Source of the DNA: an uncultured Pseudomonadales bacterium
GTDB taxonomy: Bacteria; Pseudomonadota; Gammaproteobacteria; Pseudomonadales; UBA7434
Reading direction: 5' to 3'
Assembly (NCBI GenBank): GCA_905480475.1
Contig: CAJQQO010000111.1
Location: forward strand, 1-44,886
DNA: 44,886 nucleotides
The position numbers were made by a program, and so were the translations under genes. The notes beneath the pieces are model-generated. The model ran no database searches and was not told the DNA's origin. It worked only from the letters and a program-made list of their open reading frames with translations. This document shows positions 1 to 44,886 of this stretch, one piece after another. The stretch's first letter is position 1; every line of letters starts with the position of its first letter.

Positions 1-1
1 C

Positions 2-484
2 GCCGCCTCATTACAATCGGCGCAAAATGTTCAACGTCGCGGTTATGATCAGTCGCTGTGGTTAGATCCGATTGAAATGAAATATATCGAAGAACTTTCG
101 GGTATGAACTTTTTTGTTCTGCTTAACGGCGAGTTACATACCCCGGTACTTAATGGCTCGTTCTTAGCCGGGATTACTCGCGACTCCATTATCAGCTTGG
201 CAAAACACCAAGGGATTACCGTAGTTGAACGCAATATTCCTATTGAAGAAGTATTAAGTGGCATTCGCACTGGTGCTGTTAGCGAAATTTTTGCCTGCGG
301 AACAGCGGCTATTGTTAGCCCGGTCAGCTTAATTGCCGATGCCGATGACACTATTTATCAAGTGGCCAAAGTTGATGAGCTTGCAGCAACACTGCGTCAA
401 TCACTGTTAGCGATTCAAGAGCGTCGTGAAGATGATCCGTTTGGCTGGACGATGGAAGTTGCCGAGCACTATAGTCCCAAATAG
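2..484 (+). CDS. ilvE: Branched-chain amino acid aminotransferase, C-terminal part (5' truncated)
   Basis: The frame is open from base 2, so the gene begins outside the window and only its last 160 codons are present. IlvE is a PLP-dependent (fold type IV) enzyme of the cytoplasm that interconverts leucine, isoleucine and valine with their 2-oxo acids. The visible part matches the family: GYDQSLWLDP followed by KYIEELSGMNFFV, then the ITRDSII stretch and the EIFACGTAAIVSPV segment that binds the PLP phosphate and closes the active site. The catalytic lysine lies upstream, outside the window. It converges on glnE with a gap of only 29 bases, with no clear hairpin terminator. The ilvE-glnE neighbourhood is familiar from pseudomonads and relatives, which supports the assignment. 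Confidence 0.93.
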   Translation, partial: AASLQSAQNVQRRGYDQSLWLDPIEMKYIEELSGMNFFVLLNGELHTPVLNGSFLAGITRDSIISLAKHQGITVVERNIPIEEVLSGIRTGAVSEIFACGTAAIVSPVSLIADADDTIYQVAKVDELAATLRQSLLAIQERREDDPFGWTMEVAEHYSPK

Positions 485-513
485 GCCCTGCATAAAAAAA
501 CCTTAGTTGATTT

Positions 514-3500
514 TTATTCGACGTTAAGAAATCTCGCCCAAACTTTCTCAACGTTCTGCCTATGGCTGGCAAATACTTGTTGCGATTCTGCAGACGATTG
601 CTGCTCTTTTTGCTGTTTAAGTGCATCCAAATGCGCTGCTGCGCGATAGTCCTGATACGCCTGAATAAGTTGCTCGGATTCTTGCGCACTAATAATTTCG
701 ACTTCAGCCAGTGACTCAAGAATACGTATATTATCAGTCCATCGCGCCAAGCTTGGAAACGCGCCAGCGTTAGCCAACACACAAAACTGCACTAAAAACT
801 CTATATCAACAATACCACCACGACTTTGTTTGATATTAAAGTGCTGATCAGCACTTTTATCTTGCCCTACAGGTTTATTGTCCAAGTGCTCGCGCATTTT
901 ATTGCGCATTTCAATAACGTCATTGCGTAGCGTTGATATAGAACGCGACTCGCAGAGTAGATCTTTGCGCAACTCGGTAAAACGTTGCGATAATCGACTA
1001 TCACCCGCCACTGCTCGCGCACGTACTAAAGCCTGATGCTCCCATGTCCAAGCGCTTTCACGTTGGTAGCGTTCAAAGGCATCAAAACTGCTCACCAATA
1101 ATCCCGACGCCCCCGAAGGACGCAAACGCATATCCACTTCATATAGCGCACCGCTGACGGTTTGCGCGGTCAAAATATGAATAACACGCTGACCTAAACG
1201 ATTAAAAAATACCGAGTTAGCAATTGCCTTTTGCTTAGGCCCTGCCAGCGTTTCGGCTTGAGAATCCGTATCGTGAATAAAAACCAAATCAAGATCCGAT
1301 GCCGGACCTAATTCAATACCACCTAATTTTCCGTACCCCACAATAATAAAGTTTTCACTATTGGCAAAGCTTTGCCCGCCGCCATTTCTAGCATTGATAT
1401 TAGCATTGGCATCGGCAATTTTAGGCGCACCGTATTTAGCTTCCATTTCATTCCAAGCAAATTCCAGTACCGCTTGTAAAATCACCTCGGCCAAAAAACT
1501 TAAGTAGTCGGAAATTTTCATTAGCGGTAAAACGCCACTAATCTGACATGCGGCGACGCGTAATCCATGCGCCAATTTGAAATGCCGCAAGACATCCATC
1601 GCAACTTCCAAATCATTATTTTCAATGCGTAATAATTGCTGGCGCAACTCATCAGCCAACTGCTCGCCGCTTGGCACCGTATATAAATTGCGGTGATCTA
1701 ATAACTCATCCAATAGGGATGGATAGCTAGCAAGCTGCTCAGCGACCCACGGGCTGGTCTGGCATAGACTCACGAGTTGCTTAAGTGCTTTTGGATTTTC
1801 CAGTAGCAAAGCCAAATAAGCAGTTCGACGTAGTACCGAATCAAGAAAAGGAAATACCCGTTTTAAAGCTAGCGATGGCTGTTCGGCTTCAGCGCATAAA
1901 CTCAGCAGCATCGGCATCAGTTTATCCAGACGATCACGGCCAAGATTTTCAATCACGAGTAAACGGCGACTGCCTTTAAATTCGTTGAGTAATCTTAATG
2001 ATTCGGCATCAACGGCTTTTAATGACTCCTTATAAATAGCGTCAACTTCACCGTTATTAGTTTCACAGCTTTTATCATTGCTGATATTAAGATCGTCAGA
2101 CAGCCACAGCCAACGCCAAAACTCTAATGACTCGGATTCTTCAGCACTCTCATCTGCCGCGTCTGCTTCATCACTGGTAACGATACCGGAAAATAAATAT
2201 CTAACATTTTCTCTATGTTGATTTAGACTAAACAAATACTCGTCAACACTATTATTCTGTGGACTGTCTTCAAGACCAAAGCCCATCGCAAAAGCTAAAC
2301 GCTGTTGAGCATCAGGATCCATTGGCAGCTTTTGAGTTTGCTCATCACGCCAGCCTTGCAAGGCATGTTCAGTGTCACGCAAAAAGCGATATGCCGCCGA
2401 CAATTTATTAAGCTGCTCTGACGACAAGCAATTCGCCGCTTCGAGTATAGGTAACATCTTAAGCAAATTGGCTTGTTGGAAATCGACAATACGTCCACCA
2501 TGAATTAATTGAAACGATTGGACAATAAACTCGACCTCCCTAATTCCGCCCGCGCCCAATTTAATATCTTGCGCCAGATTCTGCCGCTTAACCTGTTGCT
2601 CAATTAACTTTTTCATATCGCGCAGCGCATCAATCGCGCCAAAATCAAGATAGCGTCGATAAACAAAAGGCCTCAATGTACTGAGCAATTGCTGGCCGGA
2701 CTCAATATCACCAGCGACAGCGCGAGCTTTAACCATCGCATAGCGTTCCCACTCGCGGCCATGCTGCTGATAATAGTTTTCTATCGCGGTAAAATTTAAA
2801 ACCAACGGGCCGCTTTCGCCATTCGGTCGCAAACGCATATCGACCCGAAATACAAAACCGTCAACCGTTCTGCTATCGATAAATCGAATTAATTCTTTAC
2901 CTAATCGGGTAAAGAATTCGTGATTGCTAATAGCATTTTTCTGATCACTGGTTTCGCCCGACTCGGCGTAGGCAAAAATTAAATCAATATCCGATGAAAG
3001 GTTTAACTCGTAAGCACCTAGCTTACCCATGCCTAGCACCACCAAGCGCTGCGGTGATTGGCTAGCATCTCCAAGCGGCTCGCCGTGCTTTTTCACCAAC
3101 TGCTTATGCAAATAATTTAATGCAGCATCAACACAAGCGCTAGCCAGCAAAGATAAATCTAAAGTGGTTTCTTCCAAGCTGCCAAGTCGATTTAAATCAC
3201 GCCAAATAATGCGCAACATTTCGCGCTGGCGAGTTCTTCGCAATACGCTTAAAACATCTTCATCGGCTAATGGATCTGCATCTGTATTTGCCTGCCTTAG
3301 CCTAGTCTCTAACGCTGCACTATAAACTACGCTTTGACTACGATCACTGTGGCTTGCACTATCGCTTGCAGTAGAACTTGCAATATCGAGATGGTAATTA
3401 CGATCTAAATCACCACTATCAATTAGCTCTAGCAATACAGCGCTATTAGCGCAGCAACTGTCCAGCGCAAACTCACTGCATAACCAAAACTTTGCTAGCT

Positions 3501-3699
3501 GCTCAGCGGCAACTTTCTCGGCAGCTATATATTCAATCAATATTTTTGCAGGATGCTGTTCGTCCGGCACGCAATCTTCGGCAGCGTCGGAAAACCTTGT
3601 GCAAGCGTGATTAAGTTGGCTAGAAAAATGGGCGGGAACAAAAGCAGCAAGCTGACTTGCTAATTGATGACTAAGCGCTTGCGCAGTAGGTTCTGACAT
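514..3699 (-). CDS. glnE: Bifunctional glutamine synthetase adenylyltransferase/adenylyl-removing enzyme
   Basis: GlnE controls nitrogen assimilation by adding AMP to, or removing it from, glutamine synthetase, in response to glutamine and PII protein. The 1061-residue product shows the family's duplicated architecture. The N-terminal nucleotidyltransferase (deadenylylase) has GMGKLGAYELNLSSDIDL with metal aspartates D237 and D239. The C-terminal nucleotidyltransferase (adenylylase) has GYGKLGGIELGPASDLDL near residue 800. Each is followed by a VDMRLRPxG motif and a helical PII-sensing type domain. It is about 110 residues longer than the E. coli protein. The extra length includes a Ser/Asp-rich stretch at about 107-123 and an acidic linker at about 505-555, between the two halves. 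ATG start; no strong Shine-Dalgarno sequence was seen. A 14-bp palindrome lies 28 bases upstream. Confidence 0.97.
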   Translation of the reverse strand: MSEPTAQALSHQLASQLAAFVPAHFSSQLNHACTRFSDAAEDCVPDEQHPAKILIEYIAAEKVAAEQLAKFWLCSEFALDSCCANSAVLLELIDSGDLDRNYHLDIASSTASDSASHSDRSQSVVYSAALETRLRQANTDADPLADEDVLSVLRRTRQREMLRIIWRDLNRLGSLEETTLDLSLLASACVDAALNYLHKQLVKKHGEPLGDASQSPQRLVVLGMGKLGAYELNLSSDIDLIFAYAESGETSDQKNAISNHEFFTRLGKELIRFIDSRTVDGFVFRVDMRLRPNGESGPLVLNFTAIENYYQQHGREWERYAMVKARAVAGDIESGQQLLSTLRPFVYRRYLDFGAIDALRDMKKLIEQQVKRQNLAQDIKLGAGGIREVEFIVQSFQLIHGGRIVDFQQANLLKMLPILEAANCLSSEQLNKLSAAYRFLRDTEHALQGWRDEQTQKLPMDPDAQQRLAFAMGFGLEDSPQNNSVDEYLFSLNQHRENVRYLFSGIVTSDEADAADESAEESESLEFWRWLWLSDDLNISNDKSCETNNGEVDAIYKESLKAVDAESLRLLNEFKGSRRLLVIENLGRDRLDKLMPMLLSLCAEAEQPSLALKRVFPFLDSVLRRTAYLALLLENPKALKQLVSLCQTSPWVAEQLASYPSLLDELLDHRNLYTVPSGEQLADELRQQLLRIENNDLEVAMDVLRHFKLAHGLRVAACQISGVLPLMKISDYLSFLAEVILQAVLEFAWNEMEAKYGAPKIADANANINARNGGGQSFANSENFIIVGYGKLGGIELGPASDLDLVFIHDTDSQAETLAGPKQKAIANSVFFNRLGQRVIHILTAQTVSGALYEVDMRLRPSGASGLLVSSFDAFERYQRESAWTWEHQALVRARAVAGDSRLSQRFTELRKDLLCESRSISTLRNDVIEMRNKMREHLDNKPVGQDKSADQHFNIKQSRGGIVDIEFLVQFCVLANAGAFPSLARWTDNIRILESLAEVEIISAQESEQLIQAYQDYRAAAHLDALKQQKEQQSSAESQQVFASHRQNVEKVWARFLNVE

Positions 3700-3726
3700 A
3701 ATCGATAGGTAGTTGTGAATAGTAGC

Positions 3727-3740
3727 CGCAGTATACTGCG
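3727..3740. promoter_or_regulatory. 14-bp perfect palindrome upstream of glnE
   Basis: CGCAGTATACTGCG is a perfect inverted repeat centred about 34 bases upstream of the glnE ATG (3699). Its position fits an operator in the glnE promoter or leader. The binding protein is unknown; it resembles but does not match a LexA box. The rest of the 191-base gap to the ATPase gene (3700-3890) shows no ORF or terminator that can be defended. Confidence 0.35.
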
Positions 3741-3890
3741 AACGATTTAGCGTTGGGATAGATAAATATTAATATTTAATTCTAGTCGGACCTAAGATAC
3801 AAAATGTTATTTAGCATCAAGCTACATAGCAAAGCACAAAGACTAACAGCTTACTTTCTACTTAAAAACGGCGCTTCTATTAAATACCCA

Positions 3891-5723
3891 CTAACGCTCT
3901 GCGGCCGGAGTAACTCTTAGCACTTCTTCTACCGTGGTCAAACCCGAAGCTAGCTTTTGCGCCCCTGATAAACGTAAGGATCGCATACCCTCGCGCATAC
4001 CTTGCTGTCGTAGATCATCAATATCACAATCATCTTTAATTAAACGACTGATATCGCGACTAATGGGCAGAATCTCGTAAATACCCTGACGACCAAAGTA
4101 CCCAGTATTGCGACACTCTAAACAGCCCTCAGCTTGAAAAGTTTTTTCTGGCTTGGCAACCTTCCATGGACTGGTTAAGTCATGCCAAACGTCCATTTCT
4201 ATTGACGTCGGCGTTTTACAATGCGGACAAAGCGTTCTCACCAATCGCTGGGCCATAATGCCAATAACCGTGGCGCGAATTAAATACGCTGGCACACCCA
4301 ACTCTAACATTCGGGATACAGCGCTTGGCGCGTCGTTAGTATGCACAGTTGAAATAACCAAGTGACCAGTTAGCGCGGCCTGCACTGCCATCTCTGCGGT
4401 CTCAGGGTCACGAATCTCACCAATCATAATAATATCAGGGTCTTGCCGCATCAATGCACGCACACCGCTGGCAAAAGACAAATCAATTTTATTATGTACC
4501 TGCATTTGATTAAACGCAGGCTCGACCATTTCTATTGGATCTTCGATAGTGCAAACATTGACATCGTCGGTCGCTAATTGTTTTAGTGTCGAATACAAAG
4601 TAGTGGTTTTACCCGAGCCAGTTGGGCCGGTTACCAATAAAATACCGTTAGGCCGTTTGGCCATATTTGACCAGCGCTTATAGTCATCGTTGATTAAACC
4701 TAAATCCTCAAAACTGCGCAGTAATACATCGGGATCAAAAATCCGCATCACCAGCTTTTCACCAAAAGCAGTTGGCATGGTAGACAAACGTAACTCAACC
4801 TCATTGCCTTCGGGGCTTTTAGTTTTTATACGTCCGTCTTGCGGTTTACGTTTTTCAGCCAAATCCATTCTGGCTAAAATTTTCAAACGACTGGTAACAG
4901 CATTAATAACCTGTGGCGGCAATTCATAAATATTACACAGCACACCATCAATTCTAAAACGAATATTGCCGTGCTCGCGCCGTGGTTCAATATGAATATC
5001 ACTTGCGCGTTGATCAAAAGCGTATTGCAATAACCAATCGACAATATTAACGATATGCTGATCGTTGGCGTCAGGGTCTTTTAATTTACCCAGTTCTAAC
5101 ATTTGCTCGAAATTAGAAATCGCCGAGTTAGTGTTTTTACCGCCACCCACTGCACCGGAGACCGAAGTCACCAAGGTATAAAACTCCACGCTATAACGAT
5201 TGATATCAGCGGGGTTTGCTAACACGCGAACAATACGTTTTTGTAGAGCGTGCGAAAGATTTTCTTCCCAACTGCTCACATGGGGTTGGGCGCTGGCAAT
5301 ATGCACTTCGTCGGCTTCAACCTTAACCGCCATAATTTGATGGCGCTTGGCAAAAGCAAAAGACATCACATCGGTAACTGCGCGGGTATCGATTTTCATT
5401 GGATCGATATGCACAACTTCCTGATCCGCTTTAGCCGCTAACCAAGTGAGTAAAATATGTAAGCTTAATTTATGGCCGGGATGACGCTGATTTTCGAGCT
5501 GCTGATCGGCAATATAATTTAATGGATGTTGCTCAACTTCGTGTTTGTTGCGGCTCTGGGAAGTCAGACGGTGAATATCATCTTGGGAAACCAAACCATC
5601 GCTCAGGAGATCATCAAGTAGTGAGCGCAACGTTAGTATGCGATCATTTTTAGCGTTGCCGTTTTGCGAGGCGTCTATGCCCGAACGACTTGCCTGCGTC
5701 TGTGTTTTTGCGGTGTTATTCAA
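3891..5723 (-). CDS. GspE/PilB-family secretion or pilus assembly ATPase
   Basis: This 610-residue protein belongs to the hexameric type II secretion/type IV pilus ATPases that power pilin or pseudopilin assembly at the inner membrane. An N-terminal GspE-N-like region (about 40-200) precedes the ATPase core. The core has RIDG..CNIYELP, Walker A GPTGSGKTTT near 366-375, Walker B DPDIIMIGEIRD near 425-435, and a His box ISTVHTNDA. Two CxxC pairs (CPHC near 503, CLEC near 533) form the usual zinc site. The start codon is TTG at 5723, preceded by GGGA; an in-frame stop lies just upstream and the next in-frame Met is about 100 residues in. No pilC, pilD, pilin or other gsp gene is adjacent, so the machine it serves cannot be told from context. 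Confidence 0.88.
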   Translation of the reverse strand: MNNTAKTQTQASRSGIDASQNGNAKNDRILTLRSLLDDLLSDGLVSQDDIHRLTSQSRNKHEVEQHPLNYIADQQLENQRHPGHKLSLHILLTWLAAKADQEVVHIDPMKIDTRAVTDVMSFAFAKRHQIMAVKVEADEVHIASAQPHVSSWEENLSHALQKRIVRVLANPADINRYSVEFYTLVTSVSGAVGGGKNTNSAISNFEQMLELGKLKDPDANDQHIVNIVDWLLQYAFDQRASDIHIEPRREHGNIRFRIDGVLCNIYELPPQVINAVTSRLKILARMDLAEKRKPQDGRIKTKSPEGNEVELRLSTMPTAFGEKLVMRIFDPDVLLRSFEDLGLINDDYKRWSNMAKRPNGILLVTGPTGSGKTTTLYSTLKQLATDDVNVCTIEDPIEMVEPAFNQMQVHNKIDLSFASGVRALMRQDPDIIMIGEIRDPETAEMAVQAALTGHLVISTVHTNDAPSAVSRMLELGVPAYLIRATVIGIMAQRLVRTLCPHCKTPTSIEMDVWHDLTSPWKVAKPEKTFQAEGCLECRNTGYFGRQGIYEILPISRDISRLIKDDCDIDDLRQQGMREGMRSLRLSGAQKLASGLTTVEEVLRVTPAAER

Positions 5724-6146
5724 ACCGTTAATCCCGATAGTTTGTTACGCAGCTTAGCGAGCTGCTGCCAGTGCGTTTGAGTAGCTGAAAACGGATAGCA
5801 ATTATCTGCCCATTAATCGCTTAAGTGTAGTTGTTTTGTCGCGTTTCTGTTCCGCACTGATCGACATTTAATCGAAAAAATCGATTAGAAAATGTGCAAA
5901 TTCGCTCAAGTCTTATGCCAACTCCTGTAGTGGCATAAAGCTTTTCCCTTGCCGAGGTTCTTGATAGGCTGCTAAATAAGCTAGGCGCTCAATTTTTCGC
6001 GCCCGTTTATAGCCGTCAACCAACCCAAGCAGCTTGTTATTTGATTGTTTAACTAGCCTAAACCAGCTTAGCCACGTAGCTAAATTCATTAGTAAAACTA
6101 TTTAGCAAAACATGATTGCTAGCTGGCCAACGAGTAAACTCACTGC
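5724..6146. other. Divergent intergenic region (423 bp) between the ATPase gene and argE
   Basis: No convincing ORF is present. Two inverted repeats are visible. One is AATCGA-N5-TCGATT at 5870-5886. The other is TTATGCCA/TGGCATAA at 5913-5920 and 5931-5938, with a 10-base loop. Promoters for both divergent genes must lie here. No consensus ARG box was found upstream of argE. Confidence 0.5.
5913..5938. repeat. Inverted repeat (8-bp arms, 10-base loop) upstream of argE
   Basis: TTATGCCA and TGGCATAA are exact inverse complements. There is no U-run that would make a good terminator on either strand, so an operator or leader hairpin is as likely. The role is unknown. Confidence 0.35.
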
Positions 6147-7295
6147 ATGTCAAAACTTATCACCACGCTTAAAGAGCTAATTGCACTGCCATCGATTAGC
6201 AGCGCCGATCCCAAATTGGACACATCTAATCAAGCGGTTATCGATCTATTGGCCGAGCGGCTGGCAGATCTTGGCTTTAGCATCGAAATCCAGCCCGTCA
6301 GTGAAAATAAGTCCAATCTGATTGCGACGTTAGGCAGTGGCCCCGGCGGTTTAGTGCTCGCAGGCCATACGGATACCGTGCCTTACGACGAAGGCAAATG
6401 GCAGTCAGATCCGTTTATCGTCGATGATAGAGACAATCGTTTTTATGGTTTAGGCACCACCGATATGAAAGGTTTTTTTGCCGTCGCACTAGAGGCGATA
6501 AGCCAAATCTGCGCCAATCTACCCGCAGATGGAAAACTGCAACAGCCGCTAATTTTGCTAGCAACTGCTGATGAAGAAACCAGTATGGCGGGTGCCAGAG
6601 CGCTAGCTGCCGCGGGCAAACCCAAAGCGCGCTACGCTGTGATTGGCGAGCCAACCGGGCTTAAACCGGTGCGCATGCATAAAGGCGTGATGATGGAATC
6701 CATCAAACTTGAGGGGCGATCCGGTCATTCCTCCAATCCAGATCTGGGTATTAGCGCGCTCGATGCTATGCACAAAGTCATTGGCGAGCTGATGTCACTG
6801 CGCGAAAGCTGGGGCAAAAAATATCAAAACCCGGCCTTTGAAGTTATTTTACCGACCTTAAATTTGGCCAGTATTCATGGTGGTGATGCACCCAATCGCA
6901 TCTGTCGCCACTGCGAGTTACGCTTTGATGTGCGACTACTACCCGGTATGCGCAACGATGAAGTTAGACAAAGCATTAAAACAAGAGTCGATTCAGCCTT
7001 GGCAGGCAGCCAAATAAACGCCCAGTTTGATTCGCTATTTGAAGGCGTCAGTGCGTTTTTAGAGCCAGAAACCAGTGAGCTGGTGAAGTTTGCCGAAAAA
7101 CTTACCGGCCACAGCGCGATCAGTGCGGGCTTTGCCACCGAAGCGCCCTTCATGCAAGAACTCGGAATGCAAACCATTGTTATGGGCCCGGGCAGTATTG
7201 ATTGCGCACATCAAGCCAATGAATATCTCGCTCAGGATCAAATTAACCCGGCGGTTGATCTGTTAAAAAGTCTTATTCAGCAATACTGCGTATAA
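6147..7295 (+). CDS. argE: Acetylornithine deacetylase
   Basis: ArgE hydrolyses N2-acetyl-L-ornithine to ornithine and acetate in arginine biosynthesis. The 382-residue product is a full-length M20-family metallohydrolase. Di-metal ligands are visible: the His of AGHTDTVPYDE (about 73), the Asp of GTTDMKGF (about 106), the Glu pair in ADEETSMAG (about 142), the Glu of GEPTGLKP (about 168), and the C-terminal His in DCAHQANEY (about 353). GRSGHSSNPD starts the dimerisation domain. Upstream sequence gives only a weak ribosome site, but the N-terminus matches the family. argA follows 142 bases downstream on the same strand. Having both argE and a classical argA suggests the acetyl group is not (or not only) recycled by ArgJ. 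Other M20 peptidases are close, but GEPTGLKPVRMHKG strongly favours ArgE. Confidence 0.95.
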   Translation: MSKLITTLKELIALPSISSADPKLDTSNQAVIDLLAERLADLGFSIEIQPVSENKSNLIATLGSGPGGLVLAGHTDTVPYDEGKWQSDPFIVDDRDNRFYGLGTTDMKGFFAVALEAISQICANLPADGKLQQPLILLATADEETSMAGARALAAAGKPKARYAVIGEPTGLKPVRMHKGVMMESIKLEGRSGHSSNPDLGISALDAMHKVIGELMSLRESWGKKYQNPAFEVILPTLNLASIHGGDAPNRICRHCELRFDVRLLPGMRNDEVRQSIKTRVDSALAGSQINAQFDSLFEGVSAFLEPETSELVKFAEKLTGHSAISAGFATEAPFMQELGMQTIVMGPGSIDCAHQANEYLAQDQINPAVDLLKSLIQQYCV

Positions 7296-7437
7296 CCGCG
7301 ACGAACTGGTAAGCTTAGATTTCAGACTATATCCGTACTAGGCTTAAAGCAGATCTGAGTAATTCGCTGGCGTTGAACGGGATCAATTGTTTAACGGCAT
7401 CAGTATCAATACTAATAGAGCAAAGAATATAACAAGC

Positions 7438-8781
7438 ATGAGCAGCACCGAACCAACAGACTACGGCCAGCTAATCCGCTGGTTTCGTCAAGCGACACCG
7501 TATATCAACAACCATCGTGGCAAAACCTTTGTCATCATGCTGTCGGGTGCTGCGGTTGCGCATAATAATATCCGCAATATTGTGCATGATATTGCGCTGC
7601 TTAATAGCCTCGGCACACGCATCGTATTGGTTCATGGCGTGCGTGCGCAACTCAATACCAAGTTAGAGCAACTCAATATTCCAAGCGCGTTTATTCAAGG
7701 TATGCGCGTCAGCGACAAAGCCATCATGGATGCAGCGATTGAAGCTTCCAGCTTGGTTCGATCACAATTAGAAACCCGACTATCGATGGGACTACCCAAC
7801 TCGCCCATGCACGGTGCCAGAGTAAGAGTTGCCTCAGCGAATGTCATCACGGCCAAACCGGCAGGTATTATTGACGGTGTTGATTTGCAACATACTGGAT
7901 TGGTTAGAAAAATTGATACCCAAGCGATTAACACCTTATTGGATATGGGTAATGTGGTTTTGTTATCACCGCTAGGTTACTCGCCCACGGGTGAATCCTT
8001 TAGTTTGGCCTATGAACAAGTAGCCGGTGAAATTGCCAGCGCACTAAAAGCCGATAAATTAATTGCCTTTACTGACTCCGACGGTATTTACGATAAGGAA
8101 GGGAATTTACTTAGAGAGCTTAATCCCATTAGCGCGGCAAGCTATATGACTCAAGCCGGTGAACAACAAGATAGCGGCGAAACGGACGAGTCCACGCGTT
8201 GTATCAAAACCGCGATTGCTAGTGTGGAAGCTGGCGTACCGCGTGCGCACTTAATGAATTACGCCAATGATGGCGCGCTACTGCAAGAGCTATTTACTGT
8301 TGATGGTGCTGGGACACTAATACTCAGCGCTAACTTTGAAGTCACTCGACAAGCTACGGCTGATGATATTCCAGCGATCGTAGATATTATCTCGCCGCTT
8401 GAAGAGCAAGGTGTATTGGTTAGGCGTGATCGCGACAAGTTAGAAGATGAAATTGATTATTTTACGGTAGTCGAACGTGAAGGATTAATTATTGCCTTAG
8501 CGGCACTTTACCCTTATCCCGAGATTGGTATTGGTGAAGTTGCTTGTATTGTTACCCATCCGGATTATCGTAATGGTGCGAGGGGGGCGAGCTTGCTGGG
8601 TGAGCTGGAGACTATTGCCAAAGAGGCTGGGTTGGGGAGTGTGTTTGTGTTGACTACGCAGACTGCGCATTGGTTTATTGAGAATGGGTTTGTAGTGGGG
8701 AGTTTGGAGGATTTGCCTGAGGCGAGGCAGTCGCTTTATAACTATCAGAGGAATTCTCAGGTATTAGTGAAGGAAATTTGA
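7438..8781 (+). CDS. argA: N-acetylglutamate synthase
   Basis: ArgA acetylates glutamate with acetyl-CoA, the first step of arginine synthesis. The 447-residue protein has the expected two-domain layout. An amino-acid-kinase-like domain (FVIMLSGAAV, VLVHGVRAQL, then SDGIYD) is the usual arginine-feedback site. A C-terminal GNAT domain (about 295-447) has EVACIVTHPDYRNGARG as the acetyl-CoA loop. I chose ATG 7438 because the family begins close to this point. A TTG at 7387 in the same frame would add 17 unconserved residues. From about 8581 the codon choice changes abruptly: 5 of 6 glycine codons are ggg, 6 of 7 Glu codons are gag and all 4 Gln codons are cag, unlike the rest of the gene. Confidence 0.95.
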   Translation: MSSTEPTDYGQLIRWFRQATPYINNHRGKTFVIMLSGAAVAHNNIRNIVHDIALLNSLGTRIVLVHGVRAQLNTKLEQLNIPSAFIQGMRVSDKAIMDAAIEASSLVRSQLETRLSMGLPNSPMHGARVRVASANVITAKPAGIIDGVDLQHTGLVRKIDTQAINTLLDMGNVVLLSPLGYSPTGESFSLAYEQVAGEIASALKADKLIAFTDSDGIYDKEGNLLRELNPISAASYMTQAGEQQDSGETDESTRCIKTAIASVEAGVPRAHLMNYANDGALLQELFTVDGAGTLILSANFEVTRQATADDIPAIVDIISPLEEQGVLVRRDRDKLEDEIDYFTVVEREGLIIALAALYPYPEIGIGEVACIVTHPDYRNGARGASLLGELETIAKEAGLGSVFVLTTQTAHWFIENGFVVGSLEDLPEARQSLYNYQRNSQVLVKEI

Positions 8782-8815
8782 GAGTTTGGTTTTTGAGCCT
8801 AAAAAAACATTTGCT

Positions 8816-9421
8816 TCACTGCAACTCTGGTCTCTTCCCAGTAAACTGCCCAAAATGCTTCTGAATCCCAGAAAGATCCGCCTCCACATCTCCAGTCGTC
8901 CGCAACAGCGGCCCAAAATGCACCGTCTTACTAGGAAAATCCCACGCCACCAAAAACACCGGCACATCGGCCTTATGGGCAATATTCAAAAACCCAGTCC
9001 TCCATTTATCAACCTTACTCCGCGTACCTTCAGGCGCCAACACAAACCAAAGTTTCTCGCTTCGCTCAAAATGCTCCACCACCGAACCGACCGATCCACG
9101 GGCGCCACTGCGATCAACCGGAATAAACCCCAGCCAGCGCCAAAGCTTATCAATCGGCCAAATAAACGCTTCCTTTTTCATCATAATGGAAGCCTTAACC
9201 CCTAAGGACAAAATTATCGGCACCGCAATCACAAAATCCCAATTGGATGTATGCGGCGCAGCCGCTACCATCATTTTTTTTTCGTTCGGCAAACTACCCT
9301 CATAACGCCAGCCCGACAGCCGCATAAAAAACCGACCAATCGCTCTAGCGATACGGCTATTCATGGCAGGCATTTCACTGGGAATTAACTGCGGATCATT
9401 TAACGACTTGGGTTCATTCAT
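8816..9421 (-). CDS. PlsC-like glycerophospholipid acyltransferase
   Basis: A 201-residue member of the lysophospholipid acyltransferase superfamily, which moves acyl groups onto glycerophosphate or related acceptors at the inner membrane. Motif I HX4D is H57-TSNW-D62 and motif III is PEGTRS at 130-135. Hydrophobic segments near 50-56 and 64-80 would anchor it. It is shorter than typical PlsC (about 240) and has the compact form often annotated simply as 1-acyl-sn-glycerol-3-phosphate acyltransferase, so the substrate is uncertain. It converges on argA with a 34-base gap. Its 3' third also uses ggg, gag and ttg codons unusually often, matching the shift seen in the argA 3' end. ATG start, 57 bases downstream of the exonuclease gene's stop codon. 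Confidence 0.85.
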   Translation of the reverse strand: MNEPKSLNDPQLIPSEMPAMNSRIARAIGRFFMRLSGWRYEGSLPNEKKMMVAAAPHTSNWDFVIAVPIILSLGVKASIMMKKEAFIWPIDKLWRWLGFIPVDRSGARGSVGSVVEHFERSEKLWFVLAPEGTRSKVDKWRTGFLNIAHKADVPVFLVAWDFPSKTVHFGPLLRTTGDVEADLSGIQKHFGQFTGKRPELQ

Positions 9422-9478
9422 AGGCGGCTATTGTACAAATCTAAATACAGCAATGCAGTAAAAAACGACCAACGCGAT

Positions 9479-10930
9479 TTAAACAAAAATCTCGTCGTTG
9501 ATGATTTCGCTGAGCGGTCGCGCAAGATGAATATACCGATTGAGTAACCTATAGGTTTCTCGATCAAACCAGCTTTGCGTTTTATTATTTTTAATCGCAC
9601 TCATTAACGGCTCAATATCTGACTCGGTTTCGACACTACCAAAATACGCCCACTGATCAATAACATGAATCGCCCTAGTCAAGCCCAAATCATCTTGATG
9701 ATCTTCATAGGATTCACTGATAAAAGCCGGACCGTCAAACGGCCATTGCAATATTTTTTCTGCCTCAAAAGCATTTAGCAAGCGCAAGTTGTGCTGAGCC
9801 ACACTTTCTTTTTCAACACATACACCAGCACAGCGTTTTAATTGATAATTAAAACAACTACCTTTAGATTTCTCAATACCCAATGCTTTTTTGCATAGTT
9901 TGTTATCTGCAATAATAGTGTCTAACCATTTATTGGCTTTGCTACGACCAGTAAACAAACCATAAAGTTGCTGCGAGAATGTCGCATACTCAGATGAACC
10001 ACCAAACGGCCTATCACTTAACATCGGCAATAACACCCCGTCGGTATTTTTTTGCAATTCAAAAGACCACATACTTAGGTAACGCCGTTGACGACGATTA
10101 TAAATCGGGCTTTTGATTTTGATCTCTTGATTTTCTAATAATAAAGCGCCTAATTCACCCGCCGTCACAGTCCAGTCCAGATCTCTTATTTCCTGCGATA
10201 AACGCATCTCTTTGCTGTTAGTTAAATCGGCATTAAAGTGTGATTTAACTCGCTCGGATAAATTAACGCTTTTACCAATATATAACAGGCTGTTGTTCTC
10301 CCCGTAAAAACGATAAACACCCGGCACAGTTGGAATGGCGTCAATAACATTCATGGCTATATGAATTGGCTGAGAAGGTCGTTTAAACTGCGACTGCGCT
10401 GCCGCGTTAACCGCATCAATACCTTGATCGGCAATCGCGTATTCGACAAAGGTACACATCGCCTCAACATCAGCCATCGCCCTATGACTGGTTTCACGAT
10501 GATAATTGATCCGCTGACAAATAGAGTCCAGGCTATGACTTTTAAACTGGGGATATAAAGCACGTGATAATTTAACCGTACAGACCACCTTGGGCCTAAA
10601 ATGAATATCCTGATGCGCAAAAGCCGCTTTTAAAAAGCCATAATCAAAGCGCGCGTTATGGGCAATAAATATTGCATCGTTAAGTAGTTCGTATAATTCA
10701 GGCGCAAGATCATCAAAGTAAGCTTGATCACTTACCATCGCATTGCTAATACCGGTTAACTGCTGAATAAAACCGGAAATCGACTTGCCCGGATTAACCA
10801 GTCGCTGCCAATTCATTACATCACCATCAGGATGATATAAGCGCAAACCAACTTCAGTTATCGCCTCAACCCGCGGACTGGTTCCCGTGGTTTCAAGATC
10901 GACAAATGCGCATACTTGATTTAACAACAT
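9479..10930 (-). CDS. DEDDh 3'-5' exonuclease fused to GIY-YIG (Cho/UvrC-like) nuclease
   Basis: A 483-residue fusion of two nucleases. Residues 1-170 form a DnaQ/PolC-epsilon-like DEDDh exonuclease: D11 and E13 in FVDLETTG, D96 in HNARFDYGF, H149 and D154 in HRAMADVEA. Residues about 198-280 form a GIY-YIG endonuclease: GVY at 204-206, YIG at 217-219 and R227 in the helix after. The rest resembles the Cho/UvrC N-terminal half, with Cys residues in GSCFNYQLKRCAGVCV. The order exonuclease-Cho is a known family, presumed to act in DNA repair as an alternative to UvrC incision, but its role is less studied than that of UvrC itself. ATG start. It lies downstream of ppk-ppx on the same strand, 90 bases after ppx, and could be part of that transcript. 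Confidence 0.9.
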   Translation of the reverse strand: MLLNQVCAFVDLETTGTSPRVEAITEVGLRLYHPDGDVMNWQRLVNPGKSISGFIQQLTGISNAMVSDQAYFDDLAPELYELLNDAIFIAHNARFDYGFLKAAFAHQDIHFRPKVVCTVKLSRALYPQFKSHSLDSICQRINYHRETSHRAMADVEAMCTFVEYAIADQGIDAVNAAAQSQFKRPSQPIHIAMNVIDAIPTVPGVYRFYGENNSLLYIGKSVNLSERVKSHFNADLTNSKEMRLSQEIRDLDWTVTAGELGALLLENQEIKIKSPIYNRRQRRYLSMWSFELQKNTDGVLLPMLSDRPFGGSSEYATFSQQLYGLFTGRSKANKWLDTIIADNKLCKKALGIEKSKGSCFNYQLKRCAGVCVEKESVAQHNLRLLNAFEAEKILQWPFDGPAFISESYEDHQDDLGLTRAIHVIDQWAYFGSVETESDIEPLMSAIKNNKTQSWFDRETYRLLNRYIHLARPLSEIINDEIFV

Positions 10931-11020
10931 AGTGAAAAACTTTTATTAAAATGAGTTTTTTTAAATCGTAATCTTTTATAACACTGTCTAACAATGACAT
11001 TGACCATGCCAAGCTTGTGG

Positions 11021-12631
11021 CTAAGCGTATTCCACTAATAACGCACTATCGATTCTTTGCATATATTCGGCTTCTTGCTCCAAATCGGCATTGAGTAGAT
11101 GATTAAGCTCAAGCTCACTCGAATCAATTGTTAAGGTTAGGTTTGAGCCGCTGGCTTTTAGCGCTAGCTGCTTAAGTGGTAGTGGCAATCTTAAATTATT
11201 TAAAAGCACCGCTAATCGCAGCAAGCGAGTTAAACGCACTAATTGCTTGATGCCTACACCACGCATTAACGGTAAATTTTCTAATTTTAAACGCTTGCGA
11301 TGATTACCTACTAACACAGCTAATATCAGTTGCTGCTCCTGATTGTAGCCGGGCAAGTCGCTGTGATCTAACACATAGGCTGAGTGCCGATGCACATTAC
11401 TCGAACTTATCTGTAAACCAACCTCATGTAGCTGTGCGGCCTCGTGCAATAACTCTTTTAATATCGGCGATTTCAAATCCCAATCACTGGCTACTTGCGA
11501 GTAAAAATAATCGCAAGTCTCGGCAACTTGCTCGGCATAAGGTATATCAAGTAAGTAACGGGCCTGCAAGCTTTGGCGGGTGCGCTGACGAATATCGTCA
11601 TGGCGCATTTGTTGATCCATTTCATAAAGTATGCCTTCCCTTAATGCGGCATCACAGTAATGTAGCGATTTTATTTTTAAGCTATCCATAACCGCAAGCA
11701 AAATTGCCAGACCACTTGGCACTAAATGCTGTCGCGATTCACTAACCCCTAGCGTTTGCAATTCATCAAGATGCTCAATACTTAAAATCCAGTCGCGCAA
11801 GGTCGCTAAGTCATCACGATGCAAATGGCCTTCAGCTCGATCGTTATCGCACAGTTCAAAAACCGCCTTGGCTAATACTTTTGCTGTACCCGAGGTTGCA
11901 AATACCTGATCCCACTCGCCACGACCCAAGCTATTTGCGCAGTGTTCCATCTGCTGCATTGCGGCGGTATAGGCTTTACCAAAGGTTTTTTTATTTACAA
12001 TTTTTGGAAAGTATCGACGCGAGTAACTGACACATCCCATACGCCGACTCTCGCGCACATGCGGATCAAAACCCTGCCCCAAAGCTAACTCGGTACTGCC
12101 ACCACCAATATCGATAACCAACGCGCTACCGCTTAAGGTTTCGGTATGCGCAACACCTTGAAAAATTAGTCGCGCTTCTTCGCGGCCGGAAATCACCTCA
12201 ATCGGGAAGCCCACCGCTTGCTCGGCCAATGATAAAAAATAATCGCGATTTTGCGCAGCTCTAACAGTGTAGGTAGCTACAATACGGACTTGATCGGGCG
12301 AGCAATCTTTTAACAATTGCCCCATTTGCTCAAGGCATTGAACGCCACGCTCCATCGCCTTATTACTCAGGCTCAAGTTATCATCCAAACCGGCGGCTAA
12401 TTGCACTTGCTCTTTACGGCTTTGCACCGATTGCAAAGCCCCCATAACCGTGCGCGCAACAATTAAGTGGAAACTATTAGAACCAATATCGATGGCACCT
12501 AACAGCTGCGACTCTGGTAGCGAAGGTGTATCCGGTGTGGAGGTTTTACTGTCGCCTTTAGAAACGACAGAACTTTTGATGTCGTTATTATTTTTAGCTT
12601 TTTTAGCGGCGCTCTTTATACTTCTTGTCAT
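11021..12631 (-). CDS. ppx: Exopolyphosphatase (Ppx/GppA family)
   Basis: Ppx releases phosphate from the ends of inorganic polyphosphate; GppA paralogues hydrolyse pppGpp. The 536-residue protein has the ASKHA phosphate-1 motif GAIDIGSNSFHLIVAR near residue 45, the phosphate-2 motif VIDIGGGSTELALG near 172, and a C-terminal HD-like helical region (LHEVGLQISSSNVHRHSAYVL). The first 40 or so residues are Lys/Ser/Pro-rich and poorly conserved, so a later start is possible. It follows ppk by 41 bases on the same strand, the E. coli-type ppk-ppx arrangement, which favours Ppx over GppA. Confidence 0.93.
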   Translation of the reverse strand: MTRSIKSAAKKAKNNNDIKSSVVSKGDSKTSTPDTPSLPESQLLGAIDIGSNSFHLIVARTVMGALQSVQSRKEQVQLAAGLDDNLSLSNKAMERGVQCLEQMGQLLKDCSPDQVRIVATYTVRAAQNRDYFLSLAEQAVGFPIEVISGREEARLIFQGVAHTETLSGSALVIDIGGGSTELALGQGFDPHVRESRRMGCVSYSRRYFPKIVNKKTFGKAYTAAMQQMEHCANSLGRGEWDQVFATSGTAKVLAKAVFELCDNDRAEGHLHRDDLATLRDWILSIEHLDELQTLGVSESRQHLVPSGLAILLAVMDSLKIKSLHYCDAALREGILYEMDQQMRHDDIRQRTRQSLQARYLLDIPYAEQVAETCDYFYSQVASDWDLKSPILKELLHEAAQLHEVGLQISSSNVHRHSAYVLDHSDLPGYNQEQQLILAVLVGNHRKRLKLENLPLMRGVGIKQLVRLTRLLRLAVLLNNLRLPLPLKQLALKASGSNLTLTIDSSELELNHLLNADLEQEAEYMQRIDSALLVEYA

Positions 12632-12672
12632 GCATAAACCATATACGAAATTGATTACTCATCAACATTTTT

Positions 12673-14733
12673 TTATTTCTTACTTTCCAGTTTTTTTATC
12701 ATATCGTAAATAGCAAACTGAGAGCGAATTTTACGCTTATTACCGCGTGGTTTGTAAATATTCGACTGTTCGGCATCAATTATTCGGGCTTTGGTGGTAT
12801 CCGACCACTGCAATTCAAGAATATCAATAATTTTCTGCTTAAGCTTGGGGTCGTAAACAGGACAGCCCACCTCAACCCGCTGATCGATATTACGGGTCAT
12901 CCAATCCGCCGAAGACAGAATCACATTTGGGTCGCCGCCATTATGATAAATGGCAACGCGCGGATGTTCAAGAAAGCGATCGACAATAGAAATAACCTGA
13001 ATATTTTTGCTAAAGCCTTCAACGCCCGGAACTAAAGAACAAATACCGCGAACGATCATGCGGATTTTGACACCAGCATTACTGGCCGCATATAAGCGAT
13101 TAATAATTCCAACATCGTCAATATTATTGAGTTTTAAAAATATAAATGCTTTTTTACCTGCATTGGCAGCAGTAATTTCTCTATCAATCGCCATATAAAT
13201 TCGCGACCGACTCTCAATCGGAGAAACCCATAAGTGATTAAAGGTAAAGCGCTTGTAACTGTGAGTAATAAACTCAAAGACATTACTCACTTCCGAGGCA
13301 ATTTCGGCATGACTGGTAAACAGCGAAAAGTCAGTATAGGTTTTGGCCGTTTTCTCATGGAAGTTGCCAGTACCAATATGCGCATACCGGACTAGCTGAT
13401 CATCTTCGGAACGAGTCACTAATACTAATTTGCAATGGCTCTTTAAAGTTGGCACACCAAATTCAACTTTAATGCCCGCCTCGGTCAATACCTTTGCCCA
13501 CTCGATATTGGCTTCTTCGTCAAAGCGCGCAGTAAGCTCCAGCACCACCGTTACTTTTTTACCGTTTTCTACCGCATCGATTAGGGATTTAACGATGCGA
13601 CTGCGCTTAGCCAAACGGTACGCACTAATTTTTATATCTCGCACCGCAGGATCAAATGCGGCCTGACGTAAAAACTCGGTGACGTAGCGAAACTTATGAT
13701 AGGGATAATAAAGTAAAATATCCTTGGCTTTAATCGCTTCAAACACATTGGGATGCCGTTCAAAATCCCGGCTATTGAGCGCCGGTAACTTAGAGTTCTC
13801 AAGATACACACGACCAACATTGGGAAAACCAATAAAATCGCGAAAGTTATGGTAGCGGCCACCGGGGATCACCGAATCATAACTAGACATGCCCAGCTTC
13901 TTTTTTAACAGCTTAATCATTTCCTGCGGCATTTCTCTATCATGCACAAAACGCACAGGAGCCGCAGTAAGCCTGCGCTTAACACCGGCAGACATCTGCT
14001 CAAGTAGCGATTGATCAATATCGTCCAACACACCAAAGTCGGCATCACGTGTCATCTTCATGGAATAAGATAAGCAAGTGTCATACTCAAAAAAGGGTCT
14101 GAAAATATCGTCGGCGCAGTAGCGAATAATATTGTCTAATAAAATAATATTTTTACGCTTATTGGATTTTTGTTTAGGTAAGCGGATAAAGCGCGGCGCA
14201 TCATTGGTAGGCACTTCAACAACAGCGTAACGCACATTGTCTTTACTGCGCATCTCGACAACCAAATAGGTTAAGTCGTCTTTAAGCACATTGCTGAGTG
14301 AGGTATCATCTTCAACAATAATAGGAGCGATATACCGCAGTAACTTCTCACGAAAATATTTATGTAACCAAACACTTTGCTCATCGCTAATTTGGGTTTC
14401 ATTAACAATAAAAATATGCCGCTTGGCTAAACCTTTTAGAACATCGGTATAGATAATATCAAACTGCTCTTGCAGCTTAAGCACTTTTTCCTGAATCATG
14501 TTGAGTAATCGTTTACTTCCCGTGGCATCACCACCGGCGCGATCAATCAACAAACGTCGCCGAACATCAGCAACACGCACCCGGAAAAACTCATCCTGGT
14601 TGTTAGAAAAAATGCCGAGAAAGCGAACCCGTTCAATAATGGGCACCGAGTGATCTACCGCTTCCTGCAACACCCGCTCGTTAAAGGATAACCAACTTAG
14701 CTCTTTTTCAATATAGGGAATTTCTTTATCCAT
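12673..14733 (-). CDS. ppk1: Polyphosphate kinase 1
   Basis: Ppk1 polymerises the gamma-phosphate of ATP into inorganic polyphosphate and acts at the membrane as an oligomer. The 686-residue protein has the full domain order: N-terminal helical domain (IPYIEKELSWLSFNERVLQEA), head domain, then two PLD-like catalytic domains. The autophosphorylated histidine lies in YAHIGTGNFHEKTA near residue 451. The second active-site histidine is in the RFLEHPRVAIY segment near 588. ATG 14733 is preceded by AAAGAG. As first gene of a probable ppk-ppx operon it would be driven from the 14734-15032 gap, which holds a perfect FNR/Anr-like palindrome; a Pho-type control was looked for but only a weak resemblance was seen. 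Confidence 0.97.
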   Translation of the reverse strand: MDKEIPYIEKELSWLSFNERVLQEAVDHSVPIIERVRFLGIFSNNQDEFFRVRVADVRRRLLIDRAGGDATGSKRLLNMIQEKVLKLQEQFDIIYTDVLKGLAKRHIFIVNETQISDEQSVWLHKYFREKLLRYIAPIIVEDDTSLSNVLKDDLTYLVVEMRSKDNVRYAVVEVPTNDAPRFIRLPKQKSNKRKNIILLDNIIRYCADDIFRPFFEYDTCLSYSMKMTRDADFGVLDDIDQSLLEQMSAGVKRRLTAAPVRFVHDREMPQEMIKLLKKKLGMSSYDSVIPGGRYHNFRDFIGFPNVGRVYLENSKLPALNSRDFERHPNVFEAIKAKDILLYYPYHKFRYVTEFLRQAAFDPAVRDIKISAYRLAKRSRIVKSLIDAVENGKKVTVVLELTARFDEEANIEWAKVLTEAGIKVEFGVPTLKSHCKLVLVTRSEDDQLVRYAHIGTGNFHEKTAKTYTDFSLFTSHAEIASEVSNVFEFITHSYKRFTFNHLWVSPIESRSRIYMAIDREITAANAGKKAFIFLKLNNIDDVGIINRLYAASNAGVKIRMIVRGICSLVPGVEGFSKNIQVISIVDRFLEHPRVAIYHNGGDPNVILSSADWMTRNIDQRVEVGCPVYDPKLKQKIIDILELQWSDTTKARIIDAEQSNIYKPRGNKRKIRSQFAIYDMIKKLESKK

Positions 14734-15032
14734 ATGGCTCTTTTTACCGACAATAGTTTTATCACCAGCAAGTAGTAATAGCTGGCTAGATTAACTCGCT
14801 GCTAAGGGTTTACAACACGCTCTGGGAAGCCGGTAATTAAACCATTTTTTGCCTATGCTTAGCTATCTTGGTCCGCTAATGATTTGTTACTTAATTATTG
14901 GCTGCAAGCCTGCCAAGGCGTTGATATATATCAACGCCGGTGATTTCTCCATAGCCAAGCTTTTGTTCTGTGTCATAAATATGCAATAAAAAGTTCATAT
15001 TTCCACAACAGGCCGCAGCTAATCTTGACAAT
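14734..15032. other. Divergent intergenic region between ppk1 and the PAP2 gene
   Basis: 299 bases with no convincing ORF. The main feature is the 22-bp palindrome at 14917-14938 described separately. It must contain promoters for both flanking genes. TGTCATAAA near 14971 faintly recalls half of a Pho box but has no good second half. Confidence 0.5.
14917..14938. promoter_or_regulatory. 22-bp perfect palindrome with consensus FNR/Anr box
   Basis: GGCGTTGATATATATCAACGCC is a perfect inverted repeat. Its core TTGAT-ATAT-ATCAA (14921-14934) matches exactly the TTGAT-N4-ATCAA consensus for FNR/Anr oxygen-responsive regulators. It lies about 190 bases from the ppk1 start and about 105 bases from the PAP2 start. 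If activation follows the usual -41.5 geometry, start sites near 14886 (minus strand) or 14969 (plus strand) would be expected; the minus side has an AT-rich -10-like ATAATT at about 14893-14898. No fnr/anr gene is in the window. Which gene it controls is inference. Confidence 0.55.
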
Positions 15033-15545
15033 ATGCAGATACTTAATCGTTTGGTAGACTATGACCAACGCATTTTCTTATGGTGCGCCGCATTCAGTCA
15101 CACCAAAAACCTACATACAGCCGCGCGTATTATCTCTCGCACCGGGGATGGTTATTTACAAGTATTTTTACCGCTGCTAATTTGGGCCTATATCGGCGCG
15201 TCGGCTTTTACATTTGTGAATGTCCTCGTACTCGCTTTTACCATCGAACGCAGCCTGTACTGGGTGCTTAAAAATAGTCTTAAACGACGACGTCCTCCAG
15301 CTGCGATTCCGCGTTTTAAAGCTCTGATTACTGTTTCAGACGAATTTAGCTTTCCGTCCGGACATACCTCCGGCGCATTTTTGCTAGCGATTTTAGTTTC
15401 AAGCTATATTCCCATACTGGCAATACCCTTATTTATCTGGGTGGCCTGTGTTGGTTTATCGCGCGTTATGTTAGGCGTGCATTTTCCTGCCGATATTATT
15501 GCTGGCATGGTACTTGGCGGTAGCATTGCCTTGCTCTTTCTATAA
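15033..15545 (+). CDS. PAP2-family membrane phosphatase (lipid/undecaprenyl-PP phosphatase-like)
   Basis: A 170-residue integral membrane phosphatase with all three PAP2 signature blocks: KX6RP at K80...R87-P88, PSGH at 108-111, and SRX5HX3D at S143-R144...H150...D154. H111 and H150 are the expected proton donor and phosphohistidine nucleophile. About five or six hydrophobic segments are seen, placing the active site at the periplasmic face. Substrates of the family include undecaprenyl diphosphate, phosphatidylglycerophosphate and phosphatidic acid; the sequence does not decide among them. The next gene, 61 bases downstream on the same strand, is a MurG-like glycosyltransferase, which hints at polyprenyl- or lipid-linked glycan metabolism. 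Confidence 0.88.
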   Translation: MQILNRLVDYDQRIFLWCAAFSHTKNLHTAARIISRTGDGYLQVFLPLLIWAYIGASAFTFVNVLVLAFTIERSLYWVLKNSLKRRRPPAAIPRFKALITVSDEFSFPSGHTSGAFLLAILVSSYIPILAIPLFIWVACVGLSRVMLGVHFPADIIAGMVLGGSIALLFL

Positions 15546-15606
15546 ATACCACCTATCTAGACCTTACTTTATCTAATTCAGCTTACTGTTATTGTTTTTA
15601 AAATCT

Positions 15607-16674
15607 ATGAGAATACTTTACGGCATTCAAGGCACGGGCAACGGTCATATTAGCCGAGCCCGTATGCTCGCCCGTCATTTTAGCAACAGCAATATTGAGG
15701 TCACTTATCTTCTTTCCGGACGCAGCCGCGACAAGTTTTTTGATATGGACGCTTTTGGTGATTTTATTTGCTTACGCGGCCTAACCTTTTATAGCGAAAA
15801 TGGTCGAGTGAACTATCCCAAGACGGCAATAAAAAATAATATCTTTCGCTTTGCCGCCGACATGCTCGCATTGGATGTAAGTGCTTACGATTTAATTATT
15901 AGCGACTTTGAGCCTATTAGCGCCTGGGCCGGAAAACTGCGCGGCGTTAAAGTGATTGGCCTTGGTCATCAATATGCCTTTGGACATAATATCCCGCGCG
16001 CAGGAGCCAACTTAATCGCCAGCAATGTTATGCGCTTTTTTGCACCGGCAAGTTTTCCTTTGGGTTTGCATTGGCATCACTTTGGCAATCCCATCCTGCC
16101 GCCTATTATTGATACCGATATTAAACGTGTCGGTTCTACGGCTAAAGATGCCGCTATAGCTACAAACAAAAAATCCATTGTTATCTATCTGCCGTTTGAA
16201 AATCAACAAAGCGTACAGGCACTGGTAAGCCCTTTAAAAGATTTTCAATTTACTATCTATTCACCGGAATTAAAAGATGAAGATCACGGACATATTGCTT
16301 TGCGCAAAACTAGTCTTCACGGATTTAAACGCGATCTAGAATCATCGCAAGGCGTTATTTGCAATTCGGGCTTTGAATTAATTAGCGAATGCCTATATTT
16401 GGGCCTGCCAGTCTTAAGCAAACCTCAAGGCGGACAAATGGAACAGCTAAGCAACGCCGAAGCGTTAAAAACGTTGGCTTATGCTACAACTACTAATCAG
16501 TTGGATACCTTAAATATTCAGCAATGGTTAAACAACTTATCCACACCAATAATATTAAGATTTCCGGACGTTGCCAAACGAGTAGTGGAATGGTTATCGA
16601 CTGGCCAGCAAGAAACCGCTAGCGAGCTAAGCCAAACTTTATGGGCGCAAGTAGAGAAAACTAAAGAAAAGTAG
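15607..16674 (+). CDS. MurG-like glycosyltransferase (GT-B fold)
   Basis: A 355-residue protein that starts MRILYGIQGTGNGHISRAR, the glycine-rich N-terminal loop of GT-B enzymes of the MurG/GT28 kind and of the conserved MJ1255-type glycosyltransferase family. The C-terminal half has GVICNSGFELISECLYLGLP followed by KPQGGQMEQLSNA near 272-285, the usual nucleotide-sugar-binding region. I chose ATG 15607; a TTG at 15592 in frame adds five residues and is less likely. Donor and acceptor are unknown. The upstream PAP2 phosphatase gene is close (61 bases), so the two may be co-transcribed and act on the same lipid-linked product. True MurG is not expected here because no mur/fts genes surround it. 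Confidence 0.8.
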   Translation: MRILYGIQGTGNGHISRARMLARHFSNSNIEVTYLLSGRSRDKFFDMDAFGDFICLRGLTFYSENGRVNYPKTAIKNNIFRFAADMLALDVSAYDLIISDFEPISAWAGKLRGVKVIGLGHQYAFGHNIPRAGANLIASNVMRFFAPASFPLGLHWHHFGNPILPPIIDTDIKRVGSTAKDAAIATNKKSIVIYLPFENQQSVQALVSPLKDFQFTIYSPELKDEDHGHIALRKTSLHGFKRDLESSQGVICNSGFELISECLYLGLPVLSKPQGGQMEQLSNAEALKTLAYATTTNQLDTLNIQQWLNNLSTPIILRFPDVAKRVVEWLSTGQQETASELSQTLWAQVEKTKEK

Positions 16675-16678
16675 AAAA

Positions 16679-16708
16679 CTATCGTCCCCACATACTCGGG
16701 GACGATAG
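16679..16708. terminator. Strong hairpin between convergent genes (bidirectional terminator)
   Basis: CTATCGTCCCC (16679-16689) pairs perfectly with GGGGACGATAG (16698-16708) around an 8-base loop, an 11-bp GC-containing stem. It sits between the glycosyltransferase stop and the metY stop. Read on the minus strand it is followed by a U-rich stretch (AGTTTTCTACTTTT), so it should best stop metY transcription. On the plus strand the tail is poor. Confidence 0.75.
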
Positions 16709-16734
16709 CGTAAAGCCTTTGCACTAGAACTTTA

Positions 16735-18009
16735 TTAAGCCTGAGTAGCCTGCAAAGCCTGTTCAATATCAGTAATAATATCATCGATATGTTCAATACC
16801 TATCGACAGCCTTACCAAGTCAGTACTAACACCTGCCTTGGCCATTTCTTCTTCATTTAATTGTCGGTGCGTTGTACTAGCCGGATGGCAGGCAAGACTT
16901 TTTGCATCACCAATATTGACCAAGCGCTTAATCATTTGCAGTGCATCAATAAATTTAGCACCCGACTCAGCACCCCCTTCAATACCAAAACTTAAAATCG
17001 CTGATGGCTTACCGTTAACCACACGCTGCGCCAGCTTATGAAATTTATCCGTAGGCAAACCGGCATAGTTAACCCAGCTAATCAGTTTATGCGCCTGTAA
17101 ATACTCCGCAGCCGCCTGCGCATTTTCTACATGGCGATCCATTCTTAAGGCCAAAGTTTCTAATCCCTGCATCGCCAAAAACGCATTAAAAGGCGATATT
17201 GCCGCGCCCATATTTCGCAGTGGCACTACACGAGCGCGACCAATAAATGCCGCCGGTCCCATTGCCTCGGTATAAACCACACCATGGTAAGACGGATCGG
17301 GTTGATTAAAGCGCGGGAAGCGCGGATTATCTTTCCAAGGGAATTTCCCGGAGTCAATAATAATGCCTCCGATAGTAGTACCGTGACCACCAATATATTT
17401 TGTTAGCGAATGCACAACAATATCAGCGCCCAACTCAATAGGCCGACATAGATACGGCGTCGCCACTGTGTTATCAACAATCACCGGCACGCCATGTTTA
17501 TGCGCCATATCTGATAAGGCCTGAATATCAACAATATTGCCTGCGGGATTACCAATGCTTTCACAAAAGATGGCCTTGGTATTGCCATCAATCAAACTTT
17601 CCAGCTCAGCGATATCACTGCCCGAGCCCATACGCGCCTCGATACCAAGCTGCGGAAAAGTATGCGCAAATAAATTATAAGTGCCGCCATAGAGCTGGCT
17701 GACGCTAACAATATTGTCGCCCGCCGCCGCAACGGTTTGAATACTGGCAGTAATCGCCGCCATACCCGAGGCAAAACATAAACCGCCAATACCGCCCTCC
17801 ATATCAGCCAGGCGCTGCTCGAGCACGTCGGTAGTCGGATTCATAATACGGGTATAGATATTACCCGGCTCTTTTAGATCAAATAGATCTGCACCGTGCT
17901 GGGTGTCGCGAAAGCTATAAGAGGTGGTTTGATAGATTGGCACCGCCACCGCACGCGTTGTAGGATCGTCGTTAAAGCCGGAGTGAATCGCTTTGGTTTC
18001 AAGTTTCAT
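16735..18009 (-). CDS. metY: O-acetylhomoserine sulfhydrylase / aminocarboxypropyltransferase
   Basis: A 424-residue PLP enzyme of the Cys/Met metabolism family that makes homocysteine directly from O-acetyl-L-homoserine and sulfide (or methanethiol to methionine). Seen in the sequence: KLETKAIHSGF start, ASGMAAI cofactor-binding stretch, VIVDNTVATPYLCRP with the PLP Asp, and the Schiff-base Lys at K204 in HSLTKYIGGHG. The length and the long C-terminal insertion relative to MetB/MetZ favour MetY. ATG is preceded by GGGAG. It stands alone, with no met genes adjacent. The 264-base upstream gap (18010-18273) shows no SAM riboswitch or other regulator that I can identify. Confidence 0.93.
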   Translation of the reverse strand: MKLETKAIHSGFNDDPTTRAVAVPIYQTTSYSFRDTQHGADLFDLKEPGNIYTRIMNPTTDVLEQRLADMEGGIGGLCFASGMAAITASIQTVAAAGDNIVSVSQLYGGTYNLFAHTFPQLGIEARMGSGSDIAELESLIDGNTKAIFCESIGNPAGNIVDIQALSDMAHKHGVPVIVDNTVATPYLCRPIELGADIVVHSLTKYIGGHGTTIGGIIIDSGKFPWKDNPRFPRFNQPDPSYHGVVYTEAMGPAAFIGRARVVPLRNMGAAISPFNAFLAMQGLETLALRMDRHVENAQAAAEYLQAHKLISWVNYAGLPTDKFHKLAQRVVNGKPSAILSFGIEGGAESGAKFIDALQMIKRLVNIGDAKSLACHPASTTHRQLNEEEMAKAGVSTDLVRLSIGIEHIDDIITDIEQALQATQA

Positions 18010-18273
18010 ATTGAGCTCCCTGTTAGCTAATAATGGGGCTAATTAAATGGCTATCCGCAAACAAACACAAGCACATTCGTGTAATCAAGGATTAAATTGA
18101 GGCAAAGCGGGAAAGTTTTTTAGCTGAGGCTAGAACAGAGATAAGAATAAAGGCATGAATCTAGACGCGATTTGTCTAATATGTAAATTAGCTCCGCCCA
18201 TATTGATAGCAAAAACAATACGGGCAGTACTCAGCTAGATATTAAGCTAGAAAGGTATTGGGGTTAAGCACTA

Positions 18274-18846
18274 TTAAAACTGAAACTTGACACCAAAGTA
18301 AGCGTCGTCATAAACGTCGATATCGATTCTGCCGGTATCGGCTTCTAAACGGCGATAACCGACAAAAAGTGAGCCGTTTTCTAATAATTGATAGGCCAGT
18401 CGGGCATCGACTTCAAATGAGTTATCAAAGTCGCCACCGGTAATAATATCCGGCGAGTAGTAAACACTGGCACCAGCAAAAAGTTTAGGTAGCAGCTCTA
18501 TAGCCGCGCCCACACCCAGAGCCACACCAAAACCACTATCATTTTCGGTATCTAACCAAAAACCTTTGGCGCCCAACTCAACTTCAAATTCGCCCACTTT
18601 ATCTTGGGTAAAAAATTTGTAGCTAAGTTGATTAGAGCCTAAATCCTCAAAGTCCGAATGCATAAAAGCTAACTGCCCGGCAAAGTTTTTTTCATACTCA
18701 CTGGTAAAGCGTAAATCGATCAATTCTTCATTAATCGATAACTCTAACTCATTGGCAAATGTCGAAACACTCGTCAACATACCCGCCGTTACCGTCACTG
18801 CCAATGCCGCACAGCAGCTACCAATGCTTAATTGATTTGTTTTCAT
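18274..18846 (-). CDS. YfaZ-like outer membrane protein
   Basis: A 190-residue protein with a signal peptide (MKTNQ, then a hydrophobic run, then a cleavage site near TFANE) followed by alternating amphipathic strands rich in aromatic residues and ending in KFQF, a terminal aromatic typical of outer-membrane beta barrels. It resembles the YfaZ family, whose function is unknown. ATG 18846 is preferred over the GTG just before it because AGGAAA lies eight bases upstream. It lies 126 bases downstream of the ATP-grasp gene on the same strand. No clear terminator follows. Confidence 0.75.
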   Translation of the reverse strand: MKTNQLSIGSCCAALAVTVTAGMLTSVSTFANELELSINEELIDLRFTSEYEKNFAGQLAFMHSDFEDLGSNQLSYKFFTQDKVGEFEVELGAKGFWLDTENDSGFGVALGVGAAIELLPKLFAGASVYYSPDIITGGDFDNSFEVDARLAYQLLENGSLFVGYRRLEADTGRIDIDVYDDAYFGVKFQF

Positions 18847-18972
18847 CACGATGATTTCCTATTTTTAAAATTGGCAATAAAATTTGATTTAGCGTGAATT
18901 CGACGCCACTAAAGAACATCTATCCTAACAAAACTTACTGGTCGGAAAATAACAACTATTAGCAGTTCTTAA

Positions 18973-20040
18973 CTAACTTTGTTGGCTTTTCAACTCGCTG
19001 TGGGTTTTATCCAACAGATTTTGACTTGTTTTTACTTTATTTAATATTTGTCTTAAGGACATTAAGTCCATCGCTTTATGCCGATTTTCGCTGGCGATTT
19101 GCGCAAGATATTTACCGTGTTCGAAAAATATTTTGTAAGCATCAAATACCGAATATTTGGGATCAAACATATGAGTAGGCAGTGATGAAATCCCATTCAC
19201 TTCAATCACTACAAACTCGCCGCGCTGCAAAGCCGCTTTGTCTTGGCACTTAACATCCAAGCGGCCAAAATTCACATCGGGCTGATTATTAAAAATACTA
19301 AAAACAGCTTCCTCTATCTCAGCCGTTAACCAATTGCTATCGTCAGTAAATTTACAACCCAAGGTATGAGAGCCTATAAAGGATAAACAAATCTCTTCGC
19401 CATTGGCGGGAACACGATCAGTATCAAAATAGCGTAAGAAAGCACTCCAATGATGGGTATAACGATAATGATTTTTCGCTAACGTTAACAAGCTATCAAT
19501 GCCGTTACCCACTACGGTGGGAAAATGTTTTTGATTGATGCCAGTAATTTTTGCCTTACCATTTTGGCGCACATAAAATATACCCGCTTCAAACTGATAC
19601 GGGGTAAATTTTTGCAGCAGAAATACGCCGGATAATTTATCGATACAAGCATTTAATTCATCAGCAGCATCTATCTTAATAATGCCTTTACCCACCATAC
19701 CAATATCCGGCTTAAGAATAACCGGGTAACCGTGTTCCGCTGCAAAATGCTCAATCGCTTGGCGTTTATCATTAACACTAAGATCTTCAGCCAAACAACT
19801 GGTGGGCAAAAACAATTGCTGATCAAACTGCAATTGGGTATGGAATTTTGAACCGATGCCAATTTCACCGTGATCCAAGGCCGAATTCGCTTTGGCTAAA
19901 TCGCTAATACGCAGGCGGTTAATCAAGCACTGGCCGACCAGATAAAAATAAAACGGCAGTTCAAAAATGCGTGGATGCCAAAATTCATATGGCTTAAGCC
20001 AGGTTTTTTTCAAAAGATTACTCTGTTTTTTTATGTTCAA
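18973..20040 (-). CDS. Orphan ATP-grasp enzyme (D-Ala-D-Ala ligase-like fold)
   Basis: A 355-residue protein whose centre has ATP-grasp features: YPVILKPDIGMVGKGI (lysine and glycine loop over ATP, near 117-132), FLLQKFT (adenine-binding strand), FGRLDVKC and VVIEVNGISSLPTHMFDP (Mg-binding acidic and Asn residues, about 275-310). The N-terminus is hydrophobic (FELPFYFYLVGQCL), suggesting loose membrane contact. Enzymes of this fold ligate a carboxylate to an amine or thiol with ATP. The substrate cannot be named from the sequence and no obvious partner is adjacent. The start is TTG at 20040, since an in-frame stop lies just upstream and no ATG is near. Confidence 0.7.
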   Translation of the reverse strand: MNIKKQSNLLKKTWLKPYEFWHPRIFELPFYFYLVGQCLINRLRISDLAKANSALDHGEIGIGSKFHTQLQFDQQLFLPTSCLAEDLSVNDKRQAIEHFAAEHGYPVILKPDIGMVGKGIIKIDAADELNACIDKLSGVFLLQKFTPYQFEAGIFYVRQNGKAKITGINQKHFPTVVGNGIDSLLTLAKNHYRYTHHWSAFLRYFDTDRVPANGEEICLSFIGSHTLGCKFTDDSNWLTAEIEEAVFSIFNNQPDVNFGRLDVKCQDKAALQRGEFVVIEVNGISSLPTHMFDPKYSVFDAYKIFFEHGKYLAQIASENRHKAMDLMSLRQILNKVKTSQNLLDKTHSELKSQQS

Positions 20041-20328
20041 TATTGTGATTGCTATGCGTCATTAGGCTTGTCGTATGCCAACCACCAGCGCCAGCGGAAT
20101 TAGACTATAAATAGCTGGCCGGTTCCATGCTCATATACAGGCCAAAGACACAAATTCTGCCGCCTGCGAGCAATATACCGACACTATTGGGGAGCGAATC
20201 AATTATGTTAACAATAGGGCAAGAAATGGTAGCATTAGGACCTTTAAATCCAGCCGACGCGACAAAACCAATAATTATCGCCTGCTGAACAGCTCCGGCT
20301 CCCAATTAGCACAAATGCGAGTAAAAAT

Positions 20329-21762
20329 ATGTCTTTTGACCAACAAGTCGAAGCAGTAGTCAGACCGTTAGCCAGCGGATTGTCGGATATTATATTTTAT
20401 AAGTGGCATCTATTTGGTCAGGATATTCCACTGATCGTATTATGGCTGGCCGTCGCAGCAGTATTTTTCACCTGCTATATGGGCATGGTCAATATACGAG
20501 GCTTTTCCCAAGCGCTAAAAATATTGTCTGGCGAGCGCAGTAAAGCGGCAAGCTCTGGCGAGATCTCGCACTTTCAAGCACTATCAACCGCCGTCTCAGG
20601 CACGGTGGGTGTGGGTAATATCGGCGGTGTCGCGGTGGCAATAACAATTGGCGGCCCCGGTGCAGCCTTTTGGTTAATTGCCGCTGGCTTTCTGGCAATG
20701 TCGACCAAATTTGTGGAATGTACCTTAGGTGTTAAATATCGCCGCATTAATGCCGATGGCTCGGTATCAGGAGGCCCCATGTATTATCTGGAGCGCTTTC
20801 TGGCCGATCGCAACTGGCCCATTGCCGGCAAAATGTTAGGCAGCTTTTATGCGCTAGCGCTGGTTATCGGCTGCTTTGGTATCGGCAATATGTTTCAGTC
20901 CAACCAAGCCTATGTGCAGATCGTCAATATCACTGGCGGCGAGCAAAGCTTTTTTGCCGATAAAGGCTGGCTGTTTGGTTTGATCATCGCAGCTGTGGTG
21001 GCAGTGGTTATTATTGGCGGTATTCGTTCTATCGCACAGGTTGCTGCAAAAATTGTCCCTACCATGGCCGTGTTATATCTTGTCTCAGCACTGGTTATTA
21101 TTGCGATGAGCGTCGAGCATTTGCCCGGCGCCATTCGATTAATTGTTAGTAGCGCATTTACCACTGAAAGCGTTACCGGCGGCATGATTGGCGCCATGAT
21201 AGTCGGCTTTCAACGCGCACTATTTTCTAACGAAGCCGGTATAGGCTCGGCAGCGATTGCCCACTCGGCAGTTAAAACCGATGAGCCAATATCAGAAGGC
21301 TTAGTGTCACTGTTAGAACCGTTTATCGATACTATTGTTATCTGCACAATAACGTCCTTAGTTATTGTCACCACCGCCTACCCTAACGGCTTAATGGATA
21401 GCAGCTTGGGGCTAGAAGGTATTGCATTAACATCGGCAGCCTTTGCCCACCATATTAGCTGGGCGCCAATTCCACTCGGCATTGCGGCATTGTTGTTTGC
21501 CTTTTCTACCACTATCGCCTGGTCATACTATGGATTAAAAGGCTGGACGTATTTATTTGGCGAAGGCGCTATTACGCAATTGATATTTAAAGGCGTGTTT
21601 TGTTTGTTTGTCGCGCTAGGCTGCATGATACAACTCAGCGCGGTACTGGATTTCTCGGATGCCATGGTATTTTTAATTGCCGTACCGAACATTATTGGCT
21701 TGTACCTCTACGCGCCGGAAATCAAACGTGATTTAAATAACTATTTACAAAAATATTCCTAG
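20329..21762 (+). CDS. Sodium:alanine/glycine symporter (AGCS family)
   Basis: A 477-residue inner-membrane carrier with about 10-11 hydrophobic segments. It has the AGCS signature stretches: FQALSTAVSGTVGVGNIGG, AAFWLIAAGFLAMSTKFVECTLG, GGPMYYLE, and FSNEAGIGSAAIAHSA. AGCS proteins import alanine or glycine (sometimes glutamine-like amino acids) with Na+. Which amino acid is carried cannot be told. The next gene, an aldehyde dehydrogenase, starts 76 bases downstream on the same strand, so these may be one transcript. The upstream 288-base gap (20041-20328) holds no recognisable riboswitch or operator. Confidence 0.93.
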   Translation: MSFDQQVEAVVRPLASGLSDIIFYKWHLFGQDIPLIVLWLAVAAVFFTCYMGMVNIRGFSQALKILSGERSKAASSGEISHFQALSTAVSGTVGVGNIGGVAVAITIGGPGAAFWLIAAGFLAMSTKFVECTLGVKYRRINADGSVSGGPMYYLERFLADRNWPIAGKMLGSFYALALVIGCFGIGNMFQSNQAYVQIVNITGGEQSFFADKGWLFGLIIAAVVAVVIIGGIRSIAQVAAKIVPTMAVLYLVSALVIIAMSVEHLPGAIRLIVSSAFTTESVTGGMIGAMIVGFQRALFSNEAGIGSAAIAHSAVKTDEPISEGLVSLLEPFIDTIVICTITSLVIVTTAYPNGLMDSSLGLEGIALTSAAFAHHISWAPIPLGIAALLFAFSTTIAWSYYGLKGWTYLFGEGAITQLIFKGVFCLFVALGCMIQLSAVLDFSDAMVFLIAVPNIIGLYLYAPEIKRDLNNYLQKYS

Positions 21763-21838
21763 GGTTTTTAAACAAAGCACCTTATAAAGCCGCCATATAA
21801 AAACGACTATATGAACTTGACAACATGAACCTAAGAAC

Positions 21839-23218
21839 ATGAAAGCCACGACACTATCACCTATTGATAACAGCATTGTTTTTGAGCAAGCCTTTGCCGA
21901 CCAGCAGCTTATCGACAGCAGCATAAAAAGTTCACGTGCCGCGCAGGCAGAATGGGCCGCCTTGTCTGTTCAACAACGCGCGGCAATTTGTCGTTCGGCA
22001 GTTAATTATTTTACCGAAAACAAAACTGCCATTGGTGAAGATATTACCCGACAAATGGGTAGGCCTATTCGCTATAGCGCTAATGAAGTTAACGGTGTAC
22101 AAGAGCGTGCGCTACATATGATTGATATCGCACCACAAGCATTAGCCGATATTAATATTGAAGATAGTGAACGTTGCAAAAGACTGATTCGCAAAACGCC
22201 GCTAGGCGTGGTATTTGTTGTAGCACCATGGAACTACCCTTTACTCACAACGGTTAACTCGGTATTCCCCGCACTGATGGCGGGTAATAGCGTTATTATC
22301 AAGCCCTCCGTACAGACTCCACTGGTCGGTGAACACTTTACCCGCAGTTTTGAACAAGCGGGCGCGCCCGCGGGTTTAGTCCAAGCCTTATGCCTTAATC
22401 ACGGTAGCACCTCGGAGCTATTAGCTAGCGGTGATATCGACTACTGTTGCTTTACCGGCTCAGTTAATGCCGGACAAAAAATTGAAGCCGCTATTGCTGG
22501 GACGTTTAAAGGTTTAACTTTAGAGTTGGGAGGCAAAGACCCGGCCTATGTTTGCGAAGACGCGCCGCTAGAAAAAACCGTTAGTGAATTGGTTGACGGC
22601 GCATTTTTTAATTCCGGACAATCATGCTGCGGTATTGAACGAATCTATGTTGCCAAAAGCCGCTATCAGGATTTTGTTGAAGCCTATATTAATGAAGTAA
22701 AACAATACCACCTAGGTAATCCCTTAGATCATGCAACAACATTAGGGCCGCTAGTTCGCGCCGATGCTGCAGATTGGGTACGCAAGCAAAATCAACAAGC
22801 TATCGCTGCCGGCGCCACCGGCTGTATCGATAGCAAAGCGTTTACTATGGACGATGGCAGCTCAGCCTATTTGGCTCCGCAAGTATTGATTAACGTTGAC
22901 CACAGCATGAGTGTTATGTCTGAAGAAAGCTTTGGCCCAACGGTTGGTATTATGCCGGTTAGCGATGATGCCGAAGCTGTTGCGCTAATGAATGATAGCG
23001 ACTTTGGATTAACCGCTTCAATCTGGGGCCAAGATCTTGGTCGCATTGAACAACTGGGAAATCAAATACAAGCTGGCACGATATTTATGAACCGCTGTGA
23101 TTATCTTGATCCGGCACTAGTTTGGACTGGCGTTAAAAATACTGGCCGTGGCGCAAGCCTATCGCAGCTAGGTTATAACGCTTTTGTACAGCCAAAATCC
23201 TTTTTACTGCAAAACTAA
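21839..23218 (+). CDS. NAD(P)-dependent aldehyde dehydrogenase family protein
   Basis: A 459-residue member of the ALDH superfamily, which oxidises aldehydes to acids. Visible motifs: VVAPWNYPLLT and GNSVIIKPS (cofactor pocket), CFTGSVNAG (Rossmann loop), LELGGKDPAYV with the general-base Glu, and the catalytic Cys C263 in NSGQSCCGIERIYV. It is close in style to succinate-semialdehyde-type dehydrogenases, but the substrate is not fixed by what I can see. The glutamine amidotransferase gene starts 12 bases after its stop, a clear co-transcription sign. A polyamine/GABA-like or amino-aldehyde route is possible given the amidotransferase and the amino-acid symporter, but this is inference. Confidence 0.9.
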   Translation: MKATTLSPIDNSIVFEQAFADQQLIDSSIKSSRAAQAEWAALSVQQRAAICRSAVNYFTENKTAIGEDITRQMGRPIRYSANEVNGVQERALHMIDIAPQALADINIEDSERCKRLIRKTPLGVVFVVAPWNYPLLTTVNSVFPALMAGNSVIIKPSVQTPLVGEHFTRSFEQAGAPAGLVQALCLNHGSTSELLASGDIDYCCFTGSVNAGQKIEAAIAGTFKGLTLELGGKDPAYVCEDAPLEKTVSELVDGAFFNSGQSCCGIERIYVAKSRYQDFVEAYINEVKQYHLGNPLDHATTLGPLVRADAADWVRKQNQQAIAAGATGCIDSKAFTMDDGSSAYLAPQVLINVDHSMSVMSEESFGPTVGIMPVSDDAEAVALMNDSDFGLTASIWGQDLGRIEQLGNQIQAGTIFMNRCDYLDPALVWTGVKNTGRGASLSQLGYNAFVQPKSFLLQN

Positions 23219-23230
23219 AATAATAATAAG

Positions 23231-23965
23231 ATGAATAAATCAATCCATATAGGTATTTTGCGCGCGGACGATATCATACCCGAACTCTCCGAAGGTCATG
23301 GACAGTACCCCGAAATGTTTGAGCGCCTGTTACTGGCGGCTAATGCGCTACGTGGCGATCAACAGTTGTCACTGCGCTTTAGTAGTTATGCAATTAATCA
23401 CGGTGTCTACCCAAAAGATATTGATGAAGTGGATGCCTATATTCTTACCGGCAGTAAAAATAGCGTTTACGACAATCTTGATTGGATAAAGAACTTACAA
23501 CCCTATGTCCAAAAATTGCATGCGCGTAAAAAGAAATTAGTAGGCATTTGTTTTGGCCATCAAATGGTGGCGCAAGCACTAGGTGGTCAAACAGAAAAAT
23601 CAGACAAGGGCTGGGGTATAGGTGTCAAAGACACCTATTTTAAACCAGCGGCAAAAAATACCAATTTTAATGCCGATTCTTATCGGATTATTTATAGCCA
23701 TCAGGATCAAGTAAGCGTCGCCCCACCGGGCAGTACCGTATTAGCAGCAAATGAATTTTGCCCTATCGCGATGACCGCGATAGGTGATCATATTCTTACC
23801 TTTCAGGGGCACCCGGAATTTAGTATTGATTTTACCCGCACAGTTTTTGATTTTCGAAAGATGTTATATCCAGAAGAGTTGTATAACACGGCGATGAAAT
23901 CTTTAGACGGAGAAGTCGATACCTTAAAGATTGCCAATTGGATGATTGATTTTATTGCCAGTTAA
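23231..23965 (+). CDS. Class I glutamine amidotransferase domain protein
   Basis: A 244-residue stand-alone GATase1 protein. The catalytic triad is visible: C107 in GICFGHQM, H194 and E196 in FQGHPEF. Such free-standing domains act as amidotransferases with an unknown partner or hydrolyse gamma-glutamyl compounds. Many are annotated as GMP synthase-like although they lack the synthase domain, as here. The 12-base spacing to the aldehyde dehydrogenase gene suggests a joint role, in a neighbourhood that also has an amino-acid symporter. The stop lies 31 bases from the convergent dioxygenase gene, with no hairpin between. Confidence 0.87.
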   Translation: MNKSIHIGILRADDIIPELSEGHGQYPEMFERLLLAANALRGDQQLSLRFSSYAINHGVYPKDIDEVDAYILTGSKNSVYDNLDWIKNLQPYVQKLHARKKKLVGICFGHQMVAQALGGQTEKSDKGWGIGVKDTYFKPAAKNTNFNADSYRIIYSHQDQVSVAPPGSTVLAANEFCPIAMTAIGDHILTFQGHPEFSIDFTRTVFDFRKMLYPEELYNTAMKSLDGEVDTLKIANWMIDFIAS

Positions 23966-23996
23966 TTTTTATTGCTCAGCTAAAAAATCCGCATTT

Positions 23997-24818
23997 CTAA
24001 TACGGCTTATCACCATCAATAGTAATTCTCTCTAAACAACGATGCGCGGGAAAATAATCGTTAATCGGTTTATGTTGCGTACTGCGGTTATCCCAAATCG
24101 CAATGCAGTTTGGCTGCCAAGCAAAACGGCAAGTAAACTCCGGCGTTTTAACATGCTCATATAAAAAGCCCAACACCGCGGCACTTTCCTGCTTGCTTAG
24201 CCCAACAATATGGGTAGTAAATAACTCGTTAACAAATATCACCGACTTACCACTTTCCGGATGCTTGCGAATAACCGGATGAGTCACCGGTGGATTATCA
24301 ATAAGCGCTTGCGCAAGCCGCTCACGACCACCCGGCTCGGCAAGACTTTCTTTAAATCCATAAGAAAAATCATGCACTGCTTCCAAACCCGATAAAAAAC
24401 TTTTCATCGCGGCGGATAGCTCATCATAGGCAGTGGTCATACTTGCCCACAAAGTGTCGCCACCTTTTTCAGGAATGATTTTTGAACGCAGAATAGTGCC
24501 TAACGGTGGATGCTGACGAAAGGTCATATCGCTATGCCAGCACTCTATTTTAGTCGGCTTGTCGGCGGTGCTTTCCAAAATAGTGATTTCAGGAAAACCC
24601 TCAACCGTACCGTAAGCCGGATGTGTTTGCAGCGGGCCAAACGATTCAGCCAAGGCTTTTTGCTGGGCAGGCGATATATCCTGATCACGAAAAAAAATCA
24701 CTTCGTGCTCAACTAATAATTGTCGAATTGCCTGATAGCTGGCCGCATCAATATCGGCGGTTAAATCGATACCGCTTATTTCCGCGCCCAAGGCACCCGC
24801 TAATAACTGCACTTGCAT
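23997..24818 (-). CDS. TauD/TfdA-family 2-oxoglutarate-dependent dioxygenase
   Basis: A 273-residue Fe(II)/2-oxoglutarate dioxygenase. The iron ligands are H95 and D97 (WHSDMTF) and H249 (NRSTQHKP). The co-substrate arginines fit R260 and R264, at the +11 and +15 spacing from the distal His seen in TauD. Family members hydroxylate taurine, alkyl sulfates, phenoxyacids or other small acids, often freeing sulfite or an aldehyde. No taurine transporter (tauABC) or sulfur-starvation gene is nearby, so taurine is not assured. It is on the same strand as the acyl-CoA synthetase gene, 86 bases downstream of it, in the accessory catabolic cluster. Confidence 0.92.
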   Translation of the reverse strand: MQVQLLAGALGAEISGIDLTADIDAASYQAIRQLLVEHEVIFFRDQDISPAQQKALAESFGPLQTHPAYGTVEGFPEITILESTADKPTKIECWHSDMTFRQHPPLGTILRSKIIPEKGGDTLWASMTTAYDELSAAMKSFLSGLEAVHDFSYGFKESLAEPGGRERLAQALIDNPPVTHPVIRKHPESGKSVIFVNELFTTHIVGLSKQESAAVLGFLYEHVKTPEFTCRFAWQPNCIAIWDNRSTQHKPINDYFPAHRCLERITIDGDKPY

Positions 24819-24904
24819 TGTATTACTCTCGTTATTTATTTTTTTATTATTATTGTTAAGGTATTTAATCTATTCAATTAAATAGCCCTGCTGACAACTC
24901 ATAC

Positions 24905-26629
24905 TTAAGCCTTAATAAGCTTGGCATAATCATCTCTGACCTGTTTTTTCAGAATCTTATTAGCCGGATTTCTTGGTAATGGCTTGTCAAGCAACCAGTA
25001 ATGCGTAGGCACTTTAAAATGCGCTAAGCGATCTTTGGCAAAGGCTTTAAGCTCAGCTTCGTCGGCTGACTTACCTTCTTTAAAATAGACCGCCAAACCT
25101 AACTCTTCACCTAAGGTATCATGCGCTACCGCAAAGGCCGCAGATTCTCTAACCGCAGGATGATCTTGATAACAGCCTTCAACCTCACCGGCAGAAATAT
25201 TTTCACCGCCACGAATAATAATATCTTTGGCTCGATCAACAATAAAAACAAAACCTTCGTCATCGATATAACCAATATCGCCGGTAGCAAACCAGCCATC
25301 TACAAAACTTTTAGCGCTGGCTTCAGGGTTATTCCAGTAACCATCAACAACGCCAGCGCTGCGTAACCATATCTCGCCTTTTTCTCCAGTCGCTAAATCC
25401 ATACCGCTTTCATCACAGGTTTTAAATTCCATCACCGGTGATAAGGTGCCAGAGCTGCGCGGCTTATACCAATAACCTGCGCCCGTCACACTACAGCAAC
25501 TGGCATTGGTTTCTGTTAATCCATAACCACTACCCGGATACGGCGAAGCAATTTTTTCTTTAACTAACTGCAGCATACGCGGCGGACTTGCTGCGCCACC
25601 ACCACTTGCAACCATAAGACTGGCGGTATCGGTGGAATCAAAGTCAGGATGATCCAGTAAATCCAATACCATCGAGGGCGCAGCACTAAGCGTCGTAATA
25701 CGCTCTGACTCGATAAGCGCCAAGGCTTTTGCCGGATCCCATTTATACATCATATGTATTGCTCGACCACCACGCAGCGACAGTAGAAACTGCGCGTATA
25801 AACCTGACACATGAAATAGCGGTACGGCTAATAATGATTTTGAAGCAAAGCCACTAGTCATCATTTTTTCAATCGCTTCACCATTGGTCATGGCCGATTG
25901 AGTGGCGTGAAATTCAAAGTTCATTAACACTTGAGTGATATTGCGATGATAACTTAAAGCGCCCTTGGGCTTACCAGTAGTCCCCGAAGTATAGAGAATC
26001 ATCGCCGGATCTTCAGGCTTAATTTCAAAGCTAAATTCATCAAGCGCGGGAACACTTTTTAATTCTAGAGCGGAAAGAAACTGCTCATAACTTTCGGCAT
26101 ATTCGGAATTAATATCGGCAGTAGGTCTGACAACAACTGCTTTAGCATTAATAGCATTTAGATCACTGGCAATAAAATCAAAACGCTGTTGATCACAGAA
26201 TACAACGCTTGCACCGCAATCTTGCAAAGCGTAAAGCAATTCATCACGCTGGCCCCAACTATTAATCGGCACGGCCACGGCACCGATAGAAATTGCCGCC
26301 GCAAAAGCCATCATCCACTCGGGATAATTACGCATAGCAATCGCAACACGATCACCCTTGGCAATACCGTAGTGATGGATAAGTTGATAGGCAATAGCAT
26401 CAACACCTTGAAAAAATTCGCTAAAGGTCCAGCTTTGGTCTTGATACTGCAAAAATAATGCATCGCCATGATGGCGGCCTACAGCAAGCGACTCTCTTAC
26501 TGTTGCCGGTGCATTTTTATAAAGCTTATAAACAATGCCGTTATAGCTTTGTTCGTAAAGCTCAAATGGCGCGCCCGCTTGAATAAGTTGGTCACGGGAT
26601 TCGGCAAGCTGTGCAACAATATCAGACAT
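24905..26629 (-). CDS. AMP-dependent acyl-CoA synthetase
   Basis: A 574-residue adenylate-forming enzyme that activates a carboxylic acid as acyl-AMP and then acyl-CoA. Core motifs are visible: ILYTSGTTGKPKGA near 212-225 (P-loop A3), YGLTETNA (A5), GEIWLRS, GYWNNPEA and WFATGDIGYIDDEGF (A7), DRAKDIIIRGGENIS (A8), and the C-terminal lysine in NPANKILKK (A10). ATG is preceded by AGGAAA. The substrate is likely a fatty or aromatic acid fed to a beta-oxidation-like route, consistent with the enoyl-CoA hydratase gene in the same cluster. A terminator at 26676-26706 separates it from the gene upstream, so it should have its own promoter at about 26630-26675. Confidence 0.93.
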   Translation of the reverse strand: MSDIVAQLAESRDQLIQAGAPFELYEQSYNGIVYKLYKNAPATVRESLAVGRHHGDALFLQYQDQSWTFSEFFQGVDAIAYQLIHHYGIAKGDRVAIAMRNYPEWMMAFAAAISIGAVAVPINSWGQRDELLYALQDCGASVVFCDQQRFDFIASDLNAINAKAVVVRPTADINSEYAESYEQFLSALELKSVPALDEFSFEIKPEDPAMILYTSGTTGKPKGALSYHRNITQVLMNFEFHATQSAMTNGEAIEKMMTSGFASKSLLAVPLFHVSGLYAQFLLSLRGGRAIHMMYKWDPAKALALIESERITTLSAAPSMVLDLLDHPDFDSTDTASLMVASGGGAASPPRMLQLVKEKIASPYPGSGYGLTETNASCCSVTGAGYWYKPRSSGTLSPVMEFKTCDESGMDLATGEKGEIWLRSAGVVDGYWNNPEASAKSFVDGWFATGDIGYIDDEGFVFIVDRAKDIIIRGGENISAGEVEGCYQDHPAVRESAAFAVAHDTLGEELGLAVYFKEGKSADEAELKAFAKDRLAHFKVPTHYWLLDKPLPRNPANKILKKQVRDDYAKLIKA

Positions 26630-26675
26630 ATTATGATTGTTTCCTGATGGTCAATTAAATTTGTTTTTACTCAGT

Positions 26676-26706
26676 AAAAAGCCGGCTATAGATTAGCCGG
26701 CTTTTT
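26676..26706. terminator. Rho-independent terminator, 13-bp stem, bidirectional
   Basis: AAAAAGCCGGCTA (26676-26688) pairs perfectly with TAGCCGGCTTTTT (26694-26706) around a 5-base loop. The GC-rich stem is flanked by A and T runs on either side, so it works on both strands. It lies 71 bases beyond the stop of the minus-strand amidohydrolase gene and should end that transcript before the acyl-CoA synthetase gene. Confidence 0.92.
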
Positions 26707-26777
26707 AGTTTCCGCTTTACTTATCCAACGCTGCCGATATTAGCCAGCGCTGTCGATAGTCGGTCTAAACAGCACTA

Positions 26778-28514
26778 CTAGGCAACCGCAGGCGATTGCT
26801 TAGCACCACGGACCAAGGCTCCGGGTCTTGCATCGGTTTCAATACCGTCGTGCATAATAACCTCACCAGATACCAAGGTATATTTATAACCGTCGGCTTT
26901 TTGGAATACACGTTTGCCGCCAGCTGGCAGGTCGTATATTACCTCGGGAGCGAGCACATTTAAATTGTCATAGTCGATCACATTGATATCGGCTCGCATA
27001 CCCACCTCTAGCGTGCCGCGATCAGATAGATTAACCGCTCGCGCCGTGTCATGCGTATGCATTTTAACCGCTTGTTCAATAGAAAAGCGTTGACGCTTTC
27101 GGTCTCTAGTGAAGTGACTAAGCAAAAATGTCGGCATCGACGCATCCGATAATACACCACAATGCGCGCCAGTATCGGCCAAGCTAATCACCGAGTTTTC
27201 GTCACTTAGCATTTCAAACTGACGATCAAGGTTGCCCGCATCGTAACCCATGAATGGGAAGTAGATCATCGCCTTGCCATCGCGCTTTAATAAAGCATCG
27301 TAAGCGTACTCTTGCGGTGTCACACCAGCCGCTTCAGCCTTAGCGGCGATACTTTGATCTGGCGATTGCTCGTAGTCCGGCTCTTCACCTAACTCATACA
27401 TCAGATGGAAATCCGTCACCATACGATCGGCAGTTTCAATGCCCATCGAAGGCGTTGGCTCAGCCAAAATTGCTGCACGCACCTCAGGGTCATTCAGTTT
27501 GGCTATACGCTCTTCGGGGCTTAAAAGCATTAATGGGCCAAAGTTTTGATGCAGAAAAAACGGATGCACAGTACCGTGATAGCTCATCAATACATTGACC
27601 GGTCTAGCACCAACATGGGCCATTAACTGCGCGCCTTCGCTATTGGCTTGTCGAACAAATTCTAACTGCTCTTTAACACGATCCCATTGATCAGCCCTTT
27701 GATAAAACAAGACAAAATTAAATCGGCACTTATTTTCAATCGATAGACGTTTCATCCATTCCATTTCGTCGCGCCAAGCATCGTCTTCCCAATCAGAAAC
27801 CATGCCGTAAAAACCTTTACCTAACTCACCGATCTTTTTACCAATACCAAACAGCTCGTCTTCTTCTGAGTAAGTGCCCGGCATTGATAAGCCGTTACGG
27901 GTTTTATGCAACTCGGTACGTGAAGTAGTAAAACCCACACCACCCGCATCAATACCCTCACCCACTAGCTTCGCCATGGCTTCAACATCTTCGGGTGTTG
28001 CGCGCTCGTTATTTGCGCCGCGATCGCCCATAACATAAGTACGAATCGCACAATGCGGTACTTGTGCTGCAATATTAATGGCCCGTGGAATTTCATCCAA
28101 GGCATCCAAATATTCAGGAAAGGTTTCCCAATTCCATTTAATACCTTCTACCAAAGCAGTCCCGGGAATATCTTCAACATCTTCGACGACTTCAATTAAT
28201 TGCTGGTGCGCCAGTTCAGTTGGCTTGCAAGGAGCAAAACCAATACCGCAGTTACCCATAACCAACGTCGTTATACCGTGGTGATTGGCGGGGCTGCAAA
28301 ACGGATCCCAAGTTGCCTGGCCATCCATATGCGAGTGGGTATCAACCCAACCCGGCGCTACCAGATAGCCGGTTGCATCCAGTTCTTTTTTCGCTGCGCC
28401 ACTAATCTGACCAATCTCGGCAACAACGCCATCCTGAATCGCGATATCACCAACAAAAGCATCTTTGCCCGTGCCATCAACAATTCGGCCGTTTTTAATA
28501 ATTAAGTCGTACAT
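26778..28514 (-). CDS. Amidohydrolase, N-acyl-D-amino-acid deacylase-like
   Basis: A 578-residue amidohydrolase-superfamily enzyme. The start YDLIIKNGRIVDGTG and the metal motif HSH (H60, H62) in GWVDTHSHMDGQATWDP, followed by MGNCGIGF with C89, are typical of D-aminoacylases, where the Cys is a metal ligand. The C-terminal catalytic Asp is in SLADTGAHCG. These enzymes cleave N-acyl-D-amino acids, though many relatives act on other cyclic or linear amides. ATG 28514 is chosen because GAGG precedes it; an in-frame start at 28535 would add seven residues. The gene ends at a strong terminator. It lies in the cluster with an acyl-CoA synthetase, which could activate a released acid. Confidence 0.88.
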   Translation of the reverse strand: MYDLIIKNGRIVDGTGKDAFVGDIAIQDGVVAEIGQISGAAKKELDATGYLVAPGWVDTHSHMDGQATWDPFCSPANHHGITTLVMGNCGIGFAPCKPTELAHQQLIEVVEDVEDIPGTALVEGIKWNWETFPEYLDALDEIPRAINIAAQVPHCAIRTYVMGDRGANNERATPEDVEAMAKLVGEGIDAGGVGFTTSRTELHKTRNGLSMPGTYSEEDELFGIGKKIGELGKGFYGMVSDWEDDAWRDEMEWMKRLSIENKCRFNFVLFYQRADQWDRVKEQLEFVRQANSEGAQLMAHVGARPVNVLMSYHGTVHPFFLHQNFGPLMLLSPEERIAKLNDPEVRAAILAEPTPSMGIETADRMVTDFHLMYELGEEPDYEQSPDQSIAAKAEAAGVTPQEYAYDALLKRDGKAMIYFPFMGYDAGNLDRQFEMLSDENSVISLADTGAHCGVLSDASMPTFLLSHFTRDRKRQRFSIEQAVKMHTHDTARAVNLSDRGTLEVGMRADINVIDYDNLNVLAPEVIYDLPAGGKRVFQKADGYKYTLVSGEVIMHDGIETDARPGALVRGAKQSPAVA

Positions 28515-28732
28515 AAAAAGCCTCAATAAAAGCATCTAAAATCATTTAAAAAACTGCAGCAACTTGGCGATCAATTCACCTTGGAGCCAGCGATATGCAG
28601 CTCCAAACCAAGCACAGTAATCGCGCAATGCTACCCGAAAAACGTCTGTCACTGCCATGAGCAATTGGCAATCTTGGTCGAATGACTTGCCAATCTTTAT
28701 ACGTGTAAAATTTATTTGTAAGTGACTGATAT

Positions 28733-29893
28733 CTAACGATTTACTACTTTCGCGGCAAAATCGCGAATCTCGCTAACAAACTCTGTCGGTCGCTCCATCG
28801 CGGCAAAGTGCCCGCCCTTTTCAAAGCTGCGCCACTGAACAATATCGGTATAGACATTTTCACACCACTTACGTGGATAACGCATTACCTCTTTCGGGTA
28901 TCTAGCGACACCCACAGGCACGGTTACTTGCTGCTCCAAAAACTTAAGCCGGGTATTTTGCGTCACTTCATAATAGAGCCGCGTTGAAGAGCAAATACTT
29001 TGGGTAAACCAATAGACCGAGATATTGGTTAACAACTCATCCTTATCAAGCACGGATTCGATATCACCATCGCAATCCATCCAAGTATAAAACTTCTCGG
29101 TAATCCACGCGCACAAACCCGCTGGTGAATCATTTAAGCCTACACCCAAAGTCTGCGGTTTAGTGCCCTGAATTTTTTGATAACCGGTTTCCATGGCATC
29201 GAACTTGGCCATATCTGCAAGATCTTCCAGCTCGGCTGGAGTCAAACCCTCGTTAGGATCTTCTGTTAAGGGGTAGCCAAAGGGCATATTGACATGAATA
29301 CCATACAAATGATCGGCATCCACAACGCCGATATTAGAAGTAATAATAGCTCCCCAATCGCCACCTTGCGCAATGTATTTTGCATAACCCAAACGTGACA
29401 TTAACTCGGCAAACATTTCTGCCATGGTCAAAGTATCAATTTGCTCGCGCTTAGTGGTTCCAGAAAAACCGTAACCGGGCAAGGATGGACAAACAATATG
29501 AAACGCATCTTCAGCTTTACCACCATGCGCTTCGGGATCAATTAATGGGTCAATGATTTTTAGAAACTCGACAATCGTACCGGGCCAGCCGTGACTAATG
29601 ATCATTGGTGTGGCGTTATCGTGTTTAGAGCGAGCGTGAATAAAATGGATATCGTGACCATCAATCTCAGTAATAAATTGACTATAACGATTTAGCTCAG
29701 CTTCGTGCTTGCTCCAATCGTATTCATTGGCCCAGTACTCGCAGAGCTGTTGAATATATTCGGTTTTCGCACCATAACGCCAATCGGTTCCGGGGATTTG
29801 ATCCGGCCAACGGGTTTGTTGCAAACGCTGCTTTAGATCCTGAATATCCTGATCTGGAATATTAATAGTAAATTCACGAATGGCCTTACTCAT
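28733..29893 (-). CDS. Epoxide hydrolase (EHN domain, alpha/beta-hydrolase)
   Basis: A 386-residue epoxide hydrolase of the microsomal type. The N-terminal EHN domain (REFTINIPDQDIQDLKQRL onward) precedes an alpha/beta-hydrolase core. The core has oxyanion motif HGWPG at 101-105, nucleophile D179 in QGGDWGAI, and catalytic His near 365 in EKGGHFAAMERP. It opens epoxides to diols; the substrate is unknown. ATG is preceded by GAGG. It is on the same strand as the amidohydrolase gene but 218 bases upstream of it, so a shared transcript is uncertain. The 28515-28732 gap shows an inverted repeat ATTGGCAA/TTGCCAAT (28664-28671, 28687-28694) of unknown role. Confidence 0.92.
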   Translation of the reverse strand: MSKAIREFTINIPDQDIQDLKQRLQQTRWPDQIPGTDWRYGAKTEYIQQLCEYWANEYDWSKHEAELNRYSQFITEIDGHDIHFIHARSKHDNATPMIISHGWPGTIVEFLKIIDPLIDPEAHGGKAEDAFHIVCPSLPGYGFSGTTKREQIDTLTMAEMFAELMSRLGYAKYIAQGGDWGAIITSNIGVVDADHLYGIHVNMPFGYPLTEDPNEGLTPAELEDLADMAKFDAMETGYQKIQGTKPQTLGVGLNDSPAGLCAWITEKFYTWMDCDGDIESVLDKDELLTNISVYWFTQSICSSTRLYYEVTQNTRLKFLEQQVTVPVGVARYPKEVMRYPRKWCENVYTDIVQWRSFEKGGHFAAMERPTEFVSEIRDFAAKVVNR

Positions 29894-30087
29894 TGACTGC
29901 CTCGAAATAGATAGCGATAGTTTTAAATTAGCCGTATTGACCGGCTCTACTGAAAGGGAGCTATTCTAGGGGCTAAAACGATAGTAGAACATTAACGCTT
30001 GGATAAACGCGCGAAGCCATTGTTAGCGCAAGCAAGTCAGATGGGCACGAAGCCCACCGACTAACCCGGATTAGCATACAAGCAGAC

Positions 30088-31308
30088 TTATACTTCTGAA
30101 GGAACGCCATAATGCTGCTGATAGCGATCAAACCAATGTCGATCCGAAACATCCGACTGATAATTATGCGCACCAAACTTGCCCTGTGGCTTGGCGGCTA
30201 AATAATCCAGCATGCCCTGCTTAGCAATATCCGATAAGGGCATATCAAAGTGTTGATAGATTTTTTCGACACAAGCAACTGGCTCATCCATTAAATCGCA
30301 ATAGCGAGAATCACAAATACTTTTCTCTGACACAACCCCCTTAGCTACCTGATCTATAACTAACTCCAGACGCTGGGCAGTTGCCTCACCGACTAAAAAC
30401 TCATCAAAGGCAGCTGCGTTAAAGGCTTTATTACTGCGCATCTTAAATAGACAGGCCATTAAGTTAGTTGCCGACCCCATACATTTGATTGGATCGCGGT
30501 GAGTTTGAATAATACGGGCATCGGGATAAATTTTTAACAACACATCAAGCTTGCTTTGATGAGCAGGCGCTTTTAACAACCAACGTTTACGTGGATTCTT
30601 CCATTGCAGTACTTGCAGCATAATTTTATGCCATTCGTAAGCCTTGGTTAAATCGGCTTGTGCGTGCCAAGCGCCATAGTTGTCAGTCATATGCAGCGAG
30701 GCAATATGGTCGCTAATAAAACTACCGGCCATAATCAAACCGCACTCGGCTGGAATATCCCCGGCCATTTCATGTACCGAAGCAAACTCCGGCACCATTC
30801 GATTCCATTGGGTAAACAATTGATGTGCACGCTCGATACGTGGATCGCTAAGGTAAGTATCAGACTGTGGCGGCGGACAAGGTAATAAAGCCTCCCACAT
30901 TTTTGGCACACCGACATCGGGATCTTGCGCCAAGACCTCAAATAAAATAGAAGTGCCAGAGCGTGGTAAGCCGACAATAAACATAGGAGCAGCAACTTCT
31001 TGCTCAAGAATCTCGGGATGCTTATTGGTTAAATCGGTAATTTGTAAACGACTATCCAACCAAAGCAAAATATCATTACGCGCCATTAAGCGACCCATCA
31101 AGGTTAGCTCGGCAATCTGATCAAGATCGGCGCATAAGGTTTTTAATGGTGCTTGCCAATAATCCTCACCAAAATCATTCAAACCGGATTTTTTGATTGC
31201 AGCGTTTACCAGCGAATCATAATCCAACGCAACAACACTAGGTAAATCAAAAACTTCGCCTTCCTGATTCGCCTGAACAACCCAATCGGGATTTTTTGGT
31301 GTACTCAT
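30088..31308 (-). CDS. Sulfotransferase-family protein
   Basis: A 406-residue member of the sulfotransferase superfamily (PAPS-dependent). The 5'-phosphosulfate-binding loop is IVGLPRSGTSILFE with GLPRSGTS at 113-120. The 3'-phosphate-binding segment IIQTHRDPIKCMGS follows near 270-285. Such proteins transfer sulfate to hydroxyl or amine groups, but many bacterial members near catabolic genes have no proven activity. No PAPS-synthesis gene is near. It is transcribed away from the SDR gene across the symmetric palindrome at 31431-31470 and so is probably controlled with it. The 194-base gap to the epoxide hydrolase gene (29894-30087) holds no clear terminator, so the two may share a transcript. 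Confidence 0.85.
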   Translation of the reverse strand: MSTPKNPDWVVQANQEGEVFDLPSVVALDYDSLVNAAIKKSGLNDFGEDYWQAPLKTLCADLDQIAELTLMGRLMARNDILLWLDSRLQITDLTNKHPEILEQEVAAPMFIVGLPRSGTSILFEVLAQDPDVGVPKMWEALLPCPPPQSDTYLSDPRIERAHQLFTQWNRMVPEFASVHEMAGDIPAECGLIMAGSFISDHIASLHMTDNYGAWHAQADLTKAYEWHKIMLQVLQWKNPRKRWLLKAPAHQSKLDVLLKIYPDARIIQTHRDPIKCMGSATNLMACLFKMRSNKAFNAAAFDEFLVGEATAQRLELVIDQVAKGVVSEKSICDSRYCDLMDEPVACVEKIYQHFDMPLSDIAKQGMLDYLAAKPQGKFGAHNYQSDVSDRHWFDRYQQHYGVPSEV

Positions 31309-31430
31309 TTTATAACCTGTTATTTTGTAAGTCGCTAAATGTAAACGGTTCTTGAGTGAATTGCCAAGCCTATCTTAATCAATACCGTAGCCGAAGGTAT
31401 GCAAGCTAAGAATAAATTAATATTTAAGCC

Positions 31431-31470
31431 GCTTGCAGATTATAGGACGCGCGTCCTATAATCTGCAAGC
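31431..31470. promoter_or_regulatory. Perfect 40-bp palindrome: symmetric divergent promoter/operator
   Basis: The two 20-base arms, GCTTGCAGATTATAGGACGC and its exact inverse complement, meet between 31450 and 31451 with no spacer. Each strand carries the same promoter-like element: TTGCAG, an 18-base gap, then a consensus TATAAT (plus strand 31433-31438 and 31457-31462; minus strand 31463-31468 and 31439-31444). The core TATAGGACGC/GCGTCCTATA is a typical TetR-style operator and lies between the -35 and -10 elements of both promoters. Predicted starts would be near 31469 (plus, toward the SDR gene) and 31432 (minus, toward the sulfotransferase gene). The TetR gene at 32433 is the natural candidate to bind it. 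Confidence 0.8.
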
Positions 31471-31537
31471 TCAGCAGTTTCATAAAAATACGACAAGCAC
31501 GGCAACTACAAACGCGACTAAAATTGAGGCAATCATT

Positions 31538-32371
31538 ATGGATTTAGGACTTCAGAATAAAAATGTTATCGTCACCGGTGGCAGCGGCGGCATTGGCCGA
31601 GGCCTAGTACTGGAGTTTGCTCGCGAAGGAGCCAATGTGATTAGCGCCTCACGCGATACCAAACAAGGTGCCATCCTTCAGGAAATTGCGATTAAGGAAA
31701 ATTTGCCCGGCAAAGTGTTAGCGGTTGCAACCGACGTCACCAAGCGCGCATCGGTAGACGCGATGATTAAACGCTGCCACGAAGAATTCGGCACCGTTGA
31801 TGTGTTAGTCAATAACGCCGGTGGTGTTGCATCGCCATCACCTCTGGAGTCTTTATCCGATGAAGATAGAGATTGGGAAATCAAACTGAATATTGATGGC
31901 GTGGTTAATTGCTGTCAGGCCGTTTCCGCCGATATGTTAGAAAAACAATCCGGCAGCATCATTAATATTTCATCTAATTCATCCCTACTGGGTGAAGCCG
32001 CTGCCGGCATTGCTCACTATGGCGGCGTAAAAGGTTTTGTTAATTCATTTTCAAAAAGTCTGGCTTGGGAATGGGCCAAGTCCGGCATACGAGTAAATAA
32101 TATTTGCCCCGGCTGGATTGTTCCAGAAAAAGAAGAAGACGTAGGCGAAGGTAGTTTTTGGAATCGTTTTGGCTTTGATCAAATTGGCCGGCCCGATGAT
32201 ATGCAAAAAGCATTGGATGACGGCACGCTTTTTAATATGAGCGGCTTACCCATTCCTAAATTGGGTCGTCCTGAAGATATTGCTTACCTCAGCATGTTTT
32301 TAGCATCAGATGTTTCGGGTTATATCACCGGGCAATTAATTAGTGTCAGCGGCGGCGCTTATATGCCTTAA
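31538..32371 (+). CDS. Short-chain dehydrogenase/reductase (SDR)
   Basis: A 277-residue classical SDR with TGGSGGIG at 13-20 (NAD(P) loop), NNAG at 92-95, and the catalytic Ser (in NISSNSS), Y161 and K165 of the YxxxK motif. Ends with SGYITGQLISVSGGAY as in the FabG-like group. It oxidises or reduces a hydroxyl/carbonyl group; the substrate is unknown. ATG 31538 is chosen because GAGG sits eight bases upstream and the SDR fold begins there. A TTG in the same frame at 31433 lies inside the palindrome and would put 35 residues of low-complexity sequence in front. First gene of the rightward unit, followed by a weak AT-rich hairpin and then the TetR gene. Confidence 0.93.
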   Translation: MDLGLQNKNVIVTGGSGGIGRGLVLEFAREGANVISASRDTKQGAILQEIAIKENLPGKVLAVATDVTKRASVDAMIKRCHEEFGTVDVLVNNAGGVASPSPLESLSDEDRDWEIKLNIDGVVNCCQAVSADMLEKQSGSIINISSNSSLLGEAAAGIAHYGGVKGFVNSFSKSLAWEWAKSGIRVNNICPGWIVPEKEEDVGEGSFWNRFGFDQIGRPDDMQKALDDGTLFNMSGLPIPKLGRPEDIAYLSMFLASDVSGYITGQLISVSGGAYMP

Positions 32372-32376
32372 ATAAC

Positions 32377-32402
32377 GCTATTTTTTTATCTAAAAAAATA
32401 GC
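32377..32402. terminator. Weak AT-rich hairpin after the SDR gene
   Basis: GCTATTTTTTTA (32377-32388) and TAAAAAAATAGC (32391-32402) are exact inverse complements, almost without a loop. The stem is nearly all A-T, so termination would be partial; readthrough into the TetR gene (starts 32433) is likely. Confidence 0.4.
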
Positions 32403-32432
32403 TCTCAAGTAAACAGCTAGCAAGAAAAACCT

Positions 32433-33026
32433 ATGCCCAAAATTGTCGATCATCAACAACGTCGCGCAGAAATTACTGCTATTGCTGCGCAGCTAATTGC
32501 CGACAAAGGCATTGAAGCGGCAACCTTTAGAGAGATTGCCAAAGTCAGCGGCTACTCCAAAGGCATTATTGAGCATTACTTTGAAAACAAATCCGATCTA
32601 ATTTCCGCCTCATTGGACTGGGCTAACAAGCGTTACTACCAGCGTGCAGAAAATGCGGTTAAGGGTAAATCCGGCATTGAAGCTATCGAAGCGCGACTGT
32701 CATCAACATTACCGATGGATAAATCGATTCGCATGGAGTGGAAAATACGCTTGGTGTTTTGGACCATGGCTTGTATTGATCCCGCGCTCAATGCCGAGCA
32801 ATGCAATCGCGTAGAAAAAACCACTTCACATTTTATGGCTGATTTAAAATCAGCGGTAAAACGCGGAGAAATCGCCAAGGGAAATAAACTTGAGCATATT
32901 GCCCAGCGATTAATCTTTACCATTTCCGGGCTTAGCTGCGCAGCTGTGCACAACCCCAATGAATACGATAAGCGGCGACTGAATAAAGAAATACGCCATA
33001 TCATCAACGAAATAAAACAATCTTAA
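32433..33026 (+). CDS. TetR-family transcriptional regulator
   Basis: A 197-residue regulator. The N-terminal DNA-binding domain is clear: RRAEITAIAAQLIADKGIEAATFREIAKVSGYSK with the helix-turn-helix near 26-46, then GIIEHYFENKSDLI. The C-terminal region is a helical ligand and dimer domain of the kind found in BetI-like members. It probably controls its own cluster through the 40-bp palindrome about 960 bases upstream, with a pathway intermediate (perhaps an acyl-CoA or alcohol) as inducer. The DUF1214-like gene starts 23 bases downstream, so the two are co-transcribed. Confidence 0.92.
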   Translation: MPKIVDHQQRRAEITAIAAQLIADKGIEAATFREIAKVSGYSKGIIEHYFENKSDLISASLDWANKRYYQRAENAVKGKSGIEAIEARLSSTLPMDKSIRMEWKIRLVFWTMACIDPALNAEQCNRVEKTTSHFMADLKSAVKRGEIAKGNKLEHIAQRLIFTISGLSCAAVHNPNEYDKRRLNKEIRHIINEIKQS

Positions 33027-33049
33027 AAAGTTGAAAAAGGATTAATTCC

Positions 33050-34264
33050 ATGAGCAATCCCGATAAGCTTGAAAATGAAAACGCAGTTCTTAAAAATGCC
33101 TGGCATGATTTTTGTGATGATTTAAAAGCCAGCGGCGATTTAATCTTTAGAGATGGCATCCCTGAAAATGCGACCACTCGCGCAGCAGGTATGCGCTTAT
33201 TGGCGAGAAATATTTCTTTAGCTATGCAGTTTCAAATGGAAAATAATAATCCCGACTTCCCCGAATTGCTGCACTATTTTGATCCCTTAAGAAAACAAGG
33301 TGGTGACAATACCGATGCGCATTACAGCGGCGCACCGATCAATGGCCAACACAGTTATCGAATTTATGGCAATCGCGGCACTGCCAAATATTTTGCGATA
33401 ACCATTTTAGAAGATGGCAATACGCCTTGGGGTGGTGGCGTTGTTAACACTCGCTTAGCCAAAGATTTACATTTTGAAGCCGACGGTAGTTTTGAATTAT
33501 TGGTCGGCCCCGAAAAACCTGCCGATCTCGATGAGTCAAAAAGCAATTGGATGCAAACATCGGCTGACACTTATCGCATTACCTTTAGACAATTCTTTGC
33601 CGACTGGTTAGGCGAAAAACCGATGCAAGCCAATATTGACTGCCTAACTAATCAAAACCCTGCACCACTACTTACGCCTAACGATCTTGCCGAAGGATTA
33701 AAAAAATCCAGCCACTGGGTGAATTGGTCCAGCACTTATTGGGCCGATATGATTGATAAGTGGAAGGTGCAGCCTAATACTTTTTTATCGTACGGCGAGT
33801 TAGAAAAAAATAAAATTGATTTTACACCCGGTGGCGCGCCGATCATTGCCTACTGGCAAGTTCCCAAGGATGAAGTGCTATTACTTAGGGTTACGCCGCC
33901 CAATGCCAGTTATTGGGCGGTTGAATTTGGCAATTACTGGTGGGAAACCATGGACTATCGCAATCGTTTTAGCAGCACCAATTGCCACCATGCTGAGCTA
34001 GAAGATAATGGCGAGCTGATAGTTATTATCAGCCATCAAGACCTCGGCGCGAAAAACTGGCTCGACCCATCCGGCCATGAAGAAGGTTATATCACCTACC
34101 GCTGGATTGACTGCGATCATTATCCTAAACCCGTGCCAGAGCAAATGTCTTTGGATGATTTGCACAAAAACCATGCCGGACTAATTAGTCACGTTGACCA
34201 GCAACAGCGACAAGCCCAGCTAAATGAACGCCGCGCTGGTATTACCCAACGCTTTGGATCTTAG
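33050..34264 (+). CDS. DUF1214-like protein of unknown function
   Basis: A 404-residue soluble protein with no signal peptide or membrane segment. Its middle and C-terminal part (for example YRIYGNRGTAKYFAITI, LRVTPPNASYWAVEFGNYWW, HQDLGAKNWLDPSGHEEGY and YRWIDCDHYP) resemble DUF1214-type domains, which are often found in steroid, terpene or aromatic catabolic clusters but lack an assigned reaction. It is rich in Trp and Asn/Asp. ATG is preceded by AAGGA at good spacing. It follows the TetR gene by 23 bases and precedes the enoyl-CoA hydratase gene by 126 bases. I cannot name its activity. Confidence 0.7.
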   Translation: MSNPDKLENENAVLKNAWHDFCDDLKASGDLIFRDGIPENATTRAAGMRLLARNISLAMQFQMENNNPDFPELLHYFDPLRKQGGDNTDAHYSGAPINGQHSYRIYGNRGTAKYFAITILEDGNTPWGGGVVNTRLAKDLHFEADGSFELLVGPEKPADLDESKSNWMQTSADTYRITFRQFFADWLGEKPMQANIDCLTNQNPAPLLTPNDLAEGLKKSSHWVNWSSTYWADMIDKWKVQPNTFLSYGELEKNKIDFTPGGAPIIAYWQVPKDEVLLLRVTPPNASYWAVEFGNYWWETMDYRNRFSSTNCHHAELEDNGELIVIISHQDLGAKNWLDPSGHEEGYITYRWIDCDHYPKPVPEQMSLDDLHKNHAGLISHVDQQQRQAQLNERRAGITQRFGS

Positions 34265-34390
34265 TTCGCTAACGCTGGCTAGCCGATCAATAACAAGGTT
34301 AACAAAACGTATCTAGCAAGGCCAAATAACGATAAGCTATGATTCGCAAGCTATTTAATCGCTAATCAAAACTTTAAAAACGGGCTTATT

Positions 34391-35200
34391 ATGTCATTCG
34401 TTAAAATCAGTTACCCAAAGACCGGTATTGCATTGGTTACACTCAATCGTCCGGATCGTATGAATGCGATGGCCTTTGATGTAATGCAGCCGCTAAAAGA
34501 AGAGCTGGAAGCAATCAGCTTTAATAGCGAGATACGGGTTGTGATACTCACCGGTGAAGGTTCGACATTTTGCGCCGGAGCCGATTTGCAAGACCCCGGT
34601 TATTTATCCATTTTTGATGGCCACACGATGCCACGAATCGCCTTGCGGGCGATGCGTGTACTCGACGATGTTGTCACTACGATTCGTGAAATGACCCAAC
34701 CGGTTATCGCAGCAATTAATGGCCCGGCCGTCGGTGGTGGTTTTTGCCTGGCAATGGCAGCCGATTTACGTATTGCAGCGGACAGCGCTTTTTTTCGCGC
34801 CGCCGGCATTAACAATGGCTTAACCAGTGCAGAACTCGGTTTAAGTTATTTATTGCCACGCGCAATTGGTATTAGCCGCGCCAACGATATTATGCTGACG
34901 GGCCGTGATGTCGGTGCAGAAGAAGCTGAGCGATACGGCATTGTCTCGCGAGTCGTCAGTAATGAGGCCTTAATTGATGAGTGCACAGTCATGGCCGACA
35001 ATATTTTGCGCCATAGCCATTTAGGTGTTGAACAAACTAAGGTGATGCTAAATGCTGGTGTCGACGCCGGATCATTACACAGTCATATGCATCATGAAGG
35101 CATCACCCAACTATTTGTTAGAATGACAACCAAGAACTTTGAAGAAGCAATTAAAGCGCGCAAACAAGGACGAGCCCCAGATTTTACCGACGAAGTTTAG
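34391..35200 (+). CDS. Enoyl-CoA hydratase/isomerase family protein
   Basis: A 269-residue crotonase-fold enzyme. The oxyanion-hole segments are GSTFCAGADLQ (about 59-69) and GPAVGGGFCLAMAADLRIA (about 111-129). The catalytic Glu region ELGLSYLLPRAIG is at about 147-160. It hydrates or isomerises enoyl-CoA thioesters and so fits downstream of the acyl-CoA synthetase of this cluster. No acyl-CoA dehydrogenase or thiolase is in the window, so any full beta-oxidation would rely on genes elsewhere. It is the last gene of the rightward group and converges on the HDOD gene. Confidence 0.92.
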   Translation: MSFVKISYPKTGIALVTLNRPDRMNAMAFDVMQPLKEELEAISFNSEIRVVILTGEGSTFCAGADLQDPGYLSIFDGHTMPRIALRAMRVLDDVVTTIREMTQPVIAAINGPAVGGGFCLAMAADLRIAADSAFFRAAGINNGLTSAELGLSYLLPRAIGISRANDIMLTGRDVGAEEAERYGIVSRVVSNEALIDECTVMADNILRHSHLGVEQTKVMLNAGVDAGSLHSHMHHEGITQLFVRMTTKNFEEAIKARKQGRAPDFTDEV

Positions 35201-35273
35201 CGCCAATAAAAGTCGGGGATACAAAACCGATTTAATCGGCAAAATTTAGTCGACTGGATTTAATAAACAGGAT

Positions 35274-36164
35274 TTAGTCAACAACTGGCAATTGCTCTTG
35301 TGCTAACAGCGTCATTTTAAATACTTCGTTAGCGCCGGGTATTGCCTCTACGGTTTTGCTCACAATATTTTTAAAGCTCTCTTCACCAATACGCTCAACC
35401 GAGCGCTTAATCGAAGCATCCAGCAGTTCCGGACTAGCTGATTCGGCAATCCACTGCTCGGCTAATAAACCCGAAAACGCAACACTGTATTCCAACTCGC
35501 TTAAATCGATAATCGGTTTTGCTTCTAACAAATCGTGACTGTGGCGCACCGCTTCAACATGCATTGAAGGTAAATTCCAATGCTGTAGCATTGCCGTGCC
35601 AACCTCAGCGTGATCAAGCCCAAACACTCTGCGCTCTAACTCAACCAAATCCAAATGGCTTCGAGCCGTGTTAACTAACTGGCTGTATTTTTTACCGGCG
35701 ATGCTTTCTAAAGCAATCATGCCAATATCTTGCATTAAAGCGGCAACGAATAAATCGCCTTGTTGCGTGTCTTTTAATTCGCTACGCATTTCAATCGCAG
35801 CAATCGCACCCAATACACTTTTGCGCCAAAAACCTTCGTGGTTAAATCCCGAATCATTCGATTCTCGACCACGCATGGTATCGATAATCGCAAAGCCAAC
35901 GGCAATGCTCATTGTCAACTGCACACCTAAAACCGTCAGCGCCTCATTAAGATTGGTAATCTCGCGACGGAACGGAAACATCGAGGAATTGCTAACCTGC
36001 AATAGCCGCGCGCTCAACACTGGATCGGTGGAAATTAGCTCGGCAACTTTCGCCGCATACAGGTCGGGATCATTATTTAGTTCAATAATCCGAACGGCGA
36101 TATTGGGTAACATGGGCAATTTGTCAGAGCGACAAATTTTCTCTAATAAGGCTTCTTTATTCAT
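35274..36164 (-). CDS. HDOD-domain signalling protein
   Basis: A 296-residue protein made mainly of one HDOD domain (about 15-215): LPMLPNIAVRIIELNNDPD, ISTDPVLSARLLQVSNSS, ALTVLGVQLTMSIAVG and VFGLDHAEVGTAMLQHWNLP. HDOD proteins resemble HD phosphohydrolases but usually lack the metal-binding HD pair; they act in motility, biofilm and stress signalling. No receiver, GGDEF or EAL domain is attached. An 18-base near-palindrome lies about 36 bases upstream. It converges on the enoyl-CoA hydratase gene and is separated from it by 73 bases. Confidence 0.88.
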   Translation of the reverse strand: MNKEALLEKICRSDKLPMLPNIAVRIIELNNDPDLYAAKVAELISTDPVLSARLLQVSNSSMFPFRREITNLNEALTVLGVQLTMSIAVGFAIIDTMRGRESNDSGFNHEGFWRKSVLGAIAAIEMRSELKDTQQGDLFVAALMQDIGMIALESIAGKKYSQLVNTARSHLDLVELERRVFGLDHAEVGTAMLQHWNLPSMHVEAVRHSHDLLEAKPIIDLSELEYSVAFSGLLAEQWIAESASPELLDASIKRSVERIGEESFKNIVSKTVEAIPGANEVFKMTLLAQEQLPVVD

Positions 36165-36199
36165 TTCGACTACGAATGGCTCAATTGGGCTTTAAATCT

Positions 36200-36217
36200 C
36201 GACATCAAGTGATGTCG
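36200..36217. promoter_or_regulatory. Inverted repeat upstream of the HDOD gene
   Basis: CGACATCA-AG-TGATGTCG has perfect 8-bp arms and a 2-base centre. It lies 36-53 bases upstream of the HDOD ATG, a typical place for an operator. The binding protein is unknown. Confidence 0.4.
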
Positions 36218-36309
36218 TAATATTTCTCTAAGCCCTATTAATTAAGTGCAGTAGAGGATCCTTGCTTAAGTAAAGACCAATGTTTAAAGCTCGTCAAAAA
36301 GGCTGTTTA

Positions 36310-38211
36310 TTATACAGTCGGATGAACGCCGAGATTGCCATCATCGGCACGGCGGCCGTTTTTTTCATTGTTTGTGCCATTAGCCTTTCCTGCGCCTGAT
36401 TCATCTGCGTTCGCGTCAGCTGTTCGCTCTTCGGGTTTGGCTAGCGCCAAAATAGTTGCGCCGTCGCCCGGCGCCATTTTACTGATGGCGGTAAACGGTT
36501 TTATTTGCCCCTTGGTATCGATAAGGAATAATGGCAAACGAGAACCCTGATACTTTGCCTGATAAGTTTCCCAGTTAAACTCTGCACTAAGCGTGGTACT
36601 TTTAACCGTCTCACCGTCAGCAACGCGCTTAACCACATCGGTATAACTAATATCCTGACCAAATAATTGCCTGCCTTGAAAGCTACCCGAGACAGAATGT
36701 TTTTCGGCTTGCTTATCACTAGCCGCCAAAGTAAATATTCGCTCGGAACCAAAATCCGCCCGGTAGTGAATCGCGGTAATGACGTTAACATAGCGTTGAT
36801 GCGACATAGCCAGCAAGCCACCAATACCACTTAAATCCAAATGGATATCCGCATGTTCGGAAACTGGATTACCATAAAAGGTTTCCAGACCCGCCATTCG
36901 GGCTTGGCGAATATTTTCCCAGTTGGAATCGGCAAGTACACAGCGAAAATCATGGTTGACTAATTCTTTGGCAACGGCCCGAGAAAACACATTGGCGCCA
37001 ACAATTAAAAAGCCTTTGGGTGGCGGCTCGGCCACACCTAAACGCACAGCGACAAAACGCGCCGTCGCACTTTGTAATACCACCGTGCCGATAATAACGA
37101 AAAAGGTCAGTGGCACTAATAAGGCCGCTTCAGGGAAACCCACCGCCACCAATTTATCAGCAAAGATAGCGGCGATTGCCGCAGCAACAATGCCACGTGG
37201 CGCTATCCATGCCAGAAGTCCGCGCTCTGGCCAGCTAATATCCAAACCAATGGTACTGACCAATATCTTTGCTGGGCGGGCAATAAACTGCAATACCAGT
37301 AGTAATAAAACCGCCTTCCAAGCAATCGATCCTAAAAGCACCAAATCGATACGGGCAGCCAAGACAATAAATAGCACTGAAATTAGCAGTACGCTTAAAT
37401 GCTCTTTGAAATTTAATATCGGGTGAATATCGACATCGGGCTTATTTGCCAGCCACATGCCCATTACCGTTACGGCTAGCAAACCCGATTCATGCTCCAG
37501 TGCATTGGCAACACTAAAACTGACCAACACCAAACTAAGCGTTGCCAAGTTTTGTAAATATTCGGGAATAAGATTATGAGATAACAAACGGCCAAGAATA
37601 AAGCCGGAGAAGACCCCGATTAAACCGCCCACCATCACAGTCTGAAAAAACAACCATAGTACTTGGCCAATAGCGGTTTGCTCGGTACTGACCAAAATAA
37701 ACTCATAAGTCATAACCGCCATTAAGGCGCCTACGGGATCAATCGCAATACCTTCCCAGCGCAAAATATTCGCCAGTTTTCGCGACGGTCTAACCGATCG
37801 CAGCATAGGTACAATCACCGTTGGCCCGGTCACAATAACCACTGCACCAAATAGCGTACTAACCTGCCAGGAGAAATCAAAAATTAAATAAGTGGCATAG
37901 GCAACAATCACCCAAGTAACCAGCGCACCAATCGTAATCATGCGCTGTACAACAGTGCTGACTTCGCGAATCTCATTGAGATTTAAAGTAAGACTGCCTT
38001 CAAACAGGATAATCGCCACCGATAGCGAAACCATTGGAATCAGCAAATCGCCAAACATGGCATCGGGATCAATCCAACCCAAAACTGGCCCGGCTAACAA
38101 ACCGGCGATCAGCAAAAACAATATCGCCGGCAATCGCACTCGCCACGCCAGCCACTGGCAGAGCATAGAGGCAAGAACAATCAATGATATTAATAGTCCA
38201 GTTTCATGCAT
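36310..38211 (-). CDS. Cation:proton antiporter (CPA1/NhaP-type) with TrkA-N domain
   Basis: A 633-residue membrane transporter. The first 400 residues hold about 11-12 hydrophobic segments with the CPA motifs LPAILFLLIAGLLAGPVLG, VSLSVAIILFEGSLTLNL, and VIVTGPTVIVPMLRSVRPS followed by EGIAIDPVGA with the transport-site acidic residue. A cytoplasmic TrkA-N-like nucleotide-binding domain follows (about 400-520: GFLIVGANVFSRAVAKELV). The last 35 residues are polar and look disordered (ANADESGAGKANGTNNEKNG). It exchanges Na+ or K+ for H+ for pH and salt control, as in NhaP2-like proteins. ATG start; the 514-base gap upstream may hold its promoter. Confidence 0.9.
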   Translation of the reverse strand: MHETGLLISLIVLASMLCQWLAWRVRLPAILFLLIAGLLAGPVLGWIDPDAMFGDLLIPMVSLSVAIILFEGSLTLNLNEIREVSTVVQRMITIGALVTWVIVAYATYLIFDFSWQVSTLFGAVVIVTGPTVIVPMLRSVRPSRKLANILRWEGIAIDPVGALMAVMTYEFILVSTEQTAIGQVLWLFFQTVMVGGLIGVFSGFILGRLLSHNLIPEYLQNLATLSLVLVSFSVANALEHESGLLAVTVMGMWLANKPDVDIHPILNFKEHLSVLLISVLFIVLAARIDLVLLGSIAWKAVLLLLVLQFIARPAKILVSTIGLDISWPERGLLAWIAPRGIVAAAIAAIFADKLVAVGFPEAALLVPLTFFVIIGTVVLQSATARFVAVRLGVAEPPPKGFLIVGANVFSRAVAKELVNHDFRCVLADSNWENIRQARMAGLETFYGNPVSEHADIHLDLSGIGGLLAMSHQRYVNVITAIHYRADFGSERIFTLAASDKQAEKHSVSGSFQGRQLFGQDISYTDVVKRVADGETVKSTTLSAEFNWETYQAKYQGSRLPLFLIDTKGQIKPFTAISKMAPGDGATILALAKPEERTADANADESGAGKANGTNNEKNGRRADDGNLGVHPTV

Positions 38212-38725
38212 TTATTTTATTCCCGACAAACAATAAGTCTTATTCGCTTACTTGTTATAATTTCGCTCGCGCGATACCTGCGCAATAGGCACGTCTCTTT
38301 CAAGTGATAGCGATCTGTATCAAGTTCCGGCTATCGGTATCAAGCCGAAGCCATCGACTTTTAGCGTTTTTATTATAGCTAGCTAATCGCACAGTTTAAC
38401 CCTAATAAACCCTGCAAGGTGATGCAATTTAACCGCAAATGGCTAATGCAAATGTACAAAATGTTAAAGTAGTCATCCAAGTAGCTGGTTTGGTGCAAAA
38501 AAACGGCCGGCAAATACACGCAAAATATCGGTGATTAGCGTATAGGCAATGACCCAGACGCTTAACAATGCCATAATACTCGGCCAATTAAATCCGCCAG
38601 ATGTACTGCATACCCGCATTAGCGTTCGGCTCCAGAACTGAAATAAAGCGCTGGAAATAATTGAATCCCTACATTTGAATGGTACGTTTCACCACAGCTT
38701 TTCCACTGAACAATAGAAGCAAGTT
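38212..38725. other. 514-bp divergent intergenic region
   Basis: Between the antiporter gene and the DUF748 gene. It holds one possible small membrane-protein ORF on the minus strand (38473-38619, listed separately). It also has two copies of TATCAAG about 25 bases apart near 38317-38345. No tRNA, terminator hairpin or known regulatory box was recognised. The promoters of both flanking genes should be here. Confidence 0.45.
38473..38619 (-). CDS. Possible small membrane protein (48 aa), unproven
   Basis: An ATG-to-TGA frame of 48 residues in an otherwise empty gap. A likely internal ATG at about residue 16 would give a 33-residue protein. The central part MALLSVWVIAYTLITDILRV is a plausible single transmembrane helix, followed by the basic segment FAGRFFAPN. 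The frame stays open about 26 codons upstream of the ATG. No good Shine-Dalgarno sequence is seen, and the family is not recognised. It could be chance, or a remnant of a longer gene. Confidence 0.3.
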   Translation of the reverse strand: MRVCSTSGGFNWPSIMALLSVWVIAYTLITDILRVFAGRFFAPNQLLG

Positions 38726-40876
38726 ATGATATCGAATGACTCCTCTCAGACAGCTAACTCGACTGCCGAAGAAAACACTCAAGCGGCTGAAATGTCATCT
38801 GGCCCTGCTAAGACCGGTAGTTTTTTATTGAAGTTTTTTTTCGGTCTTTTGCTATTGATGATTATCTGCCTTGCCATTGTATTGGCAACACTGTCTTCTA
38901 CCCTGCCCAAGGTCGCAAGTCATTTTCTAAAAGACTACGATATTGATCTGACTATTGGCAAAATGGATTTACGTCTATTAGATGGCACCCTGGATATTGA
39001 CAACCTTTCGCTAGGTGATATTAATTCCAGTGAAGCCTTAACCATTAAGCAATTAAATGTAGCGGTCGACCTGGAAGAAGCAATACGGAATAAAAATATT
39101 ATTATTAATACTGTCAGTATCAGTGACGTTGAGATCCCTATTAGCCATACTTTAAGCCCCGGTAAAGCCGATCAGATTACTATTGCCGGTATTGACCCTG
39201 AACGCTTCGCCAGCCAAGAAGCCAAACCCAAAGAAACGACCGAAGCCAATAAAGACAGCATAGCTTTTGCTTGGGATTCAATTACGCTCGACGATATTAA
39301 TTTGCTTTACACACGAATAAGCGTTGGCAGCGACGCCAGCAGTACCAATATTAAAGCGATATTACATACACTCGCCGTCGGTTCGTTTTCATCGACGGAT
39401 ACAAGAACGCCAACTTCCATACAAGCACAACTAACCGCAGCCGATATTCAATCCAGTTTTGCAGGCAGTGTTGCGCCGTTAGACAACGGCAAGCCCGGAC
39501 ATATTACTGCCAAGCTAGCTAATATCGATTTGGCCCAACTAAAAGAGTTACTCGATGATTTAGCGATCGAGCTACCGCCGCAAGCCAGCGGTATAGAAGG
39601 TATGCTGGATTATGAAGGCCGAATCGACTGGTGGATTACCGACGCTAGAATGTTTATCAATTTGCAATCATCCGAGCTTAACGCCAACAAGTTCTATATG
39701 ACGCTAGCGAATAAAGTAGGCGGCAATGGTAAAACATCGGTAGTGCAGTCTATTAACGGTGATTTCAAACTACTGGCTGAAAAAATCAAGGTCGGTTTAA
39801 ACCCAACGCATATCATCGTAAGTAATTTTGATTCGCAAGATAGTACGCTTAACTACATCGACAAGCAGTTAAACCCCAAAGCAGAAATAAAGCTAAAGAA
39901 TATTAACCTAGCTATTGATGCGCTCGATACTTTCGAAACCAAAAAATCCTCTGCCTTGAATTTTAATGCAAAAATGGGCGACTTCGGCAAGCTATCGGTC
40001 AAGGGTCAATTAGCCTTGCTCGACCCTAAATCGAGTGGCGACTTAGTTATTCAAGGTGAGCAATTAAACCTGACTGGCTTTAGCGGCTTTAGTAATGCCG
40101 CTATTGGCAAGCGTATCAAAAAAGGCGCTTTGGATTTTAATATCAATGCGCTTATCTCTAATGGCTTAATCGATAGCAAAGTCAATCTCGAAGCACATCA
40201 GTTGGGCTTTGCCGGTCTTAGCGCCGAACAAAAAGCAACAAAAGCGGCCGCCGACTTGGAATCCAATAAATTAGATCCAAGCGATAAAAAACCGGGCTTT
40301 GAAACCGAGTTAGGTATGCCATTAAATACTGCGTTAAACTTGCTGCGCGACAAAGACGATACCATTCGGCTAAAGATTCCTGTTAAAGGGCCAGTGGATG
40401 ATCCAAATATTAATATCAATAGCATTATTAATAAGGCCATATTTAAAACCTTTAAATCTGCTGTGTTCACGCAGCTTGGGCCGCTTATGGCTTTATCGGC
40501 GTTTGATAAAATGAAATCATTTAGTGATGCCGCCAAGCTTAAGCCGGTAACTTTTGCGCCAATGCAAAATGACTTGGTCGCTGAAGAAATGGCCGTTATC
40601 GATAAGCTTGCTAAGTTTCTAGCCAAACGTGAACGAATCAAACTCAATATCTGTGGTGTCGCCAGTAGCAGCGAAGCTAGTGCAACCGATGAGTCAGTCA
40701 AGCAAACAGAAAAAGCGACCGATAGCGATGAGCTATTAGCGCTAGCCGATGCCCGCGCAGTCTTTGCCAAAAATCATTTAATCGAAAAAGGTATTGATGG
40801 CAAACGCCTAATACTTTGTGCCGCAGAGATTGATAGTAGTGAAGCGGCAACGCCTAGAGTTGATTTTTCGCTTTAA
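38726..40876 (+). CDS. DUF748/AsmA-like envelope protein
   Basis: A 716-residue protein with a short cytoplasmic N-terminus rich in Ser/Thr/Glu, one transmembrane helix at about 34-58 (FLLKFFFGLLLLMIICLAIV), then a long periplasmic part of beta-strand character. The segment after the helix (DIDLTIGKMDLRLLDGTLDIDNLSLG) and the C-terminal LRDKDDTIRLKIPVKGPVDDPNI are characteristic of DUF748, related to AsmA/TamB-like proteins linked to lipid transport and outer-membrane upkeep. The last 100 residues (VAEEMAVIDKLAKFLAKR..IKLNICG) recall an OmpA-like tail. It is followed 83 bases later by hemL, with no functional link known. Confidence 0.85.
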   Translation: MISNDSSQTANSTAEENTQAAEMSSGPAKTGSFLLKFFFGLLLLMIICLAIVLATLSSTLPKVASHFLKDYDIDLTIGKMDLRLLDGTLDIDNLSLGDINSSEALTIKQLNVAVDLEEAIRNKNIIINTVSISDVEIPISHTLSPGKADQITIAGIDPERFASQEAKPKETTEANKDSIAFAWDSITLDDINLLYTRISVGSDASSTNIKAILHTLAVGSFSSTDTRTPTSIQAQLTAADIQSSFAGSVAPLDNGKPGHITAKLANIDLAQLKELLDDLAIELPPQASGIEGMLDYEGRIDWWITDARMFINLQSSELNANKFYMTLANKVGGNGKTSVVQSINGDFKLLAEKIKVGLNPTHIIVSNFDSQDSTLNYIDKQLNPKAEIKLKNINLAIDALDTFETKKSSALNFNAKMGDFGKLSVKGQLALLDPKSSGDLVIQGEQLNLTGFSGFSNAAIGKRIKKGALDFNINALISNGLIDSKVNLEAHQLGFAGLSAEQKATKAAADLESNKLDPSDKKPGFETELGMPLNTALNLLRDKDDTIRLKIPVKGPVDDPNININSIINKAIFKTFKSAVFTQLGPLMALSAFDKMKSFSDAAKLKPVTFAPMQNDLVAEEMAVIDKLAKFLAKRERIKLNICGVASSSEASATDESVKQTEKATDSDELLALADARAVFAKNHLIEKGIDGKRLILCAAEIDSSEAATPRVDFSL

Positions 40877-40959
40877 TTTAAATGCGCAGTCAAAAATTTT
40901 ATAGCACTCAATGAGTCAATGTTACACCAGTCCAAGACCCAACATTTACGGAAGTAATA

Positions 40960-42252
40960 ATGTCAGCAAACAGTCATTCAGAAAAACTTTTTCAACGCGC
41001 CCAGCAATCTATTCCCGGCGGCGTTAACTCTCCGGTACGTGCGTTTAAAGCCGTAGGTGGAACACCGCTATTTATTCAATCGGCCAAGGGCCCTTATGTC
41101 GTTGATTGTGACGGCAAACAATATATTGATTACGTACAATCTTGGGGGCCAATGGTATTGGGTCATGCTCATCCGCAAGTGATTGCTGCGGTACAAGAAA
41201 AAATGGCCGACGGCCTAAGTTTTGGCGCACCCACTGAAATAGAAACCGAATTGGCCGAAAAAATAAAATCGATTTTGCCGTCAATGGATATGTTACGCAT
41301 GGTTAGCTCGGGCACAGAAGCCACGATGAGTGCCATACGTTTAGCGCGCGGATTTACTGGCCGCGATAAAATCGTTAAATTTGAAGGCTGCTATCACGGT
41401 CACTCTGATTCCTTATTAGTGAAAGCCGGTTCCGGCGCATTAACCTTTGGCGTACCCAGCTCGCCCGGCGTACCTGCATCCTTGGTTAAACACACTTTGA
41501 CATTAACCTATAACGATATCGAACAAGTTAAACAAGTTTTTGCCGAACAAGGCGATAGCATTGCCTGCATTATTGTCGAGCCAGTTGCAGGCAATATGAA
41601 TTGCGTGCCGCCTATTGATGGTTTTTTAGAAAGCTTGCGTGAAGTTTGCGATGCCTCAGGTGCAGTACTTATTTTTGATGAAGTGATGACCGGTTTTAGA
41701 GTGGGCTTAACAGGCGCGCAAGGCCATTACGCTATTACGCCCGACCTGACCACTTTAGGCAAAGTGATTGGCGGCGGTATGCCAGTAGGTGCATTTGGCG
41801 GACGGCGCGACATTATGGAACAATTAGCACCCATCGGGCCTGTCTATCAAGCGGGCACCTTGTCGGGCAATCCAGTTGCTATGGCGGCGGGATTAACCAC
41901 GCTTAATCTCGTTTGCGAACAAGGCTTTTATCCACCGATATTTGCGGCGACCGAACAACTTACCAATGGACTACAAGCGATTGCCAATAATCTGGGGATG
42001 CCCTTTACCACTAATCATGTTGGCAGTATGTTCGGAGTATTTTTTACTGAAGCAGAAACCGTTAGCCGTTACGAGCAAGTAATGAGTGGCAATACCGACC
42101 GCTTTAATCAATTTTTTCATGGCATGCTAGATCATGGCGTTTATTTGGCACCGGCTAGTTATGAAGCGGGATTTGTTTCTGCGGCACATACTAGCGATAT
42201 TATTGATCAGACCTTAACAGCAGCCGAGCAAGTTATGGCGCAGTTAAGCTAG
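40960..42252 (+). CDS. hemL: Glutamate-1-semialdehyde 2,1-aminomutase
   Basis: HemL converts glutamate-1-semialdehyde to 5-aminolevulinate, the C5 route to heme. The 430-residue product has the signature N-terminus [20 protein letters not shown], the [14 protein letters not shown] cofactor loop, [20 protein letters not shown] with the PLP Asp, and the Schiff-base lysine K268 in [18 protein letters not shown]. Length matches the family closely. ATG is preceded by GGAAG. Downstream lies a 17-bp inverted repeat with a 40-base spacer. The gap 42253-42517 otherwise shows nothing recognisable. Confidence 0.98.
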
Positions 42253-42265
42253 CTACTGCAATTGA

Positions 42266-42339
42266 AGATCAATATATTGTTGTTATGCTGTCGCTGTGTT
42301 GTCGCTCTATTTTCAATCCAGCCAACAATATATTGATCT
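42266..42339. repeat. 17-bp perfect inverted repeat with 40-base spacer downstream of hemL
   Basis: AGATCAATATATTGTTG (42266-42282) and its exact inverse complement (42323-42339) flank a 40-base spacer that contains a TGTCGCT direct repeat. The arms are AT-rich and there is no U-run after the second arm, so a standard terminator is unlikely. It could be a stabilising 3' hairpin for hemL mRNA, a regulatory site, or a remnant of a small mobile element. Confidence 0.6.
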
Positions 42340-42517
42340 GATAAATCCTCATCAACAAACCATCACCCTCCAAGCCTATAGCCGCTTAGCGCTGCCGTCT
42401 TAAACGACTGTAATCTTAAGCAGCCACAATCGAGCGTCTCGGCTATAGCTAATCGGCAGTCAAGCGTTTACGATCATCCTCATAATACAAAACCTTCACT
42501 AGCCTAGAGAACCCCCT

Positions 42518-44797
42518 ATGAGCAACGCTATAGCAACGCATTTACTGCGCTGGCGCTATTTATTTACGCTGATACTACTGGGGATTACAGCTTGGTTAAG
42601 TGCATCACTGGGCAACTTTGGATTTAACGCAGACTTTCGCATTTTCTTTGACGATGACGACCCACTACTGGTGGCGTATGAATCGATGGAAAAAGAATTT
42701 ACTCAATCCTATACCCAAATTTTTATTCTTGAATCCAAAGAGGGTGATTTATTTAGCCCCGAGCGTTTAGACGGTATTCAGTGGTTAAACGATAAAGCCT
42801 GGCGTTTGCCATTGGCGGAGCGTGTTATCTCGGTTGCCAACCATCAACATACTTCAGCAGATGGTGATGACCTATGGGTGGAAGATTTATTTGACCAACC
42901 CGCGGAATACTCAAGCGATCAAGTTAAGCGTATTCGCAATATTGTATTAAATGAACCCGAACTCGTTGATCGCTTGATTAATGATAGCGGCAATATCGCA
43001 TTGATAATTGTTTATTTAAATGTGCACGAAAATGAACAAGAAGCAAAACCACAGATACTGCAACAAAGTCGTGAAATCGTCAGTGAGTTTGAAAACCTGT
43101 ATCCCGATATTACGGTTCAAATTAGCGGCCAGCTCGCCGTGGACGCAAGTATTGTAGAAATTGCCGAGCGCGATGCGATCAATGTCGAGCTGGTGATGTT
43201 TTGTTGCTTACTTTTGCTACTGGCTTTTTTCTTACGCTCTGTCGCAGCGGTCATTACCGGGCTGATCATTATGCTAACCAGCGTGTTAGCGGCCACGGGT
43301 TTTCTGGGCATGGTCTATACCGACTTTAACGGTATTAACTTAAGCACACCCTATATCGTTTACATGATGGCGATTTTGGATTGCGTGCATATTATCTCGG
43401 CCTATTTTAGCCGCTTAAATGATGGCATGGACAAACACACAGCTATGCACGACAGCTTGTCCAAAAATCTGGAAGCCTTGTTTATCACCAGTATCACCAC
43501 CGCTGCTGGCTTTATGGCAATGAACTTTGCCGACTCACCACCGTTTAGAGAGTTCGGTACTGCAACGGCTTTTGGCGTGATGTTTGCGTTTCTTTGTTCA
43601 ATCACAATTATTCCAGCCTTATTGCTATTGCTGCCGGCAAAAAAAGTAAAACGCCCACCCGTCGCCAGCCTGGTTGCACTCTCACAAAACTTGTTTAAAT
43701 CGCATAATAAATGGTACCTACCGATTGGCTGGTTGGTGATTGTCATTATGATCCCAGCGGCCTTACTTAACTCACCTAACAATCATTCGATGGCAGCCTT
43801 CCACAAAGATGCGCCCATTCGTGTTGCCACCGAATTTCTTGATGAAAATTTATCGGGCACTGATATTATCGATTTTCTTATTCGCGCCGATGGACCCGGA
43901 GAAATTGTCGCGCCTGACTTTCTACAAACGATTGATGGCTTTGTTGACTGGCTGGAGTCGCAGCCGGAAGTATTAAAAGTCAGCGGCTTTCACCAAATTA
44001 TTAAACGTCTCAATAAAAGCATGCATGGTGACGACCCGGGTTACTATCGCATTCCTGATGATCGTCGCGCGGTTGCAGAGTATTTGTTAATTTATGAATC
44101 TAGCGTACCGGAAGAGCTAGACTTACAAGACAATGTCAATATCGATAAAAGCGCGCTGCGTGTGACCGCAATGCTAAGCATGTTAAGCAGCAAGGATTTA
44201 CTTAACTTTAATAACCGCGTACTCGAAAAACTTGAAACGCTTAAACCCGGTATTGCCGATTATGAATCGTCTAGTCCACCGCTGATGATGGGTTATGTCG
44301 CACAATCCAATATTATTAGCATGTTAACCGGCTGTTTATTTGTCGCCGCTTTTGTCTGTTTCAGCATGATCATTGCGTTTCGCTCTATACGCTTGGGCTT
44401 GCTATGTATGATTCCCAATTTATTACCCGCCATTGTTGCTTTCGGCTTATGCGGAATATTTATTGGTGAAATCGATATGGGTACAGCAATGATATTTAGT
44501 ATGACGCTCGGTGTTGTTGTGGATGATACTATTCACTTTGTGGTCAGTTATCGGCGGCTTAGAATAGAGGGTGGTTTATCACCGCATGAGGCAGTGCATG
44601 ACACTTACTCCTTGGTTGGTCGTGCCATCATCATTACCAGTCTGGTCTTATGTATTGGTTATATGATTCCTGTGTTTATCGCCGAGCTGCGAATGAATGT
44701 ACAGATGTATGCGTTATCGGTAGTGTGTATTGGCACGGCAATGATCGCGGATTTATTTTTCTTACCCGCTCTCCTGATTAAAACCGATAAGACATAA
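42518..44797 (+). CDS. MMPL/RND-superfamily exporter
   Basis: A 759-residue inner-membrane protein with the twofold RND layout. TM1 is at about 12-31, followed by a periplasmic loop (about 35-215). A block of five or so helices spans about 220-375 (ELVMFCCLLLLLAFFLRSVAAV, GLIIMLTSVLAATGFLG). Helix 7 is at about 398-418, a second loop follows, and a second helix block is at about 600-755. In each half a helix carries polar residues suited to proton relay (YMMAILDCVH; MTLGVVVDDTIHF). It belongs to the hydrophobe/amphiphile exporter (HAE3/MMPL-like) group that moves lipids or other hydrophobic compounds and often works with an outer-membrane or lipoprotein partner. The next gene starts eight bases after its stop. 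Confidence 0.87.
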   Translation: MSNAIATHLLRWRYLFTLILLGITAWLSASLGNFGFNADFRIFFDDDDPLLVAYESMEKEFTQSYTQIFILESKEGDLFSPERLDGIQWLNDKAWRLPLAERVISVANHQHTSADGDDLWVEDLFDQPAEYSSDQVKRIRNIVLNEPELVDRLINDSGNIALIIVYLNVHENEQEAKPQILQQSREIVSEFENLYPDITVQISGQLAVDASIVEIAERDAINVELVMFCCLLLLLAFFLRSVAAVITGLIIMLTSVLAATGFLGMVYTDFNGINLSTPYIVYMMAILDCVHIISAYFSRLNDGMDKHTAMHDSLSKNLEALFITSITTAAGFMAMNFADSPPFREFGTATAFGVMFAFLCSITIIPALLLLLPAKKVKRPPVASLVALSQNLFKSHNKWYLPIGWLVIVIMIPAALLNSPNNHSMAAFHKDAPIRVATEFLDENLSGTDIIDFLIRADGPGEIVAPDFLQTIDGFVDWLESQPEVLKVSGFHQIIKRLNKSMHGDDPGYYRIPDDRRAVAEYLLIYESSVPEELDLQDNVNIDKSALRVTAMLSMLSSKDLLNFNNRVLEKLETLKPGIADYESSSPPLMMGYVAQSNIISMLTGCLFVAAFVCFSMIIAFRSIRLGLLCMIPNLLPAIVAFGLCGIFIGEIDMGTAMIFSMTLGVVVDDTIHFVVSYRRLRIEGGLSPHEAVHDTYSLVGRAIIITSLVLCIGYMIPVFIAELRMNVQMYALSVVCIGTAMIADLFFLPALLIKTDKT

Positions 44798-44805
44798 TAT
44801 TAACC

Positions 44806-44886
44806 ATGCCGCATCAAAGATTAACAAAGTGGAATTCAGTAAAGTCCTTACCGCGCTTATCGCTAGGCACTGCAGTTTTTATTGGC
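44806..44886 (+). CDS. Start of a gene cut by the window end
   Basis: An ATG eight bases after the exporter stop opens a frame that runs to the window edge (27 codons). It has a basic start (MPHQRLTKW) and then a moderately hydrophobic stretch (LSLGTAVFIG) that could begin a signal peptide. Genes following MMPL/RND exporters often code for an outer-membrane or lipoprotein-sorting partner, but nothing in the visible part proves this. Confidence 0.4.
   Translation, partial: MPHQRLTKWNSVKSLPRLSLGTAVFIG

Follow-up and report, generated by a model that had tools for sequence, protein, structure and literature searches.

The window (the whole stretch of 44,886 nucleotides that was analysed) carries a 40-bp palindrome at 31431..31470, in the gap between two divergently oriented sets of genes. 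Leftward, on the minus strand, family searches placed the first gene in the sulfotransferases (Sulfotransfer_3; 30088..31308); it is followed by an epoxide hydrolase-like gene (28733..29893), possibly cotranscribed with it, and then by an amidohydrolase and an acyl-CoA ligase. Rightward, on the plus strand, the first gene encodes an SDR-family oxidoreductase (31538..32371; family search) starting at the ATG at 31538; a TTG-started ORF beginning inside the palindrome was rejected as a mechanical call. Next stand a TetR-family regulator (32433..33026), which is the predicted binder of the palindrome, a DUF1214 protein (33050..34264), identified by family search and found in relatives as a recurring neighbour of this TetR, and an enoyl-CoA hydratase/isomerase (34391..35200; family search) possibly belonging to the same rightward operon. 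Between the SDR stop and the TetR start, an AT-rich hairpin of 12 pairs with one mismatch (32377-32402) could serve as a stabiliser or attenuator of the SDR-TetR transcript. Elsewhere in the window, a perfect inverted repeat with arms of 17 bp, 40 nt apart (42266-42339), was located directly after an aminotransferase-like gene (named by eye) that ends at 42252.

Direct comparison showed that 31431-31470 is identical to its own reverse complement at 40/40 bases, as a sequence-only reading of this DNA had stated. From base composition, perfect 20-pair palindromes are expected 4.9e-8 times per window; the longest palindrome in 100 first-order Markov sequences of the same length measured 24 bp and was seen once, and the runner-up within the window itself has 22 bp. 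A scan of 118 other loci (830,735 bases, overlaps counted) detected no zero-loop perfect palindrome of at least 24 bp, a criterion under which the one-mismatch palindrome of the related genome G008 does not register. Inside the palindrome we annotated a predicted TetR operator core, TTATAGGACNNNNGTCCTATAA (31440..31461), which has similar counterparts close to the TetR relatives of G008, G041, G179 and G027, and within this an inner core, TAGGACNNNNGTCCTA (31443-31458). A 20-bp core is single-copy in the assembly of the window (3,537,540 bases, 88% complete; at most three mismatches; reversed-pattern control = 0), on which ground a mobile or repeated element was rejected. A search of the same genome revealed no wider regulon: at three mismatches it gave one other site and one reversed-control site, and the inner core matched seven times within the window at three mismatches against 8.4 expected.

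The motif TTGCAG-N18-TATAAT occurs once per strand within the palindrome, and its positions bear out the earlier statement that it is the same on both. The candidate rightward promoter consists of a -35 box at 31433..31438 and a -10 box at 31457..31462, with a predicted start at about 31469; its leftward counterpart, on the minus strand, has the -35 at 31463..31468, the -10 at 31439..31444 and a predicted start at about 31432. Both -10 boxes overlap the operator core. Judged as sigma-70 promoters (hexamers at 16-18 bp), each strand presents a 6/6 match at -10 and a spacer of 18, with a weak -35 of 3/6 against TTGACA, and neither was listed by a promoter scan requiring at least 4/6 per hexamer. 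The idea of two identical promoters stands in part. The hexamers and the 18-bp spacing are present and recur in G008, where the palindrome carries TTGCTT-N18-TATAAT on both strands, and this conservation argues for the predicted promoters being the palindrome's own. On the other side stand the weakness of the -35 boxes and the presence in the gap of rival pairs that do equally well or better: a leftward one, TTGGCA-N18-TACATT (31367-31338), equals the palindrome pair at 9/12 consensus positions, and a minus-strand pair of G008, located outside the palindrome, reaches 10/12.

The regulator contains the TetR_N helix-turn-helix (43.3 bits, above the Pfam gathering score of 24) and the BetI-type C-terminal domain TetR_C_6. 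Its top NCBIfam model is TIGR03384 (BetI), covering residues 2-190 with 58.5 bits, and since the cut-off of that model is 201.3, identity with BetI was rejected. A search of solved structures retrieved no close relative (best = 2nx4, E-value = 6e-21). The palindromic, operator-like site is near the regulator's own gene; in the window, the core begins 990 bp upstream of it.

We compared 12 genomes of one genus, with assemblies 70-99% complete. This TetR was detected at E <= 1e-80 only in the genome of the window (G000) and in G008, while G005, G007 and G009 gave matches of merely 29-34%; the core (at most one mismatch) is present in the same two genomes, an agreement in 12/12 genomes, some of them incomplete. 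The sulfotransferase occurs at 80% or above in six genus genomes (part of each genome's candidates scored) and the SDR at 85% or above in five. Four genomes (G001, G002, G004, G010) have neither TetR nor palindrome but retain the divergent sulfotransferase/SDR pair; their DUF1214 gene comes immediately after the SDR, and their gap is different and shorter. G008 retains both, TetR standing directly after the palindrome, and its SDR was not found at E <= 1e-60 in an assembly 78% complete. From this pattern of presence and absence, the palindrome belongs with the TetR and not with the gene pair. Loss of the palindrome in relatives that keep the genes, proposed beforehand as grounds against an operator, does occur in the four genomes, but these same four are without TetR too. 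One block, containing GGTCACGTGCCGTGCAG and a TATAAT box, is conserved in the sulfotransferase-SDR gap of these TetR-less relatives (L074, L075, L076, L078), where the gene pair may be served by another promoter and another regulator.

In four other genomes, TetR relatives that are 72, 49, 47 and 40% identical have TAGGACNNNNGTCCTA (at most one mismatch) at a distance of 0.1-6 kb. Counted upstream from the TetR start, the site begins at 125 bp in G008 and at 113 bp in G027; in G179 it begins at 1251 bp, between a sulfotransferase and DUF1214-TetR; and the TetR contig of G041 has three such sites 4.4-6.0 kb upstream of the gene, besides a two-mismatch site about 200 bp before it (L116 5840). 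Altogether the core occurs five times in G041 (L116 5840, 10039, 10286 and 11629; L119 535). Apart from the site at 11629, these precede the TetR, DUF1214 and an old-yellow-enzyme-like gene (by eye), and a site exact in the 22-bp core precedes a TonB-dependent-receptor-like gene (by eye) on another contig, so that a small regulon is predicted from the five. At the level of the order, TATAGGACGNNCGTCCTATA (at most one mismatch) was found in 4/293 genomes (G000, G008, G041, G275), the reversed control giving 0. G000 and G008 carry this TetR and G041 a 49% relative. In G275 (64% complete) the one-mismatch core (L120 4433) stands before a membrane-fusion-protein-like gene (by eye), and no TetR relative was found at E <= 1e-25 (part of candidates scored), nor at E <= 1e-35 with the TetR of G179.

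Scanning 68 TetR loci, distant relatives included, yielded seven distinct sites with at most one mismatch against one for the reversed pattern; L024, which by sequence repeats L003 (the G008 contig), was not counted twice, and among 46 named loci it is the only one with a core site at this threshold. With up to two mismatches the same 68 loci gave 11 sites against 17 in the control (L024 counted in both), and with three mismatches 10 genomes chosen for TetR or site gave 14 forward against 15 reversed-control matches, which is not above background. Counts at two to three mismatches being at background level, only the set with at most one mismatch, together with its placement, stands out. Eleven TetR homologues were collected at E <= 1e-35 from 390 genomes (part of each genome's candidates scored); five have sites, and for the other six none was present at up to two mismatches in the surrounding DNA that was retrieved. 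No new TetR carriers appeared at E <= 1e-35 in the family of G179 (10 genomes), in that of G041 (2 genomes) or in the 390-genome draw from the order (part of each genome's candidates scored in this draw).

The comparison, through the cores near TetR relatives and the co-occurrence in the genus, supports the view that the 32433-33026 protein has its TetR-type operator in the palindrome. The whole 40-mer, as had also been suggested, is too long for that operator, since only about 22 bp of it are found again in other genera. At the level of the protein, Tyr41, at the start of the recognition helix, is present in 5/5 site-bearing TetRs and in 0/11 other aligned relatives, where the position is occupied by F, V, A, M or C (alignment of 16 rows picked from the 68 loci); as the TetR tree is mostly without resolution, this link between Tyr41 and the site may reflect descent. 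Two further loci deserve mention. In Pseudomaricurvus alkylphenolicus an SDR (72%) and a TetR relative (37%) diverge around a different near-palindrome, ATTTTTATATGACAATGTCATATTAAAAT (L026 5883-5911), which is the layout of the window with other operator letters. In G039 a near-perfect palindrome, AATTAAAAGCGCAATCACGATTGCGCTTTTAATT (L017 1431-1464), lies just before a TetR relative and is a candidate operator or terminator.

We consider it likely (probability roughly 0.78), judging from sequence comparison, that the palindrome is the operator of the 32433-33026 TetR, overlying a predicted pair of divergent promoters, both of which would be silenced on TetR binding. One TetR dimer, or two, would bind the central GGAC/GTCC (GGAC-N4-GTCC), and bound TetR would block RNA polymerase both ways, since each TATAAT box reaches into the edge of the core. 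Transcription towards the sulfotransferase and towards SDR-TetR-DUF1214 would then be shut off together and, with its gene on the rightward side, TetR would repress itself. On the free site two polymerases would probably be unable to load simultaneously, so that the two similar promoters would be mutually exclusive. TetR would be released by a ligand, which may be an acyl-CoA or else an alcohol or ketone that the cluster handles. The outer arms, with the -35 boxes, lie outside the predicted operator as seen in other genera, and their symmetry may owe to selection that keeps the promoters matched, or to copying of one arm onto the other with a hairpin as template.

The arms themselves were studied by counting pairs outward from the centre, ungapped, with pairs 1-12 as the core and 13-20 as the outer part. 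Core pairing amounts to 12 in G000, 11 in G008 and 7-10 in eight other sites, whereas the outer part is paired at 8/8 positions in both G000 and G008 and at only 1-4 of 8 in the eight others. The palindromes of G000 and G008 are identical at 29/40 positions. Their left arms differ at pairs 1, 13, 14, 19 and 20, and all 5/5 differences are mirrored complementarily on the right arm (about 1.6e-6 under independent change, a rough estimate), G008 having one additional, unmirrored difference at pair 6, where it is asymmetric. Four of the eight outer positions are among the mirrored differences, while the TTGC of the -35 and the TATAAT of the -10 are unchanged. The sulfotransferase-side leaders of the two genomes are 65% identical, within the shuffled range (mean 61%, maximum 71%), and the right leaders 62%. 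Since the arms differ and are nevertheless mirrored, they have diverged, but together.

This co-divergence bears on a reading to which we would give somewhat less than even odds, namely that only the core is the TetR operator, the outer arms having become symmetric by hairpin-mediated template switching, with the identical -35 boxes a by-product and promoters that need not matter equally. The fully paired outer part in both genus members, set against its poor pairing in the eight other core sites, and the 5/5 mirrored differences agree with it, and template switching has been described, in the available text of a study on RNA-gene hairpins, as creating and maintaining perfect stems (PMC8794818). 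Selection for symmetry, however, predicts the same pattern, two sequences leave the direction of change, or a single event, invisible, and the retention of TTGC and TATAAT in both species is what promoter selection predicts. A broader form of the idea is that the divergent promoters evolve in concert, the symmetry of the operator letting one arm template the other in replication, so that -35 changes are copied and equal strength is locked; we regard this as speculative and rather doubtful, although if true a palindromic operator would be a self-copying, self-balancing promoter pair.

The symmetry could also come from protein contacts, the entire 40 bp being a site for two TetR dimers side by side whose contacts along 20 pairs select for pairing. 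Some TetR-family proteins bind in this way, QacR being an example that binds as two dimers, and the symmetry does extend to pair 20 in G000 and to pair 21 in G008, with the one mismatch at pair 6. The sites of other genera, however, are symmetric mainly in the core, and we judge this arrangement unlikely. Recognition of the palindrome by another protein appears very improbable: TetR binding is itself a prediction from sequence, and G275 has a close site but no TetR relative detected in its genome, but core and TetR agree throughout the 12 genus genomes (some incomplete) and three additional genera have sites near their TetR relatives. That the palindrome is an RNA hairpin, a terminator or a mobile repeat is scarcely credible, for although the 20-bp perfect stem could fold, it would hardly be transcribed from these promoters given predicted starts at its ends, it lacks the T run of an intrinsic terminator (G+C-rich stem plus T run) and is absent from the terminator list, it is single-copy, and Rfam over 31200-33100 returned no family at gathering score, one sub-threshold match (E-value = 0.55) overlapping the palindrome.

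Regarding known systems, the E. coli operator bioO, bound by BirA between bioA and bioBFCD, is an inverted repeat of about 40 bp over two divergent overlapping promoters, although that repeat is imperfect and its repressor unrelated; many operators are only roughly symmetric. Among the matches listed in our literature search, titles and abstracts named no operator of the present kind, which is not a claim of absence from print. In E. coli PacrA/acrR, according to the available text, the TetR-family auto-repressor AcrR keeps down the RNAs made in both divergent directions, and polymerases of opposite orientation are able to exclude one another (PMC12825309). The window resembles this system in a TetR-family repressor at divergent promoters, predicted here from sequence. 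In the bidirectional promoters of Warman et al., as the same text describes them, divergent starts surround one shared -10, usually 18, 10 or 23 bp apart (PMC12825309). Unlike PacrA/acrR, which has such a shared -10, the window has two separate -10 boxes, each directly adjoined by the -35 of the other promoter; its predicted starts are separated by 37 bp, and the symmetry of the arrangement is perfect throughout. MbdR of Azoarcus, a TetR-family repressor of a catabolic cluster, has palindromic operators that lie on promoter elements, and its inducer is a CoA thioester, but its operator is ATACN10GTAT at several promoters, and the available part of that report mentions no 40-bp perfect palindrome (PMC4424350). 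A TetR at a bidirectional promoter is already known from AcrR; the site of the window sets itself apart by its perfect symmetry, its geometry and the mirrored divergence of its arms.

In this locus one perfect palindrome unites a predicted regulator site with both candidate promoters, and its outer arms differ between two species yet are mirrored in each. The palindrome is a testable case of whether the balance of divergent promoters owes to selection or to a mutation process, and TAGGACNNNNGTCCTA provides a predicted operator for a group of TetR regulators in apparently catabolic clusters.
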